Shown here one piece after another: positions 1 to 64,000 of a DNA stretch of 64,000 nucleotides. The notes under the pieces were generated by a model. That model ran no database searches, was not told the DNA's origin, and saw only the letters and a program-made list of their open reading frames with translations. The position numbers and the translations under genes were made by a program. The DNA is from an uncultured Bacteroidales bacterium (GTDB lineage Bacteria; Bacteroidota; Bacteroidia; Bacteroidales; JAUNSR01). The stretch's first letter is position 1. Every line of letters begins with the position of its first letter. The DNA lies in NCBI GenBank assembly GCA_947074105.1, contig CAMTON010000001.1, positions 62,001 to 126,000 on the forward strand, written 5' to 3'.

Positions 1-1065
1 TTTTTCAACACCTCCGTCTACCTCAAAAGTAAAGATAGATCCGGCTCCTTTTGGGAAGTATTTTTTATAAAGATCATTGTCCGGATGAGTGTTAAGAGAC
101 GGATGATTAACTTTAGCCACTTTTGGATGATCATTAAGATAGTTTACTACTTTAATAGCGTTTTCCACATGTCTGTCCAGACGAAGAGATAATGTTTCCA
201 CTCCCTGAAGAAGAAGGAAAGCATTAAATGGACTTATAGTTGCTCCTTTATCACGAAGAAGAATAGCTCTTATTCTTACAACATAGGCAGCAGGTCCTAC
301 AGCTTCCGTAAAACGAATACCATGGTAGCTCGGATCAGGTTCGCTTAACTGTGGAAATTTACCGGAAGCGGCCCAGTCGAATTTTCCGGAATCTACAATG
401 ACACCACCCAGTGTTGTACCATGACCTCCAATGAATTTTGTAGCTGAATGAACCACAATATCAGCACCGTGATCAAAAGGTCGAATAAGATATGGTGTAC
501 CGAACGTATTGTCTACAATCAAAGGTATCCCATGTTTATGAGCAATATCGGCAACTGCACGGATATCTATAATGTTCGAATGAGGATTACCCAAAGTCTC
601 TATAAAGATCGCTTTCGTATTATCCTGAATAGCATTTTCAAAATTTTGCAGATCTGAAGGATCAACAAAAGTTGTATTTACTCCGTGATTTTTGAAAGTA
701 TGAGCAAGAAGGTTATAACTTCCTCCATATATAGTTTTTGCTGAAACTATATGATCACCGGATTTTGTAATGTTTTCGAACGCATAAGTAATTGCAGCTG
801 CTCCTGATGCCACAGCTAGTGCTGCTACCCCACCTTCCAGAGCTGCTATACGGTCTTCAAAAACTCCCTGAGTAGAGTTTGTAAGTCTTCCGTATATATT
901 TCCGGCGTCTGAAAGTCCAAAACGGGCAGCTGCATGAGCTGAATCACGGAATACATATGAAGTGGTCTGATAAATCGGTACTGCGCGTGCATCTGTAGCC
1001 GGATCCGGCTGTTCCTGACCAACATGTAACTGAAGAGTTTCGAAGTGTAATTTAGATCTGTCCAT
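1..1065 (-). CDS. metY: O-acetylhomoserine sulfhydrylase (MetY), 3' end cut by window edge
   Basis: PLP enzyme of the Cys/Met metabolism family; it makes homocysteine from O-acetylhomoserine and sulfide in the cytoplasm. The gene reads leftward and leaves the window after 355 codons; the family is usually near 430 residues, so roughly the last 70 are missing. It starts [17 protein letters not shown], typical of MetY. Lys210 in SATKF is the expected Schiff-base lysine, Asp185 in [10 protein letters not shown] the pyridine-nitrogen ligand, and YGRLTNST (about 58-65) the phosphate/substrate segment. GGH after the lysine motif favours MetY over MetB or MetC. It is divergent from an Lrp/AsnC gene, which may control it. 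I looked for a SAM riboswitch in the 571-bp intergenic region and saw none. Confidence 0.93.
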
Positions 1066-1395
1066 AATCTTTAATATTTTAATAGTTTGTTTATTTTCAA
1101 TTTATGATGAATTCAAAAGTCTTATTCTTATGCTTCATCAGCTTTTACATTTATATAAGAGTAAATCTGTTATAAGAATCTCTTATTTTTCTTACAATAT
1201 TAGATATTAAAGAATTATAGAACAATAGTTTTTATTTCTTTGGTTTTTATTACTATTATATTAGGTTTAAATAGAATTTGTGTACATTTGGAAGCGAAAA
1301 TAATTATAGTTTACAGAATAATATTCTTTCCGTTAAAATGATATTTTTTGCGATTTTTCTAAAAGATCTGAGAATATATAGTTATTTGATATTTT

Positions 1396-1610
1396 AATTC
1401 AATGTATCTGCCTTTTAAAAAAGAAAAGTATTATACATAGTTATGATTCTCTGAAAGTGATCTCTTACCTTTTTACCGTCGATACCTAAAAGGTATATAT
1501 ATATATGATTCTCTGAAAGTGATCTCTCACCTTTTTACCGTTGATACCTAAAAGTATTATACATAGTTATGGTTCTCTGCATTATAATTCATTGTAACTA
1601 TCTTTTAAAA
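1396..1610. repeat. Degenerate direct repeats upstream of the Lrp gene
   Basis: Two nearly identical copies of a 62-bp unit start at 1443 and 1505; each begins ATGATTCTCTGAAAGTGATC and differs from the other at only a few bases. An outer pair, AAAAGTATTATACATAGTTA at 1424 and 1550, brackets them, and a weaker outermost pair (AATTC..TGTA..CTTTTAAAA) lies at 1396-1420 and 1586-1610. Each 62-bp unit carries a short inverted repeat, ACCTTTT then AAAAGGT 14 nt later. The array ends 26 bp before the Lrp start codon. The rest of the metY-lrp intergenic region (1066-1395) is AT-rich and shows nothing clear beyond an 8-bp dyad at 1124-1131/1172-1179. Confidence 0.8.
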
Positions 1611-1636
1611 CAGATTAATTTATATAACCACTTAAT

Positions 1637-2098
1637 ATGGAAACATTAGATAAAACAGACATTCTTCTTCTTAAAATATTACAGGAGAACTCAAATCTTA
1701 CAACAAAAGAGCTTGCCTCTAAAGTGAATCTCTCAACCACACCTGTTTTTGAACGACTTAAAAGACTGGAAAACGGAGGATATATAAAAAAATATGTGGC
1801 GGTGCTTGACGCAGCAAAACTTAATCGTGGTTTTGTGGTTTTTTGCAGTGTGAAACTAAGAAGACTAAACAAAGAGATAGCAAATAATTTTGTAAGCACT
1901 ATTCAGAACATTGATGAAGTGACCGAATGTTATAACATCTCGGGAGATTACGATTATCTTCTTAAAATACATGCTCCTGATATGAAATATTATCAGGAAT
2001 TCATTATTAATGTATTAGGAACTATAGACAGCCTGGGATCTTTAATGAGTACTTTTGTCATGCATGAGGAAAAACATCTTTATGGTATTCCCGTATGA
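1637..2098 (+). CDS. Lrp/AsnC family transcriptional regulator
   Basis: At 153 residues this is a full-length feast/famine regulator. Residues 5-55 form the winged helix-turn-helix (LDKTDILLLKILQEN, then LTTKELASKVNLS and TPVFERLKRLENGGYI). Residues about 65-150 form the RAM ligand-binding domain, with the usual VTECYNISGDYDYLLKI segment. Such proteins bind DNA as dimers to octamers and sense amino acids. The gene is divergent from metY, so methionine/sulfur metabolism is the nearest target. The direct repeats immediately upstream are a plausible autoregulatory site; that is inference. The effector amino acid cannot be told from the sequence. Confidence 0.95.
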   Translation: METLDKTDILLLKILQENSNLTTKELASKVNLSTTPVFERLKRLENGGYIKKYVAVLDAAKLNRGFVVFCSVKLRRLNKEIANNFVSTIQNIDEVTECYNISGDYDYLLKIHAPDMKYYQEFIINVLGTIDSLGSLMSTFVMHEEKHLYGIPV

Positions 2099-2296
2099 TA
2101 TTTAAATTCTGTTCATACTTATTTGATTTTTTCAGAGAATCAATATTCGAAAAGAGGTCTTCCAGAATGGTATTCTTATTTTATTCTTTTATTAAATTTC
2201 AAAATCGTATTGTGTAGATAAAAAAATGATTTGAAGACAAGATATACAACAAATAAAAAATTTAACAAAAGATGTGGTCTAATTTATTATAAAGCA

Positions 2297-2342
2297 ATGT
2301 CCTAAATGTGCTAATGCATACTTATTAGCACATTTAGGACAT
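2297..2342. repeat. Perfect 19-bp inverted repeat, 8-nt loop
   Basis: Arms at 2297-2315 (ATGTCCTAAATGTGCTAAT) and 2324-2342 are exact reverse complements around GCATACTT. There is no U-tract on either side, so it is not a normal intrinsic terminator. It could be a protein-binding dyad, a recombination site or the relic of a miniature element. Confidence 0.85.
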
Positions 2343-2559
2343 GTAAAAATCAAAATATTATCTACTTCAAAGGCCGCAAAACAATTATAAAAACACTATC
2401 AAACTCTCTGTTTTACGCTATCCTCCAGGTTGTTACACTATCTAAGCGTACTTTGGACGTACTACTTTATACCCCGACGTAATTGTAAAGTATCTTATTT
2501 CTTGTTGATTTATTTTTTGGGTGTTAAGTTTGCAATACAAAATCGAGGAAATCTTATTT

Positions 2560-2616
2560 AAAGCGTCTGTTTGAAAATAATGAAGATGGGTAAAATGAAC
2601 AGACGCTTTTATTTTT
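2560..2616 (+). terminator. Hairpin with T-rich tail
   Basis: AAAGCGTCTGTT (2560-2571) pairs perfectly with AACAGACGCTTT (2598-2609), a 12-bp stem with a 26-nt loop, followed by TTATTTTT. It looks like a rightward intrinsic terminator, but it is 460 bp past the Lrp stop, so the transcript it would end may be an unrecognised non-coding RNA. Confidence 0.55.
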
Positions 2617-2689
2617 CCGGAAAAGGAAATGTTTTTATATTGAAAAGAAGATGGTGTTATTGATTAAATATAAAATATTTTTCAGATTA

Positions 2690-2773
2690 GTCAATTTACT
2701 ATTTTGCCGGCATCTTAATCCTTGATTAGATATAATAAATATCAATCAGATTATGCCGGGAAAATGAATTGAC
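2690..2773. repeat. Long imperfect inverted repeat
   Basis: GTCAATTTACTATTTTGCCG and onward (2690-2733) is the imperfect reverse complement of 2739-2773, which ends CCGGGAAAATGAATTGAC. Both arms share the core CCGGCAT/ATGCCGG and outer GTCAATT/AATTGAC. The arms differ in length by about nine bases, so any folded RNA would have bulges. Confidence 0.6.
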
Positions 2774-2837
2774 AAAAAATACAAAAAAACTATACTAAAA
2801 CTATACTATCTAAATACTTAACCTGACCATGTTTGCA

Positions 2838-2872
2838 TTTTTTAGTGGAGATATATTTTCTCCACTAAAAAA
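2838..2872. terminator. Bidirectional terminator-like hairpin
   Basis: TTTTTTAGTGGAGA (2838-2851) and TCTCCACTAAAAAA (2859-2872) form a perfect 14-bp stem with a 7-nt loop. The A/T ends give a U-tract in either direction. It insulates the secreted-protein gene from the upstream non-coding stretch. Confidence 0.7.
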
Positions 2873-3227
2873 TATCAGGAAGGATTGTTTATCGTAATTA
2901 TGCTGTAAGTCAAAGAATCTAAGACATTAGCTTTCTGAAACCTATATTAATAAATAATTCTTTAACTTCTGAATTTTACGCCCTCTTTCTTTAAATCGTT
3001 TAGATTTATTAGCACAAACTCATTTTTACCTTATTTTTTATTATTGTTTCTGATTTATTTCATACTCCTAACTTTAATTCTATCTGTTATTTCCATGCTT
3101 TAATTGTATCTTCGCATTAAATTTAATGCTTAGAGTATATTTATTTGTAATCATCATACTGCGTTAGAAAAGGGAATTATCAGATTATTCAATTAAAACA
3201 ATCATTACTTATTATAAAATCAAACTT

Positions 3228-3842
3228 ATGAAGAAGACTTCACTTACATTATTTGCAATATTATTCTGTTTTCTTACAGTTTTTGCATCGAATGACAGAA
3301 ATACACGTCCTGTAAAAGATGACAAAAGCAGAAATGAAAGAAATGATAAAAATGACCGAAACAATAAGAATAACCATTATAACTCTTCCTCTCAGAAGAA
3401 ATACAATACGACATTATCTCCTTCTCAATTTAAGAACTCCAGATTTATAGAAGCTTCAAGATGGGGTAATAAAAATTTCATTAAAGGAAGATCAGGAAGT
3501 TATGACAGAAGAGGTGATGCTCACGGTGCACGCGGAATATGGCCTTATGCAGAATACCGTTTGAGCGGAGCACCAAAAGACGGCGAATATACTGTTACTG
3601 TTTATTACAGTACTGAAAAACGTCTTCTTCCTAACAGACCTTATATTCTTGTTGGGATGAATAACCAGGACCCAAGAACTCTTAATGTAAAGAATACCAA
3701 AAGCGGATCGGTAAAAGCTACTTTTAAACTAAGCAGTTTCGGAAAAGATACTCCAAGTGTCAAATTATGGCTTCCTTCCGATGGTGTACAGATTGAAAAA
3801 ATTGATATCAGAAGAACTCCTTCTTCAGGCGGAAGAAAGTAA
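3228..3842 (+). CDS. Secreted protein with polar linker and C-terminal beta-sandwich-like domain
   Basis: I do not recognise a named family. Residues 1-21 (MKKTSLTLFAILFCFLTVFA) are a signal peptide without a lipobox, so the product is periplasmic or released. Residues 22-60 are a linker rich in Asn, Asp, Arg and Lys. Residues about 68-195 look like one compact beta domain; the pattern of aromatic strands and the end VKLWLPSDGVQIEKIDIRR resemble the last strands of CBM6/35-type carbohydrate-binding modules, where the final strand reads as hydrophobic-D-x-I. That likeness is inference. The gene stands alone between hairpins, so context gives no function. Confidence 0.7.
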   Translation: MKKTSLTLFAILFCFLTVFASNDRNTRPVKDDKSRNERNDKNDRNNKNNHYNSSSQKKYNTTLSPSQFKNSRFIEASRWGNKNFIKGRSGSYDRRGDAHGARGIWPYAEYRLSGAPKDGEYTVTVYYSTEKRLLPNRPYILVGMNNQDPRTLNVKNTKSGSVKATFKLSSFGKDTPSVKLWLPSDGVQIEKIDIRRTPSSGGRK

Positions 3843-3936
3843 TTTCTTTCAGACTGAAGGTTTTCCAATATATCTTATCTAAACAATAAAAAAAATAATA
3901 TAAATCAATTTGTTATAGCAGATCTGATATCTATAT

Positions 3937-3982
3937 AAAAAACTGCCGGTAATCTGAAATTACAGATACCGGCAGTTTTTGT
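3937..3982 (+). terminator. Intrinsic terminator of the secreted-protein gene
   Basis: CTGCCGGTA (3943-3951) pairs with TACCGGCAG (3967-3975), extended by A-tract/T-tract pairing and followed by TTTTTGTTTT. The remaining 200 bp up to the eda stop hold nothing recognisable. Confidence 0.85.
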
Positions 3983-4180
3983 TTTCAGATATAATCAGTA
4001 ATAATCTCATAATTACAGATGACAGTTACTACTGTTGCTTATTTTTTATCAGTTTTCTTATGTGAAGAATAACTTTAATATCTTTTCATAATTAATAATC
4101 GGTAATAGCATGAGTAAAGTCATGAGTAATGCATGAATTTTGTCATGAATATTAACCGGAAACAATTAATTATCAAGAGT

Positions 4181-4852
4181 TTATTTTCTTGCTTTTGCTA
4201 TAAAGCCAAGAGATTCTTTACATTTATCAGAGATAGCATCCCAGTTTTCCGCTTTGATAACATCTGCAGGGAAAAGATTAGATCCCATACCTACGCACGT
4301 TACTCCTGCTTTTATCCAAGCGGTAAGATTCTCTTCTGTTGGTTCAACACCACCTGTAACCATAAGCATAGACCATGGCATAGGTGCTTTTACGTTCTTA
4401 ACAAAAGATGGGCCGCCGACATTTCCTGCAGGAAATACCTTACAAAGATCACAGCCAAGTTCCTGAGCAAAACCTATTTCTGAAACGGAACCGCAACCCG
4501 GTGTATAAGGTATAAGTCTTCTGTTGCATACTTTAGCTATTTCAGGATTAAATAATGGACCTACTATAAAGTTCGCTCCAAGCTGAATATAAAGAGCCGC
4601 TGTCGCAGGATCAACAATTGATCCGATTCCAAGAATCATCTCAGGACATTCAACTGCAGCATATTTAACAAGTTCACCGAATACTTCCTGTGCAAAATCA
4701 CCACGGTTAGTAAATTCAAATGCTCTTACGCCACCCATATAGCAAGCTTTAACAACCTGCTTTGCAACTTCTAAATCTTTATTATAGAATACAGGTACCA
4801 TTCCTGTTGCCGACATTGCAGCTAATGTTTCTATTTTTGAGAATCTTGCCAT
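4181..4852 (-). CDS. eda: 2-dehydro-3-deoxyphosphogluconate aldolase (KDPG/KHG aldolase)
   Basis: Class I aldolase that splits KDPG into pyruvate and glyceraldehyde-3-phosphate, the last step of the Entner-Doudoroff and uronate routes. At 223 residues it is of usual length. Lys138 in CKVFPAG is the Schiff-base lysine and Glu46 in FEFTNRG the general acid/base. [13 protein letters not shown] and IPYTPGC are family phosphate/substrate-binding stretches. The gene follows kdgK on the same strand with a 100-bp gap, so one transcript probably carries both. Many Bacteroidales eda proteins have the same [13 protein letters not shown]-like N-terminus, slightly longer than the E. coli enzyme. Confidence 0.95.
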
Positions 4853-4952
4853 TTTATATTTTTATTAATTCAAAAAGGAATCCCTTTCAAATAAAAGGGA
4901 ATCTCCTGTCTTATTATTTTTATTGCGGATTTTAATATAATATCAGAAAATA

Positions 4953-5975
4953 TTATCTCTGAACACGTCCCGAAGCATCACCACCGGCAAGAGCTTCAAC
5001 TTCTTCTGTAGAAACAAGATTGAAATCTCCGGGAATTGTGTGCTTAAGCGCAGACGCAGCGACTGCAAACTCAAGAGCCTCTGCCTGATTAGGTTTAGTA
5101 AGTAATCCGTGGATAATACCACCTGAGAAAGAATCTCCTCCTCCTACTCTGTCGATAATAGGCTCGATATCATATCTTTTTGAAGTATAGAACTCTTTAC
5201 CGTCATAGATAAGAGCTTTCCATCCGTTATGAGTTGCAGAGAAAGATTCGCGAAGAGTAGTAACTACAGTTTTAAAACCGAATGTTTCTCTCATCTGTTT
5301 GAATATTTCTTTGTAACCTTCAGCATCTGTATGTCCTGATTCCACATCTGCATCCGGTTTAAAACCAAGACAAAGTTCTGCATCTTCTTCATTACCTATG
5401 CATACGTCAACATATTCCATCAAAGGACGCATAATTGACTGAGCCTTTTCTTTTGTCCATAGTTTCTTTCTGAAGTTAAGGTCAACAGAAACTGTCACTC
5501 CGTGACGTTTAGCAGCCTGACATGCCAGCAATGTAAGTTCGGCAGCTTTATCTGAAATTGCAGGTGTAATGCCAGACCAGTGGAACCAGTCTGCACCTTT
5601 CATAATAGTATCAAAATCAAATTCTGTTGCATCAGCTTCAGAGATTGCAGAATGAGCACGGTCATAGATTACTTTACTTGGACGCATTGAAGCTCCTGTT
5701 TCAAGATAATAAATACCTACTCTGTCACCGCCGCGTACGATATGATCCGTATGTACTCCATATTTTCTAAGAGCATTTACTGCTGACTGTCCTATCTCAT
5801 GTTTTGGAAGTTTTGTTACGAAAAAAGCATCATGACCATAATTTGCACAGCTTACTGCGACATTTGCCTCTCCGCCACCATAAACTATGTCAAAAGAATC
5901 CGACTGTACAAAACGTGTATTTCCGGGTGTTGACAGACGCAACATAATTTCGCCTAAGGTTACTATTTTACCCAT
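4953..5975 (-). CDS. kdgK: 2-dehydro-3-deoxygluconokinase (PfkB family)
   Basis: Sugar kinase of the ribokinase/PfkB family. It phosphorylates 2-keto-3-deoxygluconate from pectin, glucuronate or galacturonate breakdown to KDPG, the substrate of the aldolase encoded next. It has 340 residues. The N-terminal GEIMLRLSTPG and GGGEANVAV segments bind the sugar; GGGDSFSGGIIHGL carries the anion hole and catalytic base Asp281. Linkage to eda is strong support for this substrate over fructose or ribose. Expression is probably controlled through the palindrome that overlaps the promoter at 6049-6066. Confidence 0.95.
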   Translation of the reverse strand: MGKIVTLGEIMLRLSTPGNTRFVQSDSFDIVYGGGEANVAVSCANYGHDAFFVTKLPKHEIGQSAVNALRKYGVHTDHIVRGGDRVGIYYLETGASMRPSKVIYDRAHSAISEADATEFDFDTIMKGADWFHWSGITPAISDKAAELTLLACQAAKRHGVTVSVDLNFRKKLWTKEKAQSIMRPLMEYVDVCIGNEEDAELCLGFKPDADVESGHTDAEGYKEIFKQMRETFGFKTVVTTLRESFSATHNGWKALIYDGKEFYTSKRYDIEPIIDRVGGGDSFSGGIIHGLLTKPNQAEALEFAVAASALKHTIPGDFNLVSTEEVEALAGGDASGRVQR

Positions 5976-6020
5976 TTTTGTAAATATTTTATGTTATTAT
6001 ATGTGTTAATTTAAACGTTG

Positions 6021-6053
6021 CAAATATAAACTATTTATTGAAATCTATGCAAC
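6021..6053 (-). promoter_or_regulatory. Promoter of kdgK-eda
   Basis: On the minus strand, TATATTTG (6028-6021) fits the Bacteroidales -7 consensus TAnnTTTG exactly, and GTTG (6053-6050) lies 21 bp upstream as a -33 box with three of four matches. A start near 6014 would give a leader of about 40 nt. Confidence 0.6.
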
Positions 6054-6066
6054 CGTTTGCGCAAAC
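6049..6066. promoter_or_regulatory. LacI-type operator overlapping the -33 box of kdgK
   Basis: GTTTGCGCAAAC (6055-6066) is a perfect 12-bp palindrome, and the overlapping GCAACCGTTTGC (6049-6060) is a second with one mismatched pair and a central CG. GCAAACGnTTGC-like sites are typical of the LacI/GalR family. Because it covers the -33 box, a repressor bound here would block RNA polymerase. No LacI-family gene lies in this window. Confidence 0.6.
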
Positions 6067-6098
6067 TTTTTTTTATCATATTTTTAATGAGAAAAGTG

Positions 6099-6180
6099 TG
6101 ATTGACATAGAGTTAAACTGCATATTGATATATGAATTCAGTATTTAGGATGGAACAAGGCTGCATGATTGACATAGAGT
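6099..6180. repeat. 15-bp direct repeat, 67-bp period
   Basis: TGATTGACATAGAGT occurs at 6099-6113 and again at 6166-6180, both followed about 6-7 nt later by GCAT. It lies upstream of the kdgK promoter and downstream of the ferredoxin-like gene. It could be an upstream regulator site or a short duplication. Confidence 0.7.
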
Positions 6181-6204
6181 AAAGAAGCATTTGTCATATA
6201 ATAA

Positions 6205-6244
6205 AAAAAGCCGTAAAGAAGAATTATTGTCTTTACGGCTTTTT
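6205..6244 (-). terminator. Terminator of the EFR1-type ferredoxin gene
   Basis: AAAAAGCCGTAAAG (6205-6218) and CTTTACGGCTTTTT (6231-6244) form a perfect 14-bp stem with a 12-nt loop; the minus strand then runs into further T residues. Confidence 0.85.
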
Positions 6245-6292
6245 CACCAATCATTATCATTTTAAATTATGAAAAGATGATAATGCATTATC

Positions 6293-7066
6293 TTATATTG
6301 CTATATAAGGTTCCTTTCTCTCCATATATTTCTTTGTAAAATTATATGAAGCAAAACAATAAAGCAACCCGGCATATTTTTTTGCTCCTTTAGGACATGC
6401 AGCTATACAGTGAGAACATGTAATACATTTGTCCTTGTCCATTTTTTTAGGATTATCTATATCAATTGCAGATACGGGACATTGTCTGGCACAAAGTCCG
6501 CAAGAATTGCATTTATTATCCGTTTTGGGATGTAAAGGAATAGGTTTTGTAGGTCTGTAAGGAAAATTACCTCTTACTTCCAATGTGAAATCATCAATAC
6601 TTCTTGTAAGTGCAGCGCTAAGGCTGTCAGCTCCGAATTTACCTGCAAGATTCATATCAGAACTGTCAGGTCTTGAAGAAGCAACTTTAGGAAAAATAGA
6701 ATGTTCAGCTATAAAAGCGGCAGCGGATACTACTGCAAAACCGTTATTCTCAACTATATTTTTCAACTCAAGCAATGCATCGTCGAAATCTCTGTTGCCG
6801 TAAACACAAACCACAATGGCAGGACTTCTTTTTCCTTTAAAACTATTAAGTTTCTCAATACTTGCAGCAGGTACTCTTCCTGAGAATACAGGAACTGCGA
6901 ATATTGTAAGTTCATCTTTATTAATAAGCGTTTCTTTGAATGTTCCGTAAAGCAGATTCTCATTAATTCCATAATCAAGACCGGTTCCTTTTTTTATAGC
7001 TTTTACGATAGCTTCCGTCGAACCGGTTGAACTGAAATAAATTGTGTTGATGTGTTTGAATTCCAT
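6293..7066 (-). CDS. EFR1-type ferredoxin with flavodoxin-like N-terminal domain
   Basis: The first 160 residues have a flavodoxin-like fold: the N-terminal strand ends in STGSTEAIVKAI, a phosphate-binding loop of the flavodoxin type. The last 75 residues carry two 4Fe-4S clusters: Cys186/189/192/196 (CNSCGLCARQCP) and Cys214/217/220/224 (CITCSHCIAACP). This architecture is called EFR1 family ferrodoxin in annotation pipelines; it is common in anaerobes and the electron partner is unknown. It has no signal peptide, so it is cytoplasmic. It is flanked by terminators on both sides and appears to be a single-gene unit. Confidence 0.88.
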   Translation of the reverse strand: MEFKHINTIYFSSTGSTEAIVKAIKKGTGLDYGINENLLYGTFKETLINKDELTIFAVPVFSGRVPAASIEKLNSFKGKRSPAIVVCVYGNRDFDDALLELKNIVENNGFAVVSAAAFIAEHSIFPKVASSRPDSSDMNLAGKFGADSLSAALTRSIDDFTLEVRGNFPYRPTKPIPLHPKTDNKCNSCGLCARQCPVSAIDIDNPKKMDKDKCITCSHCIAACPKGAKKYAGLLYCFASYNFTKKYMERKEPYIAI

Positions 7067-7179
7067 AAAGATTATATGTAAGGTTAAATTAGTTTCTAAA
7101 TATATTATATTTAATGCATAATTACAACATAAGTATAAAGCTGCTAACTACTTATAAATTTTTACTAAAATAATGTATA

Positions 7180-7214
7180 AAAAAATATCTCTCAGATCTG
7201 TTATCCGAGAGATA
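7180..7214 (-). terminator. Terminator of the drug-efflux operon
   Basis: TATCTCTC (7186-7193) pairs with GAGAGATA (7207-7214); on the minus strand the stem is followed by a run of T (complement of 7180-7185). It lies 80 bp past the last gene of the operon. Confidence 0.7.
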
Positions 7215-7296
7215 CTTCTTGTTAAATCCTGAACGGATTTTTTCTTATTCACTGCTTTTTATACCCTGAGAATAACCTCAGCTATATCTTATCCTA

Positions 7297-8658
7297 TTAA
7301 TTTCCTCCACCTAGAGCCTGATAAAGATTTATCATACCCTGAATCTCGGCAAAACGGTTGGCGACATTTGAAAGTTTTGCAGAAAGAAGTGTCTGTTCTG
7401 CAGTAAGAACTTCAAGATAATTTGTAGAACCATTTTTCATCAAAAGTTGTGTACTTTTCACCGCACGCTCAAGGGATTCAAGCTGAAGATCAAGATTTTC
7501 ACGTTTTGACTTTGCATTTTGCAGTGTTATCACCGCATCATTCACTTCACTTCCGGCTTTAAGAAGAGTTTGCTGAAAATTAAGGCGCGAGATTTCATAC
7601 TGATTCTTCGCTGTCTTAAGATTTGCGATATTTTTCCCTTTATTAAATAATGGCTGAGTCAATGCCGCTGTCGCCGATTCAATCATTTTTCCGGGATTCA
7701 TAATTACCTGTCCTAGACTATTGGTCCATCCAAGCGTTCCGCTAAGATTAAGAACAGGATAAAATGCCGATCTCGCAGAATTTACTCCGTAGAAAGCAGA
7801 ACCAAGAGCAAATTCGGCACTTCTTACATCCGGACGATTGCTAAGTAAAGTCAGAGGGATTCCGATTTCGAAATTCTCAGGAAAATACTGACGGTCAAGA
7901 TCTCCTCTTTCGTATTCAGACGGAGTTTCGGCAAGCAGAAGAGACAATCCGTTTTCTGCCTGACGAAGTTTCAGTTTAAGATCCTCAACGCTGTTGCACA
8001 CATTATAATATGTAGCTTCAGTCTGAGCAACTCCCGCTTCATTATATTGGCCTGCTGCTTTAAGAGCTTTAGCCACACGTACACTTTCTTTCCATTTTGT
8101 CTGAGTTTCTTCAGTTATACTAAGCTGTTTCTCAAGCATTAGAATAGTATAATAATAATTAGCCACTGAAGCTATAAGCTGCGATTTAGTAGCTTGTTCC
8201 AGAGCTTTTGTCTGCTGAAGAGTCATCTTGGTACTTCTCTGCGCATTCAGTAAAGAACCGAATATATCAACCTGCCAGCTTGCACTGACAGGTAAAGTAT
8301 AAGCTTTAAGTGCTGCAGAATGATCAAAACTGCTCAGACTTCCCTGCGGTGCTAGAGAAAGACCCGGAAGAAAAGAAAGATTGGCAGCCATTAATGATGC
8401 TTCAGCGCTTTCTACTCTTAACCTTGCTGACTGAATATCAGTATTACTGATAAGAGCCTGCTCTATAAGCGACTTAAGATAACTGTCAGTGAAAAAATCT
8501 TTCCAGTCAACATATCCCAGACCTGTGCTGTCAGTCGCTATATCTATATCACCATAAAGATTCTGTTCTACAGTTTCTACCGGTTTATAAGAGTTATATA
8601 TACCGCAGCTGCTCAGCATAAAGAGAGCTGCGGAAAGTGATAATATTATTTTTTTCAT
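7297..8658 (-). CDS. RND efflux outer-membrane lipoprotein (TolC/OprM-like)
   Basis: Outer-membrane channel of a tripartite pump, 453 residues, NodT/OprM subfamily. The signal peptide ends in the lipobox LSSC with Cys18 as the lipidated residue. The long helical repeats (SNTDIQSARLRVESAEASL and the SAEFALGSAFYGVNSARSAFYP stretch after LLSNRPDV) are the conserved OEP segments. Its start codon overlaps the pump stop by four bases, so the two are translationally coupled. The channel connects to the adaptor and pump encoded just upstream. Confidence 0.94.
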   Translation of the reverse strand: MKKIILSLSAALFMLSSCGIYNSYKPVETVEQNLYGDIDIATDSTGLGYVDWKDFFTDSYLKSLIEQALISNTDIQSARLRVESAEASLMAANLSFLPGLSLAPQGSLSSFDHSAALKAYTLPVSASWQVDIFGSLLNAQRSTKMTLQQTKALEQATKSQLIASVANYYYTILMLEKQLSITEETQTKWKESVRVAKALKAAGQYNEAGVAQTEATYYNVCNSVEDLKLKLRQAENGLSLLLAETPSEYERGDLDRQYFPENFEIGIPLTLLSNRPDVRSAEFALGSAFYGVNSARSAFYPVLNLSGTLGWTNSLGQVIMNPGKMIESATAALTQPLFNKGKNIANLKTAKNQYEISRLNFQQTLLKAGSEVNDAVITLQNAKSKRENLDLQLESLERAVKSTQLLMKNGSTNYLEVLTAEQTLLSAKLSNVANRFAEIQGMINLYQALGGGN

Positions 8659-11600
8659 TCTTGTTCTCTCCTTTTCATTTTATCCTTTCTGTTCTGATGC
8701 ATTTCCGCTTCTATCTGACGGTCGGCATTTTCAGAGAATCTCATAGGTCTTATTTTCTCCTGAACACTTTGAAAGAAGATGAATAATGAAGGTACTATAA
8801 ACAGAAGTGCCAATGTACCTACAATCATCCCCCCTACTGTTCCCACACCAAGAGAGATATTACCGTTTGCTCCTACACCTTTGGCAAAAATCAAAGGAAG
8901 AAGACCGAATATCATGGTAAGCGCAGTCATCAGGATAGGACGAAGACGAACTTTTGCTGCCGAAAGTGCAGCAGATACAATGCTCATTCCCTGAGCACGG
9001 CGAGCGCTGGCAAACTCAGTCAAAAGAATAGCTGTCTTTGAAAGAAGACCGATAAGCATTATCAGACCCGTCTGCAGATAGATATTATTTTCCAGACCTA
9101 TAATCTTAGCGAAGAAGAAACTTCCCACAAGACCGAAAGGAACGGAAAGAATAACCGCGAACGGAATAAGGAAACTTTCATAAAGCGCACAAAGTACAAG
9201 ATAAACAAGGATGATACAGATAGAGAAGATAATCACTGTATTACTTCCTTCCGCACTTTCCTCTCTTGTTATACCACCGAAGTCAAAGCTGTAACCTTTC
9301 GGAAGACTTGTATGAGCAACTTCACGTATAGCTTTAATGGCATCACCGGAACTGTATCCGTCAGCCGCTGCTCCGTTAACTGCAATCGAGTTAAACATAT
9401 TGAAACGGCTTAGAGCCTCCGGACCGTAAACTTTCTCCATTGTCACAAACTGGCTCACAGGAGCCATTTCTCCGTTTACTCTTACAAATATATTATCAAG
9501 AGATTCCTTGTCAAGACGATATTCCGGAGATGACTGAATCATAACCCTGTATACTTTAGAGAAACGGTTGATATTCGATACATACTGGCTACCATAATAA
9601 CCGGATAAAGTAGAAAGAATCTCATTAGGAGTTATTCCTGCACGTTTTGCTTTCGCAGCATCAATATCGATCATCCACTGAGGGAAACGGATATCGAAAG
9701 GCGAATATGCGGAAGAGATCTCCGGACGCTGTCTTAACTCTGAAAGGAAACTCTGAGTCACATTAAAGAAATCCTCAACCGAACCGTCTGTTCTGTCCTG
9801 CATCTGAAGGTCAAAACCGTTACCCATACCGTAACCAGGGATCATACCCGGAGCCATGGCAAACACTCTGGCATCCTTAACATCTGCTGTAAGACCATAA
9901 ATACGGCCTATCACACCTTTAACCGAACTTTCCGGTTTTGTTCTTTCATCCCAGTCCTCAAGTTTAACAATAAACATACCGTTGGCTGAACCCTGTCCGG
10001 CAAGCATATTATAACCTGATACTTTAGAATAAGTTCTTATTTCCGGAATATTCACTATTCTCGATTCAACCTGGTCCATTATTTCAGAAGTAGACAAAAG
10101 AGATGTTCCCGGAGCGGTATTTACAGAAATAAACACAGTTCCTTTATCCTCATCAGGTACAAGACCAGTTTTTGTATTCATCATAAGGAATGTAAGCCCT
10201 ACAATCGCCGCAACTACAAGAATTCCTGAAAGCCACTGACGACGGATAAAGAACATTACACCGTTTTTATATTTATCAACCATCACACTGAAAGCAGTAT
10301 TGAAGGCTTTACGGAAACGGGCTGCGAAATTATCCTTAGCCTGACCGTTTTCATCAAGATACGGTTTCAGAATAAGAGCACATAAAGCAGGTGAAAGCGT
10401 AAGGGCATTAAGTGTTGAAATTGCTACGGCAATTGCCATCGTTACACCGAACTGAGTATAGAATGTACCGGCAGTACCACCCATGAATGTTACAGGAATA
10501 AATACCGACATAAATACGATTGTCGTTGTAATAACAGCAGAAGTAATACTTCCCATCGCATCGACAGCCGCCTTATAAGGAGAACGGTAGCCGGAGTCAA
10601 ATCTTTCCTGTACGGCCTCAACTACCACAATGGCATCGTCCACCACCGTACCGATGGCAAGGATAAGTGCAAACAGTGTCAGAAGATTTATACTGAAACC
10701 TGCAATCTGAAGGAAGGCAAAAGTACCTATAAGAGAAATAACGATCGCAACCGAAGGTATGATCGTTGAGCGTAAATCCTGAAGGAATATATATACTATG
10801 AATATAACCAGAAGAATAGCTTCTATAAGAGTCTTGATTACGTCATTGATTGACGCCTCAAGAAAATCGTTCACACTCATAAGCTCGATGATCTCAACAC
10901 CCGGAGGAAGATCCTTAGCAGCTTCTTCAAGGAATTTATCGATAGAGTTGTTAACCTCTGTCGCATTTGATCCCGCAGTCTGGAAAATCATACAGGAAAT
11001 ACCGGGTTTACCGTTTGTCTGACCTATATAGGCATAACTGTTACGCCCCAGTTCTATGTCAGCTACATCTTTCAGACGAAGCACACGGCCATTGTCATCA
11101 GACTGTATTACGATATCTCCGAATTCTTCAGGCTGTACAAGACGACCTTTATAACGCATTGTGTATTGGAATGAAACATCTCCGTTTTCACCAAGATTAC
11201 CAACGGCTGACTCTATATTCTGTTCTGCCAGAACTCTTGAAATATCTGAAGGAACAAGTTTATACTGAGCCATTACATCAGGCTTCATCCATATACGCAT
11301 ACTATAGTCTCCTCCCATCACCATGATATCACCGACACCGAAGATACGCTGAATTTCAGGCTTAAGATTGATAGCTACATAATTGGCAAGAAATCCTTCG
11401 TCATAAGTACTGTCGGGGCTGTACAGCGAAAAGATCTTAAGCATACTTGACTGTCTTTTCTGTACGGTAACACCGATCTGTGTAACCTCAGCCGGTAACT
11501 GAGCTGTAGCTCTTGCCACTTTATTCTGGACATTTACGGCAGCCATATCAGGATTCATTCCCTGTTTAAAATATACCGTAATTGTTACAGAACCTGAGTT

Positions 11601-11852
11601 TGTAGCAGTTGAAGTCATATAAGTCATACCTTCAACACCATTGATGGCTTCTTCAAGAGGAGCCACGACACTCTTTTGCAGTGTCTCCGCACTTGCTCCC
11701 GGATAAGATGTTGACACCTGAATTGTAGGAGGCGCGATATCCGGATATTGTTCTACCGGCAAAGTGAAGAGCCCTATCACCCCGGCAAGGACAATAACTA
11801 TTGAGATGACCGCAGATAAAATCGGACGGTCAATAAATTTTTTTACATTCAT
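8655..11852 (-). CDS. RND multidrug efflux pump, HAE1 family (AcrB-like)
   Basis: Inner-membrane proton/drug antiporter of 1065 residues, the usual HAE1 size. The N-terminus MNVKKFIDRPILSAVISIVI is TM1. The proton relay is in TM4: AIGTVVDDAIVVVE carries the adjacent Asp pair equivalent to AcrB Asp407/408. The periplasmic segments include LPVEQYPDIAPPTIQVSTSYPGA, typical of drug rather than metal pumps. The C-terminus ends in a charged basic tail. The order adaptor, pump, channel on one strand with tiny or overlapping gaps makes a full tripartite system. The substrates cannot be read from the sequence. Confidence 0.96.
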   Translation of the reverse strand: MNVKKFIDRPILSAVISIVIVLAGVIGLFTLPVEQYPDIAPPTIQVSTSYPGASAETLQKSVVAPLEEAINGVEGMTYMTSTATNSGSVTITVYFKQGMNPDMAAVNVQNKVARATAQLPAEVTQIGVTVQKRQSSMLKIFSLYSPDSTYDEGFLANYVAINLKPEIQRIFGVGDIMVMGGDYSMRIWMKPDVMAQYKLVPSDISRVLAEQNIESAVGNLGENGDVSFQYTMRYKGRLVQPEEFGDIVIQSDDNGRVLRLKDVADIELGRNSYAYIGQTNGKPGISCMIFQTAGSNATEVNNSIDKFLEEAAKDLPPGVEIIELMSVNDFLEASINDVIKTLIEAILLVIFIVYIFLQDLRSTIIPSVAIVISLIGTFAFLQIAGFSINLLTLFALILAIGTVVDDAIVVVEAVQERFDSGYRSPYKAAVDAMGSITSAVITTTIVFMSVFIPVTFMGGTAGTFYTQFGVTMAIAVAISTLNALTLSPALCALILKPYLDENGQAKDNFAARFRKAFNTAFSVMVDKYKNGVMFFIRRQWLSGILVVAAIVGLTFLMMNTKTGLVPDEDKGTVFISVNTAPGTSLLSTSEIMDQVESRIVNIPEIRTYSKVSGYNMLAGQGSANGMFIVKLEDWDERTKPESSVKGVIGRIYGLTADVKDARVFAMAPGMIPGYGMGNGFDLQMQDRTDGSVEDFFNVTQSFLSELRQRPEISSAYSPFDIRFPQWMIDIDAAKAKRAGITPNEILSTLSGYYGSQYVSNINRFSKVYRVMIQSSPEYRLDKESLDNIFVRVNGEMAPVSQFVTMEKVYGPEALSRFNMFNSIAVNGAAADGYSSGDAIKAIREVAHTSLPKGYSFDFGGITREESAEGSNTVIIFSICIILVYLVLCALYESFLIPFAVILSVPFGLVGSFFFAKIIGLENNIYLQTGLIMLIGLLSKTAILLTEFASARRAQGMSIVSAALSAAKVRLRPILMTALTMIFGLLPLIFAKGVGANGNISLGVGTVGGMIVGTLALLFIVPSLFIFFQSVQEKIRPMRFSENADRQIEAEMHQNRKDKMKRREQE

Positions 11853-11863
11853 AAAACTCTCTA

Positions 11864-12967
11864 CTAATATTTTGTTTTAACAGGAGTACCCTCTCTTAAC
11901 AGACCAACACCTTCAGTAATAATCTCTTCATTAACTCCAAGACCTGACAATACTGCATATTCTTTTCCTGAATTCAGAGGCTGAACAGTGATCTGTTTTG
12001 ACGCCGCCTTTCCGTCTTTTACGGTATAGACATAATATTTATCCTGAATTTCAAATGTTGCAGAACTCGGTATTACGATAACATCTTCAATCTGATCAGG
12101 AAGAACGACATTCGCAGAGCTACCGCTGTAAAGTATACCGCCGGAATTATCAAATGCTGCACGAAGAGTCACGCTTCCGGTAGATTTATCGATAAGTCCG
12201 CTGATTGATTCTATCTTACCTTTTTTATCATAAACAGTATTATCGTTAAGCTTAAGTTCAACAGGAGGTAAAGACTTAAGAACCTCTTCTTTTGAACCGT
12301 GTTTCTTTGTCAGGTTCAGAAGCTGAGTCTCATTCATTGAAAAATAAGCATACATTACTTTATTATCGGAGATAGTTGTCAACGGTTTTGCCATCTGAGC
12401 ACTAACCATCGAACCTACTCTGTAAGGAAGAGTTCCGATCACACCGTCTGATGGACTTTTCACCTCTGTATATGAAAGATTGTTTTTTGCAGTCTGCTCC
12501 TGAGCTTCCATTAAAGCAAGCTGAGCCTTAGCCGAAAGATAGGCATTCTCTGCATTCTTAAGATCAAATTCCGAAACCACGTCATTAGCGTAAAGTTCCT
12601 TCTTGCTGTCCAGAGTCAGACCGGCAGTAGCAAGGGCCGCTTTCGCCGCCTCAACATTAGCCTGAGCAGTTTTAAGAGCAGCCTTATAGTTTATCTGATC
12701 GATAATCATAAGTACCTGACCTTTCTTTACTCTGTCACCCTCTTCAACGTTCAATTGTGTGATTATTCCTGATACCTGAGGAAAGATATCAATATCCTGA
12801 GTACCTCTTACTGCAGCCGAATAAGTCGAATTTACCGAAGTATTTGCTTTTGCAGTTTTTATAACTTTATATTCAGCAACCTGCTGAACAGGAGCTTCCG
12901 TCTTACAGGAAGTCAAAACAACACTACAGATGATTCCCAACATCTGAATACACCTTCTTACTACCAT
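11864..12967 (-). CDS. RND efflux periplasmic adaptor (AcrA-like membrane fusion lipoprotein)
   Basis: Membrane fusion protein linking the pump to the outer-membrane channel. I start it at the ATG at 12967; a TTG two codons upstream is in frame but unlikely. The signal peptide ends VLTSC, so Cys21 would be lipidated. Domains in order: beta-barrel/lipoyl half with VNVEEGDRVKKGQVLMIID-like sequence (here QLNVEEGDRVKKGQVLMII), helical hairpin (about 80-150), second lipoyl half NNLSYTEVKSPSDGVIG, then beta-barrel and membrane-proximal domains. It is first in the operon, 11 bp before the pump, and divergent from an AraC-type regulator. Confidence 0.95.
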   Translation of the reverse strand: MVVRRCIQMLGIICSVVLTSCKTEAPVQQVAEYKVIKTAKANTSVNSTYSAAVRGTQDIDIFPQVSGIITQLNVEEGDRVKKGQVLMIIDQINYKAALKTAQANVEAAKAALATAGLTLDSKKELYANDVVSEFDLKNAENAYLSAKAQLALMEAQEQTAKNNLSYTEVKSPSDGVIGTLPYRVGSMVSAQMAKPLTTISDNKVMYAYFSMNETQLLNLTKKHGSKEEVLKSLPPVELKLNDNTVYDKKGKIESISGLIDKSTGSVTLRAAFDNSGGILYSGSSANVVLPDQIEDVIVIPSSATFEIQDKYYVYTVKDGKAASKQITVQPLNSGKEYAVLSGLGVNEEIITEGVGLLREGTPVKTKY

Positions 12968-12994
12968 AAACAATACTTTATTATTTTATTAATG

Positions 12995-13002
12995 CAAAGT
13001 TA
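12995..13002 (-). promoter_or_regulatory. -7 box of the drug-efflux operon, no -33 box
   Basis: The minus strand reads TAACTTTG here, an exact TAnnTTTG, giving a start near 12988 and a leader of about 20 nt. No TTTG-like -33 box lies 19-21 bp upstream, which fits dependence on an activator such as the divergent AraC-type protein. Confidence 0.5.
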
Positions 13003-13105
13003 CTTTCTATTAATAAAAATAATAAGTTCTTTTTTTGAGCTATTATGGTAATTATCGGAACAAAAACGACCTTAAAATCATAAATATTTTTAATTTTGTT
13101 TCTTT

Positions 13106-13960
13106 ATGGGAACAAACAAGAAAACAAATCCTCTTTTTAAGCAGGAAGATAACGCTCTTTTGCTTACAGGTTATACGAATCTTGATTCTTGCAGAAACAT
13201 GCTCACTAAATTTCCGTTTCTGACTATGATGTTGCATAAAAAAGGATACGCAAAAGTTCAGATCAATTTTGAAGAATATTACATTACTGAGCATACACAG
13301 GTCATAATGATTTCCCACAGTACTATTTCCGTACTTGAAGTATCTGATGACTTTGAAGTTATATATATATGTTTCAAACCTTCCGAGCTGATGCGTGTCG
13401 GGATAAAAATAGACAACAAAGTATTAGGTTTTATAAAAAACAAGCCATGTTATCATCACCATCCTCAACGCTTTGCCATTATAACTTCTCTTGCTGAGTT
13501 AATCCTTCATTTCAATGAAGAGAAAGATAATGAATATAAAAACCGAATTATAAATAATCTTCTTCAGACTCTTTTTCTGGATCTTACGGATAAAGTAAGA
13601 AAATCACTTGAGATAAAAGAATGGGATGACAGAAATACAGGACGTCACGACGAACTTTTCAAAAAGTTTATGTGGCTTGTCCACAATAACTGTATAAAGG
13701 AAAGAGAAGTAAAATTCTATGCCGAAGAGTTATGTATATCTCCCCGTTATCTGTCAACTATCGTAAAGGATATTACCAAAACAAAGACTGCAAAACAGAT
13801 CATCGATGACAATGTCATTGCAGAGATTAAATATATTCTGGATTCAACCGATATGCAGATAAAAGATATTGTTGAACATTTACATTTTGCTGATGCTTCA
13901 TTTCTGGGAAAATATTTCCGGAAACATACGGGTATGACTCTTCTGGAATACAGAAGCTGA
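13106..13960 (+). CDS. AraC-family transcriptional regulator, divergent from the efflux operon
   Basis: At 284 residues it has an N-terminal cupin-like sensing half (about 1-170) and a C-terminal double helix-turn-helix: FYAEELCISPRYLSTIVKDITKTKTAKQIID (first, about 198-232) and MQIKDIVEHLHFADASFLGKYFRKHTG (second, about 250-276). It is divergent from the RND operon with 138 bp between start codons, so it is the prime candidate to control that operon. The ligand is unknown. A TAATTTTG box at 13091-13098 would place its own transcript start almost at the ATG, giving a very short or absent leader; this start is therefore the least certain point. Confidence 0.92.
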   Translation: MGTNKKTNPLFKQEDNALLLTGYTNLDSCRNMLTKFPFLTMMLHKKGYAKVQINFEEYYITEHTQVIMISHSTISVLEVSDDFEVIYICFKPSELMRVGIKIDNKVLGFIKNKPCYHHHPQRFAIITSLAELILHFNEEKDNEYKNRIINNLLQTLFLDLTDKVRKSLEIKEWDDRNTGRHDELFKKFMWLVHNNCIKEREVKFYAEELCISPRYLSTIVKDITKTKTAKQIIDDNVIAEIKYILDSTDMQIKDIVEHLHFADASFLGKYFRKHTGMTLLEYRS

Positions 13961-14030
13961 AAAATTCGGTAATATGTTATAAGAGACAACACACTACAAC
14001 TTTTGAAAGAACGATATTTAAATTAACGCC

Positions 14031-14720
14031 ATGTTCGAAATTCTATATTCAGACCAACATATAATAGTAATAAATAAGCCTAACGGCATTCTTGTACACC
14101 GTACTGCCTTATCCGCCAATGAGACAGAGTTTGTCGTACAGAAACTTCGTGAACAGACAGGCAGATATATTTATCCCGTTCACCGTCTTGACCGACCGAC
14201 TTCAGGAGTTATAATCTTCGCTTTCGATTCCGAAACAGCAGGAAAACTTAATATATCACTTGTCTCATCAGATGTTCATAAAAAATATCTTGCGCTTGTC
14301 AGAGGCTGGTTTCCGGAGAATGTCATTCTTGATTATCCGGTAAAAAACGAAAGGGGAACAATAAAAGAAGCAATAACAGAATTCCGCAATATCAGACATT
14401 TGATTCTTGACATGCCGGTTGGAAATTTTCCTTCTGCACGATATTCTCTTATTGAATGTTCTCCGAAAACAGGTCGCTGGCATCAGATACGTCAGCATCT
14501 TGCCCACCTTAGATATTATATAATAAATGACCGTGTTCACGGCGACGGCAAACATAACAATATATTCAAACACAAACTTAATATTGAACCTCTGTTTCTT
14601 CATGCTGCCGAAATAGAATTCATCCATCCTCAGACGCAGGAAAAAATAAAAATCTGCGCTCCGCTTCCCCCTCACTGGCAACAGGCCTTTGATATTCTGA
14701 AAAATGAATCTCCGGATTGA
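14031..14720 (+). CDS. truC: RluA-family pseudouridine synthase (TruC-like)
   Basis: Converts uridine to pseudouridine in RNA; the closest functional match is TruC, which modifies U65 of tRNA. At 229 residues it lacks the S4 domain of RluC/RluD, as TruC does. VHRLDRPTSG holds the catalytic Asp54; INKPNGILVHR near the N-terminus and PKTGRWHQIRQHLAHLRY are the other RluA signatures, and HGDGKHN follows as in TruC. The target position is inferred from subfamily likeness only. The following 180 bp hold no gene. Confidence 0.9.
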   Translation: MFEILYSDQHIIVINKPNGILVHRTALSANETEFVVQKLREQTGRYIYPVHRLDRPTSGVIIFAFDSETAGKLNISLVSSDVHKKYLALVRGWFPENVILDYPVKNERGTIKEAITEFRNIRHLILDMPVGNFPSARYSLIECSPKTGRWHQIRQHLAHLRYYIINDRVHGDGKHNNIFKHKLNIEPLFLHAAEIEFIHPQTQEKIKICAPLPPHWQQAFDILKNESPD

Positions 14721-14902
14721 AAATTGAAACATTACATCAATTGGTCTGTACTTCTCATTTTTTAACCTAAAGCAATCCATTAACATGCTATAAATGAACA
14801 AAAAAAGGTTTAAAGTTTTCTTATCTGTAAAGAATAAAGAGTGCAGGGAGTGCATTTTTATTTATGTAGGTATGAAATCCGTTCATTAAAAATAAAATCT
14901 AT

Positions 14903-15466
14903 ATGGAAAGTTTTATCGACTATGCTAAAATAGACTATGCCGTATTCGGCGGCGGATGCTTCTGGTGTACCGAGGCTATTTTCAAAAATGTAAAAGGAGT
15001 ATTAACAATCGAACCCGGTTATGCGGGCGGGGAGATTATAAATCCGACTTACAGAGAAGTATGTTCCGGAAAAACAGGTCATGCCGAAGTTATAAAAGTG
15101 ACTTTTGACAAAAGTGTTATCAGTTACCGCGAACTTGTACAGATAGATCTTGTAACTCACGACCCTACAACACCTAACCGTCAGGGTGATGATGTAGGGC
15201 CTCAGTATCGCTCCATAATCTTTTATAAAAACGAAGAGGAAAAGAATATAGCTATTGATGAAATTCATAAAATGAATTCATACTATAGTGATCCGGTGAT
15301 TACGGAAGTTGAAAGACTTAAAGAATTCTTTCCGGCAGAGCAATATCATCATGATTATTACAATAATAATCCTGAAGAGCCTTACTGCAAAAATGTGATA
15401 GAGCCTAAAATAACTAAGTTCAGAAGCAAAATACTTGAAGATACCAACGCAGGTTCAGGATTATGA
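14903..15466 (+). CDS. msrA: Peptide-methionine (S)-S-oxide reductase MsrA
   Basis: Repairs oxidised methionine in proteins using thioredoxin. The signature GGGCFWCTEA has catalytic Cys19 and the neighbouring Cys22. YAGGEIINPTYREVCSGKTGHAEV and YRSIIFYKNEEE are conserved MsrA stretches, and QYHHDYY near the C-terminus is the substrate/cap region. At 187 residues it is a lone MsrA domain with no fused MsrB. No signal peptide, so cytoplasmic. Its 3' end overlaps the convergent DUF1232 gene by six bases. Confidence 0.96.
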   Translation: MESFIDYAKIDYAVFGGGCFWCTEAIFKNVKGVLTIEPGYAGGEIINPTYREVCSGKTGHAEVIKVTFDKSVISYRELVQIDLVTHDPTTPNRQGDDVGPQYRSIIFYKNEEEKNIAIDEIHKMNSYYSDPVITEVERLKEFFPAEQYHHDYYNNNPEEPYCKNVIEPKITKFRSKILEDTNAGSGL

Positions 15467-15862
15467 TCTGAAAATACTTCCCAGATCCTCTTCATCAAGA
15501 GTTCCGAACCATCGGCAAAGAGTGTTTTTTGCTTTCTCTTTTATTTCAGGTGTGATATTGCGGCTAACGGCATGAAAAGCCCACATAAGAGCTACGATAT
15601 CATCGGCATAACCAATCCCCGGAAGAAAATCCGGTACCATATCAAACGGAAGGATAAAATAACCCAGAGCACCGACTATTTTGGTCTTATCGTTAACATT
15701 TGTCCGGGGATCTATCATAACGTAATAAAGAAGAAGTGAAATATAAGTAGTTTTCACACCAGCCTTACGAGCCACATTCTGTAGCTTTTTCCAGAAAGAA
15801 CTTTCTGAATATGAAGCTGAATAACGATTATAATTCTGAAGCTGATATTTTTTATTTTCCAT
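15461..15862 (-). CDS. DUF1232 (YkvA-family) membrane protein
   Basis: Small YkvA-type protein; the family core is KTKIVGALGYFILPFDMVPDFLPGIGYADDIVALMWA, where the PxDxxPDxxPxxGxxDD pattern defines DUF1232. Function is unknown in the family; it is thought to be a small membrane-associated protein. I start it at MENKKYQLQNYN (134 residues); the open frame extends 15 codons further upstream to a MKLYYLC start, but that extension looks unlike the family. It converges on msrA with overlapping stops. Confidence 0.88.
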   Translation of the reverse strand: MENKKYQLQNYNRYSASYSESSFWKKLQNVARKAGVKTTYISLLLYYVMIDPRTNVNDKTKIVGALGYFILPFDMVPDFLPGIGYADDIVALMWAFHAVSRNITPEIKEKAKNTLCRWFGTLDEEDLGSIFRS

Positions 15863-16067
15863 TGTTAGTCTGTACGTTTTATTACCACAAAGATAATAAA
15901 GTTTCATGTTAAGCCTTATGTGTTAACTTATTACAGCATTCGATATTTAAAGTTAAAGAATAAAACATATATATGGCACTCAGAATAAATTTATAAATCA
16001 ACCAATATCAGACTACATATGTTATTCCTTAAAACATATTCTTAACAAGATATTTAAAAATACTATT

Positions 16068-17294
16068 ATGAAAATAACAACAGGACAGGGAACAATCTCC
16101 GTGGTAACTCTGATAGCTGTATGGTCGATTTCCGCTATCATATCGTTGCCTGGATTAGCCGTTACTCCCATTTTGGGCGATCTCTCAAAAATATTCAAAG
16201 GTGTATCGGAGGAGGAAATACAGATGCTTTCCTCTGTACCGAATCTTTTAATAATACCGTTTGTTCTGCTTTCAGGAAAAATAGCCGAGAGTAAAGGGAA
16301 ACTCGTAATTCTTGTTATCGGTCTTGCAATATTCTTTTTATGTGGTATCCTTTATTTTTTTGCAGAAACCATGGGAGTACTTATGGCAATAAGTTGCCTG
16401 CTTGGTGTCGGTGCCGGAATGATAATTCCCCTTTCCACCGGTCTTATTGCAGAAATTTTTACCGGTGAATACCGTACCCGCCAGTTAGGCTACAGTTCAT
16501 CAATACAGAATCTTATCCTTGTTTTCGCAACATTCATTACCGGTTGGCTTGCAAATATCAACTGGCATATGCCGTTCGTTGTTTATCTTCTTCCTGCAGT
16601 ATCACTTGTTCTCGCCAACTTCCTGAGAGCACCTTATCTTAAAAACAATCACGAAGTTACAAATGAGGTAAAAGCAGATTCTTCGCTTGAAAAAACGCCA
16701 TATATAGAAGCAGGAAAACAGTGGAATATAAAGCTTCTTATCGGTTTTATGACAATATATTTCTTATCTACATATATTAGTCTGATAATATCCTTCAATT
16801 TATCATTTGTTCTTGAAGAATATGGGATGAAAAGTGATATTTCAGGGATAATTATCGCTATTACTTTCGGTGCGATTATGGTTCCGGGACTTTTTATAAA
16901 TAAGTTTATCAGTTTCTTTAAAAATTATTTTCTTTTCGTCAGCTTCGCTCTTATAACTATAGGACTTCTGTTTGAAGTATTATTTAAAAATGCCTTCCTT
17001 ATAACAATCGGTGCATGCGCAATTGGTTTCGGCTATGGTATGACTCAGCCCCTTATGTATGCCAAGACCGTACTTGTTGCCCGAGTAAAGAAATCCGTTA
17101 CAGCTCTTGCATTCCTTATGGTCATGAATTATATAGCAATTGTTCTTATTCCGGTAGGAATGAACTTCTTTAATGATCTGTTTAACAATCATACTGCAAT
17201 ATTCCCTTTTGTGGTAAATATGTTCATGTCAGTCATTGTCACTCTTGTAGCCTTTTTCAGCAGACATAAATTCCTGTTCTCTTCAGAAATGTAA
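16068..17294 (+). CDS. MFS transporter
   Basis: Twelve-helix major facilitator of 408 residues. The loop between TM2 and TM3 reads LSGKIAESKGK, a form of the MFS signature GxxADrxGrr; the motif GVGAGMIIPLSTGLIAEIFTGEYRTRQLGYSSS in TM4-5 is typical of drug/sugar efflux-type MFS proteins of Firmicutes and Bacteroidota. The middle loop (about 205-220) is short and charged. The substrate cannot be assigned. A strong terminator follows and the gene is probably monocistronic. Confidence 0.9.
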   Translation: MKITTGQGTISVVTLIAVWSISAIISLPGLAVTPILGDLSKIFKGVSEEEIQMLSSVPNLLIIPFVLLSGKIAESKGKLVILVIGLAIFFLCGILYFFAETMGVLMAISCLLGVGAGMIIPLSTGLIAEIFTGEYRTRQLGYSSSIQNLILVFATFITGWLANINWHMPFVVYLLPAVSLVLANFLRAPYLKNNHEVTNEVKADSSLEKTPYIEAGKQWNIKLLIGFMTIYFLSTYISLIISFNLSFVLEEYGMKSDISGIIIAITFGAIMVPGLFINKFISFFKNYFLFVSFALITIGLLFEVLFKNAFLITIGACAIGFGYGMTQPLMYAKTVLVARVKKSVTALAFLMVMNYIAIVLIPVGMNFFNDLFNNHTAIFPFVVNMFMSVIVTLVAFFSRHKFLFSSEM

Positions 17295-17316
17295 TGTCTT
17301 GCTTATATTTTATAAT

Positions 17317-17363
17317 ATGTCGCATAAAGAATAAATAAGACACTTCTTTATGCGACATTTTTG
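17317..17363 (+). terminator. Terminator of the MFS gene
   Basis: ATGTCGCATAAAGA (17317-17330) pairs perfectly with TCTTTATGCGACAT (17345-17358), followed by TTTTT. Confidence 0.9.
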
Positions 17364-17777
17364 TATTGCAGAAAAAGAGTTTTCGTTAAAAGCAGATTAT
17401 TATTAACACAATATTTACAATACATAACATTTATTTAGCAACCATTTCACAATATCAGTTGTTTATGTTAATTACAAAAAGACGGATAAAATTGGTATCT
17501 TTTACGATTAAGGAAAATGAATAAACATTTGACTTATATTCGGTTATTATTATCCGTTAATGTCCAGAGCGGAACATGTATACTCGTAATTTGAATCGGC
17601 CTTTAAAGCAGACATACTTGCCCGGAAACTGAGATGAAAAATATTAACTGATGACTTATAATATAGATTTCCGGTTTACTTCTTTGGGTTTTTGCTTCCG
17701 GCAAAACTCCGGCGGAGGAATTATAATAAAGACTTATAGTGATTAGAAACTTCTTTCTTCGAAAAATACGACCCCCA
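17364..17777. other. Non-coding gap with nothing recognised
   Basis: AT-rich sequence between the MFS terminator and the small membrane protein. Only weak short dyads such as TTTGC..GCAAA near 17690-17704 are visible; no promoter with both boxes was found. Confidence 0.5.
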
Positions 17778-17987
17778 ATGAAACTTATTAAAATCATCCT
17801 TCTTTTCACGGCAGGTGTTATATTACTTACGATATGGCTCCAGTTAGGTGATTTCCTGTTTGACAATGTTACACGGCGGAGCTTATCATCCTACCTGTTG
17901 CAGTCCGCAGTCACAATGTCGACCATACTTATTGCAATACTGATATATTTGAAATTTAAGAAACAAAAAAACACTAACAGAGCATAA
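17778..17987 (+). CDS. Small protein with two predicted membrane helices
   Basis: About 69 residues if started at MKLIKIILLF; the open frame extends 13 codons upstream to MIRNFFLRKIRPP. Two hydrophobic segments are visible: LIKIILLFTAGVILLTIWLQ and LQSAVTMSTILIAILIYL, joined by a polar loop with RRSLSS, and a basic tail KKQKNTNRA. I recognise no family. It has no operon partner within 200 bp. The hydrophobic-polar layout is unlikely by chance, but a real gene is not proven. Confidence 0.45.
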   Translation: MKLIKIILLFTAGVILLTIWLQLGDFLFDNVTRRSLSSYLLQSAVTMSTILIAILIYLKFKKQKNTNRA

Positions 17988-18204
17988 GCTTATTATATTT
18001 TCTTCAGTTATCAATTCTTCAGTCAGTCGACCCTGACATAATTAACGGTTAAAGTTACTTGTATTTATATTTAATTATATAATTTTACTTTACTCTACAG
18101 CAACATGTTATTATATAAAGATCATATTTTATTCATCTCTATATGATTCAATATAAAACATGCTCTTCTTTTACAGGTATCTTATTAACTAAAAAAGTAT
18201 CAGA

Positions 18205-19062
18205 ATGAAGAAATTACTCTGCTCTCTTATGTTATGTCAGCTGTCTCTTTTCTTACTTTCCTTTAATATTACCGCACAGGAAATGAATTTTAATATCATT
18301 TCCGATTTTGAGCTGACGCTTCCGGAAATGGAAATTAATCCTTACCGGATAATGCCGCTTTCAAAAGACGAAATTGATAAAAAACTTATCATGGAACGTT
18401 TAAATGTGACACAGGATATTCCTTTTGAGATTGCAAAGGACAAAAGTCTCTATCTTAACGGCGAATACAATGTGAACGGTGTTATCAGAGAATTTCGAAG
18501 AGGCGCACTTTTGGGAAGCGGAGCTCAGGAAAATCTTATCGGTCTCGGTACGGTAAATACCGGGACATTTGCCTATCTGCATAAATTTAATGACAGACTT
18601 TCGGTTACAACTCATATTACAGCGGTTAAATTCAATTCTCCCTATTCCATAAATCAGACTTTAGAAACAGGCGTAAGTCTGGCTTATCGTGTTGCTGACC
18701 GAATTGCATTCAATGCTTTCGGCAACTATACGATAGGCAACAGCTATTATGCCGTGGGAGATATTTACAACAATACAAATTTCGGAGGATACTTCTCTTT
18801 CGATATGAGCGAACGTTTCGGAATAGCTCTCGGAGCACAACATCATTATTATCAGTCGGTCAATATGTGGGAAACAGATCCTATCATCATGCCATATTTT
18901 AAAATCAATGATACACCGATAGGTATTGACGTAGGCGGAATTATAAAAAGTTTAATAAAAGGCGCAATAGATAAAAACAGTAAGTCAGGCAACGGACCGA
19001 CAATGATGAACGGGACCATTATGCCTCCTAAAATGAATATTCCCGTAAGACCGCGATTATAG
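18205..19062 (+). CDS. Exported protein, probably outer-membrane beta-barrel
   Basis: I do not recognise a named family. A signal peptide of about 25 residues (MKKLLCSLMLCQLSLFLLSF, then NITAQ) precedes a 50-residue N-terminal part rich in acidic and polar residues. From about residue 85 the sequence alternates polar and hydrophobic residues with frequent aromatics (FAYLHKFNDRLSVTTHITAV, YRVADRIAFNAFGNYTIG, GYFSFDMSERFGIALGAQHHY), the look of amphipathic strands in a small barrel. The tail is proline-rich and basic. The stop codon abuts the stop of the convergent kinase gene with no terminator between. Confidence 0.75.
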   Translation: MKKLLCSLMLCQLSLFLLSFNITAQEMNFNIISDFELTLPEMEINPYRIMPLSKDEIDKKLIMERLNVTQDIPFEIAKDKSLYLNGEYNVNGVIREFRRGALLGSGAQENLIGLGTVNTGTFAYLHKFNDRLSVTTHITAVKFNSPYSINQTLETGVSLAYRVADRIAFNAFGNYTIGNSYYAVGDIYNNTNFGGYFSFDMSERFGIALGAQHHYYQSVNMWETDPIIMPYFKINDTPIGIDVGGIIKSLIKGAIDKNSKSGNGPTMMNGTIMPPKMNIPVRPRL

Positions 19063-20430
19063 CTACAGATGAGGAAGTCTTACAATAAAAGTGGTTCCCT
19101 CCCCTATATCCGATTTAACCGAAATATCACCGTGATGTATATTTATAATCTTCTTTGCAAGAGTCATGCCTATTCCGTAACCCTGTATATGAGTATGCTC
19201 TTCTCCTCTGTAGAAAAGATTGAAAATATTTTCCCTGTCTGTTTCACTCATACCGATCCCTTTATCAGAAAAACTTATTATCGTGAATTCTTTCAAAAAG
19301 GAAATACGGATTACCGAAGTCTTATTTTCCGAATATTTACAATTGTTTTCTATAAGATTCACAAAAGCTGTTTTAAGAAGATACGGATTCGCCTTAATCA
19401 TAAGAGCATCATCATCATCTGATTCCTGATCAAAAAATAGTTCAATATGATAATCCGGATGAGCCTTTATGGCAAGTTCATTGGCATCTATAAGAAGTTC
19501 GTCCAGACGCAGAGGTTCCATCTTTATCTCTTCCGGTTCATAATCAGCCTTTGCAAGGTTCAGAAGTCCGTCAATCAGTTTGACGATACGCCCCGAATCC
19601 TGCAGTGCATTTGATATTGAATGTCGGTATTGCTCAGGACTACGCTCTTTCTGCAGAGCAAGGTCAAGTTCGGCAGAAAGTGCAGCCATAGGCGTACGCA
19701 ATTCATGAGAGACATTGCTGACAAACATCTTTTGAGAATTAAATGATTTTTCAATTCTGTCTAACAGTTCATTGAGTGTTACACTCAGCTCCCCCAGTTC
19801 ATCACGTTCATTTTTTACCGGAAGCCTTTTATCAATATGCTTAACCGTTATATCTTCTGTTTCCCTGATAATATGTCTTATAGGCGATAATGTGCTTCTT
19901 GCAAGCAGATAACCCACGATAAGCAATATTGTCAGACCGCACAACATCAATATTATCAGAAGATAACTTAATGAACGCTGTTTTGAATGACCATAACCGT
20001 CATGAGCAGCTGCCGTAAGAATATAATGCTTACCGTTGAATTCATAAAGCAGTCCGATTCCCTGACACTCATCAACAAACAGATCAATCTCTCCGGCTTC
20101 CTTAATCTTATTAAGCATTTCATCGGTTTCCTTTATAATATCTATCTGTGATGCGTCATGATAAAGAATTTCAAAATCAGTATCATAGATAGCGACTTCC
20201 ACCTCATCGATAAACATCCTGTTGTTGAGATATATCGACTGCATAGTTTCGGAATCCACCTTATTATTCAGAAAAAGCTGTGCTTTGGTTATAGCCTCCG
20301 CTTTAAGAGTTCTTGAAAATGCCTCACTACGGGTATGTTCACTGACATAATATATTGTAGTAATCAGTACACACAATATAGCTGCCGTTATCGAAGCATA
20401 TTTCAATGTCAGTTTTGTACGTAGTTTCAT
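19063..20430 (-). CDS. Sensor histidine kinase of the metal-efflux locus (CusS-like)
   Basis: Membrane kinase of 455 residues: TM1 (about 9-28), a periplasmic domain (about 30-150), TM2 (ILMLCGLTILLIVGYLL, about 155-175), HAMP linker, dimerisation domain with the phospho-acceptor His242 in VSHELRTPMAAL, and an ATPase domain with N-box (NLIENNCKYSENK) and G-boxes (DKGIGM, GYGIGMTL). Its start overlaps the regulator stop by four bases. The pair sits 85 bp past the Cus/Czc-like efflux genes on the same strand, so the signal is most likely a metal ion; this is inference from context. Confidence 0.93.
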   Translation of the reverse strand: MKLRTKLTLKYASITAAILCVLITTIYYVSEHTRSEAFSRTLKAEAITKAQLFLNNKVDSETMQSIYLNNRMFIDEVEVAIYDTDFEILYHDASQIDIIKETDEMLNKIKEAGEIDLFVDECQGIGLLYEFNGKHYILTAAAHDGYGHSKQRSLSYLLIILMLCGLTILLIVGYLLARSTLSPIRHIIRETEDITVKHIDKRLPVKNERDELGELSVTLNELLDRIEKSFNSQKMFVSNVSHELRTPMAALSAELDLALQKERSPEQYRHSISNALQDSGRIVKLIDGLLNLAKADYEPEEIKMEPLRLDELLIDANELAIKAHPDYHIELFFDQESDDDDALMIKANPYLLKTAFVNLIENNCKYSENKTSVIRISFLKEFTIISFSDKGIGMSETDRENIFNLFYRGEEHTHIQGYGIGMTLAKKIINIHHGDISVKSDIGEGTTFIVRLPHL

Positions 20431-21113
20431 ATCTTATCGGTTAAAATAAATCCCATACCGGTCTTGGTATGGATAAGTTTGGTTTCAAATCCCCTGTCTA
20501 TCTTTTTACGGAGATAATTGATATATACATCAATGAAATTTGTTCCGGTATCAAAATGAGTGCTCCACACTTTATCCGCGATATCTATTCTTGTAACAAC
20601 CTTTTCAGCGTTCTCAACCATGTAGACAAGCAGGTTATATTCTTTCGGAGAAAGCTTTATCTCCTTATCCCCGCGTCTGACACTCTTTGTCATAAGATCT
20701 ATGAATATATCGGAATAAGTAAGTTCTGTCTTTGTTTCTACCGGAATATTAGAGCCACGCTTCAGAAGCACCTTTATACGGGCATAAAGCTCCCTGAAGT
20801 CAAAAGGTTTAACCATATAGTCGTCAGCTCCGGAATCGAAGCCGTCGAGTTTGTCGTCAGTAGAGCCTAAAGCAGTCAGCATAAGGATCGGGATATTTGG
20901 ATTTTCGTTTCTTATCTCCTTGCAGACTTCAAAGCCGTCCTTTTTTGGAAGGATCACATCTGAGATTATAAGATCTACCGTGTTGGATCTGAACAGCTTC
21001 AACCCCATAACACCGTCATAAGCCACAAGACAGGAATATCCCTTTTCCTCCAGTCCTGCCTGAAGAAGGGTTGCGACGCGCTGTTCATCTTCTATTATAA
21101 GTATCTTATACAT
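20427..21113 (-). CDS. OmpR-family response regulator (CusR-like)
   Basis: Receiver domain with acidic pocket in LIIEDE, phospho-acceptor Asp52 in IISDVILPKKDG and the switch Lys in VKPF, then a winged-helix domain (LSPKEYNLLVYMVEN, FIDVYINYLRKKID, IHTKTGMGFIL). I start at MYKILIIEDE, the usual first residues; the frame extends seven codons further. On the minus strand TATCTTTG at 21147-21140 is an exact -7 box that places a transcript start at about 21134, supporting the downstream start. Its probable binding site is the phased repeat upstream of the metal efflux operon. Confidence 0.93.
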   Translation of the reverse strand: MYKILIIEDEQRVATLLQAGLEEKGYSCLVAYDGVMGLKLFRSNTVDLIISDVILPKKDGFEVCKEIRNENPNIPILMLTALGSTDDKLDGFDSGADDYMVKPFDFRELYARIKVLLKRGSNIPVETKTELTYSDIFIDLMTKSVRRGDKEIKLSPKEYNLLVYMVENAEKVVTRIDIADKVWSTHFDTGTNFIDVYINYLRKKIDRGFETKLIHTKTGMGFILTDKI

Positions 21114-21139
21114 ATTCATGAGATTAATAAACAATAATA

Positions 21140-21147
21140 CAAAGATA
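21140..21147 (-). promoter_or_regulatory. -7 box of the regulator-kinase pair
   Basis: Minus strand TATCTTTG, an exact TAnnTTTG, with no -33 box at the usual spacing. Two copies of ACAGAAA follow upstream at 21174 and 21182. The pair may therefore have its own regulated promoter besides readthrough from the efflux genes. Confidence 0.45.
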
Positions 21148-21219
21148 AATCAATAGTGATTCTATATAATGTAACAGAAATACAGAAAATTATAATGAAA
21201 CTAAACCTGTAATATCTGA

Positions 21220-22470
21220 TCATTCGGTTTTCATATTCCATATGCCGCAAGCCTTTTCAAGCTGCACTAAAGAGATGGCATAATTCCTCATTGTTTCGAA
21301 ATATCTGCTGTTAATATCATTATACGATCGTTGTGCAATAAGAACGTCAAGAATAGCCGAGCCTCCTTTTTTATACATAAGGATTACTCCTTCGAGAATC
21401 TTACGTGATTCTTCAAGCATTCCGTTTTCAAAAAGTTCAAGCTTACGCCGTTCGGATTCATATATATTCCAGGACTGAGCTATTTCCGATCTTGCCTGAA
21501 GCACAATCTCCTTTTTCCGGATATCAGATTGTCGGATTCTTGATTCCGCGGCTTTTAATGTACCCTTATTTACATTTGAGAATTTCAGAGGAATACTTAT
21601 GCCCCCGACTATTCCTCCGGAAACAGGCATATTCCTGTTCTGTCTGTCACGATCATAAGCAACAGAAAGACCAATATCCGGTCTTCTCTCCGGTTTTGCA
21701 AGTTTATATTGATTTGTATTTATCTCAATCTCTTTTTCTGCTGCCGCGATATCTATCCTGTTTTCCATTCCTGTTTCTATCAGATCGTCAAGACATAGAG
21801 AGTATTCCCAGTCATTTCCTCTAAGTTCAGGAACAGTATAATACGTAAGCTCTTCTCCCATATATTCATTCAGAATCACAAGTGCGTTATCATATTCTGC
21901 CTGTAGTGTGTAAACCTCTGTAAGAAGCATTTCTGCTTCAAACTTCGATTGTCTTGCATCATTTTCCATAATTTCGCCCAAGCAATATCTCAAACTGTCG
22001 GATATGCTCAACTGCAACATATATTCATAAGAACTTATACTCAGATTTAGAAGTTCTTTCTGAAGCATCACATCAAGATAAGCGTTCGCTGCCATTGCTC
22101 TCAACTCCTGAAAATAATATTGAAGAGCAAGATTCTCATATTCTGCAACACTGTTGGCAAGACGTATTCGTGATCTTCGTTTCCCTGTTTCAAGCAAATA
22201 TGATATGCCGAAAGAATAATAATCTCTTCCTATCTCAAAATCAAATGCAGGGTCAGGGAAAACACTCATTGAAACAGCTTCCGCTTCGGCAATATCGACA
22301 TTCATCTGTACGGCAAGATATCCGAGATTACTCTTTCTCACTTTTGAAAGATATTCTTCAAAAGACAGATGCGGTCCCGGCATATCCGTAAGATCATGAG
22401 CATAAATCCTTAGTGTAAATATTGAAGTTAAAATCAGTAATATAAATATCTTATTCATTTTCTTCTTCAT
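21220..22470 (-). CDS. Outer-membrane efflux protein of the metal pump (CusC/CzcC-like)
   Basis: TolC-family channel. I begin at MKKKMNKIFILLILT, which gives a signal peptide cleaved near RIYAHD and an overlap of 20 bases with the pump gene; the frame continues nine codons upstream. There is no lipobox cysteine, unlike the drug-efflux channel at 7.3-8.7 kb. OEP repeats are seen around LSFEEYLSKVRKSNLGYLAVQ and DIAAAEKEIEINTNQYKLAK. It would complete the tripartite export path with the pump and adaptor upstream. Confidence 0.88.
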   Translation of the reverse strand: MKKKMNKIFILLILTSIFTLRIYAHDLTDMPGPHLSFEEYLSKVRKSNLGYLAVQMNVDIAEAEAVSMSVFPDPAFDFEIGRDYYSFGISYLLETGKRRSRIRLANSVAEYENLALQYYFQELRAMAANAYLDVMLQKELLNLSISSYEYMLQLSISDSLRYCLGEIMENDARQSKFEAEMLLTEVYTLQAEYDNALVILNEYMGEELTYYTVPELRGNDWEYSLCLDDLIETGMENRIDIAAAEKEIEINTNQYKLAKPERRPDIGLSVAYDRDRQNRNMPVSGGIVGGISIPLKFSNVNKGTLKAAESRIRQSDIRKKEIVLQARSEIAQSWNIYESERRKLELFENGMLEESRKILEGVILMYKKGGSAILDVLIAQRSYNDINSRYFETMRNYAISLVQLEKACGIWNMKTE

Positions 22471-25400
22471 TTCTGTTTTTAATAAATCCTGCTTCAAGAA
22501 AATAATATAATGCCGGAAGGAGGAACATTGATATGAATGTCGAGAACATCAGGCCATATACTATCACCGTGGCAAGCGGACGTTGTACGTCACTGCCTAT
22601 TCCTGTAGCAAGAGATGCCGGAAACAATCCGAGTATCGTTGTTACCGACGTCATCAGTATCGGACGGAAACGGTGACGCGCTCCGTGAAGAACAGACATT
22701 CTTAAAGTCAGTCCATCAGTACGAAGACGGTTAATATGTGACACCATTATTATTCCGTTTTGTATAGAAAGCCCGAACATAGCTATAAATCCTACGGCAG
22801 ATGACACATTGAGACTCATGCCTCTAATCGTAAGGGCAAGCATACCCCCGAGAAGAGACAGAGGCACTATACCAAGTATCAGAGCAGCCTGTCTGAATTT
22901 TCCGAACACGGCATATAAAAGAATAAACATCATCATAAGTGCTACGGGAACTATCACCGCCAACCTGTCGTATGCACGATTTTTGTTCTCAAACTGTCCA
23001 CCCCATTTCACTGTATAAAGATCCCTGTCATAATCCACTCTTTCTGCTATAAGACGCTGTGCCTCATCAAGAAAAGCGGATAGATCCCGTCCTCTCAGAT
23101 TAAGTTTCACTGTAATATGACGACGGTTCATCTCTCTGCTTATGGTACTTTCTCCGGTAGAAAGTCTGACATCGGCAATCTGAGAAAGAGGGATTCTTAT
23201 CCCTGATTCTGAAGTAAGCATAAGCGCAGCAATCTTCTCCGGAGTATCCCTGGATTCTTCTTTATATTTACATGTTATATCATACATGCGGTCGGACTGA
23301 TAGAGCCTGGCAACAGACTTTCCTCCTATCGCTACTTCTATAAGATCAGACACATCTGAAACGTTGAGTCCGTATCGGGCAACGGCATCACGGTCGATTA
23401 CTATCTGAAGCTGAGGCAATGGCGGTTCCTGATCTATATCAAGGTCCACAGCTCCTTTAACTCCGCCAAGTACACTTTTTATATCCTCCGCAATTCTGCG
23501 TATCTCATGAAGATCATTGCCGTAGACTTTTATCACAAGTTCACTGTGCGCTCCGGAAATCTTATCCATAACCCCATCTATCATAGGCTGACTGAAGCCT
23601 ATACGGAATCCCGGAAGAGAAGTATATTCTGCCTCCAACTCATCTATAAGGTCACTTTTAGTCTTTCCGCTTGGCCACTCTTCATATGGTCTTATTCCTA
23701 CCGAAACTTCAAAATGTGAAGGTGTAAAAGGATCCGTGCCGTCGTCATTGCGTCCGGCCTGAACAGCTACATAAGTAACTTCAGGATATTTCATTGTTCT
23801 TGCCCGAAGAGTATCCGAAAGCTCCTTAGACTTATCCAGAGATATTCCGGGAGGAAGATTGACTTGAAGCCATATAGAACCCTCATCAAGTTCGGGAAGA
23901 AAATCCTTGCCGACAAAGAAGCTTAAGATCATACCTAATAGAAATATCACACCGGAAACTATGATTGCAGGACGGGGACTGTATATTATACGTTTTATAA
24001 CACCGGAATATCTGTCTCTGAGATTATCAAGCCATTTATTCTTATATATTTTGCATGGACGACGATATATGGCATATCCTATACCCGGAATCAGAAAAAG
24101 AGAAACAAGCAGCGCTCCTACCATGGCATAACTCATTGTGAAGGCCATAGGCGTGAATAGTTTTCTTTCAACTCTTTCAAAAGCAAACAACGGCAGATAA
24201 GCCGTGATTATCACTATCGTGGAGAAAAGAATAGGTTTTCCGACCTCCGCGGCCCTCATCGCAATGCTTTTTTCCTTAATTATCTCATCCGGATGATCTT
24301 CTCTTTTTTTCAGGATAGTCTCCATCATCACTATTGCTCCGTCAACTATTATACCAAAATCAATAGCTCCCAGGGATAGAAGATTGGCAGGTATATCTGT
24401 GATGTTCATAAGGATAAAGGCGATCAGCAGCGATATCGGAATTGTGATAGAAACAAGCAGCGCTCCGCGCCAGTTACCAAGAAAAAGTATCATGACTAGA
24501 ATCACAAGCGCCATGCCGAGCAGGAGAGTATGCGAAACAGTGTCAAGTGTTGTATTGACAAGCTCCGTACGGTCCATAAAAGCATGTATTCTGACACCCT
24601 CAGGTAGAATCTCAGAGTTAAGTCGGTCAACGGCCTTATGAATATCTTCCAGAACGACAGAAGGATTCTCATGTTTTAAAAGAAGTACTATACCCTGAAG
24701 ACTTTCAGAATATTCGCGACTTCGGTCACTATATCCGAAGATTCCTTTTCGTTCAAGGTTCCCGTATTTCAGCGAACCTATATCATTCAGAAATACAGGC
24801 ACTCCTTTTTCCGAACTAACCACTATACGACCCAGATCTTCAAGATTTTCAATCTGCCCGATTCCTCTCACAACATATCCTAAATCACCTCTTTTGACAA
24901 TGCTTCCGCCTACATTTGAATTATTTTTCTCTATCGCCTCAATTATCTGTGATAAAGAAAGATCATACTGTTCCGTTTTATGAGGATCAATCTCAATCTG
25001 AAACTGAGTCGTTATTCCTCCGAAATTGGTAACATCGGCCACACCTGATGTCTCTTTAAGATAAGGAATCACCACCCAGTTCTGGAAATCGGTCAGTTCT
25101 CTCAGAGAATGACGATCGCTTTCGATAAGATATCTGTAAACCTCACCTATGGGAGATGTAAGCGGGTCAAGTCCCGGAACAGCTCCGTAAGGAAGCTCTG
25201 TTTCATTAAGTCTTTCCTGAATTCTCTGTCTTCCCCAATAATCATCTATTCCGTCTTTGAAGACAATTGTTATCATAGAGAGACCGAACGTACTTTTGCT
25301 TCTCATCACATGCATTCCGGGAAGTCCGTTTATTGCTCTTTCTATCGGTATGGTGATCTGCTGTTCCACCTCTTCAGCTGCCAGACCCGGCACCTGAGTC

Positions 25401-25549
25401 ACAATCTGTGACGTAACATCAGCAATATCAGGATACGCTTCAAGAGAAAGCTGTTTCCATGAATAATAGCCGAAAACACAAAGCATAACAAACAAACCCG
25501 AGATTATCCATCTTTTACGGATTATAGTCAACATCACATTATTCTTCAT
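22451..25549 (-). CDS. Heavy-metal RND efflux pump (CusA/CzcA family)
   Basis: Inner-membrane pump of 1032 residues. The N-terminal LSLEAYPDIADVTSQIVTQVPG is the usual HME-family sequence, clearly different from the HAE1 pump in this window. TM4 carries GAIDFGIIVDGAIVMME with the two Asp residues typical of metal pumps (a DFGxxxDGA pattern). The family exports Cu(I)/Ag(I) or Zn/Co/Cd/Ni; I cannot decide the cation without mapping the methionine triad of CusA. It follows the adaptor by eight bases and overlaps the channel gene. Confidence 0.95.
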   Translation of the reverse strand: MKNNVMLTIIRKRWIISGLFVMLCVFGYYSWKQLSLEAYPDIADVTSQIVTQVPGLAAEEVEQQITIPIERAINGLPGMHVMRSKSTFGLSMITIVFKDGIDDYWGRQRIQERLNETELPYGAVPGLDPLTSPIGEVYRYLIESDRHSLRELTDFQNWVVIPYLKETSGVADVTNFGGITTQFQIEIDPHKTEQYDLSLSQIIEAIEKNNSNVGGSIVKRGDLGYVVRGIGQIENLEDLGRIVVSSEKGVPVFLNDIGSLKYGNLERKGIFGYSDRSREYSESLQGIVLLLKHENPSVVLEDIHKAVDRLNSEILPEGVRIHAFMDRTELVNTTLDTVSHTLLLGMALVILVMILFLGNWRGALLVSITIPISLLIAFILMNITDIPANLLSLGAIDFGIIVDGAIVMMETILKKREDHPDEIIKEKSIAMRAAEVGKPILFSTIVIITAYLPLFAFERVERKLFTPMAFTMSYAMVGALLVSLFLIPGIGYAIYRRPCKIYKNKWLDNLRDRYSGVIKRIIYSPRPAIIVSGVIFLLGMILSFFVGKDFLPELDEGSIWLQVNLPPGISLDKSKELSDTLRARTMKYPEVTYVAVQAGRNDDGTDPFTPSHFEVSVGIRPYEEWPSGKTKSDLIDELEAEYTSLPGFRIGFSQPMIDGVMDKISGAHSELVIKVYGNDLHEIRRIAEDIKSVLGGVKGAVDLDIDQEPPLPQLQIVIDRDAVARYGLNVSDVSDLIEVAIGGKSVARLYQSDRMYDITCKYKEESRDTPEKIAALMLTSESGIRIPLSQIADVRLSTGESTISREMNRRHITVKLNLRGRDLSAFLDEAQRLIAERVDYDRDLYTVKWGGQFENKNRAYDRLAVIVPVALMMMFILLYAVFGKFRQAALILGIVPLSLLGGMLALTIRGMSLNVSSAVGFIAMFGLSIQNGIIMVSHINRLRTDGLTLRMSVLHGARHRFRPILMTSVTTILGLFPASLATGIGSDVQRPLATVIVYGLMFSTFISMFLLPALYYFLEAGFIKNRNEEENE

Positions 25550-25557
25550 ATCTAACT

Positions 25558-26667
25558 CTATTTCAGATAGTAACCACCCTCACTTATTATTATATCCTCT
25601 TTAGTAAGTCCGGAAGATATTATTGCTATTCCGTTTTGTGTATTGCCGACACCTACCGGTGTACGCAGATATGTATCAGAGGCTATCTCCTTATATACAT
25701 AAGTAAACTTTTCATTTTGCATAAGTGCATTTTCTGACACTGAGACTGCTTCTGTCTCTTCGGAAAAGAATTTCACTGTGGCATACATTCCTATTTTCAA
25801 GTCGCTGTAATCATTATCACAAACCGAAATAACACGTATCGATCTTGTTGATTCATCTACAAGATCATCTATATGAAATATCTCTCCTTCTTTCAGAACA
25901 CCGGGTCTGGCTGAAACTTCAAAGTTCAGAATATCACCTTTTTTCAGATAACTGATATCCTTTTCCTTTACCTGCGCAGAAATCCATACGCGAGACAGAT
26001 CAGCAACAATAGCGATCGGATCTGAGTCGTCTTTAATATATTGACCATTAACTATATTATTTTCAACAATATTCCCGGAGACAGGTGATTTGATTATAAG
26101 AGGCTGACCTAATTTCATTGCCTCAGGATTATCGATCTGATATACATTCAGAGCAGCGATGATATTCTCATATTCTTTTTCAGCCATAAGAAGTGAGTTT
26201 TTAGCCTCTTCAAGTTCTTTCATTGAACAGACTCCTGCTTTTGCAAGTTCTTCTTTTCGCAGGAATTCTTTTTTTACGAGCTCCTTTGATGAAGATGACT
26301 GAAAAAACTCTTTCTGTGTATTTATAAAATCAGGAGAATTGATTTCATAAAGCGGCATACCTTCTTTCACTTTCTGACCAAGAGAGACATGCGACTTTAT
26401 GACTCTTCCCGAAAATGGCGGGGTGATATAAGCAAAACGCGTAGGTATGGCCTGCACGGTACCGGCAGCAGTAATTTCTTTTGAATATGAATAACTCTTT
26501 GCCGAAGCTTTTTTTAATTTTCCTTTAAGTATTTCATCCTTAACAAAAACCGTATCATCTATCACGATATGGCTTTTCTCTTCATTCTTAACCACCTTTT
26601 CTCTGCATGCTGATATAAAAATCGTAACAATACACAGACAAAGAACATTTACTTTTTTCATCATCAT
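25558..26667 (-). CDS. Periplasmic adaptor lipoprotein of the metal pump (CusB/CzcB-like)
   Basis: First gene of the metal efflux operon. I start at MMMKKVNVL: a signal peptide then ends IFISAC with Cys21 lipidated. An in-frame ATG at 26685 lies upstream of the likely transcript start (-7 box at 26695-26688), so it is rejected. Barrel-sandwich halves (HVSLGQKVKEGMPLYEINSP and KSPVSGNIVENNIVNGQYIK) flank a helical hairpin (about 110-165); beta-barrel and C-terminal domains follow. No histidine/methionine-rich metal-binding N-terminus is visible, which slightly disfavours a pure Cu(I) role. Confidence 0.93.
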   Translation of the reverse strand: MMMKKVNVLCLCIVTIFISACREKVVKNEEKSHIVIDDTVFVKDEILKGKLKKASAKSYSYSKEITAAGTVQAIPTRFAYITPPFSGRVIKSHVSLGQKVKEGMPLYEINSPDFINTQKEFFQSSSSKELVKKEFLRKEELAKAGVCSMKELEEAKNSLLMAEKEYENIIAALNVYQIDNPEAMKLGQPLIIKSPVSGNIVENNIVNGQYIKDDSDPIAIVADLSRVWISAQVKEKDISYLKKGDILNFEVSARPGVLKEGEIFHIDDLVDESTRSIRVISVCDNDYSDLKIGMYATVKFFSEETEAVSVSENALMQNEKFTYVYKEIASDTYLRTPVGVGNTQNGIAIISSGLTKEDIIISEGGYYLK

Positions 26668-26687
26668 TTCTTTTGCTTTTGACATAA

Positions 26688-26695
26688 CAAAAGTA
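26688..26695 (-). promoter_or_regulatory. -7 box of the metal efflux operon
   Basis: Minus strand TACTTTTG fits TAnnTTTG exactly; the -33 position holds no TTTG and is instead taken by the phased repeats just upstream, as expected for an activator-dependent promoter. The inferred start near 26681 sets the translation start of the adaptor. Confidence 0.55.
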
Positions 26696-26716
26696 GACGG
26701 ACATGATTTATTATAG

Positions 26717-26759
26717 TATTAGAAAACCTTTAAGGTGATATTAGAAAATCATTAGAGTT
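26717..26759. promoter_or_regulatory. Helically phased repeats, probable response-regulator site
   Basis: TATTAGAAAA occurs exactly at 26717-26726 and 26739-26748, a 22-bp period, and a third weaker copy CATTAGAGTT begins at 26750, 11 bp further. They lie upstream of the -7 box at 26688-26695. OmpR-type regulators bind tandem direct repeats about one helical turn apart next to the -35 region, so the cognate regulator at 20.4-21.1 kb is the natural candidate. Confidence 0.6.
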
Positions 26760-26833
26760 TCAGACATTCTGCGATTCGCGGAAAATGGTAATCCGGACAC
26801 CGGCTGTCTGACTAATGAGCATGGGAAAAAGTC

Positions 26834-26854
26834 ACTTCAGCCCCTGGCTGAAGT
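26834..26854. repeat. Short perfect hairpin in the gap before the PfpI gene
   Basis: ACTTCAGCC and GGCTGAAGT flank a CCT loop. There is no T-tract, so a terminator role is weak. It is the only structure in the otherwise plain gap between the two minus-strand units. Confidence 0.4.
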
Positions 26855-26978
26855 TCGAATGTATTCTGAACGGTAGTCGTAAAAGAGAAATGAGGAAATG
26901 TAATCCGTATTATGGAGGAATAAATTTCTGGCCGGTTTTTATTTAAAGCTAAAAGTTTTATTTATGATTTTTGTTCTT

Positions 26979-27611
26979 TCATGTGAAGGCTGAATCTGCT
27001 ATAAAAGTATCATTTTCCTTATCATATATTCGGTTATACTCTATACATTTTGCTATATCTTCAGCAACAGAATTGCCATATATATCACTTATAAAATCAA
27101 AGGACATATCTATACCGGCACTGACACCTGATGAAGTATAAAATTTATCTGACTTACACCACCGGGCTTTACTGTTCCATATAACTTTTGAAGAAATAGA
27201 TTTTACCCAACTGAATGCCCTTTTATTTGAAGTTGCTTCACGATTATCAAGTAATCCTGTTTTCGCCAGCAACCCGCTGCCCGTACAAACCGTAAGAACA
27301 TAATTGCTTAAAAGAGATATCCTTTTTATCTCTTCTATTAAAATACTGTTATTTATTTCAGTCCTTGTACCTGCTCCACCGGGAATCAGAAAGATATCCG
27401 TACCACAATATAAATCGGATAATTTTTCTGTAAGAATATGTATTCCGTGAGAATTAATCACAACGCCTCCGGATAACGAATAAAACTTTATATCGAATAA
27501 ATTATTCTTATATCCTAATACCTCAACGGGTCCGAATACATCCAGTGTTTCAAAATTATCAAATAGCAGGACCGCTACATTTTTTGCTTTAGGTTCATTC
27601 ATTTCATTCAT
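26979..27611 (-). CDS. DJ-1/PfpI family protein (GATase1-like)
   Basis: At 210 residues it covers the whole domain. AVLLFDNFETLDVFGPVEVL is the N-terminal strand-loop with the conserved Glu, and TVCTGSGLLAKTGLLDN is the nucleophile elbow with Cys in CTGS, as in isonitrile-hydratase-like and InhA-type members of the family. A following AraC helix-turn-helix domain, present in GATase1-type regulators, is absent. Reported activities in the family are diverse (hydratase, glyoxalase, chaperone), so I give no reaction. It stands alone on the minus strand, divergent from the glucan locus. Confidence 0.88.
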   Translation of the reverse strand: MNEMNEPKAKNVAVLLFDNFETLDVFGPVEVLGYKNNLFDIKFYSLSGGVVINSHGIHILTEKLSDLYCGTDIFLIPGGAGTRTEINNSILIEEIKRISLLSNYVLTVCTGSGLLAKTGLLDNREATSNKRAFSWVKSISSKVIWNSKARWCKSDKFYTSSGVSAGIDMSFDFISDIYGNSVAEDIAKCIEYNRIYDKENDTFIADSAFT

Positions 27612-27724
27612 AAATTACCGGTTATATATCATATTAAGAAAAATGGCCGGCAGACATGAGAAAAACTTAAAAAAATCACATTATGCAAATGTATAATTCA
27701 TTTTTGTCTCTTACAAATGCATTT

Positions 27725-27760
27725 ATGTCAGCTATCAAACCTTATATGTCAGCTTTCAAC
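27725..27760. promoter_or_regulatory. 21-bp-spaced direct repeat, probable hybrid-sensor target
   Basis: ATGTCAGCTATCAA (27725-27738) is repeated as ATGTCAGCTTTCAA (27746-27759), one mismatch in 14, with a 21-bp period. It lies 112-146 bp upstream of the first gene of the glucan locus. AraC-type DNA-binding domains of hybrid sensors bind such two-turn direct repeats upstream of susC-type operons. A TTTG at 27792-27795 lies downstream of it, but no clean -7 box at 19-21 bp. Confidence 0.6.
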
Positions 27761-27870
27761 CCTCTGTTTATGTTCACGTTACTAATTTCGCTTTGCGTTT
27801 CAATATATAAATCACATATAGAGTTTCAAACATAACATTTAATATAAATCTTTTAATCTAATCGTTTTTT

Positions 27871-28692
27871 ATGAGTGAAAAACTATTTCTATTATTAACC
27901 TTTTGTCTTATTCTTCAATCATGTTCTCCGGATGAGGAGTCAGTAGTAATTCAAAATGAGTCTTATGTATTCATAGATGAGTTTGATTTTTTTGATCAAT
28001 CCGTATGGAACAAAGAGGTCCATGAAGCAGGTTGGACAAACAATGAACTTCAATCATATGATGCCGAACATGTATCAGTTGGTACAGATGAAGGCAGAAG
28101 TGTTCTTATGCTTACTGCCGAACGTAAAGGAAATCGAATTATGTCAGGGCGCATTAACTCACGCGGCAAAAAAACTTTTAAGCATGGTCGTATAGAAGCA
28201 AGTATTAAACTACCGGACTTAGGGAATGGTTTATGGCCGGCTTTCTGGTTAATGGGAGACAATGAGAAATCTTGGCCGGCATGTGGCGAAATTGATGTGA
28301 TGGAGATGGGATCACATGAAGCCATTATAACAGGTAATATCCCTACTATGATGAATGCAGCCATTCATTATGGTACTGATGTAGAGGGTCACAGGCAGGA
28401 ATATCATCAGAGTAATTTTGCAACCAATCTTTTAGACGGCGAATATCATAAATATACGCTTGAACGTAGTGAGTATTCACTTGATATTTATGTTGACGAC
28501 ATAAAATTCCACTCTTTTGATATAAGTAAAGCAAGCGGCCGTAAAGACTATTTTCAAGACGATTTTTTTATTCTCTTCAATCTCGCAGTAGGGGGTGATT
28601 TTACAGGCATTAATGAGATTGATGATGTGACGGCTCTCAAAGACGGCGATAAAGCTGTCATGTATATAGATTGGATAAAGATATCAAATTAA
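27871..28692 (+). CDS. GH16 family endo-beta-glucanase lipoprotein (laminarinase-like)
   Basis: Cell-surface or periplasmic endo-acting glucanase, 273 residues. The lipobox is ILQSC with Cys18. The active site GEIDVMEMG gives Glu140 (nucleophile), Asp142 and Glu145 (acid/base). The extra residue between Asp and the second Glu is the beta-bulge form found in endo-beta-1,3-glucanases rather than the bulge-less form of classical lichenases. WPAFWLMGDN and FNLAVGGDF are further GH16 marks. It is first in the glucan locus, 16 bp before susC, and likely makes the first cut in laminarin or mixed-linkage glucan. Confidence 0.93.
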   Translation: MSEKLFLLLTFCLILQSCSPDEESVVIQNESYVFIDEFDFFDQSVWNKEVHEAGWTNNELQSYDAEHVSVGTDEGRSVLMLTAERKGNRIMSGRINSRGKKTFKHGRIEASIKLPDLGNGLWPAFWLMGDNEKSWPACGEIDVMEMGSHEAIITGNIPTMMNAAIHYGTDVEGHRQEYHQSNFATNLLDGEYHKYTLERSEYSLDIYVDDIKFHSFDISKASGRKDYFQDDFFILFNLAVGGDFTGINEIDDVTALKDGDKAVMYIDWIKISN

Positions 28693-28708
28693 TCTTAAGT
28701 CATATTTT

Positions 28709-31700
28709 ATGAAAAACAATAATCAAAATTTCGCATTTTCTTGTGTTATATCAGCTCTTAGTTTATTTGCGGGATCGCAGTCTGTCAATGCTGTTAATGC
28801 TGAGTCAATAGTTTCTCAGCAAAAAAGTATTTTAGTAACAGGAACCGTTAATGATAATGTAGGAGCAGTCATAGGAGCATCGATATATGAAAAAGGGACG
28901 AACAATGGCACTATTACAGATTTCGACGGGAACTTCAGTCTTAATGTAAAATCTGACGCTATACTGATAATAAGTTATATCGGTTATAAAAGCCAGGAGG
29001 TTAAAGTAAATGACAAACCTGTTCGTATACTTTTAGTTGAAGACAGTAAGTCGCTTGACGAAGTGGTTGTGACTGCTCTTGGAGTAAAAAGAGAGCGTAA
29101 AGCTTTAGGTTACGGGATTGATGAAGTAAAAGGCGAGTCATTAACAAAGGCCAAAGAAACTAATGTCATTAACTCTATGGCAGGCCGTGTTCCCGGATTA
29201 GTTGTAAGCCAGACAGCCGGTGGGCCATCAGGATCTACCAGGGTTAATCTTCGCGGTAGTACGGAAATGACAGGTAATAATCAACCTTTATATGTTATCG
29301 ATGGCGTTCCGTTAGATAATACCAATTATGGTAGCGCAGGAACATCAGGCGGATTCGACCTTGGTGATGGTATATCAAGTATTAATCCCGATGATATAGA
29401 AAGTATGTCCGTTCTGAAGGGTCCTGCAGCTGCTGCTCTTTATGGAAGTCGTGCGAGCCATGGCGTAATTTTAATCACTACCCGTAAAGCATCAGAAAAA
29501 AATAAATTCAGCGTAGAATATAATGGGACATTTACATTGGATGATCAGTTATCCAAATGGAACAATATTCAGCAAATTTACGGTATGGGCAGCAATGGCA
29601 CATATAGTATAGATGCCGTATCAAATACCAATAAGAGTTGGGGAGCTAAGGCTGACGGAACTAACTCACTTACATATTTCGACGGTATATCACGCCCTTA
29701 TAAGATTATACCGGATAACACTGCGGGATTTTTCCGAACCGGATTTACATCCACTAACTCGGCAATCGTAAGTTCTAATAACGGAAATACAGGTTTACGT
29801 TTCACGTTTACCGATATGAGAAACAAAGATATCGTTCCTAATACAAACATGAGCCGAGATATCTTTAACTTACGTACAAACTCTTCTCTAAATAAAGTTG
29901 ATGTAGATTTAAGTGTTAACTATATGCGTGAGGATGTAAAAAACAGACCTGCTTTAGGAGACAGTAAGTCAAACATAGGTAAAAACCTTATGACGCTTGC
30001 AACTACTTATGATCAATCATGGCTGAAAACTTATCAGAATGCTAACGGAGAATATTCCAACTGGAACGGAATGGATCCATATAATGTCAATCCATATTGG
30101 GACATATATAAGAATTCCAATAATTCCACAAAAGATCAACTACGATTCAATGCCAGTGCTGTCTGGAATATTAACCCGAATTTAAAACTTAAGGGAACAT
30201 TAGGTACTGAGTTTAACTGGTTCCTTTTTGATGATTACAAAGCACCAACAACACCGGGATATGAAGCCGGCTATCTGCAAAACAGCAATTTCGCTAATAA
30301 AATGTATAATATCGAATTACTGGCATTATATAATAAACATTGGGGAAATTTTGATTTCAATGCAACATTCGGGGGGAATATTTATATGGTTAACAACCAT
30401 ACCAACATTATTACGGCTCAGGATATGAAAATTCCGAATGTAATATCACTTATGAGTTTTAATGAAATAAGTATTCAGGAAAGAAATTATTGCAAACAGA
30501 TTAATTCAATATTCGGTTCTGCCAATATCGGATGGAATCATACGCTGTACCTTGATGCCACACTGCGCGGTGACCAGTCATCAACATTACCCGTAAATAA
30601 TAATCTGTATGTTTATCCGTCTTTTTCGGGAAGTTTTGTTTTCTCTGAATTGATTAAAAATGCTTTCGCAATGCCTTATGGTAAAATGCGTATGTCATGG
30701 GCACAGGTTGGAAGTGATACTGATCCCTATCAGTTAGGATTAGTTTATACAAACTCAAAATATGCATATCCGGGATATACTATAGGATATATTGATAATT
30801 CTACGATTCCTAACAAAGATCTGAAACCAACCAGGACTAATTCTTTCGAAGCAGGTCTGGAAATGAATTTATTAAAAGGACGTATAGGTTTTGATATAAC
30901 ATATTATACTCAACTGAGTCAAAACCAGATAATGAGTATGGCCAGTTCCTGGACTTCCGGTTATACCCAAAGATTGATTAATGCCGGAGAAATCGAAAAT
31001 AAAGGGATTGAAATAGCTCTTAACACACGTCCAATACAGATAAATGACTTTTCATGGGATCTGAATCTGAACTTTTCCAAGAATTCAAACAAAGTGAAGA
31101 AACTGGTTGATGATGTAGATATGTTTGAACTGGAAAAGGCATCCTGGCTTGATGTACAGATTGCAGCCAAAGTCGGAGAAAACTATGGTTCTATTGTCGG
31201 TCCGGATTTCAAACGAAATGAACATGGTCAGGTAATTATCAATTCTTCTACGGGTCTTCCTGAATATGACAAATCAAATCATGTTCTGGGAAATGCTTCC
31301 TGGGACTGGACCGGCGGCTTAACTACATCGTTAAATTACAAAAATCTATCAGTGAGTGCTGTATTTGATGTAAAGGTGGGCGCTGATTTATATTCTATGT
31401 CTGCCCGTGCAGCTCATGAATCAGGTAAAAGTTTAGAAACATTGCAGGGAAGAGAGGAATGGTATCTTTCTGAAGAACAACGACAAGCCGCAGGTATAGC
31501 TAAGGGTTCCCCGGACTGGAAACCAACAGGAGGATTCATAGCTCCCGGTGTCATAGATAACGGAGATGGTACATATCGTGATAATGATGTAATTATCAAC
31601 CCTGAAGAATACTGGTTAAGTGTTTGCCGTAACGCTCCGTCAATGTTCATTTATGATAATTCGTATGTAAAATGCAGAGAAATAGTATTGAGCTATCGTT

Positions 31701-31897
31701 TACCTCAAACATGGCTTAAGAATAAAGTACAAGGTATGACATTTTCTTTTGTTGCCAGAAACCCTTTCATTGTATGGAAAAACATTCCGAATATAGATCC
31801 CGATTCCAATTATAACAATACTTCAGGAATGGGACTTGAATATGGATCTTTACCATCACGCAGAAGTTACGGATTTAACATCAACATGAAATTCTAA
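28709..31897 (+). CDS. SusC/RagA-family TonB-dependent outer-membrane transporter
   Basis: Oligosaccharide importer of 1062 residues. After the signal peptide a CarboxypepD_reg-like domain (about 45-118, ILVTGTVNDNVGAVIGASIYEKGTNN type sequence) leads to the TonB-box region SLDEVVVTALG, the plug domain (about 140-245, with RVPGLVVSQTAGGPSGSTRVNLRG-like sequence) and a long barrel ending in the aromatic FNINMKF. It works as a lidded pair with the SusD protein encoded 36 bp downstream. The substrate is probably a beta-glucan oligosaccharide, judged by the flanking GH16 and GH3 genes. Confidence 0.97.
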   Translation: MKNNNQNFAFSCVISALSLFAGSQSVNAVNAESIVSQQKSILVTGTVNDNVGAVIGASIYEKGTNNGTITDFDGNFSLNVKSDAILIISYIGYKSQEVKVNDKPVRILLVEDSKSLDEVVVTALGVKRERKALGYGIDEVKGESLTKAKETNVINSMAGRVPGLVVSQTAGGPSGSTRVNLRGSTEMTGNNQPLYVIDGVPLDNTNYGSAGTSGGFDLGDGISSINPDDIESMSVLKGPAAAALYGSRASHGVILITTRKASEKNKFSVEYNGTFTLDDQLSKWNNIQQIYGMGSNGTYSIDAVSNTNKSWGAKADGTNSLTYFDGISRPYKIIPDNTAGFFRTGFTSTNSAIVSSNNGNTGLRFTFTDMRNKDIVPNTNMSRDIFNLRTNSSLNKVDVDLSVNYMREDVKNRPALGDSKSNIGKNLMTLATTYDQSWLKTYQNANGEYSNWNGMDPYNVNPYWDIYKNSNNSTKDQLRFNASAVWNINPNLKLKGTLGTEFNWFLFDDYKAPTTPGYEAGYLQNSNFANKMYNIELLALYNKHWGNFDFNATFGGNIYMVNNHTNIITAQDMKIPNVISLMSFNEISIQERNYCKQINSIFGSANIGWNHTLYLDATLRGDQSSTLPVNNNLYVYPSFSGSFVFSELIKNAFAMPYGKMRMSWAQVGSDTDPYQLGLVYTNSKYAYPGYTIGYIDNSTIPNKDLKPTRTNSFEAGLEMNLLKGRIGFDITYYTQLSQNQIMSMASSWTSGYTQRLINAGEIENKGIEIALNTRPIQINDFSWDLNLNFSKNSNKVKKLVDDVDMFELEKASWLDVQIAAKVGENYGSIVGPDFKRNEHGQVIINSSTGLPEYDKSNHVLGNASWDWTGGLTTSLNYKNLSVSAVFDVKVGADLYSMSARAAHESGKSLETLQGREEWYLSEEQRQAAGIAKGSPDWKPTGGFIAPGVIDNGDGTYRDNDVIINPEEYWLSVCRNAPSMFIYDNSYVKCREIVLSYRLPQTWLKNKVQGMTFSFVARNPFIVWKNIPNIDPDSNYNNTSGMGLEYGSLPSRRSYGFNINMKF

Positions 31898-31933
31898 ACG
31901 ATTATTTATTAATCATTTATAACAGAACAAGCA

Positions 31934-33601
31934 ATGAAACAGAATAAATTATATATAATAATAATGCTTTTGATTTCTTCATACGCTTTTTTCAGCTGCA
32001 GCGATGAATATATGGAATCTATGAATACTGACACTTCGAAAGCAGAAACAATTGATCCTAATGCTCAACTAACGACGGCGATATTGCAGACTTACGGAGA
32101 CCTGGAAATGGTTCAGACCTACCGTTCCTATCTGTATGCTTTTACTCAACAGCTAATGGGGTGTTGGAATACTACCAATTATGGTGGGCGCCATACTCTG
32201 GATAATAATGAAATGAGCCATATATGGAAAACATTCTATCCTGTAGCGATTAAGAATCTCGTAGACGCTGAGTCCAGAACTGCAGGTGATGAAGAAAAAG
32301 TGAATATCAATGCTGCTATATCAATTTATAAAATATATCTGATGTCTGTTTTGACAGATATATATGGAGATATTCCGTATAGTGAAGCCGGAAGAGGCTA
32401 TATAGATGGAATTTCCACTCCTCAATATGATACACAGGAAAGCATTTACTATAATTTCTTTACCGAACTGAAAACGGCAACAATGCTGATGAATGCAGGA
32501 AAAGATAAAATCACCGGTGACGTTATTTTTAAAGGGGATGTCAGTAAATGGATTAAACTTGGAAATTCTCTCAGACTGCGATATGCGATGCGTATTTCTG
32601 ATGTAGAACCTGAAAAAGCTCAAAAAGAGTTTGAAGATGTTTTATCAGGCAATTGTGATATTATTAATGATATCAACGAAAACGCATTGATTACTTATAT
32701 AGACAAAGCATTCAGTTTCGGACAGGAATCATATACTGATTACCGCGGTAATGCCTTATCACAGTTGCTTTTCGGTAATGACCCGGCAAATAATCCCGGC
32801 TATCTATGTTCAACATTCTTTAATGAACTTTATAATTCAAATGACCCGCGTACATTTAGAATTGGCAGATTCTATTATGACGGACTTATGAGTTCCACAA
32901 GTTCCGATAATCGTGTTGATCTGACGCAAGAAATGATAGACAAGAATATAACTTTTCAGCCACGTGATCCGGGGGCTTATTCCTGGGAACCATGGCCGGC
33001 GGGTTATGAGAGCGATATTCTTAAAACAATGAGCGAGAATAATCCGTCTATTAATTATAGTCTTGATCGTGAAACAGAACCCAAATTGGCAAGTAATTTT
33101 CTGAAAGGAGATAATCCGGGTGTTATAATGACTTCGGCAGAAGTAAAATTTTTATTGGCTGAAGCAAAGCTGAAAGGTTGGAATGTAGAAGGAGATGTAT
33201 ATGAATTATATAAATCCGGAGTACGTGAGGCTATGGATTTTCTTACTTATAATTATAAATGCGAAGAAATTACAGATGAGGAATTTGATAAATATATGGC
33301 AGAAAACGGGATTGGTTACACTAATGAGCAGAAGAAAGAATCCATAAATAAACAGGCTTGGATACTTCATTTCACTAATCCCACTGAATGTTGGGCTAAT
33401 TTGCGCCGTTCCGGCTACCCCAGACTAAAATCGCCTGAAGAATATGGATATGGACAGTTCCTGACAGGAGGAAATGATATTCCGGTTAGATTGTGTTATC
33501 CTGTTTTAGAGTCTTCTTATAACAAAGATAATTATCAAAAAGCTCTTGACCGTATGGGGGGCGAAAACAGTTGGCATACTCCTGTATGGTGGGATAAATA
33601 A
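31934..33601 (+). CDS. SusD/RagB-family surface glycan-binding lipoprotein
   Basis: Outer-membrane lipoprotein of 555 residues with lipobox FFSC (Cys22). The sequence TDIYGDIPYSEAG is the usual SusD motif within the TPR-like helices, and the C-terminal half carries the EVKFLLAEAKLKGW segment common in this family. It forms the lid over the SusC barrel and binds the glycan through aromatic residues. This member looks like the SusD-like_2 subgroup, which often pairs with beta-glucan or xyloglucan loci; the subgroup call is moderate. Confidence 0.95.
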   Translation: MKQNKLYIIIMLLISSYAFFSCSDEYMESMNTDTSKAETIDPNAQLTTAILQTYGDLEMVQTYRSYLYAFTQQLMGCWNTTNYGGRHTLDNNEMSHIWKTFYPVAIKNLVDAESRTAGDEEKVNINAAISIYKIYLMSVLTDIYGDIPYSEAGRGYIDGISTPQYDTQESIYYNFFTELKTATMLMNAGKDKITGDVIFKGDVSKWIKLGNSLRLRYAMRISDVEPEKAQKEFEDVLSGNCDIINDINENALITYIDKAFSFGQESYTDYRGNALSQLLFGNDPANNPGYLCSTFFNELYNSNDPRTFRIGRFYYDGLMSSTSSDNRVDLTQEMIDKNITFQPRDPGAYSWEPWPAGYESDILKTMSENNPSINYSLDRETEPKLASNFLKGDNPGVIMTSAEVKFLLAEAKLKGWNVEGDVYELYKSGVREAMDFLTYNYKCEEITDEEFDKYMAENGIGYTNEQKKESINKQAWILHFTNPTECWANLRRSGYPRLKSPEEYGYGQFLTGGNDIPVRLCYPVLESSYNKDNYQKALDRMGGENSWHTPVWWDK

Positions 33602-33633
33602 TTTATATAAAAACATTAATAACATAAACTTAT

Positions 33634-34881
33634 ATGAAATATATATATATAATTCTGATCGGCTTAGCGATTAACTTTGCATTTACAGCCTGTAATACAG
33701 AAGAACCATATTCAACTGCCGGTCCGGAAGACAATCCGCGTATTCTTGATCCTACATTTATCGACCGTATTAACGGAGAATTACCCGTAATTGCGACAAT
33801 CAATCGTGACAATAACTTTGAAATGAGCCTTGTAGTCACTCCCGCGGATTTTTGCACAGTATCCTGGCTGATAGATAATGATGAAGTACATACAGGTAAA
33901 TCGATAAATAAAAAATTCAAAGCAGGTAATTATCATCTGAAAGTAACAGTTACAACCTTCGCCGGAAAATCAACAAGCCGAGAAGGCATTCTTAAAGTAA
34001 ATCCGTTAGAAAATGATCCTTATACAACTGAAATCGATTTTGAACGAATCATTTCACCCGGAGGTAAAGCCAGATTGTATGGAGATAACCTTGATATAAT
34101 AAAAAGTATTGTTATCGACAATCATACTATTAAGGATCTGAATTATAATGCAGAGGATAATATCATAGAATATTCCGTCCCTAAGGATCTGACTGAAGGA
34201 TCATATCGTGTGATACTTGTTGATAACGGTGGGTTGGAGTATGGAGGTGATCTTGTAAATGTTTTTGCATCGCCCGTCATTTATTCCGGAGCTGAAAGGT
34301 CAAAACCTGATAATGAATGGATAATGAATGGTATAAATCTTGATAAAATTGCCGATATGACATTTGCCGGATATACTATTTCATCTTTTACAGAACTTTC
34401 TGAATTTAAAATTGCATTTATCTGTCCTAATGTTGAAGTTGGAGAATATGTACTGACAGGAAAAACATCTGACGGGACGCCTGTTAACTTCTACACAAAT
34501 AAAATAAATACGACAGAACAGAATGTAGTTATTTCGGCAGAGACTGTACTTTGGTCAGGTCATCATTACGTATCATGGGATTACGAAGACGGAAATCCAA
34601 ATAAAACATTCAATTTAATAAGTAAAGAGACTTTTGCGTCTTTAAAAGCCGGAGGAACAATGTATATATATTGTTCTGTTGAGCCCGATGCGACTTATCA
34701 TCAGATCCGTACCACTTCCGGATGGTGGAGCGATCTGAACGGTACTTCGGCAACAGACCTTTCACAGGATGAAGTGATTAAAATACAGCTCACTCAGGAT
34801 GTTCTTGATCAGATAAATAATGAGGACGGATTCCTTTGTGTGGGACACGGTTATTATGTTGATAAAATAACTGTTTTATAA
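33634..34881 (+). CDS. Surface glycan-binding protein (SGBP) lipoprotein
   Basis: At 415 residues, with lipobox AFTAC (Cys20). Position directly after susD is where SGBP-B-type proteins lie. Residues about 40-130 look like a PKD/Ig-like domain (VSWLIDNDEVHTGKSINKKF), about 135-215 like an IPT/TIG domain (ISPGGKARLYGDNLDIIKSI), and the C-terminal 150 residues, rich in Trp and Tyr (TVLWSGHHYVSWDYEDGN, TTSGWWSDLNG), are the likely glycan-binding domain. No catalytic motif is seen. It would capture polymer at the cell surface for the GH16 enzyme. Confidence 0.85.
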   Translation: MKYIYIILIGLAINFAFTACNTEEPYSTAGPEDNPRILDPTFIDRINGELPVIATINRDNNFEMSLVVTPADFCTVSWLIDNDEVHTGKSINKKFKAGNYHLKVTVTTFAGKSTSREGILKVNPLENDPYTTEIDFERIISPGGKARLYGDNLDIIKSIVIDNHTIKDLNYNAEDNIIEYSVPKDLTEGSYRVILVDNGGLEYGGDLVNVFASPVIYSGAERSKPDNEWIMNGINLDKIADMTFAGYTISSFTELSEFKIAFICPNVEVGEYVLTGKTSDGTPVNFYTNKINTTEQNVVISAETVLWSGHHYVSWDYEDGNPNKTFNLISKETFASLKAGGTMYIYCSVEPDATYHQIRTTSGWWSDLNGTSATDLSQDEVIKIQLTQDVLDQINNEDGFLCVGHGYYVDKITVL

Positions 34882-34909
34882 ATAAAATTGTAATTATAGA
34901 TATTTTGAT

Positions 34910-37237
34910 ATGAAATTTAATAAAATTGTTTTTTGTATTTCAATGGCCTCTTTAGCGTTATCTCCTTTATACGCAGTCGGTAATAAGATTGTAAAAAATA
35001 AAGAAACAGAGCGTAAAATAGAAAAAATTCTTTCCCGAATGACTCTTGAAGAGAAAATCGGACAGATGACCGAACTTGCGATAGATGTTTTGGGAGAAAT
35101 GAAAGACGGACATTTTGAATTGGATGATAAGAAAATACATGAAGCCATCGCGGTGTATAAAGTCGGCTCATTTTTAAATGCGCCGGGACCGGTAGCTCTG
35201 AGCAAGGAAAGATGGAACGAGATTATAGAATGTATCCAGAGAGTTTCAATGAAAGAAATAGGCATTCCTTGTATATATGGACTTGATCAGAATCACGGGA
35301 CAACTTACACTTTAGGCGGGACTCTTTTCCCTCAAAACATAAATATGGGAGCTTCTTTCAATCCTGATCTTATGTTAAAATCGGCAGAGGTTACAGCTTA
35401 CGAAACAAGGGCAAGCAATTGCCCCTGGACATATTCTCCAACTGTGGATCTCGCATGTGACCCGCGCTGGTCCAGAGTCTGGGAAAACTATGGAGAAGAC
35501 TGCCTTGTTAATTCCGTGATGGGAGCTGCTGCAGTAAGAGGATTTCAGGGAGATGATCCAAACAATATACCACTAGATCGTATTGCTGCTTCTATGAAAC
35601 ATTATATGGGATATGGAATGCCTCGTACAGGAAAAGACCGAACACCTGCATATATATCAATTTCGGATTTACGCGAAAAACATTTCGCTCCCTTTAAAAA
35701 ATGTGTAGAAGCGGGAGCTTTAACAATAATGGTTAACAGCGCATCTATAAACGGAGTACCGGTTCATGCTAACCATGAACTTCTTACAAAATGGCTTAAG
35801 GAGGATCTTAACTGGGACGGTATGCTTATTACGGATTGGGCTGATATTGATAATCTGTACACACGTGAGCATATAGCAGCCAATAAAAAAGAAGCGATTC
35901 AAATCGCCATTAATGCCGGAATAGATATGGCAATGGAGCCGTATGATTTAAATTTTTGCACACTCTTAAAAGAACTGGTTAATGAAGGAGGTGTTTCAAT
36001 GGAACGTATTGACGATGCTGTGCGTAGAGTTCTTCGCTTAAAATATCGCTTACAGTTATTCGATCATCCAAATACTGGTTATAAAGATTATCCTATGTTC
36101 GGAAGTGATGAACACGCAGATCTGGCACTCAAGGCAGCTGAAGAATCTCAAATATTACTGAAGAATAATAATAAGATATTACCCCTGGACAAAAACAGGA
36201 AATATCTTTTGACCGGACCTAATGCAAATGCCATGAGATGCCTTAACGGAGGATGGAGTTATACATGGCAAGGTCATCTGGCTGATAATTTCGCAAGTGA
36301 TTATAACACAATCTATAGTGCATTATGTAATAAATTCGGTCGCGATAATATATTGCTGGAACAGGGAGTCACATATAAACCTTATGGATCGTATTTTGAA
36401 GAAAATGAACCGGATATAGAGAAAGCTGTAATCGCTGCCAGTAAAGTTGATATTATCATTGCCTGTATCGGAGAAAACTCTTATTGTGAAACACCCGGAA
36501 ACCTGTCGGATCTTTCACTTTCTGTCAATCAGAGTAATCTGATAAAAGCGTTGGCCGGAACAGGGAAACCTATTATTCTGATTCTTAACGGAGGACGCCC
36601 ACGTATTATCAGTGATATAGAACCTCTGGCTGACGCTATTATAAATGTTTTGTTACCGGGTAATTATGGAGCCGATGCATTAGCTAATATTCTTGCCGGA
36701 GATGTAAATCCAAGCGGAAAAATGCCTTATACATATCCACGTAATCAGGCTGAACTTACCACTTATAATTATAGAGTAAGTGAAGAAATTGATAAAATGG
36801 AAGGAGCCTACGATTATGATGCCGTAGTTTCTGTACAATGGCCATTCGGATTCGGTCTCAGCTATACTACTTTCGGGTATAATAATCTCAAAGTTAACAA
36901 GACAAATTTCAAAGCAGATGAAGAACTTACATTCTCAGTAGATGTTACCAACACCGGATCCTTTACAGGAAAAGAAACAGTCATGCTTTTCAGTCGTGAT
37001 CTGATAGCCTCAATGACTCCTGAAAACCGACGTTTACGTGCTTTTAAGAAAATTGAATTAAATCCGGGAGAAACAAAAAGTGTGAATTTTAAGCTAAAAG
37101 GAAGCGACCTGGCTTTTGTAGGAGCAGACGGAAAATGGATACTTGAGAAAGGTGATTTCAGAATCCAGTCAGGTACGCAGGTTTTGAATATTACTTGTTC
37201 AGAAACATATAAATGGGAGAAACCAAATAAAGATTAG
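34910..37237 (+). CDS. GH3 family beta-glucosidase
   Basis: Exo-beta-glucosidase of 775 residues, the BglX-like size. A signal peptide ([20 protein letters not shown]) without a lipobox points to the periplasm. The nucleophile is Asp309 in LITDWADID; the N-terminal barrel holds [20 protein letters not shown] and [15 protein letters not shown], the latter the Lys-His substrate motif. The alpha/beta sandwich (about 415-610) and the fibronectin-III-like domain (about 660-760) follow. It would cut imported gluco-oligosaccharides to glucose. It ends the operon and is followed by a shared terminator. Confidence 0.96.
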
Positions 37238-37302
37238 ATTAGATTATATAATAAGACTACTTATTCTACATAACTATACTATACTGAAATCTTAAAACAA
37301 TT

Positions 37303-37350
37303 ATCCGCCAATTTTGATCTTTTAAATCAAATATTGGCGGATTTTTTTTA
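37303..37350. terminator. Shared terminator between GH3 and the hybrid sensor
   Basis: ATCCGCCAAT (37303-37312) pairs with ATTGGCGGAT (37333-37342); TTTGAT/ATCAAA extends the stem inward. A run of T follows on the plus strand and an A-tract precedes it, so it can stop transcripts from both sides. Confidence 0.85.
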
Positions 37351-37380
37351 TTCTTCCAAATGTATTAAACTTCCGTCCCG

Positions 37381-40300
37381 TTAAACAAATTTACTGGGTT
37401 GAACTCCAAATTCCTTTTTAAAAAGCGTACTAAAATATTTAGTATTAATAAATCCTGTTTCAGCAGCAACATCATTAACACTCATACCGCTTCTTAATAA
37501 TTCAACAGATTTTTGTAATCTGATTATTCGTATAAACTCCTGAGGAGCTTTTCCGGTCAGAGACTTAAGACGACTAAAGAAAAGTGTGCGGCTCATTCCC
37601 ATATTCTGACAAAGAATATTTATAGTAAACTCTGTATTATCCAAATTGTCCATTACGATCCGGGTTGCCTGACTTACAAATTCTCTATCACTTTCAGAAA
37701 TTTCAACATTAGGTTGTAACTGATTATTTTGTTCTGTTATTGCTACATCGTCTGATATTTCCGGATTTCGTTCTTCAGCTAACGAGTCTTTGTGTATTTT
37801 TTGAACTTGTTGTAATGATTGACGCATCAGATAACTACGCAGACGATTTCTGTTTTCCAATAATCCCTGCACTTTAAGTTTTAATATTTCCGTACTGAAA
37901 GGTTTAGGAATATAGTCGTCTGCTCCATTTTTCAGACCTGATACCACAGCGTCATGATTAACTTTTGCCGTAAGTAATATAAAAGGAATCCCTTCTGTTT
38001 CGGGATCAGATTTTATTCTGTGGCATAACTCATCTCCCTGAATGCCAGGCATCATAACATCCGAAAGAATAAGATCGGGATATTCTTCAGCCATATATTC
38101 CAATGCAGCCTGTGCGTCCGGCTTATTAATGACTCTGTAATCTTTATCAAAGATACTACACAGATAATCGCGTAATGATTCGTTGTCCTCCACAATTAGC
38201 AGCGTATCTTTATCATTACAATTTTCCAAATTCATTGTTTCAATACTTCTTTTAGCTGAACTGACTGTATAATTATCATTGATAAGAGGATCTTTTACAA
38301 TTTCTTCGGAAACAGTTATCATATCTTTTTTATCATTTGTGCAGTCTAAGGTCACTTTAAATGTAGTTCCTTTACCTTCTTCAGACTGATAAGAAATTTT
38401 GCCATGTAAAGCTGATACGATACGTTGAACCTGAAGAAGACCAAATCCATTTCCATCTGTTTCTGATATTCTGGCATTTTTTGCACGATAAGCGCGTTTA
38501 AGCAAATGACGTCTGGCTTCTACCGGTATTCCGATACCATTGTCGGCAACTTCTAATATGGCAGAATTTTTTCTTGTAGTTAAACGCAATTCGATAGTAC
38601 CTTCTGATGGTGTATATTTACATGCATTAGAAATAAGATTATCCAATAACATTTCCAACATATATTTATCTGCCTTTATAAATATATCATCTTCAGGCAT
38701 TTTTAGAATTAATTGCTGATGTTTTCTATCACAATAATCCTGAAAACAAACAGCCTCTCCGGCCAAAACAGAATTAAGGCACAATGTTGTAAATGTAAAT
38801 TGCTCCTTGTAAGTCTCTACCTTTTCAAATTCCAGCAAACGTGTTACAAGAGTATATAATTTATTGGTATTATTACGCGCCAGATCAAGCAAGTGAAATG
38901 CATCAGGTGATAATGATTTCTCCTTACTTAAATCCTCCAGCGGTGCCATGATTAAAGTTACGGGTGTTCGAATATCATGTGCTGTATTGATAAAATAATT
39001 CAACTTTTCTTTATCATATTTTTTTTGCATCTGATTACTTTTATAGCGTAACATGAGATAAAAGACACATAAAAGCATAGTTAAATAAATCATCCATGCA
39101 TATACAGAATTCCACCATGGTTGAGCTATATCTATCAGTATTTCGCTCTCCGATATAATTTTCCCGTCACTACTGCGCAAACTTCGCACTTTGAACTTAT
39201 ATGAACCTGCCAGTACATTTGTATATTGTGCTACTCCATTATTCGTCTGATCGCTCCATGATTTATCATAACCTTCAAGAATATGCTGATAAACGATATC
39301 TCTTCTATAACAATAATTGACGGATTCATAAGTCGCAGAGAATGAATTATATCTGTATTTTAATTTAACATGATTATTATTAATCATATCATAAATTTCC
39401 GGGAAAATACTATCTGTTTGTTCAGGAAAAATATTTTTTATCTGCATTCCTGTTATTCGTACCGGAGAATTATAATCTGTACTTTCCATATTATCTGGAT
39501 TTAGGAAAACAGCTCCAGAAGTACTTCCATATACAATATTCCCATTTTTCATATTGCATAAAGATGATTTATTGAAGGATTTGTCCACACTACCCAAATA
39601 ATTAAAATTGGAAACATGAAAATTCTGAATCATAGCTAAACCTTTACCTGTACTTACCCATAACCGATTCTTCTTATCTCGATGTAAACTATAAATATCA
39701 TTAGAGGGCAAACCATCATTAAGAGTAAGTTTCTTTACATCATCTGTCAATAAATTGTACAGACATAAACCCCCTCCTTCTGTACCTAACCATACTGTAT
39801 CATCATTATTGAAAAGCATTGATATGATATAAGAGCTTGCATCCTGATCCTTATACTTCGTACTCGTAGCGTATTCCCGGATATCTCCATCAGATTTATT
39901 TATAAGATAAAAACCATATGTCGTAGCAACTGCCAATATTTTATCATTAACAGATTGAATAGATTGAACCCAATCTATATCATACAACTGTCTTTGTTTT
40001 TTCTTATGATTTATTATAACAAGTTTTCCCCCCAGTCCGCCGATACATAAATTACCTTCTGAATCATAATGAACTGCCAGAGTATAATTTGTAGTCAGCT
40101 CTTTATTTTGAACCGACAGATGATCAATTATATTTCCATTTATGTCAAGCTTATAAACGCCTTTACCATATGTACCGGCCCATACAGAGCCATTTTCACC
40201 CTGACAAAGTCTGGTCACAACAATATTATTAAGTATATGTTTCCATTTCCCTGTTTTCTGATTACAGATACTGATGCCTGAATCTGTAGAATACCATAAG

Positions 40301-41385
40301 TTTCCGTCTATATTTTCTTCTATATCATTAATATTATTGTCAGCTAAGGAGTGGATATTACCAAACTCATGAATCATTACTGTGGAAGGTATACTTAAAA
40401 GAATTGCAACTGATACACCTCCGGTATAACTACCGACCCAAATATTAGATTGGGAATCCTTTAAAATACTATAAACACCATTAGCCAGTAACCTTGTACG
40501 GGATATATTATCATTAGTCGCCATGAAAAGTTTAGACTGATAAGTATCCTTATTGATTGTATAAACCCCACCTCCATCTACTCCGATCAACATAGTCTCA
40601 TGATCATAATCCGTAATTGAACGAATCGGGTTTCTATTGTCCAGCGCATATTTAATAAAATCCCATTTATGTGTATTCATGTTTAGAATTATAAGTCCGT
40701 CATTGAATGTACCGATCCATAACTCTTGTCTGGTATTATCATAATATAAAGACTGAACATATAAATCCTCAGTTAATTGATTTAAATCTATGGTATTATC
40801 AGATTTCAGGTGATAAACACCCTGAGAGGAAGCTATTACTTTTGTGTTTTCTAAAGAAATGATATCTGTAATGTATTTATCCTGTAAAATACATTTTATG
40901 GAATCATTTACTTTTTTTTCATAAGCACCTTTTTGTGTGCCGAATAAACAACTGCCCTGATCATCAATATAAAATTTATTAAGAGTGATTGGCCCCGGAA
41001 TCATTTGTTCCAAAATATAAACCAGAATGAATTTATCATTTCGTTCAGAATATTTAAACACTTTTCCTGTTTGATCATAAACCCATAATCCATGCTGTTC
41101 ATCATAAAAAAGTCTTAATATTCGTCCTCCCATATCTCCATTGTAGAAAGGACCGGGCAAAGTATAATTTTTAACGCTATTGCCATTATATCTGTCTACG
41201 CCATCTTTGGTCGCAATCCAAATAACTTTATATTTATCTTCTGCTATAGAAAAAACACGTTGGCTACTCAGGCCGTCATAAGTGCCTAAATGTTGAACAT
41301 CAAAATTGGTTTCTGAAATTTCTGCCTTTGCTACAGATATGATCAGACTTAAAAAAAATGAAATATATAATGTTATGTTTTTCAT
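37381..41385 (-). CDS. Hybrid two-component system sensor-regulator (HTCS) of the glucan locus
   Basis: One protein of 1334 residues that senses oligosaccharide in the periplasm and activates the adjacent locus. Order: signal peptide (1-21), two seven-bladed reg_prop propellers with repeated LWIGT/VWLGTEGGG/LWVSTGKG motifs (to about 680), Y_Y_Y domain (about 685-750), one TM helix (about 760-779), HisKA with His803 in HDIRTPVTL, HATPase (NLISNACKYTPSEG, DNGIGIPV, GNGFGLLQVQ), receiver with Asp1109 in LILSDVMMPG, and AraC helix-turn-helix (about 1230-1330). All catalytic residues are present. It converges on the GH3 gene. Confidence 0.97.
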   Translation of the reverse strand: MKNITLYISFFLSLIISVAKAEISETNFDVQHLGTYDGLSSQRVFSIAEDKYKVIWIATKDGVDRYNGNSVKNYTLPGPFYNGDMGGRILRLFYDEQHGLWVYDQTGKVFKYSERNDKFILVYILEQMIPGPITLNKFYIDDQGSCLFGTQKGAYEKKVNDSIKCILQDKYITDIISLENTKVIASSQGVYHLKSDNTIDLNQLTEDLYVQSLYYDNTRQELWIGTFNDGLIILNMNTHKWDFIKYALDNRNPIRSITDYDHETMLIGVDGGGVYTINKDTYQSKLFMATNDNISRTRLLANGVYSILKDSQSNIWVGSYTGGVSVAILLSIPSTVMIHEFGNIHSLADNNINDIEENIDGNLWYSTDSGISICNQKTGKWKHILNNIVVTRLCQGENGSVWAGTYGKGVYKLDINGNIIDHLSVQNKELTTNYTLAVHYDSEGNLCIGGLGGKLVIINHKKKQRQLYDIDWVQSIQSVNDKILAVATTYGFYLINKSDGDIREYATSTKYKDQDASSYIISMLFNNDDTVWLGTEGGGLCLYNLLTDDVKKLTLNDGLPSNDIYSLHRDKKNRLWVSTGKGLAMIQNFHVSNFNYLGSVDKSFNKSSLCNMKNGNIVYGSTSGAVFLNPDNMESTDYNSPVRITGMQIKNIFPEQTDSIFPEIYDMINNNHVKLKYRYNSFSATYESVNYCYRRDIVYQHILEGYDKSWSDQTNNGVAQYTNVLAGSYKFKVRSLRSSDGKIISESEILIDIAQPWWNSVYAWMIYLTMLLCVFYLMLRYKSNQMQKKYDKEKLNYFINTAHDIRTPVTLIMAPLEDLSKEKSLSPDAFHLLDLARNNTNKLYTLVTRLLEFEKVETYKEQFTFTTLCLNSVLAGEAVCFQDYCDRKHQQLILKMPEDDIFIKADKYMLEMLLDNLISNACKYTPSEGTIELRLTTRKNSAILEVADNGIGIPVEARRHLLKRAYRAKNARISETDGNGFGLLQVQRIVSALHGKISYQSEEGKGTTFKVTLDCTNDKKDMITVSEEIVKDPLINDNYTVSSAKRSIETMNLENCNDKDTLLIVEDNESLRDYLCSIFDKDYRVINKPDAQAALEYMAEEYPDLILSDVMMPGIQGDELCHRIKSDPETEGIPFILLTAKVNHDAVVSGLKNGADDYIPKPFSTEILKLKVQGLLENRNRLRSYLMRQSLQQVQKIHKDSLAEERNPEISDDVAITEQNNQLQPNVEISESDREFVSQATRIVMDNLDNTEFTINILCQNMGMSRTLFFSRLKSLTGKAPQEFIRIIRLQKSVELLRSGMSVNDVAAETGFINTKYFSTLFKKEFGVQPSKFV

Positions 41386-41413
41386 CGTTAAAAAATAATC
41401 GCAATATTATCTA

Positions 41414-41444
41414 CAAAAATACAAGTATACATCATTTATTCACA
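41414..41444 (-). promoter_or_regulatory. Promoter of the hybrid sensor
   Basis: On the minus strand TATTTTTG (41421-41414) is an exact -7 box, with TGTG (41444-41441) 19 bp upstream as a -33 box matching three of four. The leader would be about 20 nt. Confidence 0.5.
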
Positions 41445-41690
41445 TTTTTGAATAGTTTGAATTACTTCATTTTTTAATAAAAAATGCCTATGAACTTATG
41501 TGATAATATCTCTCTGTAAAAACAAAGTGAATTTCCTCGTTTTATAGTAGACAGATTGTATATGTAATTTCAGTATCTTCAAAAAGTTGTTTTTACATTG
41601 TGATGTCTGAATCGAATTCATTTGGAATCGTCATGTTTTTTAATTTATAGAATATTTATCTAGTCCTAAAATTGGAGCTCTTATATATTA
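41445..41690. other. Non-coding gap, nothing recognised
   Basis: AT-rich DNA between the divergent promoters of the hybrid sensor and the orphan membrane protein. No dyad, repeat or reading frame stands out. Confidence 0.5.
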
Positions 41691-41697
41691 GGCAATG

Positions 41698-41852
41698 TTT
41701 TAGATATAGTTCCTCTATTATAGATTTGCACCAAACAGTAATATAATATTAAAGATCAAAATCAGTTTTATAAAGACCATCATGTATCTTTTGATTATTA
41801 CAATTATATTTCTTTGATTAATTTATGTAAGTTGATACAAGATATATTTTTG
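41698..41852 (+). promoter_or_regulatory. Two candidate promoters of the orphan protein gene
   Basis: The first is TTTT (41698-41701), 19 bp, TAGATTTG (41721-41728). The second is TTTA (41822-41825), 19 bp, TATTTTTG (41845-41852). Both have exact -7 boxes and near -33 boxes; leaders would be about 225 and 100 nt. The second is closer to typical leader length. Confidence 0.45.
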
Positions 41853-41960
41853 CAAATTCAAAAATATCATCAACTATCTTTAAAGAATGTATCGAAGATA
41901 ATCAGAATCTTTTATATGTAATTTTATTATAATTATTTTTGCCCTAAAGAAAATATATAC

Positions 41961-42845
41961 ATGCGAACATATCTAATAGACACCCTAAATAAATATAAAC
42001 GTATAAGTAAAAGTTTAGATGCAAAAGCTGTTTTATGCAATAAATCCTGGCAGGTTTTTAATAATTCTGGGGAAAAAGAAATTTATATCTTTCAAGAAGA
42101 CGGATCTCTTATTATTTCAATAAATGGGAAAGCAATAATTGCAAAATGGTCTTTTATTACAGCTAATGATACAGTATTAATATCACATAATGAGTCATCA
42201 TTTATGATGAAACCATTTTTTAATGATGATAAATTATTCGTTTTACAACTTGACGGAACTAATGAATATTCTTTCCTGATAGATGAGTCTATTAAAGCTT
42301 CTTTCAGAGCAAAAACACTTAACGAATTAGAATTATATATTAAAGGTGCTGAATTTATCATAGAAAAGAAAAAGACAGAAATAGAAACCCGACCTAAGAC
42401 AAAGTTTGATTATGATAGTCAAATTAAAATGAAATCGGAATATGACAGGAAAATTTATGAAGCACAAAAAAGAATAACGCAATCAAAAAATGATTTGATA
42501 GAAAAAACTAATGATGATTCTAAATATTTGAATGATATAAAATCTCAAACAAAAAAAATTAAACAGGAGGTAAATATATCTGAGCCCCAAAAAAGAATTA
42601 CTCAGTCTAAAAAAAATTGGAGCGAAAAAAAGAATTCTAATTCGGAATCTTCTAATGAAACAAAATTACAGCAAGATGTTAAGAGTGAAACCATTTCGGT
42701 ACAGGATGAAAATAAAACCGATTGGATAACGATTGTTCTGTGGATCTGTTTTATTGGATATATTTTTTGTGCAATAATGGTATATTTCACTGAAAATCCT
42801 GAAGGAAGAAGCTTTATCTCTGTACTTTTGAATATTAAAGGATAA
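41961..42845 (+). CDS. Orphan protein with polar coiled linker and C-terminal membrane anchor
   Basis: I recognise no family. Residues 1-125 look like a compact beta-rich domain (KSWQVFNNSGEKEIYIFQED, KAIIAKWSFITANDTVLIS). Residues 130-245 are highly charged and low in hydrophobics, probably coiled or disordered, with a repeated element EAQKRITQSKN / EPQKRITQSKK about 45 residues apart. Residues about 250-272 (WITIVLWICFIGYIFCAIMVYF) are one membrane helix near the C-terminus, so the protein would be tail-anchored facing the cytoplasm. No signal peptide. It is AT-richer and more Lys/Asn-rich than its neighbours and sits between a glycan locus and a tRNA fragment, which hints at acquisition. 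Confidence 0.7.
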   Translation: MRTYLIDTLNKYKRISKSLDAKAVLCNKSWQVFNNSGEKEIYIFQEDGSLIISINGKAIIAKWSFITANDTVLISHNESSFMMKPFFNDDKLFVLQLDGTNEYSFLIDESIKASFRAKTLNELELYIKGAEFIIEKKKTEIETRPKTKFDYDSQIKMKSEYDRKIYEAQKRITQSKNDLIEKTNDDSKYLNDIKSQTKKIKQEVNISEPQKRITQSKKNWSEKKNSNSESSNETKLQQDVKSETISVQDENKTDWITIVLWICFIGYIFCAIMVYFTENPEGRSFISVLLNIKG

Positions 42846-42883
42846 TAAAAAGATATTACATAACCAGTGTTATAAATCCACTA

Positions 42884-42931
42884 AAACGAAACAGGGTGTA
42901 TCAAAATTAATTGATACACCCTGTTTCGTTT
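42884..42931. terminator. Perfect 21-bp hairpin downstream of the orphan gene
   Basis: Arms 42884-42904 and 42911-42931 are exact reverse complements around AATTAA; the core is CAGGGTGTATCAA. The rightward T-tract is weak (TTTATTG), but the stem is long enough to act as terminator for the orphan gene. The gap up to the tRNA fragment is 40 bp. Confidence 0.75.
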
Positions 42932-42969
42932 ATTGTTATATATGACATATTTTTCGTTCTTATTTTATA

Positions 42970-43000
42970 TGGTCAGGCTGGGATTCGAACCCAGGACCCA
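42970..43000 (-). tRNA. 3' fragment of a tRNA gene (not a functional tRNA)
   Basis: On the minus strand the T-arm CTGGG-TTCGAAT-CCCAG (42994-42978) is intact, preceded by the variable-loop-like GGGTC and followed by CCTGACC and A, a normal acceptor 3' strand. The matching 5' strand GGTCAGG, D-arm and anticodon arm are missing from the upstream sequence. It is therefore only the last 30 or so bases of a tRNA. Such pieces are usually left when an element integrates at a tRNA 3' end. The parent isoacceptor cannot be told. Confidence 0.6.
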
Positions 43001-43042
43001 CACTTTGAAGTATAAATCTTTCGGATTAGATTAAGTACCTAT

Positions 43043-43075
43043 ATAAAAAAAGAAAAGGCTGTCATCACGACAACC
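43043..43075 (-). terminator. Minus-strand intrinsic terminator
   Basis: Read on the minus strand, GGTTGTC, loop GTGAT, GACAGCC (43075-43057) forms a 7-bp stem with one G-U pair only in this orientation, followed by TTTTCTTTTTTT. It ends the short transcript proposed at 43045-43114. Confidence 0.75.
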
Positions 43076-43114
43076 CAATCTTCATTAACCTTAAATCTAA
43101 TACCATGAAAAACA
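43045..43114 (-). ncRNA. Putative small RNA of about 70 nt
   Basis: A promoter and a terminator face each other with almost nothing between. On the minus strand ATTG (43150-43147), a 19-bp spacer and TACATTTG (43127-43120) match the Bacteroidales promoter; transcription would start near 43114 and end in the T-run after the hairpin at 43075-43057. A 13-codon frame, MVLDLRLMKIGLS, lies at 43106-43065 with its stop inside the terminator stem. It may be a true small RNA, a leader peptide cut off from its operon, or a relic. Confidence 0.5.
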
Positions 43115-43119
43115 CATTA

Positions 43120-43150
43120 CAAATGTAGCGACTTTTTTGACATCTGCAAT
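43120..43150 (-). promoter_or_regulatory. Promoter of the putative small RNA
   Basis: -7 box TACATTTG (exact TAnnTTTG) at 43127-43120 and -33 box ATTG at 43150-43147, 19 bp apart. The minus strand upstream of it carries no gene this could be an internal part of. Confidence 0.55.
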
Positions 43151-43545
43151 AGCATGTAAGCAAAATAAGTGTAGATTTAACATGTTATAACACAAGCCAC
43201 AATTTTTGTTACTTAAACAGATATTTTTGAACAATTTTGAAAGGTATATTTTATACCTGTGTATCATTTTTCCATAAATATCTATGTTTTAACATATTTT
43301 TGTTATATCTAAAGATTGGGAATATAAAATGTAAATAATAAAATTTAGAATTTAACTACTGAGAATTTTTATTAAAAAATAAGCTATGATTTTTAAATTA
43401 TTATTATTTTATAATATCTTTATTATTAGACAGTTCCGTATTTAACAATTTAAATCTATAAAATGCCTTTTAGAAACAATTTAAAGAAAAGATGACCTGT
43501 TTAGTAATAAAGTGTAATTTTAATAGAATAAAAAATAACATTTTT
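43151..43545. other. AT-rich non-coding stretch before the ilv promoter
   Basis: No reading frame or clear motif except the dyad AGGTATA-TTT-TATACCT at 43242-43258, a possible operator. The dyad is 290 bp upstream of the ilv promoter. Confidence 0.5.
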
Positions 43546-43577
43546 CTTGCAAATTATATTATCGTGTATTACTTTTG
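43546..43577 (+). promoter_or_regulatory. Promoter of the ilv operon
   Basis: CTTG (43546-43549), a 20-bp spacer and TACTTTTG (43570-43577) fit the Bacteroidales promoter. The start would be near 43584, about 23 nt before the leader-peptide ATG. Confidence 0.65.
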
Positions 43578-43606
43578 CGTCATCAAACAATAAAAAAGAC
43601 AAAACA

Positions 43607-43666
43607 ATGATAACAAATTATACAATTATTCGCCTCATCTCTTCAATTCTGGTCGTCGTGGCATAG
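43607..43666 (+). CDS. ilv leader peptide (attenuator)
   Basis: A 19-codon frame, MITNYTIIRLISSILVVVA, ending in TAG. Five Ile, two Leu and three Val make up 10 of 19 residues, with Ile-Leu-Val-Val-Val at positions 14-18 next to the stop. It lies between the promoter and the terminator hairpin upstream of ilvD, in exactly the place of the leader peptides of enteric ilv operons. Ribosome stalling at these codons when charged branched-chain tRNAs are scarce would control the downstream structures. The peptide itself needs no function. Confidence 0.85.
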   Translation: MITNYTIIRLISSILVVVA

Positions 43667-43669
43667 AAT

Positions 43670-43764
43670 AGGGAAAGGCTGTGTGTATAATTTATCTGTC
43701 ATTATAATATAAATGGATATCCGGTGAGCCTTTCTCTTTAATTTGAGAAAGGCTCATTGTTTTA
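43670..43764 (+). promoter_or_regulatory. Antiterminator/terminator of the ilv attenuator
   Basis: Terminator: TGAGCCTTTCTC (43725-43736) and GAGAAAGGCTCA (43745-43756), 12 perfect pairs, then TTGTTTTAT. Antiterminator: AGGGAAAGGCT (43670-43680) can pair with AGCCTTTCTCT (43727-43737), the terminator 5' arm, through 11 pairs with one G-U. The antiterminator strand starts three bases after the leader stop, so a ribosome at the stop codon would cover it and let the terminator form, while one stalled at the Ile-Leu-Val run would leave it free. Confidence 0.8.
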
Positions 43765-43827
43765 TAAAAAAGAGAATTTAAGCTTTCATAAAAGGAATAA
43801 ATTCTGATACGATAAAAAGCTTTCAGT

Positions 43828-45660
43828 ATGAAACATAAATTGAGAAGTGCTCAGAGCACTCAGGGAAGAAGGATGGCCGGAGCCCGCGCATTATGGCGTG
43901 CAAACGGAATGAAAGAAGATATGATAGGAAAACCTATCATTGCTATTGTAAATTCTTTTACTCAATTTGTACCGGGACATGTTCATCTGCATGAGATCGG
44001 ACAACAGGTAAAGAGCGAGATTGAGAAACTTGGCTGTTTCGCTGCTGAATTTGATACTATCGCTATTGACGACGGTATAGCAATGGGACACGACGGTATG
44101 CTTTACTCATTACCTTCAAGAGATCTTATAGCCGACAGCGTGGAGTATATGGTCAATGCACATAAGGCTGACGCAATGGTCTGCATAAGCAACTGTGACA
44201 AGATCACTCCGGGTATGCTTATGGCCGCTATGAGACTTAACATCCCTGCAATTTTTGTATCAGGAGGACCTATGGAAGCCGGCAGAATGGGCGATAAACG
44301 TCTGGATCTTATTGATGCGATGATTCAGGCAGCTGATAAGAGCGTTGATGATGCAACGGTGCGTGAAGTGGAAAACGCTGCATGTCCGACCTGCGGAAGC
44401 TGCTCGGGTATGTTTACGGCAAACTCGATGAACTGTCTTAATGAAGTTCTTGGTATGGCTCTTCCCGGTAACGGAACAATTGTAGCAACTCATAAGAACA
44501 GAAAATATTTATTTGAAAAAGCTGCGAAACAGATCGTAGATAATACTTACAGATATTACAGAGACGGAGATGAAAGCGTTTTGCCTAGATCTATAGCAAA
44601 AAGAGAGGCTTTCCTTAACTCAATGACTCTTGATATCGCAATGGGCGGATCAACAAATACAATCCTACATCTTCTTGCTATCGCAAATGAAGCAGGTGTG
44701 GATTTCACAATGGAAGATATTCATCATCTTTCATTAAAAACTCCTGTTCTTTGTAAAGTGGCGCCGAATACTCAGAAGTATCACATAGAAGATGTGAACA
44801 GAGCCGGAGGTATTCTTTCTATTATGGGAGAACTTGATAAAAAAGGACTTGTAAATAAAGAAGTTTCGAGAGTTGACAATATGACTCTTGGTGAGGCGAT
44901 CGATAAATACAGTCTTAGCAGCAATAACCTGACAGAAGAAGCAAAAGAACTATGGCATTCCGCGCCTGCGGGGAAATTCAACCTTGTGCTTGGCTCACAG
45001 GATACTAAGTTCGATACTCTTGATGCTGACAGAACAGAGGGATGCATCAGAGATTTCGACAATGCCTATGTAAAAGACGGAGGTCTTGCTATTCTGAGAG
45101 GTAATATAGCACAGGACGGATGTGTGGTGAAGACAGCAGGTGTCGATCCTTCTATATTTAAATTTAAAGGTACGGCAAGAGTATTCCAGTCACAGGATGA
45201 TGCCTGTGACGGTATCCTTGGCGGAAAGGTGAACAGCGGTGATGTGGTAGTAATCACATATGAAGGGCCTAAAGGCGGTCCGGGAATGCAGGAGATGCTC
45301 TACCCTACTTCATATATCAAATCAAGACATCTGGGTAAAGAGTGTGCTCTTATTACAGACGGCAGATTCTCAGGTGGTACATCAGGTCTTTCGATTGGAC
45401 ATATCTCTCCGGAAGCAGCTGCAGGAGGTAATATAGCACTTGTAAGAGATAATGATATTATTGAAATAGATATAGAAAACCGCTCTATCAATGTATTGAT
45501 AAGCGATGAAGAACTTGAAGTTCGCCGCGTGCTTGAAATGGAACGCGGAAATATGGCTTTTACGCCGACATCAAGAGAGAGAGAGATTTCAAAAGCTCTT
45601 AAGGCTTATGCTAAGATGGTTAGCTCAGCCGATAAAGGAGCAGTAAGAATTGTAGATTAG
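43828..45660 (+). CDS. ilvD: Dihydroxy-acid dehydratase
   Basis: Third enzyme of valine/isoleucine synthesis: it dehydrates 2,3-dihydroxy-isovalerate and -methylvalerate to the 2-keto acids, using an Fe-S cluster and Mg2+. At 610 residues it is a full-length IlvD. Cluster cysteines are in [10 protein letters not shown] and [37 protein letters not shown] is the C-terminal IlvD/Edd signature. It is the first structural gene after the attenuator, 64 bp past the terminator, and heads ilvD-B-N-TE-C. Confidence 0.98.
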
Positions 45661-45678
45661 TATTAAAAACTAAAAGTG

Positions 45679-47382
45679 ATGGAGAAAATTACAGGATCTG
45701 AAGCTCTTATAAGATCATTACTTGAAGAGGGCGTAAAAACGGTATTCGGATACCCCGGAGGGCAGATAATGCCGGTTTTTGACAAACTTTATGATTATAA
45801 GGATAAACTGAGACATATTCTTGTAAGACATGAACAGGGTGCGGTACATGCTGCACAGGGTTATGCGCGCGTAAGCGGCGACGTAGGTGTTGTCCTTGTC
45901 ACTTCCGGACCGGGAGCGACAAATGTTATAACAGGTGTTGCCGACGCGATGATTGACTCTACCCCGCTTGTGGTTATTACAGGTCAGGTTCCATCACCAT
46001 TGCTGGGAACAGATGCTTTCCAGGAAACTGATGTCGTGGGTATTACATTACCTATCACGAAATGGAGCTACCAGATTCAGTCGGCGGACGAAATTCCGTG
46101 GGCTATCGCAAGAGCATTTTATATAGCAAGAAGCGGACGTCCGGGACCAGTGGTCATCGATTTTCCGAAGAATGCTCAGATAGGAATGATGGACTTCGAA
46201 TATAAGAAATGCGACTTTATAAGAAGTTATCGTCCGGTACCACCTACTGATCCGCATTCACTGATTCAGGCGGCTTCACTGATTAATAAAGCACAAAAAC
46301 CTTTTATTATCTTCGGTCAGGGAGTTATTCTTTCTGAAGCTGAAGAGGAATTGAAGAATCTTTTAGAAAAAACCGGAATTCCCGCAGCATCCACACTTTT
46401 AGGCTTGTCTGCTCTTCCTTCAGGTTACTCGTTATACAAAGGAATGGTTGGTATGCACGGTAATCTTGGTCCAAATAAAAAAACCAATGAATGTGATGTT
46501 CTTATTGCTATTGGCATGCGTTTTGATGACCGTGTAACAAGCGATATCCATACTTATGCCAAACAGGCAAAAGTGATCCATATTGATATAGATCCTTCTG
46601 AAATAGGCAAAAACGTGGCTGCCGAGATAGGAATACTTGGTAATGCGAAAGATGTACTTCAGAAACTTAATCCTATGCTTGAAAGAAGAAAGTTTGAGGA
46701 ATGGAGCAAAGAATTCGATGATCTTAATGAAATAGAGAATAAGAAAGTGATAATTCCGGAAACTCAGCCACAGGAAGGCGACCTGAATATGGGTGAAGTA
46801 GTTGCTAAAGTATCGGAACTTACAAATAATGAGGCTATCATTGTTACAGACGTAGGTCAGAATCAGATGATGGCTGCAAGATATTCCAAATTCAATAAAT
46901 CAAGAAGTTTTGTTTCTTCCGGAGGCCTTGGAACTATGGGATACGGTCTGCCTGCCGCTATTGGGGCTAAAATAGGTATGCCGGACAGACATGTATGTTT
47001 TTTTACAGGAGACGGAGGTATACAGATGAGTATTCAGGAACTTGGAACCATACTTCAGGAAAATACAGGAGTCAAGATCATTATTCTTAATAATTCGTGG
47101 TTGGGAATGGTACGTCAATGGCAGGAACTGTTCTTTGATGAAAGGTATTCTGAGACATCAATGAAAAATCCTGATTTTATAGCTCTTGCAGCCGCATATG
47201 GCATAAAGGGCAAGAAAGTGGATAAAAGAGCCGATCTTGAAGGTGCAATAAAAGAGATGCTTTCCGATAACGAACCCTATCTTCTTGAAGTGAACGTTAT
47301 TGAGAAAGGAATGGTATTCCCGATGATTCCGGGAGGGAAATGTGTTTCGAAAATGATGTTAACAACTACAGAATGGCATTGA
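45679..47382 (+). CDS. ilvB: Acetolactate synthase large subunit
   Basis: ThDP enzyme joining two pyruvates, or pyruvate and 2-ketobutyrate, in the first common step of branched-chain synthesis. I start at the ATG one codon after an in-frame GTG. Glu52 in VRHEQGAVHAAQGYARVSG activates ThDP; GDGGIQMSIQELGT to NNSWLGMVRQWQ is the ThDP/Mg2+-binding stretch. FAD-binding middle domain about 190-340. It lies 18 bp after ilvD and one base before ilvN. Confidence 0.98.
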   Translation: MEKITGSEALIRSLLEEGVKTVFGYPGGQIMPVFDKLYDYKDKLRHILVRHEQGAVHAAQGYARVSGDVGVVLVTSGPGATNVITGVADAMIDSTPLVVITGQVPSPLLGTDAFQETDVVGITLPITKWSYQIQSADEIPWAIARAFYIARSGRPGPVVIDFPKNAQIGMMDFEYKKCDFIRSYRPVPPTDPHSLIQAASLINKAQKPFIIFGQGVILSEAEEELKNLLEKTGIPAASTLLGLSALPSGYSLYKGMVGMHGNLGPNKKTNECDVLIAIGMRFDDRVTSDIHTYAKQAKVIHIDIDPSEIGKNVAAEIGILGNAKDVLQKLNPMLERRKFEEWSKEFDDLNEIENKKVIIPETQPQEGDLNMGEVVAKVSELTNNEAIIVTDVGQNQMMAARYSKFNKSRSFVSSGGLGTMGYGLPAAIGAKIGMPDRHVCFFTGDGGIQMSIQELGTILQENTGVKIIILNNSWLGMVRQWQELFFDERYSETSMKNPDFIALAAAYGIKGKKVDKRADLEGAIKEMLSDNEPYLLEVNVIEKGMVFPMIPGGKCVSKMMLTTTEWH

Positions 47383-47383
47383 T

Positions 47384-47956
47384 ATGGAAGATAATAATAT
47401 AAAACAAGATGATGTAACTCTTTTTACGGTAACTGTCTATTCTGAAAATCAGGTAGGTCTGTTGAACCAGGTTTCCATTATCTTTACAAGAAGAAATCTG
47501 AATATCTGGAGCCTTTCGGTTTCGGCTTCCGCAATAGAGGGAGTTCATAAGTTTACGATCACAACTCATACTACCAGAAGTCAGATTGAGAAAGTAGTAA
47601 AACAGATTGAGAAACGAATAGACGTGTTAAGAGCATTCTTTTATACTAATGAAGAAATCATACATCAGGAGATTGCTCTATATAAAGTAGAAACGGAAAA
47701 ACTTCTTGAAAGTGACGAAATAGAAGATCTGATAAGAAAACATAATGCGAGGATTCTCGAAATCAATAAAATATTTACTGTTATTGAGAAGACTGGGCAT
47801 TGTGAGGAAACAGGAGCTTTGTTTGATGATCTTAATAAATATGGAGTGCTTCAATTCGTAAGATCTGGACGTATAGCCATAACAAAAGACAGAACCGAGC
47901 ATGTTTCTGTATTTCTTGAGGAACAGGAAGTGCGTAGATTGAAAGAAAAGCAGTAA
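47384..47956 (+). CDS. ilvN: Acetolactate synthase small (regulatory) subunit
   Basis: At 190 residues this is the IlvN/IlvH type. The N-terminal ACT domain (about 14-88: LFTVTVYSENQVGLLNQVSIIFTRRNLNIWSLSVS-like sequence) binds valine for feedback inhibition; the C-terminal domain (about 95-175) completes it. It starts one base after the ilvB stop, so the two subunits are probably made by coupled translation. Confidence 0.95.
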   Translation: MEDNNIKQDDVTLFTVTVYSENQVGLLNQVSIIFTRRNLNIWSLSVSASAIEGVHKFTITTHTTRSQIEKVVKQIEKRIDVLRAFFYTNEEIIHQEIALYKVETEKLLESDEIEDLIRKHNARILEINKIFTVIEKTGHCEETGALFDDLNKYGVLQFVRSGRIAITKDRTEHVSVFLEEQEVRRLKEKQ

Positions 47957-47979
47957 CATTGCATTTTATTTAACAAGAT

Positions 47980-48717
47980 ATGGAAGAGAATCTTTTTTTA
48001 GGCGTTACAGAATATAAGGTATATTATAATCTATTGAATGCGGAAGGAGAAATGCCGGTTTCGCAGATAGCCGAATCTTTAATAAATGCAGCTTCACATC
48101 ACGCTTACAGATTAGGTGTCGGATTTAATAATCTTATAAAAAACAATCATACGTGGGTACTTGCACGTATGGCTATTGAGATGAAAAGATACCCTAAAGC
48201 AGAGGAAACACTAGTGATAGAAACATGGATTGAAGGTTTCAATAAGGTTTTCACCACAAGAAACATGAGACTTCTGACCTCAGAGGGCGAAGAGCTGGGT
48301 TTCTGCAGAACGATATGGTCGGTAATTGACTATAACACAAGAGAAGCTCAGGACCTTATGCAATACAGGGATATCCCACGTCTTATAAACGACAAACCCT
48401 GTCCTATTGAAAAACCGGGAAGAATACCTGCGGTGATCGATGAGGATGCTGAGATTTATAAAGTCAGATACAGTGACCTTGATATAAACAGACATATGAC
48501 AAGTTCTAAATATATCGAGCACATGCTTGACAGATTCTCACTTGAAACTTTCGACAACAAAAGAGTCGGTCGATTTGAAATACAGTATATCAATGAGGCT
48601 CTTTATGATGACGAAATAAAAATTTTAAAACAAAAAACAAAAGAGGGTGAATATATCACTGAAATGAAAAACAGCGATGGAAACACTCTTTGCAAAAGCA
48701 GAATAATCTTTATATAA
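47980..48717 (+). CDS. Acyl-ACP thioesterase (FatA/FatB-type hot-dog)
   Basis: Releases fatty acids from acyl carrier protein. At 245 residues it has two hot-dog halves: the first (about 1-140) with WVLARMAIEMKRYPKAEETLVIETW, the second (about 150-245) with the active-site motif YSDLDINRHMTSSKYIEHMLDRF, which contains the expected Asn-x-His. No signal peptide, so cytoplasmic. It lies between ilvN and ilvC within the operon, 23 bp from each neighbour. Keto acids of this pathway also prime branched-chain fatty acids, abundant in Bacteroidales, which may explain the location; that link is inference. Confidence 0.9.
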   Translation: MEENLFLGVTEYKVYYNLLNAEGEMPVSQIAESLINAASHHAYRLGVGFNNLIKNNHTWVLARMAIEMKRYPKAEETLVIETWIEGFNKVFTTRNMRLLTSEGEELGFCRTIWSVIDYNTREAQDLMQYRDIPRLINDKPCPIEKPGRIPAVIDEDAEIYKVRYSDLDINRHMTSSKYIEHMLDRFSLETFDNKRVGRFEIQYINEALYDDEIKILKQKTKEGEYITEMKNSDGNTLCKSRIIFI

Positions 48718-48739
48718 ACTTTTTAAATATTTAATCAAA

Positions 48740-49786
48740 ATGGCTATAATGAATTTTGGTGGTGTTGAAGAAAATGTACGCACACGTGAAGAATTTCCTT
48801 TGGAAAAAGCAAGAGAGGTATTAAAAGACGAAACTATCGCAGTTATCGGTTACGGTGTGCAGGGTCCTGGTCAGGCTTTGAACCTTCGTGATAACGGATT
48901 CAACGTTATCGTAGGTCAACGTAAAGATTCAAAAACATGGGACAAAGCTGTCGCTGACGGTTGGGTACCTGGAGAAACTCTTTTCGACATCGAGGAAGCT
49001 TGCGAAAGAGGTACAATTATTCAGTACTTACTATCAGATGCTGCTCAGATCGCAGTATGGCCAACAGTAAAGAAACATCTTACTCCGGGGAAAGCTCTTT
49101 ATTTCTCTCACGGTTTTGGTGTAACTTACAAAGAAAGAACAGGAATCATCCCTCCTGCTGATGTAGACGTTATCCTTGTTGCGCCTAAAGGTTCAGGTAC
49201 TTCTCTTCGCAGAATGTTCCTTCAGGGACGTGGTCTTAACTCTTCTTTCGCAATTTTCCAGGATGCAACAGGTAAAGCTCAGGATCGCGTAGTAGCTCTT
49301 GGTATCGGTGTTGGTTCTGGTTACCTTTTCGAAACAACATTCAAAAAAGAAGTATATTCTGACCTTACAGGTGAGCGTGGAACATTGATGGGTGCTATCC
49401 AGGGTATCTTCGCTGCTCAGTATGAAGTTCTTCGTGAAAACGGACATTCTCCTTCTGAAGCATTCAATGAAACAGTAGAAGAGCTTACTCAGTCGCTTAT
49501 GCCTCTTGTGGCAGAAAACGGTATGGACTGGATGTATGCTAACTGTTCTACAACAGCTCAGAGAGGAGCTCTAGACTGGTGGAAACCTTTCCACGATGCA
49601 ACAAAACCTGTATTCGAAAAATTATATTCTGAAGTAGCTTGCGGAAATGAAGCTCAGCGTTCAATCGATCTTAACTCAAAAGTTGATTACCGCGAAAAAC
49701 TTGAAGAAGAACTTAAAGAACTTCGTGAAAGCGAAATGTGGAGAACTGGTAATACAGTACGTAAACTTCGTCCTGAAAACAACTAA
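48740..49786 (+). CDS. ilvC: Ketol-acid reductoisomerase
   Basis: Second enzyme of branched-chain synthesis: rearranges and reduces acetolactate or acetohydroxybutyrate with NADPH and Mg2+. At 348 residues it is the short class I form. GYGVQGPGQALNLRDNGFNV is the Rossmann loop, HGFGVTYKE and VAPKGSGTSLRRMF are family motifs, and ETTFKKEVYSDLTGERGTLMG carries the Mg2+-binding Asp/Glu. Last gene of the operon, followed by a strong terminator. Many codons are the high-expression type (e.g. GCT, CTT, GGT), more so than in ilvD. Confidence 0.98.
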   Translation: MAIMNFGGVEENVRTREEFPLEKAREVLKDETIAVIGYGVQGPGQALNLRDNGFNVIVGQRKDSKTWDKAVADGWVPGETLFDIEEACERGTIIQYLLSDAAQIAVWPTVKKHLTPGKALYFSHGFGVTYKERTGIIPPADVDVILVAPKGSGTSLRRMFLQGRGLNSSFAIFQDATGKAQDRVVALGIGVGSGYLFETTFKKEVYSDLTGERGTLMGAIQGIFAAQYEVLRENGHSPSEAFNETVEELTQSLMPLVAENGMDWMYANCSTTAQRGALDWWKPFHDATKPVFEKLYSEVACGNEAQRSIDLNSKVDYREKLEEELKELRESEMWRTGNTVRKLRPENN

Positions 49787-49810
49787 TATAAATGTTTCCA
49801 AGATAACAGA

Positions 49811-49845
49811 AACGCCCTTTGGTTAATTCCGAAGGGCGTTTTTTG
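49811..49845 (+). terminator. Terminator of the ilv operon
   Basis: AACGCCCTT (49811-49819) pairs with AAGGGCGTT (49832-49840), followed by TTTTT. Confidence 0.9.
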
Positions 49846-49876
49846 TATATTATCGACAGAAGTTATTTATAAAATG

Positions 49877-49925
49877 AAAGAGCTGTCCCGTTTATCTGAT
49901 ACGAGACAGCTCTTTGTATGTTATA
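49877..49925 (-). terminator. Terminator of the PHP-phosphatase gene
   Basis: AAAGAGCTGTC (49877-49887) pairs with GACAGCTCTTT (49915-49925), with an inner CGT/ACG pair set. It lies 15 bp past the stop of the minus-strand gene and can also catch ilv readthrough. Confidence 0.8.
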
Positions 49926-49939
49926 TTATTTCGTTACGA

Positions 49940-50677
49940 TTAAATATCATCGTTTCTCAGGTCTTCGAAAAGAGGAAACAGTTTCCTGTATTGTGATGAA
50001 GCAAGAAACTGATCTATCGCAATTACATGATTTTTGTGATGCAGGTCGGTAGATACAAAATCTACCATATTATTTTTAAGAAGCCATATTGAAATCTCCT
50101 GCACTTCCTTACCGTAACATCCAGAAAATGAAAGGATATTGACCTGAAACAATACTTCAAGTGATTTAAGATGTTTATATACAGACTTATTGGAATGATA
50201 ATAGTTATATCTTTCAGGATGTGCAAGAACAGGATGAAAGCCTTTCAGTTTTAAATCGAAAAGAAGATCATCAAGATTCCATAGTGGTTGAATGAAGGAG
50301 TTTTCCACCAATATATATTTCCCGGAAAGAGGCCTAAGAAGGTCATTGTCTCTCAATCTTATGAAACCTTCGTCCATTCGGTATTCAAATGAATACTGCA
50401 GATCAATATCTATTGATTCCGATTTAAGACGTAAAAGAAGCTCCTGATATTTAGGTTCTATTATTTCAACACTGTTTTCGAATGTTTCATCTGTTCTGTG
50501 CGGCGTGGTTATTATTCTTTCAACACCCCAATCGCTAAGTTTCTTTATAAGAAATACCGATGAATCTATATCCTTTGCTCCGTCATCCACTCCGGGAATA
50601 AGATGGCTGTGAATATCTGTTTTATATGGAAGAATAAGTTTTGTATCTTTTTTCTTTTTAAAGAGGAAATCAAACAT
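49940..50677 (-). CDS. PHP-domain tyrosine-protein phosphatase (CpsB/YwqE-like)
   Basis: Metal-dependent phosphatase of 245 residues. The metal-ligand motifs are in order: KTDIHSHLIPGVDDGAKD, TTPHRTDETF, HPERYNYY and STDLHHKNH. CpsB/YwqE enzymes dephosphorylate the tyrosine kinases that drive capsule and exopolysaccharide export. No kinase or polysaccharide gene is next to it here, so the physiological partner is unknown. A histidinol-phosphatase role is less likely because the length and motif spacing follow YwqE. Confidence 0.88.
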   Translation of the reverse strand: MFDFLFKKKKDTKLILPYKTDIHSHLIPGVDDGAKDIDSSVFLIKKLSDWGVERIITTPHRTDETFENSVEIIEPKYQELLLRLKSESIDIDLQYSFEYRMDEGFIRLRDNDLLRPLSGKYILVENSFIQPLWNLDDLLFDLKLKGFHPVLAHPERYNYYHSNKSVYKHLKSLEVLFQVNILSFSGCYGKEVQEISIWLLKNNMVDFVSTDLHHKNHVIAIDQFLASSQYRKLFPLFEDLRNDDI

Positions 50678-50995
50678 AATACCTAAGGTCTAAATTTGTT
50701 ACGAAATTGTTTTTATACCGCATCGTCATTTCAATAAACAAATTTAATGAGTATTTATTATTATGGAAAGTAAAAGTTAAACAGAATAAAGGATTAATAT
50801 ATTATTAAGATAAAGGTTAACTAAAAATCAGTCTTTGAAATTCATAATTTTAGTATAAGAATAAGGATTATTTATTGTTTTGTTATGATTTAGTTTATGA
50901 GGTGTCAAATCACTGATGATAATATTTAATTATATAAAATATAGAGGAAGCATTTTAAGAAGATTTTGTATCTGCGAACAAGCTTATATTATATC
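50678..50995. other. Non-coding gap upstream of dnaE
   Basis: AT-rich and without visible repeats or dyads; the dnaE promoter begins at its right end. Confidence 0.5.
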
Positions 50996-51026
50996 TTTGA
51001 ATCTTGGTTTAGTTTCATCATATTTG
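50996..51026 (+). promoter_or_regulatory. Promoter of dnaE
   Basis: TTTG (50996-50999), exactly 19 bp, then CATATTTG (51019-51026), one base off TAnnTTTG. The start would be near 51033, leaving a leader of about 20 nt. Confidence 0.6.
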
Positions 51027-51051
51027 AATTACAGCTCATCATTTTTATCAT

Positions 51052-54000
51052 ATGCATCCATTTGTTCATTTACACGTTCACTCACAATATTCGATTCTAG
51101 ACGGTCAGGCTTCTATCTCTGCTTTGGTTGACAAAGCAATGAAAAACGGAATGAAGGCCATCGCCGTTACAGATCACGGCAATATGTTTGGTATAAAGGA
51201 ATTATTCAATTATACAAACAAGAAAAATGGTGCTTTTAAGGGAGAAATAAAGTCTCTAGAAAAAAGAATCAAAAACGTTGAAAACGGCGGAGAGGACTCA
51301 GAAGGTCTTACAGTGGATCAGCTTAAAGAGAAGGTTGCAGAGCAGCAGAAAATGATGTTCAAACCGATCTTTGGCTGTGAGGTATATGTTGCCAAGAACG
51401 GGCGTTTCAGCAAAAACGGGAAAGAGGATCAGAGCGGACGACATCTTATTCTTCTTGCCAAAAATAAGAAGGGATATCATAATCTTATAAAGCTTGTTTC
51501 TATGGGTTGGACGGAAGGTTATTATTACCGTCCGCGTGTTGACAAAGAGATTCTGGAAAAATATTCAGAAGGTCTTATCGTATCTTCTGCCTGTCTGGGT
51601 GGTGAGATTCCGAAACATATCCAGGGAGGACAGATTGAGAAAGCAGAAGAAACCATTATGTGGTTTAAGAATATCTGGAAAGATGATTTCTATCTGGAGC
51701 TTCAGAGACATAAGACAAATGATGCAAATGCCAACAGAGAGGTATATCCTATCGAGGAAATGGTTAATGAGGAAGTTGTAAAACTTGCCCGAAAACTTGA
51801 TGTCAAACTTATATGTACCAATGACGTTCACTTCGTTAATGAAGAGCATGCAGAGGCTCATGATCACCTTATCTGTCTTAATACAGGGAAAGATCTGAAT
51901 GATCCAAACCGTATGCGATATACTAAACAGGAGTGGATGAAGACTCAGGAAGAGATGAATGAGTTATTCGCTGATATTCCGGATGCTCTTTATAATACTG
52001 CGGAAATCGCCGATAAGATAGAGTTCTACAGTATTGACCATGGCCCTATCCTTCCGAATTTCCCGAAACCTGAAAGATTCAAGGATGATGATGAATATCT
52101 TCAGTATCTTACTTATGAAGGTGCCAAAGAGCGCTGGGGTGAGATGAATGAAGAACAGAAAGAGCGTATCGACTTCGAGCTTGCCACTGTCAAGAACATG
52201 GGATTCCCGGGGTACTTCCTTATCGTACAGGATTTCATCAGAGCGGCAAGAGAAATGGGGGTTTCGGTAGGTCCCGGACGTGGTTCCGCAGCCGGCTCGG
52301 CCGTTGCATACTGTCTTAAAATTACGGATATAGATCCGATTAAATATGACCTCCTTTTTGAGAGATTCCTGAATCCTGACCGTATCTCGCTTCCCGATAT
52401 CGATATCGACTTTGATGACGACGGTCGCGGCGAGGTATTGAGATGGGTTACCGAGAAATATGGTTATGAAAAGGTAGCGCATATCATTACTTACGGTACT
52501 ATGGCGACGAAATCATCTATCAAGGATGTTGCCAGAGTAGAAAAACTGCCGCTTTCAGAGTCAGACCGTCTTACAAAACTTATTCCAGACCGTTTGCCTG
52601 AGGTTAACGGAAAGTCTCTTAAGATTAATCTTAAGAACTGTATCGAGAATGTTCCGGAGCTGAGAGATGCCGTAAATTCGGATAATCCTCTTATTGCAAA
52701 TACTATGAAGTATGCGCAGATGCTTGAGGGTAATGTAAGAAATACCGGTGTGCATGCCTGCGGTATCATTATCGGTAGAGATGATATCACAGACTGGGTT
52801 CCGGTAAGTACGGCAGATGATAAGGAAACAGGCGAAAAGATGCTTGTTACCCAGTATGAGGGTTCTGTTATCGAAGATACAGGACTTATTAAGATGGACT
52901 TTCTTGGATTGAAGACTCTTTCAATCATCAAAGAAGCTATCTATAATATAAAATTGTCAAAAGATATCGTAATAGATATCGATAAAATAGATATTGAAGA
53001 TCCTGTCACTTATAAATTGTATAGTGACGGTAAGACAACGGGGACTTTCCAGTTTGAGTCTGCAGGTATGCAGAAATATCTGAAAGAACTTCAGCCTACG
53101 ACTTTCGAAGACCTTATTGCGATGAATGCCCTTTATCGTCCGGGTCCGATGGATTATATCCCTCAGTTTATTGCGCGTAAGCACGGAATAGAACCTATTG
53201 TCTATGATATTCCGATAATGGAAAAATACCTTAAGGATACTTACGGTATTACGGTATATCAGGAACAGGTCATGCTTCTGTCCCGTCTTCTTGCTGATTT
53301 CACCCGTGGAGAGTCTGATGCACTTCGTAAGGCGATGGGTAAAAAGCTAAAAGACAAACTTGATGAAATGAAACCTAAATTCATTTCGGGAGGGGTTAAA
53401 AACGGACATGATGCCAAGATCCTTGAGAAGATCTGGGGTGACTGGGAAAAGTTTGCGTCATATGCCTTCAATAAGTCTCATGCGACTTGTTATTCATGGG
53501 TTGCTTATCAGACAGCTTATCTTAAGGCTAATTATCCGGCTGAATATATGGCAGCGGTATTAAGCCGAAATCTTGCTAATATTACCGAGCTTGTGAAATA
53601 TATGGAAGAATGTAAAGCCATGAAAATACAGGTACTTGGACCAGATATCAATGAATCAAACGTAAAATTTGCCGTTAACAGCAAGGGTGATATACGTTTC
53701 GGTATGGCAGCGATAAAAGGTGTTGGCGAAAATGTAGTGCTTGCAATTGTAAAAGAAAGATCGGAAAACGGTCCTTTTAAAAATATTTTTGATTTCATAG
53801 AACGAATAAATCTCAGCGCGGTTAACAAGAAGTCTATTGAATCACTGGCACTGGCGGGAGCATTCGATAACTTTGAGGAAATAAAAAGAGAACAGTTTCT
53901 TGAAAAAAACAATCGTGATGAAACTTTCGTGGAAGTTCTGGCTAAATATGGTAACAGGTTTCAGGCTGATAAGAATTCATCTAAAGTCTCTCTGTTCGGA

Positions 54001-54723
54001 GATATAGAGACTATAGATGTAGCACGTCCTGAGATTCCGGAATTTATTCCGTGGCCGAATCTTGAAAAACTTAATAAGGAAAAAGAGTTTGTAGGAATCT
54101 ATCTTTCGGCACATCCTCTTGATGAATTTAAAGTAGCAATAGATTATGGATGTAATACGAAACTGGAAGAATTCAGTAATAATCTTGATGCACTGAAATC
54201 GCGTGATATTATTCTCGGGGGTATTGTGACGGGATTCTTTGAGGGTCAGACAAGAACGGGTAATCCTTACGGAAAACTTAAAATAGAAGATTATTCGGGT
54301 TCTTATGAGATTATGCTTTTCGGTAATGATTTTATAGAATACAGAAAGTATGGCTACAACGGAATGTACCTTCTTATTTCAGGTAAATTCCAACCAAGAC
54401 GATTCAAAGAGAATGAGTTTGATTTCAGAATAGGTAAAATCGAACTTCTGAGTGAGGTGAAAGACCGACTTCTTGAATCCCTGACTATAATATTGCCGCT
54501 TACGGAAATTAACAAGACCCTTGTAAATACTTTTGAATCAATGATTATCTCAGATAAAAATTCTAAAGCAAAACTATTCTTCGAGGTTATAAATCCGGTA
54601 ACGAATCAGACTATAAAACTTTATTCAAGATCTAAGAATATAACGATCAACAAAGAGCTGATCAGCAATATTGAGAAATTTGAAAATGTCTCTTATAAAA
54701 TCAATGATAAAATTCTTAATTAA
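51052..54723 (+). CDS. dnaE: DNA polymerase III subunit alpha
   Basis: Replicative polymerase, 1223 residues. PHP domain at the N-terminus (FVHLHVHSQYSILDG, VTDHGNMFG) with most metal ligands kept. The polymerase core includes GRGSAAGSAVAYCLKITDIDP, the catalytic Asp449, Asp451 and Asp453 in LPDIDIDFDDDGRG, and NTGVHACGIIIGRDD. The fingers segment ends about residue 810 (SHATCYSWVAYQTAYLKANYPAEYMAAVL), followed by the tandem HhH motif (KGVGENVVLAIV) and an OB-fold (about 1050-1130). It is a single-gene unit. Confidence 0.98.
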   Translation: MHPFVHLHVHSQYSILDGQASISALVDKAMKNGMKAIAVTDHGNMFGIKELFNYTNKKNGAFKGEIKSLEKRIKNVENGGEDSEGLTVDQLKEKVAEQQKMMFKPIFGCEVYVAKNGRFSKNGKEDQSGRHLILLAKNKKGYHNLIKLVSMGWTEGYYYRPRVDKEILEKYSEGLIVSSACLGGEIPKHIQGGQIEKAEETIMWFKNIWKDDFYLELQRHKTNDANANREVYPIEEMVNEEVVKLARKLDVKLICTNDVHFVNEEHAEAHDHLICLNTGKDLNDPNRMRYTKQEWMKTQEEMNELFADIPDALYNTAEIADKIEFYSIDHGPILPNFPKPERFKDDDEYLQYLTYEGAKERWGEMNEEQKERIDFELATVKNMGFPGYFLIVQDFIRAAREMGVSVGPGRGSAAGSAVAYCLKITDIDPIKYDLLFERFLNPDRISLPDIDIDFDDDGRGEVLRWVTEKYGYEKVAHIITYGTMATKSSIKDVARVEKLPLSESDRLTKLIPDRLPEVNGKSLKINLKNCIENVPELRDAVNSDNPLIANTMKYAQMLEGNVRNTGVHACGIIIGRDDITDWVPVSTADDKETGEKMLVTQYEGSVIEDTGLIKMDFLGLKTLSIIKEAIYNIKLSKDIVIDIDKIDIEDPVTYKLYSDGKTTGTFQFESAGMQKYLKELQPTTFEDLIAMNALYRPGPMDYIPQFIARKHGIEPIVYDIPIMEKYLKDTYGITVYQEQVMLLSRLLADFTRGESDALRKAMGKKLKDKLDEMKPKFISGGVKNGHDAKILEKIWGDWEKFASYAFNKSHATCYSWVAYQTAYLKANYPAEYMAAVLSRNLANITELVKYMEECKAMKIQVLGPDINESNVKFAVNSKGDIRFGMAAIKGVGENVVLAIVKERSENGPFKNIFDFIERINLSAVNKKSIESLALAGAFDNFEEIKREQFLEKNNRDETFVEVLAKYGNRFQADKNSSKVSLFGDIETIDVARPEIPEFIPWPNLEKLNKEKEFVGIYLSAHPLDEFKVAIDYGCNTKLEEFSNNLDALKSRDIILGGIVTGFFEGQTRTGNPYGKLKIEDYSGSYEIMLFGNDFIEYRKYGYNGMYLLISGKFQPRRFKENEFDFRIGKIELLSEVKDRLLESLTIILPLTEINKTLVNTFESMIISDKNSKAKLFFEVINPVTNQTIKLYSRSKNITINKELISNIEKFENVSYKINDKILN

Positions 54724-54828
54724 TTAATCTATTTGATTAATTTTGATATAAGAAATTTATTTTTTGATTTTATTATTGCGGTTATAACAGAATTTAAAGA
54801 GAGAATTTTAATCTTATTATTCCTTTAA

Positions 54829-54979
54829 ATTTAAGTTCAAAGTTTAAAATCAAAGGTTTCAGGCCTAAAACCAAAAGGTTAAAGGCGAAAAACTAAAGAG
54901 TAAACTGAAAACCTAAAAGAGAAAGGTGAAAATTAAGGTGAAAGATTAAAAACCGTAACCTGAAGTTTAAAGTTTAGGA
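54829..54979. repeat. A-rich degenerate repeat between dnaE and trxA
   Basis: About 150 bp made of variations on AAAGTTTAAA, AAAGGTTAAAG and AAAACCTAAAAG with A and purines dominating the plus strand. No exact unit can be defined and no reading frame runs through it. The rest of the dnaE-trxA gap is AT-rich; GACTTTT-AAT-AAAAGTC at 55025-55041 is a 7-bp dyad 46 bp before the trxA start. Confidence 0.6.
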
Positions 54980-55086
54980 TTGAATTTTTTCCATTTCTTT
55001 ATATGACCGGATTTATGTGTGGCCGACTTTTAATAAAAGTCAAAAAGTAAAATTTATATTTTTAGATAACTATAAAAGAATAAATT

Positions 55087-55401
55087 ATGGCTTTAAAATT
55101 TCAGGATTCAACAGTAAAAGATCTGATAAATTCAGGAAAACCTGTAGTAATCGATTTCTGGGCTGAATGGTGTGGTCCTTGCAGAATGGTCTCTCCTATT
55201 ATTGAAGAACTTGCAACAGAATATGACGGCAAGGCTTATGTTGGTAAATATAATGTTGATGAAGAAAGTGATCTTAGTTCAGAATTCGGAATCAGAAATA
55301 TTCCAACAATCCTTTTCTTCAAAGACGGAAAACTTGTAGACAAACAGGTTGGAGCAGCATCTAAAAGTGCTTTAGCAGCTAAAATAGATGCAATACTTTA
55401 A
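55087..55401 (+). CDS. trxA: Thioredoxin
   Basis: Cytoplasmic disulfide reductase of 104 residues, standard length. The redox site is Cys29-Gly-Pro-Cys32 in FWAEWCGPCRM; the cis-Pro is in RNIPTILFF. It supplies electrons to ribonucleotide reductase, MsrA (gene at 14.9 kb) and others. Monocistronic with its own terminator. Of the three thioredoxin-fold proteins in this window this is the most canonical. Confidence 0.97.
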   Translation: MALKFQDSTVKDLINSGKPVVIDFWAEWCGPCRMVSPIIEELATEYDGKAYVGKYNVDEESDLSSEFGIRNIPTILFFKDGKLVDKQVGAASKSALAAKIDAIL

Positions 55402-55431
55402 GATATGCATGTTATAACAGATTACAATACG

Positions 55432-55466
55432 AAAAAGAGCGGCTTTAGGGCCGCTCTTTTTTTATA
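55432..55466 (+). terminator. Terminator of trxA
   Basis: AAAAAGAGCGGC (55432-55443) and GCCGCTCTTTTT (55450-55461) form a perfect 12-bp stem with T-tract. Confidence 0.92.
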
Positions 55467-55638
55467 TTATTCTATATTCTTTTTTGTTTCTTTCCTGAAT
55501 GATGAGGACTCAAAAGAATGCACTGTTTACAGATATATAATTTTGAGTAATTCCCTATCATTGTGGTAGGTTATTTATCATTCTGAACAAATCTATTTTA
55601 TAATAAGTGAATTCTTTTTTTCAGAAAGGACATAAATT

Positions 55639-56127
55639 CTAATCTTCAATCTCTTCCATTTCTATACCCAGGGAATTAAGCCCCGTAAGCGGATTGACAT
55701 CCATATACTGCAAAAGAATTAACCTGTATACCCCTTTATTTTCGAAATTATAATCCTTAATAAGATTCGTCTTAAATTCATATAAAGAACCCCATCCGTT
55801 TCCTCTCCACATTCCGTTATTATACGACATAACGAGATTAAGCGTGTCAGAATAGACAACAGAATCAGCTTCCTGAATAAGGAAAACTATACCCAAATTA
55901 GCATATGGATAATAATTATTGTTTCTGATATTAACATTTATATCAAATATCTTAGTAGTATCTATGCTTTCTATTTCAAAGACAAGAGAATCAGAATGCT
56001 TCCATCCATCCTCATCGATATCTTTGGAATAATGATATAAAAGCCTTTCATTATTACATGATAAAGTGATAAGTGCAAGAAGTATTAAAGGGGAACAGTA
56101 TTTAAAGAAGCGTGATATGTGATGCAT
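55639..56127 (-). CDS. gldH: GldH-family lipoprotein
   Basis: At 162 residues, with the lipobox LITLSC (Cys24). The pattern CNxxxxxxYSKDIDEDGWKHSDSLVFEIE and the strand MWRGNGWGSLYEFKTNL match GldH, a lipoprotein first known from gliding in Flavobacterium but widespread in non-gliding Bacteroidales. The family role outside gliding is unknown. It lies on the same strand as ricT and rny, as in related genomes as far as I know, but 515 bp downstream with a hairpin between. Confidence 0.8.
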   Translation of the reverse strand: MHHISRFFKYCSPLILLALITLSCNNERLLYHYSKDIDEDGWKHSDSLVFEIESIDTTKIFDINVNIRNNNYYPYANLGIVFLIQEADSVVYSDTLNLVMSYNNGMWRGNGWGSLYEFKTNLIKDYNFENKGVYRLILLQYMDVNPLTGLNSLGIEMEEIED

Positions 56128-56642
56128 TATTTTAGATAAGTAAGAAATCAGGTTTTAATAATTTGATTTATTATATAATCGGATCTCAATCATATACATT
56201 TCAATTTTGTATAATCCGGACTATTACATAATACTCTCTCTTTTATAATTCTTCTATATTTATATCAAGAAGAAGCGTATACAAATGTAAAGAGTATTCC
56301 TGAAATAATAATATTTCGTGGAATACTCTTTACTATTTTAAATGTTTAAACAACTTAAAGACTGAAAATCTATCCGATATTGAAGTCAGGCAACGATATT
56401 CTTAAAGAAGAGTAGATTAAGTCAAAGCAAAGCTTTATAGGTGCTATTCCCCAATTGCGTTATCTGATCAGCTTTACTTAACAAATCTTATATGTTAATC
56501 GAAACAGGCCTGATAAATCTTTTTAATAGCAATTGTCAGGTTAATGAATTCCTGCTATTGAAATAATATCAATTGTCTGCTGTTTCAAACAAAATTGTCA
56601 TTAGCCAAGATAAAGCACTTACTTCTTCTCTATAAATAACTA
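56128..56642. other. Gap between ricT and gldH
   Basis: Apart from the hairpin at 56287-56333 I see only AT-rich sequence without a reading frame. A promoter for gldH should lie here but no two-box match was found. Confidence 0.5.
56287..56333. terminator. Hairpin between ricT and gldH
   Basis: GTAAAGAGTATTCC (56287-56300) pairs perfectly with GGAATACTCTTTAC (56320-56333), extended inward by GAAAT/ATTTC (56302-56306 with 56313-56317). The flanks are A/T-rich but no long T-run follows on the minus strand. It may end the ricT transcript or act as an RNA processing site. Confidence 0.6.
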
Positions 56643-58397
56643 TTAATCGTTTTTGTGATCTTCATTATTGTTTTTTGGTCTCGGCTTCTTAAAACGCTTG
56701 TTTTTAGGCTTGAAATCTCCGTTCTGACCCTTAGGTTCATTTCCGTTGTTCTCATTAACCTGCGCTCTCTGAGGCTGATTTCCGTTAGGAACAGACTCTT
56801 TGTTCTTCTGAACGGAATCATTTGGTCTCTGGGGCTTTGGTCTGTTATCATTATGTCTTGCATTATCTCCTCCCTGATTTTGAGGTTGGTTATTATTTCT
56901 GACATTCTGATTCTGGTTCGGATTCTGATTTTTCTTTTTATTAGAAGCATCATTACGACCATTATTGTTTTCAGACCTAGGCTGACCGTTATTCTGATTC
57001 TGCCCGTTATTCTGATTAGGCCCGGCTTTCTGTTTATCCCTGTTTGGATTCTGTCCGTTCTGTTTCTGATGAACCTCGCCTTTCGGCTGGACATTCATAT
57101 TACGGCTCTGAGGATTAGCAGATTCACCTTCCTGATTTCTGTTATTGCGGTTATCTCTCGGTTTTCCGTTATTTCTGTTCTGAGGATTTCTCGGACCACG
57201 GTCTTCTGAGTTATGATCATGGAATTCTCTTCCTCCATCTCTCTGTCCCGAAGGTCTTCCTTGTTCCTGAACATTATCGGAATCTTCCCGGTTATTTCGC
57301 TTATTCTTATTTTTCTTATTCTTTTTGTTTTTATCAAAACGTGTAAGACTATCCTGCCCCACAACATCTGAAAACTCTTTCTTTACAACTTCTTCAGTTG
57401 TCTCTTCAGACAGAGAATCCACTTTAATGCCTCTTTTATTCAAAGCAATAATTTCGAATACTCTGGAAGAAGGAATTGTAACAAGATTAGCAGGAATATC
57501 CTTGCTTGTGGAATATGTAAGCTGATATTTGTAGATATCTGTCTTGAAGTGATAATAATCTCCGCTCTTTGTATAAAGGACAGCATCTTTAGAAGGCAAT
57601 TTTTTCTGCGCTTCCACATAGCCGTCAACTTCATAATTAAGACAACATTTCAGTTTAGCACATTGTCCCGCAAGCTTCTGTGGATTTAGTGAAATCTCCT
57701 GATATCTTGCTGCAGAAGTAGCAACACTTACAAAATTTGTCATCCATCCCGAACAGCACAACTCACGACCGCAAGGTCCGATTCCACCGATACGTCCCGC
57801 TTCCTGACGAGCCCCGATCTGTTTCATCTCGATTCTTACCTTAAAAGCATCGGCAAGAACTTTGATAAGCTGTCGGAAATCGACTCTGTCATCTGCGATA
57901 TAATAGAAAATAGCTTTATTTCCGTCACCCTGATATTCAACATCACCGATCTTCATGTTCAGATTAAGATCTTCAGCTATCTTACGGGCACGAAGCATCG
58001 TACCGTGTTCTTTAGCTTTAGCTTCTTCAAATTTTTCGATATCAGCAGGTTTTGCTTTACGATAAACGCGCTTCACCTCCTGATTCTCAAATCTGACATT
58101 ATTCTTCTTCATCTGAATAAGAACCAATCTTCCTGTCAGAGTAACCTCGCCGATATCATGTCCCGGAGTTGCCTCCACTGCCACGATATCGCCTTTAGCC
58201 AGATCCAGTTTATTTGTATTTCTGTAATAACCCTTTCTAGTATTCTTGAACTGCACCTCTACAAAATCTGTATCGGTATGAGATTCAGGAATATCTTCAA
58301 GCCAGTCGTAAACATTCAGCTTCTTATCGCTTCTGCATTTACAACGCGGGCATGATCCGTGATTATTACATCCTTTTTTTTTCTCAGATTCTTCCAT
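56643..58397 (-). CDS. ricT: PSP1-domain protein RicT with long basic N/Q-rich tail
   Basis: Cytoplasmic protein of 584 residues. The PSP1 core (about 60-275) holds GPCGRELCCSGWM and CAKLKCCLNYE, the cysteines that bind an Fe-S cluster in the Bacillus RicAFT complex. An extra N-terminal cysteine cluster (CNNHGSCPRCKC, residues about 10-20) is also present. From about residue 355 to the end the sequence is low-complexity Asn, Gln, Lys, Arg, Pro and Gly, with many NxNQN and RNN patterns: likely disordered and RNA-binding. In Bacillus, RicT works with RNase Y; here rny is the gene directly upstream, five bases away. Confidence 0.92.
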   Translation of the reverse strand: MEESEKKKGCNNHGSCPRCKCRSDKKLNVYDWLEDIPESHTDTDFVEVQFKNTRKGYYRNTNKLDLAKGDIVAVEATPGHDIGEVTLTGRLVLIQMKKNNVRFENQEVKRVYRKAKPADIEKFEEAKAKEHGTMLRARKIAEDLNLNMKIGDVEYQGDGNKAIFYYIADDRVDFRQLIKVLADAFKVRIEMKQIGARQEAGRIGGIGPCGRELCCSGWMTNFVSVATSAARYQEISLNPQKLAGQCAKLKCCLNYEVDGYVEAQKKLPSKDAVLYTKSGDYYHFKTDIYKYQLTYSTSKDIPANLVTIPSSRVFEIIALNKRGIKVDSLSEETTEEVVKKEFSDVVGQDSLTRFDKNKKNKKNKNKRNNREDSDNVQEQGRPSGQRDGGREFHDHNSEDRGPRNPQNRNNGKPRDNRNNRNQEGESANPQSRNMNVQPKGEVHQKQNGQNPNRDKQKAGPNQNNGQNQNNGQPRSENNNGRNDASNKKKNQNPNQNQNVRNNNQPQNQGGDNARHNDNRPKPQRPNDSVQKNKESVPNGNQPQRAQVNENNGNEPKGQNGDFKPKNKRFKKPRPKNNNEDHKND

Positions 58398-58402
58398 AAC
58401 AA

Positions 58403-59944
58403 TTACTTAGCATAACTTACAGAACGGGTTTCTCTGATCACGGTAATTTTTACCTGACCCGGATAAGTCATTTCATCCTGAATCTTCTTAGCTATCTCAC
58501 CTGATAGTTTTTCTGTTTCCGAATCATCGATCTTATCTGCTCCTACTATTACGCGAAGCTCACGTCCTGCCTGGATAGCATAAGTTTTCAAAACACCCGG
58601 ATAAGAAAGAGCCAGCTGTTCAAGGTCATTAAGACGCTTGATATATGCTTCAACGATCTCTCTTCTTGCACCGGGACGTGCTCCTGAAATAGCATCACAA
58701 ACCTGCACAAGCGGTGCGATAAGCGACTGCATTTCAACTTCATCATGGTGAGCACCGATAGCATTAGCGATATCCGGTTTTTCTTTATATTTTTCAGCAA
58801 GCTTCATACCTAGAATAGCATGTGGCAATTCCGGCTCATCATCAGGCACTTTACCTATATCATGAAGAAGACCTGCTCTTTTTGCTTTTTTAGGATTAAG
58901 ACCAAGCTCTGTCGCCATAATAGCACAAAGATTAGCCGTTTCTCTTGCATGCTGAAGAAGATTCTGTCCATAAGATGAACGATATTTCATTTTACCGATA
59001 AGACGGATTAGTTCCGGATGCAGGCCATGCACACCAAGGTCGATAGCCGTTCTCTTACCTGTTTCAATAATTTCCTCTTCAATCTGTTTACGAACTTTAG
59101 CTACAACTTCTTCAATACGTGCCGGATGGATACGTCCGTCTGTCACAAGCTGGTGAAGTGCAAGACGTGCAATTTCTCTGCGCACAGGATCGAATGCAGA
59201 AAGAACGATAGCTTCAGGAGTATCATCCACGATGATTTCAACACCTGTGGCAGCTTCAAGGGCACGAATATTTCTACCCTCGCGGCCGATAATTCTACCT
59301 TTGATCTCATCAGATTCGATATGGAAAACAGTAACCGAATTTTCAATCGCCGTTTCTGTAGCAACACGTTGAATAGTCTTGATTACAATACTTTTAGCCT
59401 CTTTATTTGCCGTCATTCTCGCCTCATCCATAATATCATTGATATAAGATGATGCTTCTGTCTTTGCTTCCTCTTTAAGAGATTCAACAAGTTTTTCTTT
59501 AGCCTCTTCAGCTGAAAGACCTGCAATCTGCTCAAGTCTCTGAACCGCATCCTTATGAAGATGCTCAAGATCCTGTTTTTTAACATCTACCAGTTCAAGC
59601 TGTTTATCAAGATTATCTCTGATAGCTTCAGCTTCCTGCTTCTTTCTGTTTAGATCTTCATTTTTCTGATTAAGCTGCATTTCTCGCTGCTTAATCTTAG
59701 CTTCAGCCTGCTGAATCTTGCCGTAACGGGAATTAGCCTGTTTTTCGATTTCAGCTTTCATCTGAATTCCTTTTTCCTTAACCTCAAACAGCTTCTCTTT
59801 TTTTATCACCTCTGCTTCTTTTTCAGCTTCCTTAATAATAGATTCAGATCGTTGTTTGAGAAGATATCTCATGGTAAACCAAACCGAGAATCCCCCTATT
59901 AGTAAACAGCCTATGGCTGTCAATAGTAACTCTATAAATTCCAT
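58403..59944 (-). CDS. rny: Ribonuclease Y
   Basis: Membrane-anchored endoribonuclease that starts mRNA decay, 513 residues. An N-terminal helix ([20 protein letters not shown]) anchors it; a long coiled coil follows (about 30-195), then KH ([24 protein letters not shown]-like) and HD domains with [18 protein letters not shown] as metal site. The pairing with the PSP1 protein suggests that this organism has a Ric-type regulator of RNase Y. Confidence 0.97.
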
Positions 59945-59969
59945 TTGTCTTTATTAAATATTAAAAAAA

Positions 59970-60010
59970 TGCACCACTCTTCTTACATAGCTGTAAGAAA
60001 AAGCAGTGCA
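59970..60010 (-). other. Structured element between zapA and rny
   Basis: TGCAC (59970-59974) pairs with GTGCA (60006-60010), CT with AG, and TTCTTAC (59980-59986) with GTAAGAA (59993-59999) around ATAGCT, with small internal loops. It lies in the leader of rny, 26 bp before the start codon, in the minus-strand transcript coming from zapA. A T-run follows on the minus strand only weakly. It could be a processing or autoregulatory site for RNase Y. Confidence 0.5.
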
Positions 60011-60032
60011 GAATATATTGTTATTATTAAAA

Positions 60033-60332
60033 TTATCTTTCCTTCAGAAAATTCTCTATCTCTCTGGTCAGACCCTCGATTTTTTCTCTCAACAGATCAG
60101 CATCGTTATTTTGCTTTTCTGCCAGAAATCTTAATGCAAAGTCAAGTGCTACAAATGAAAGAATCATATTGTCATCCTTTACACTTTTATTAAAGTGTAC
60201 TTTATAATTAGTAAAGCACCGGTCTACCATTTTAGCCGCCTTTCGGTATTCTTCTTCTTTTGACCTCTCTATGGTCATAGGATGAATAAAATCGGCTATC
60301 TTAAGTTTTATTTTAATAGTATCTTTATCCAT
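60033..60332 (-). CDS. zapA: Cell division protein ZapA
   Basis: FtsZ-ring associated protein, 99 residues. The N-terminal IKLKIADFIHPMTIERSKEEEYRKAAKMVDRCF is the ZapA domain, and the C-terminal half is a coiled coil (ALDFALRFLAEKQNNDADLLREKIEGLTREIENF). It cross-links FtsZ filaments at mid-cell. It is ten bases after the small coiled-coil gene and in one transcript with it. Confidence 0.92.
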   Translation of the reverse strand: MDKDTIKIKLKIADFIHPMTIERSKEEEYRKAAKMVDRCFTNYKVHFNKSVKDDNMILSFVALDFALRFLAEKQNNDADLLREKIEGLTREIENFLKER

Positions 60333-60342
60333 TGCATCTTAT

Positions 60343-60636
60343 TTATTCATTAAGTAAGGCAATGCATTTGTCAATTTCCCGCACCAGCTTGTTAAACCTC
60401 GCTTTGCCTTCTTTTATCTCTTCATTATCTGAAGTAAAAACTTTAGCTACTTTAAGGTTAACGTATCTGGAATATAATTCTGCCTTCTCCTCCTCTAGTT
60501 GTTTTAATTCAGCGTCTTTTTCCTCTATTTCTTTCAGAAGTAAAAGGTTCTTCTCTTCTAAATTTTCGCATATAAACATCAACTGTCTTATACGCGTTTC
60601 CAGAGTGCTAATTATTTTATCAGAGACTTCGGCCAT
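60343..60636 (-). CDS. Small coiled-coil protein, partner of zapA
   Basis: At 97 residues, almost wholly helical: heptads run from LETRIRQLMFICENLEEKN to KDAELKQLEEEKAELYSRYV, about residues 8-60, with a conserved-looking tail EGKARFNKLVREIDKCIALL. No enzyme motif. By position (directly before zapA) and shape it resembles a ZapB-like division-ring protein, but I cannot show homology. No signal peptide. Confidence 0.85.
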   Translation of the reverse strand: MAEVSDKIISTLETRIRQLMFICENLEEKNLLLLKEIEEKDAELKQLEEEKAELYSRYVNLKVAKVFTSDNEEIKEGKARFNKLVREIDKCIALLNE

Positions 60637-60655
60637 TATTATCCATTTGGAATTA

Positions 60656-60663
60656 CAAAAGTA
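60656..60663 (-). promoter_or_regulatory. -7 box of the zapA operon
   Basis: Minus strand TACTTTTG, exact TAnnTTTG, giving a start near 60650 and a leader of about 14 nt. A T-rich stretch lies 17-18 bp upstream but the -33 box is not clean. Confidence 0.5.
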
Positions 60664-60840
60664 AAAATTTAGACGGGATATAAAAATTTATCTACTTTTA
60701 TTTTGTATCCCAAACAATGTTTTTAGAAAAAAAATTAAAAATTCTCATAATATATTGACATCTATCAATTACATCAGATAACGACTTTATAATGAATTCA
60801 AAACTTCTCATTTCCGTTAATCACACTCCAAAACATCAAC

Positions 60841-60879
60841 AAAAAAGGTTATGAATAATAATCTTTCATAACCTTTTTT
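60841..60879 (-). terminator. Terminator of the exported thioredoxin gene
   Basis: AAAAAAGGTTATGAA (60841-60855) pairs perfectly with TTCATAACCTTTTTT (60865-60879). T-tracts occur in both directions. The rest of the gap 60664-60958 has nothing else. Confidence 0.85.
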
Positions 60880-60958
60880 ATCAATCATCGATTGTAAATA
60901 TTTCGAGTTGAAATTTTTTCATCAATGTTAAAATCATAATTAAGTTAATTACACTTTA

Positions 60959-61438
60959 TCAGATATCCTTTTTGCTTACCTTATTAACCCCAAGAACAGA
61001 CTGTATATATTTCTCGATATCATCTTCCGGCATCAAACCCATTGCAGCCTGAGGAGTTCCGTTAACAGGAACAAACACTATTGTAGGAAGACTCTTTATT
61101 CCGAAGAATGCAGCAAGATCACGTTGTGCCTCAGTATCAACCTTATAAACAATCACGTCTCCTTTATATTTTGAAGCTATATTACTCATTATAGGAGCAA
61201 GCTTTCTGCAAGGCCCGCACCAATCCGCATAAAAATCAATTATACATGGTTTTTTGCCTTCATAAACCCATTCCTGAGGACTTTTCTCAAAATTATAGAT
61301 ATACTTGATAAACTGCTCTTTATTTACTTTCACAGCCTTTCCATCCTCTATTTGTTTCTTAATATCTCCTTCAGCAAAAGCCTGAAGTCCAAACATTAAA
61401 AACACCAGACATAAAATTGTTGAAATTGTTTTTTTCAT
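60959..61438 (-). CDS. Exported thioredoxin-fold protein
   Basis: I start it at MKKTISTILCLVFLM; the frame extends ten codons upstream without a signal-like sequence. The signal peptide is cleaved near LQAFAEG, so the product is periplasmic. The redox motif is CGPC in FYADWCGPCRK, and the cis-Pro is in SLPTIVFV. Length is 159 residues. Such proteins keep periplasmic cysteines reduced or help cytochrome and envelope maturation. The partner is unknown; a cytoplasmic thioredoxin gene lies directly upstream. Confidence 0.9.
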   Translation of the reverse strand: MKKTISTILCLVFLMFGLQAFAEGDIKKQIEDGKAVKVNKEQFIKYIYNFEKSPQEWVYEGKKPCIIDFYADWCGPCRKLAPIMSNIASKYKGDVIVYKVDTEAQRDLAAFFGIKSLPTIVFVPVNGTPQAAMGLMPEDDIEKYIQSVLGVNKVSKKDI

Positions 61439-61588
61439 CTTTTTTAATTTATTATTTCCTGATAGCAATTTAATTAAATCAACAATATTTTATTCAAACT
61501 CAACTTAAATTCACAGGAAACTAATCCGGCAAAAGTTTCATCAAAATATAATATTAGCCACATGATTAGCATCATTCAGCCGGTATGC

Positions 61589-61888
61589 TTATTTATTATA
61601 ACTGTCAAGTACCCCTTTCAGCTGGTCTGCCTGCATAACTCCCGACTGTCGCCACAACAATTCACCCTTTTTAAACAATATAAGAGTTGGTACGGATTGT
61701 ATCTTATATTTGATAGCCAGGGACTGATTTTTGTCTATATCGATTTTGATAATCGTATATTCATCACCGACCATTTCTTTCAGCTTTTCAAGAATAGGTT
61801 TCATTACCTTACAAGGTCCACACCATTCAGCATAAAAATCAACCAACACAGGTTTGTCTGAATTTATTATTTCATTAAAATCGTTCAT
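61589..61888 (-). CDS. Thioredoxin (second copy)
   Basis: At 99 residues, redox site Cys23-Gly-Pro-Cys26 in FYAEWCGPCKVM and cis-Pro in SVPTLILF. It is a shorter paralogue of the trxA at 55.1 kb, only loosely similar outside the motif, and probably differently regulated: a 10-bp dyad overlaps its promoter region. It lies upstream of the exported thioredoxin-fold gene on the same strand, 150 bp apart. Confidence 0.92.
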   Translation of the reverse strand: MNDFNEIINSDKPVLVDFYAEWCGPCKVMKPILEKLKEMVGDEYTIIKIDIDKNQSLAIKYKIQSVPTLILFKKGELLWRQSGVMQADQLKGVLDSYNK

Positions 61889-61893
61889 ATCAA

Positions 61894-61922
61894 TTTACAT
61901 TTAAAATGATTCTAAATGTAAA
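61894..61922. promoter_or_regulatory. Perfect 10-bp dyad just upstream of the second thioredoxin
   Basis: TTTACATTTA (61894-61903) and TAAATGTAAA (61913-61922) are exact reverse complements nine bases apart, starting six bases upstream of the start codon. The spacing of half-site centres (19 bp) suits a dimeric regulator on two turns. It could instead fold in the mRNA over the ribosome site. Confidence 0.55.
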
Positions 61923-62063
61923 ACATCAATCACCATCACTTGTTCGGTTTTTTATCCCGATAAATCAGCATAATAAGCTTAAATTTCAATTATTAAATAA
62001 ACTAAACATAATTCTTCAATCTCTTTGATAAAACCTCAAGATTAAACAAAATTATAAATTAAA

Positions 62064-62100
62064 AACAAAAAAACTCCTGCCGGCATAACCAACAGGAGTT
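62064..62100 (-). terminator. Terminator of purM
   Basis: AACTCCTG (62072-62079) pairs with CAGGAGTT (62093-62100); on the minus strand seven T residues follow. Confidence 0.85.
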
Positions 62101-62119
62101 AATATTCATTATAATTTAT

Positions 62120-63286
62120 TTAATATTCGAATTTTCCGAATTCAGACTCTATAAGAAGCTCATTACCCTGAGATTCTTCAACGTGTCCGATAATCTTAGC
62201 TTCAATACCGAAGCTTTTTGATATTTCGATCACTTTCTCTGCATTTTCAGGAGAAAGATAAATTTCCATTCTGTGTCCCATATTAAACACTTTGTACATC
62301 TCTTTCCAATCTGTTCCGGATTGCTCTTTTATTATTCTGAACAATGGCGGAACATCAAACATGTTATTTTTTATGATTTTCACCTTATCAGTAAAATGAA
62401 GCACTTTTGTCTGTGCCCCTCCCGAACAGTGAACCATACCGTGAATATCTCCGCGCATCTGATCAAGAAGTTTCTTGATAACCGGTGCATATGTTCTTGT
62501 AGGAGATAAGACAAGTTTTCCTGCATCAATGCCAAGTTCCTCAACAACATCAGTAAGACTAAGACCTCCTGAATAAACCAGCTCTTCCGGAACCGCTGCA
62601 TCATAGCTTTCAGGATATTTTCCTGCTAGATATTTAGAAAAGACATCATGACGTGCTGATGTCAGACCGTTACTTCCCATTCCTCCGTTATATTCCTTCT
62701 CGTAGTCTGCCTTTCCGTAAGATGCAAGACCGACTATGACATCACCCGGACGGATATTTGCATTGTCGATAACGTCAGATCTTTTCATACGGCAGGTTAC
62801 GGTAGAATCAACGATAATCGTTCTAACAACATCACCCACATCCGCTGTCTCTCCTCCTGTAGAATAAGCGTTAACGCCCATGTCTCTCAGTTCAGCAAGA
62901 AGCTCATCAGTTCCGTTAATAATTGCGGAAATAACTTCACCCGGAATAAGGTGTTTATTTCTTCCTATTGTAGATGACACAAGAATATTATCCACAGCTC
63001 CAACACAAAGCAAATCGTCAATATTCATAATTAATGCATCCTGTGCAATACCTTTCCATACAGACAGGTCACCGGTTTCTTTCCAGTACATATATGCAAG
63101 AGAAGATTTTGTTCCTGCTCCGTCGGCATGCATGATATTACACCATTCAGGATCGCCTCCAAGGATATCAGGAATTATTTTACAGAATGCTTTAGGGTAG
63201 ATCCCTTTGTCAATGTTTTTTATTGCGTTATGAACATCTTCTTTTGAAGCTGAAACGCCGCGCAGATTATAACGTTGATCGCTCAT
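62120..63286 (-). CDS. purM: Phosphoribosylformylglycinamidine cyclo-ligase (AIR synthase)
   Basis: Fifth step of purine synthesis, closing the imidazole ring with ATP. At 388 residues it is longer than the 345-residue E. coli enzyme, as in other Bacteroidales. DGAGTKSSLAYMY is the ATP-binding GTK motif, GIAQDALIMNIDDLLCVGA the conserved dimer segment, and GGETADVGDVVR the phosphate stretch. An exact -7 box TACTTTTG on the minus strand (63372-63365) would give a 72-nt leader. Confidence 0.94.
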   Translation of the reverse strand: MSDQRYNLRGVSASKEDVHNAIKNIDKGIYPKAFCKIIPDILGGDPEWCNIMHADGAGTKSSLAYMYWKETGDLSVWKGIAQDALIMNIDDLLCVGAVDNILVSSTIGRNKHLIPGEVISAIINGTDELLAELRDMGVNAYSTGGETADVGDVVRTIIVDSTVTCRMKRSDVIDNANIRPGDVIVGLASYGKADYEKEYNGGMGSNGLTSARHDVFSKYLAGKYPESYDAAVPEELVYSGGLSLTDVVEELGIDAGKLVLSPTRTYAPVIKKLLDQMRGDIHGMVHCSGGAQTKVLHFTDKVKIIKNNMFDVPPLFRIIKEQSGTDWKEMYKVFNMGHRMEIYLSPENAEKVIEISKSFGIEAKIIGHVEESQGNELLIESEFGKFEY

Positions 63287-63377
63287 TTAATGATATATGA
63301 TGAATGAATTATAGTTTTCTTATAATAAAAACCATCTCTGATTTCTCAAAACCTGATTTTTATGCAAAAGTAATGTT

Positions 63378-63920
63378 TTAATATTTATTGTACGAACAAA
63401 CTTCATCCATACTTTTTCTTTTCTTCTCTCTTGTCGGTTTTGTAGGATAACCGATCGTAATATCAAGCAAAACTCTTCTGTTTGCCGGTATATTCAGAGC
63501 CTTCTTTATCTTCTCTTCATTAAACCAGCCCACAATGCATGAGCCCAGCCCCTCTGCCTGAGCAGCCAGTGCTATATGTGCTGCTGCAATACCGATATCA
63601 ACCTGAGGAAATTCTTTCTGTTTCACCCAGCCACCGAAGTTTGAGGAAACATTTGTCTTTTCTTCAACTATCACAATATGAAGAGGTGCCTGCATGGTAA
63701 AATGATTCATAAAAAGAGCTTTTGCCACACAGGCTTTAGCTACTTCTTCTTTTACCACAGGATCATTTACTACTATAAAGCGCCATGGCTGTCCGTTACA
63801 TGCCGAAGGCGCTAGACGTCCGGCTTCAATTATACGTTCGATCTTCTCCTTCTCTACAGGACGGAATGAATCATAACTTCTGTCGCTTTGTCTGTGTCTG
63901 ACCAAATCCAGAAAATCCAT
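63378..63920 (-). CDS. Nitroreductase family protein
   Basis: FMN-dependent NAD(P)H oxidoreductase, 180 residues. RQSDRSYDSFRPVEKEKIERIIEAGRLAPSACNGQPWRFIVV contains the FMN-phosphate Arg/Ser residues and the SACNGQPW loop; GLGSCIVGWFNEEKIKKALNIP is the second FMN site. No metal-binding or ferredoxin domain. The natural substrate is unknown. It is 91 bp upstream of purM on the same strand; the final 80 bp of the window hold no gene. Confidence 0.92.
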   Translation of the reverse strand: MDFLDLVRHRQSDRSYDSFRPVEKEKIERIIEAGRLAPSACNGQPWRFIVVNDPVVKEEVAKACVAKALFMNHFTMQAPLHIVIVEEKTNVSSNFGGWVKQKEFPQVDIGIAAAHIALAAQAEGLGSCIVGWFNEEKIKKALNIPANRRVLLDITIGYPTKPTREKKRKSMDEVCSYNKY

Positions 63921-64000
63921 ATCTTATTTATTTAATGGTATCACTATTCGGTTTAAAAAGAAAGATAAAAACTACGGATTATCAGAGAAAAATACAAAAG

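Follow-up and report, generated by a model that had tools for sequence, protein, structure and literature searches.

The ilvD-ilvB-ilvN-thioesterase-ilvC operon of an uncultured Bacteroidales bacterium is, we propose, controlled by a classic ribosome-mediated transcription attenuator with three alternating helices, a reading to which comparative sequence analysis leads us to assign a probability of about 0.93. The element lies on the forward strand of a 64,000-nucleotide stretch of DNA (the window), and computation shows its parts, their co-conservation, the species-specific pairing of its strands, the ruler-like spacing of its control codons, and a bias in its codon use. A sequence-only reading of this region had already proposed a branched-chain attenuator; the comparative evidence now strongly supports that proposal, although the accompanying views that there is no 1:2 hairpin and that the phenomenon might be new to the phylum did not stand.

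RESULTS

Anatomy of the element and its operon

The putative promoter (43547 to 43577), which is of the Bacteroidota type, was read from the sequence as TTG at 43547 to 43549, a spacer of 20 nucleotides, and TACTTTTG at 43570 to 43577, an arrangement that we take to be a match to the Bacteroides -33/-7 promoter consensus. Transcription would start near 43583, as placed from this match. Among 75 relatives examined, TAnnTTTG is found 5′ of the leader in 65 (versus 9% in shuffles) and the fuller TTG-N18..22-TAnnTTTG in 59. The leader peptide open reading frame (43607 to 43666) runs from an ATG at 43607 to a TAG stop codon at 43664 to 43666 and encodes MITNYTIIRLISSILVVVA; 10 of its 19 codons specify Ile, Leu, or Val, none specifies Trp, and the peptide ends in Ile-Leu-Val-Val-Val-Ala. 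The control codons nearest the antiterminator strand form the run Leu-Val-Val-Val (CTG GTC GTC GTG; 43649 to 43660). The antiterminator strand itself (strand 2; AGGGAAAGGCTG, 43670 to 43681), whose first base lies three bases past the leader stop, forms a duplex of -15.5 kcal/mol with AGCCTTTCTC of the terminator 5′ arm. The intrinsic terminator hairpin (strands 3:4; 43722 to 43759; -24.3 kcal/mol) was returned by a terminator scan with 15 pairs, 7 of them GC, and is followed by TTTTAT; terminator-like sites of such quality are expected at about 0.2 per 600-nucleotide shuffle. With 43670 to 43681 sharing the terminator 5′ arm, antiterminator pairing and the terminator are predicted to be mutually exclusive. 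The promoter, the 19-codon leader with its 10 branched-chain codons and its characteristic ending, and the position of the antiterminator strand had all been recognized in the sequence-only reading and are confirmed here. That reading also placed a 12-bp terminator at this site; the terminator is present and pairs with the antiterminator strand as claimed, but it comprises 15 pairs.

Downstream, on the same strand, lie ilvD (dihydroxy-acid dehydratase; 43828 to 45660; PF00920 and PF24877), which is the first gene of the operon, ilvB (acetolactate synthase large subunit; 45676 to 47382; TPP enzyme domains), ilvN (acetolactate synthase small subunit; 47384 to 47956; PF10369 and PF22629), an acyl-ACP thioesterase gene (47980 to 48717; PF01643 and PF20791), and ilvC (ketol-acid reductoisomerase; 48740 to 49786; PF07991 and PF01450). 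Since Ile, Leu, and Val share the enzymes of this operon, a mixed Ile/Leu/Val leader suits it well. A simple sigma-70 scan, whose model does not extend to Bacteroidota-type promoters, returned no promoter between the terminator and ilvD, and the operon therefore most likely needs readthrough. The presence of an acyl-ACP thioesterase inside the operon means that the attenuator would govern a fatty-acid enzyme too. Further upstream, on the reverse strand, the window carries a member of the paralogous Bacteroidetes sRNA family FopS (Rfam RF04319; 43045 to 43115; 75.1 bits), which is present in a sister species (L003) as well.

Distribution among ilvD loci

We scored how well a single arm could engage two partners, an upstream strand and a second arm that lies downstream and precedes a U tract; this three-way score was 49 at the window locus and at most 37 across 504 dinucleotide-shuffled versions of such upstream regions. 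An attenuator was then called wherever an Ile/Leu/Val-rich open reading frame was accompanied by a terminator of -11 kcal/mol or lower and an antiterminator of -9 kcal/mol or lower. By this definition, 79 of 130 Bacteroidales-type ilvD upstream regions, drawn from GTDB contigs and from genus- and order-level whole genomes, gave a positive call. Among the controls, the call came up in 2 of 390 shuffles and in 6 of 480 flank windows (two of these six being the genuine leader re-read in short loci), in 0 of 130 reverse strands, and at 0 of 18 non-Bacteroidota ilvD loci. All three of the other genomes of the window's genus with a detected ilvD have the attenuator (L003, L004, and L005), and most Bacteroidales ilvD upstream regions have an Ile/Leu/Val-rich leader at the equivalent position. 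The comparison of Bacteroidales ilvD upstream regions, which the sequence-only reading had put forward as a check, thus came out in favor of a conserved leader.

Some 40% of the Bacteroidales-type loci were not called, most Prevotellaceae among them, which suggests that attenuator control has been lost or replaced in this family. Upstream regions of the Prevotellaceae type are mostly devoid of both the Ile/Leu/Val leader and the antiterminator (L039, L048, L049, L053, L054, L058, L060, and L064). In a phylum-wide sample, IlvD was at most 56% identical, and the nearest 29 loci gave 2 loose attenuator calls. The attenuator therefore seems to be common across the order Bacteroidales and is apparently missing in most of the Prevotellaceae sampled.

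Coordinated divergence of the antiterminator and terminator arms

The leaders of different families are not alignable by sequence. Arms anchored on a sequence consensus were mis-registered in divergent members; hence, we turned to duplexes of own versus foreign strands, on the premise that strands kept complementary by selection should pair better within a species than when swapped between species. The antiterminator strand and terminator arm (2:3) gave an own mean of -13.7 kcal/mol versus -10.6 kcal/mol when permuted (z = -12.0), and pairing of the two terminator arms (3:4) was likewise species specific (-18.0 versus -12.1 kcal/mol). Coordinated changes in the arms are clear in L045 (GGAAGGGC/GGCCCTTCC) and L061 (GAGAATGGTTT/AAACCATTCTC) and also in L062 and L072. 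Most loci share the arm sequence GAGAAAGG/CCTTTCTC irrespective of family, a conservation that the three-way pairing constraint may explain. RNAalifold reported few double compensatory changes among 11 Bacteroides/Phocaeicola sequences because the arms hardly vary there; it also reported few among four congeneric sequences, which are too few for this purpose. Own-versus-foreign pairing thus points to coordinated divergence of the arms; of the compensatory changes that the sequence-only reading had suggested seeking in both stems, RNAalifold gives few.

A predicted anti-antiterminator hairpin

The pre-terminator RNA (43583 to 43721) folds at -28.0 kcal/mol into a 1:2 hairpin (the anti-antiterminator; 43606 to 43703), in which the antiterminator strand and the linker that follows are both taken up by the 5′ half of the leader (for example, AAATTATACA with TGTATAATTT) and the apex falls on the Leu-Val-Val codons. 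Over 74 loci, own 1:2 pairing was -16.5 versus -12.1 kcal/mol for permuted partners (z = -12.8); pairing with the linker alone, the antiterminator strand being left out, gave a z of -5.5, and an unrelated control target, the untranslated region after the terminator, gave a z of -0.7. When the leader of the window was rewritten in synonymous codons, the mean fold was -18.4 kcal/mol versus the native -28.0 kcal/mol and 0 of 100 variants were as good as the native sequence, while 4% of shuffled linkers matched the native fold. Strand 1 tested against the antiterminator strand alone, with the linker left out, yielded -8.6 versus -7.5 kcal/mol for shuffled sequences, and it was the addition of the linker that brought out the hairpin. 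In four relatives (L057, L059, L062, and L075) the 1:2 hairpin is no better than shuffled. The Val codons (TTCGCGTCGTGGT) are themselves base paired in Bacteroides and Phocaeicola, their partner being the segment leading into the antiterminator strand, so that the hairpin would be disrupted directly by a ribosome occupying the control codons. As with the terminator, the 1:2 hairpin and the antiterminator are predicted to be mutually exclusive. The sequence-only reading had dispensed with a separate 1:2 pause hairpin and considered the layout simpler than that in enterics; the hairpin at 43606 to 43703, its species-specific pairing, and the synonymous-codon test contradict this.

A ruler that fits a stalled ribosome, and codon bias

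Among 76 distinct leaders, the fraction of Ile/Leu/Val codons depends sharply on the distance to the antiterminator strand, being 0.95 to 0.97 at -21 to -16 nucleotides, 0.79 at -15, 0.33 at -12, and 0.07 at -9; these figures come from loci selected for both Ile/Leu/Val richness and arm pairing, which the calling score itself uses. The last control codon lies at a median of -14 nucleotides, with a standard deviation of 2.3 nucleotides that is slightly understated since codons nearer than 8 nucleotides are left out of the measure. The leader stop varies far more in position (standard deviation, 8.6 nucleotides); it often falls within the antiterminator strand, and some loci have it about 20 nucleotides past the start of that strand. 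The control-codon run thus ends some 12 to 16 nucleotides before the antiterminator strand, independent of where the stop codon lies. The leading edge of a stalled ribosome is about 12 to 13 nucleotides ahead of the A site. The ruler is consistent with stalling of the ribosome while a control codon occupies the A site, its leading edge just leaving the antiterminator strand free.

Constrained folds of the window RNA, with an assumed ribosome mask of -18 to +13 and RNA polymerase at 43736, formed the antiterminator when the ribosome was stalled at Ile, Leu, Val1, or Val2, but not when it stood at Val3 or the stop codon. The energies are standard 37°C values and may not match the conditions of the organism. 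The sequence-only reading had proposed that a stalled ribosome frees the antiterminator and that one at the stop codon yields the terminator; apart from the stall at Val3, the folds agree.

Relative to neighboring genes of the same loci, the leaders favor CTA (6.1-fold; z = 14), GTC (2.5-fold; z = 12), and ATT (1.8-fold; z = 10), and part of the GTC bias may stem from pairing within the 1:2 hairpin. According to Elf and Ehrenberg, the Salmonella leu attenuator has CUA as its control codon, and replacing this codon lowered sensitivity (PMC1183508). The CTA bias agrees with theory built for E. coli and suggests convergence.

Other amino acid operons

Under looser criteria, His leaders were found before hisG in 14 of 30 order-level loci (versus 1 of 30 shuffled) and Trp leaders such as MITINKIWWWQLFLMNPWG before trpE in 9 of 30 (versus 1); leuA leaders (4 of 30 versus 3) were not above chance. 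The three leuA loci L187, L191, and L210 look genuine despite this chance-level total. The window's own genome has a His leader (MKCITIHHHHHFNLLGGGLN) followed by a terminator upstream of hisG (L241, contig C2), which is a second candidate attenuator, and leaders like it occur in 13 further loci. Leaders with runs of Trp codons (WWW or WW) and terminators precede trpE in L246, L247, L254, L255, L258, L262, and L269. None of the Trp-run leaders before trpE in other Bacteroidales reached the gathering score of the Rfam family Bacteroid-trp.

DISCUSSION

From these features we infer that the promoter is used, that the leader is translated, and that stalling, termination, and regulation take place; the proposed switch would operate as follows. 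Transcription would begin near 43583, with a ribosome translating the Ile/Leu/Val-rich leader behind RNA polymerase. When charged tRNA is ample, the ribosome would reach the stop codon and cover the antiterminator strand; were the ribosome gone, or were none to initiate, the 1:2 hairpin would keep that strand instead. In either case the terminator at 43722 to 43759 could form, and the transcript would end near 43764. A shortage of charged tRNA-Ile, -Leu, or -Val would make the ribosome stall in the codon run and open the 1:2 hairpin; the freed antiterminator strand could then pair with the terminator 5′ arm, and the operon would be read through.

It is conceivable, but in our view very unlikely, that the antiterminator and terminator compete alone, a ribosome at the stop codon masking the antiterminator strand with no part for a 1:2 hairpin. 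The footprint of such a ribosome (to about 43677) would indeed cover most of 43670 to 43681, and the few relatives with little 1:2 pairing (L057, L059, L062, and L075) could be accommodated in this way. However, the species-specific 1:2 pairing over 74 loci and the much poorer folding of synonymous leaders in the window both argue for the hairpin, and without it an untranslated leader would read through.

Two further models fare worse. In one, the leader peptide is not the sensor; the hairpins instead respond to a protein or a small-molecule ligand, as in a riboswitch or with an RNA-binding protein, and the open reading frame is incidental. A binding protein could explain why the arms GAGAAAGG/CCTTTCTC are conserved in sequence as well as in pairing; however, the need to pair in three ways can by itself be enough to slow the evolution of the arms, and the arms of divergent members (L045, L061, L062, and L072) change together. 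Moreover, the Ile/Leu/Val richness, the fixed distance to the antiterminator strand, and the synonymous codon bias all need translation, and no Rfam riboswitch or T-box was matched at the gathering threshold; we regard this possibility as extremely improbable. The promoter and the strong terminator (-24.3 kcal/mol) also delimit a transcript of about 180 nucleotides, as would be expected if termination here were constitutive and only yielded a short stable RNA (an sRNA, or the message for a small peptide with a role of its own), with no conditional readthrough. Such an arrangement is hardly credible given that antiterminator pairing is conserved and that the operon, with no promoter found by the sigma-70 scan ahead of ilvD, most likely depends on readthrough. 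The three-helix attenuator thus remains our preferred reading.

In several respects the element resembles the enterobacterial attenuators (the ilvGMEDA, ilvBN, leu, and trp leaders): a short leader rich in codons for the products of the operon, three alternating helices (1:2, 2:3, and 3:4) with the control codons upstream of the antiterminator strand, and biased control codons (CUA in leu). It differs from them in its Bacteroidota-type promoter, its A-rich initiation region, and its first structural gene, ilvD, as well as in the free position of the leader stop, which often lies inside the antiterminator strand. We know of no sequence kinship between the two.

Leader peptide attenuation as such is already known in the Bacteroidota, and the hint in the sequence-only reading that it might be undescribed there is superseded by records in Rfam (RF01692) and in the literature (PMC9723704). 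RF01692 (Bacteroid-trp, “Bacteroidete tryptophan peptide leader RNA”) is likewise a peptide leader RNA before amino acid biosynthesis genes in the same phylum; however, it has a Trp leader and trp genes, whereas the window element has a branched-chain leader and an ilv operon, and the window matched it at chance level (19.9 bits; E = 9), short of the gathering score of 49. Rfam scans at gathering thresholds of the window and 34 related loci assigned neither the ilv leader nor the other amino acid leaders to a family, and no T-box was matched in the window at the gathering threshold, nor at an E value of ≤10 in 43540 to 43840. In Flavobacterium psychrophilum, a 2021 transcriptome study presented strong clues for leader peptide attenuation before amino acid operons, with structured leaders before pheA and hisG (PMC9723704). 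That study describes the same type of mechanism in the same phylum, inferred from transcript maps and structure; it concerns a distant lineage of the phylum, however, and its main text makes no mention of ilv. A 2020 map of B. thetaiotaomicron noted short open reading frames reminiscent of leader peptides (PMC7366714). Outside the Proteobacteria, the Corynebacterium ilvBNC attenuator, as described in two reports (PMC11857589 and PMC10272879), is also a branched-chain system with acetolactate synthase genes and a three-hairpin model, but in another phylum and with another first gene; the likeness drawn here is one of description. No account of ilvD attenuation in Bacteroidales turned up in our search of the open-access literature, Lopatovskaya et al. 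(2010) being a possible prior prediction. We therefore consider the predicted ilvD attenuator to be new, unannotated, and well supported.

Bacteroidales are major gut bacteria, and our search found no report on the control of their branched-chain operons, and the element described here is without an Rfam family. The ilv operon across an order thus gains a predicted switch in front. The control codons, stopping at about -12 to -16 nucleotides from the antiterminator strand, provide what amounts to a comparative footprint of the stalled ribosome, and an attenuator of this kind would imply that in Bacteroidales the coupling of translation to transcription is tight enough to allow attenuation. The odds seem to us evenly balanced that ribosome-mediated attenuation is the ancestral, default control of amino acid biosynthesis operons across Bacteroidales (ilv, his, trp, and leu), with the codon distance set by the leading edge of the ribosome and with an origin independent of that in the enterobacteria.
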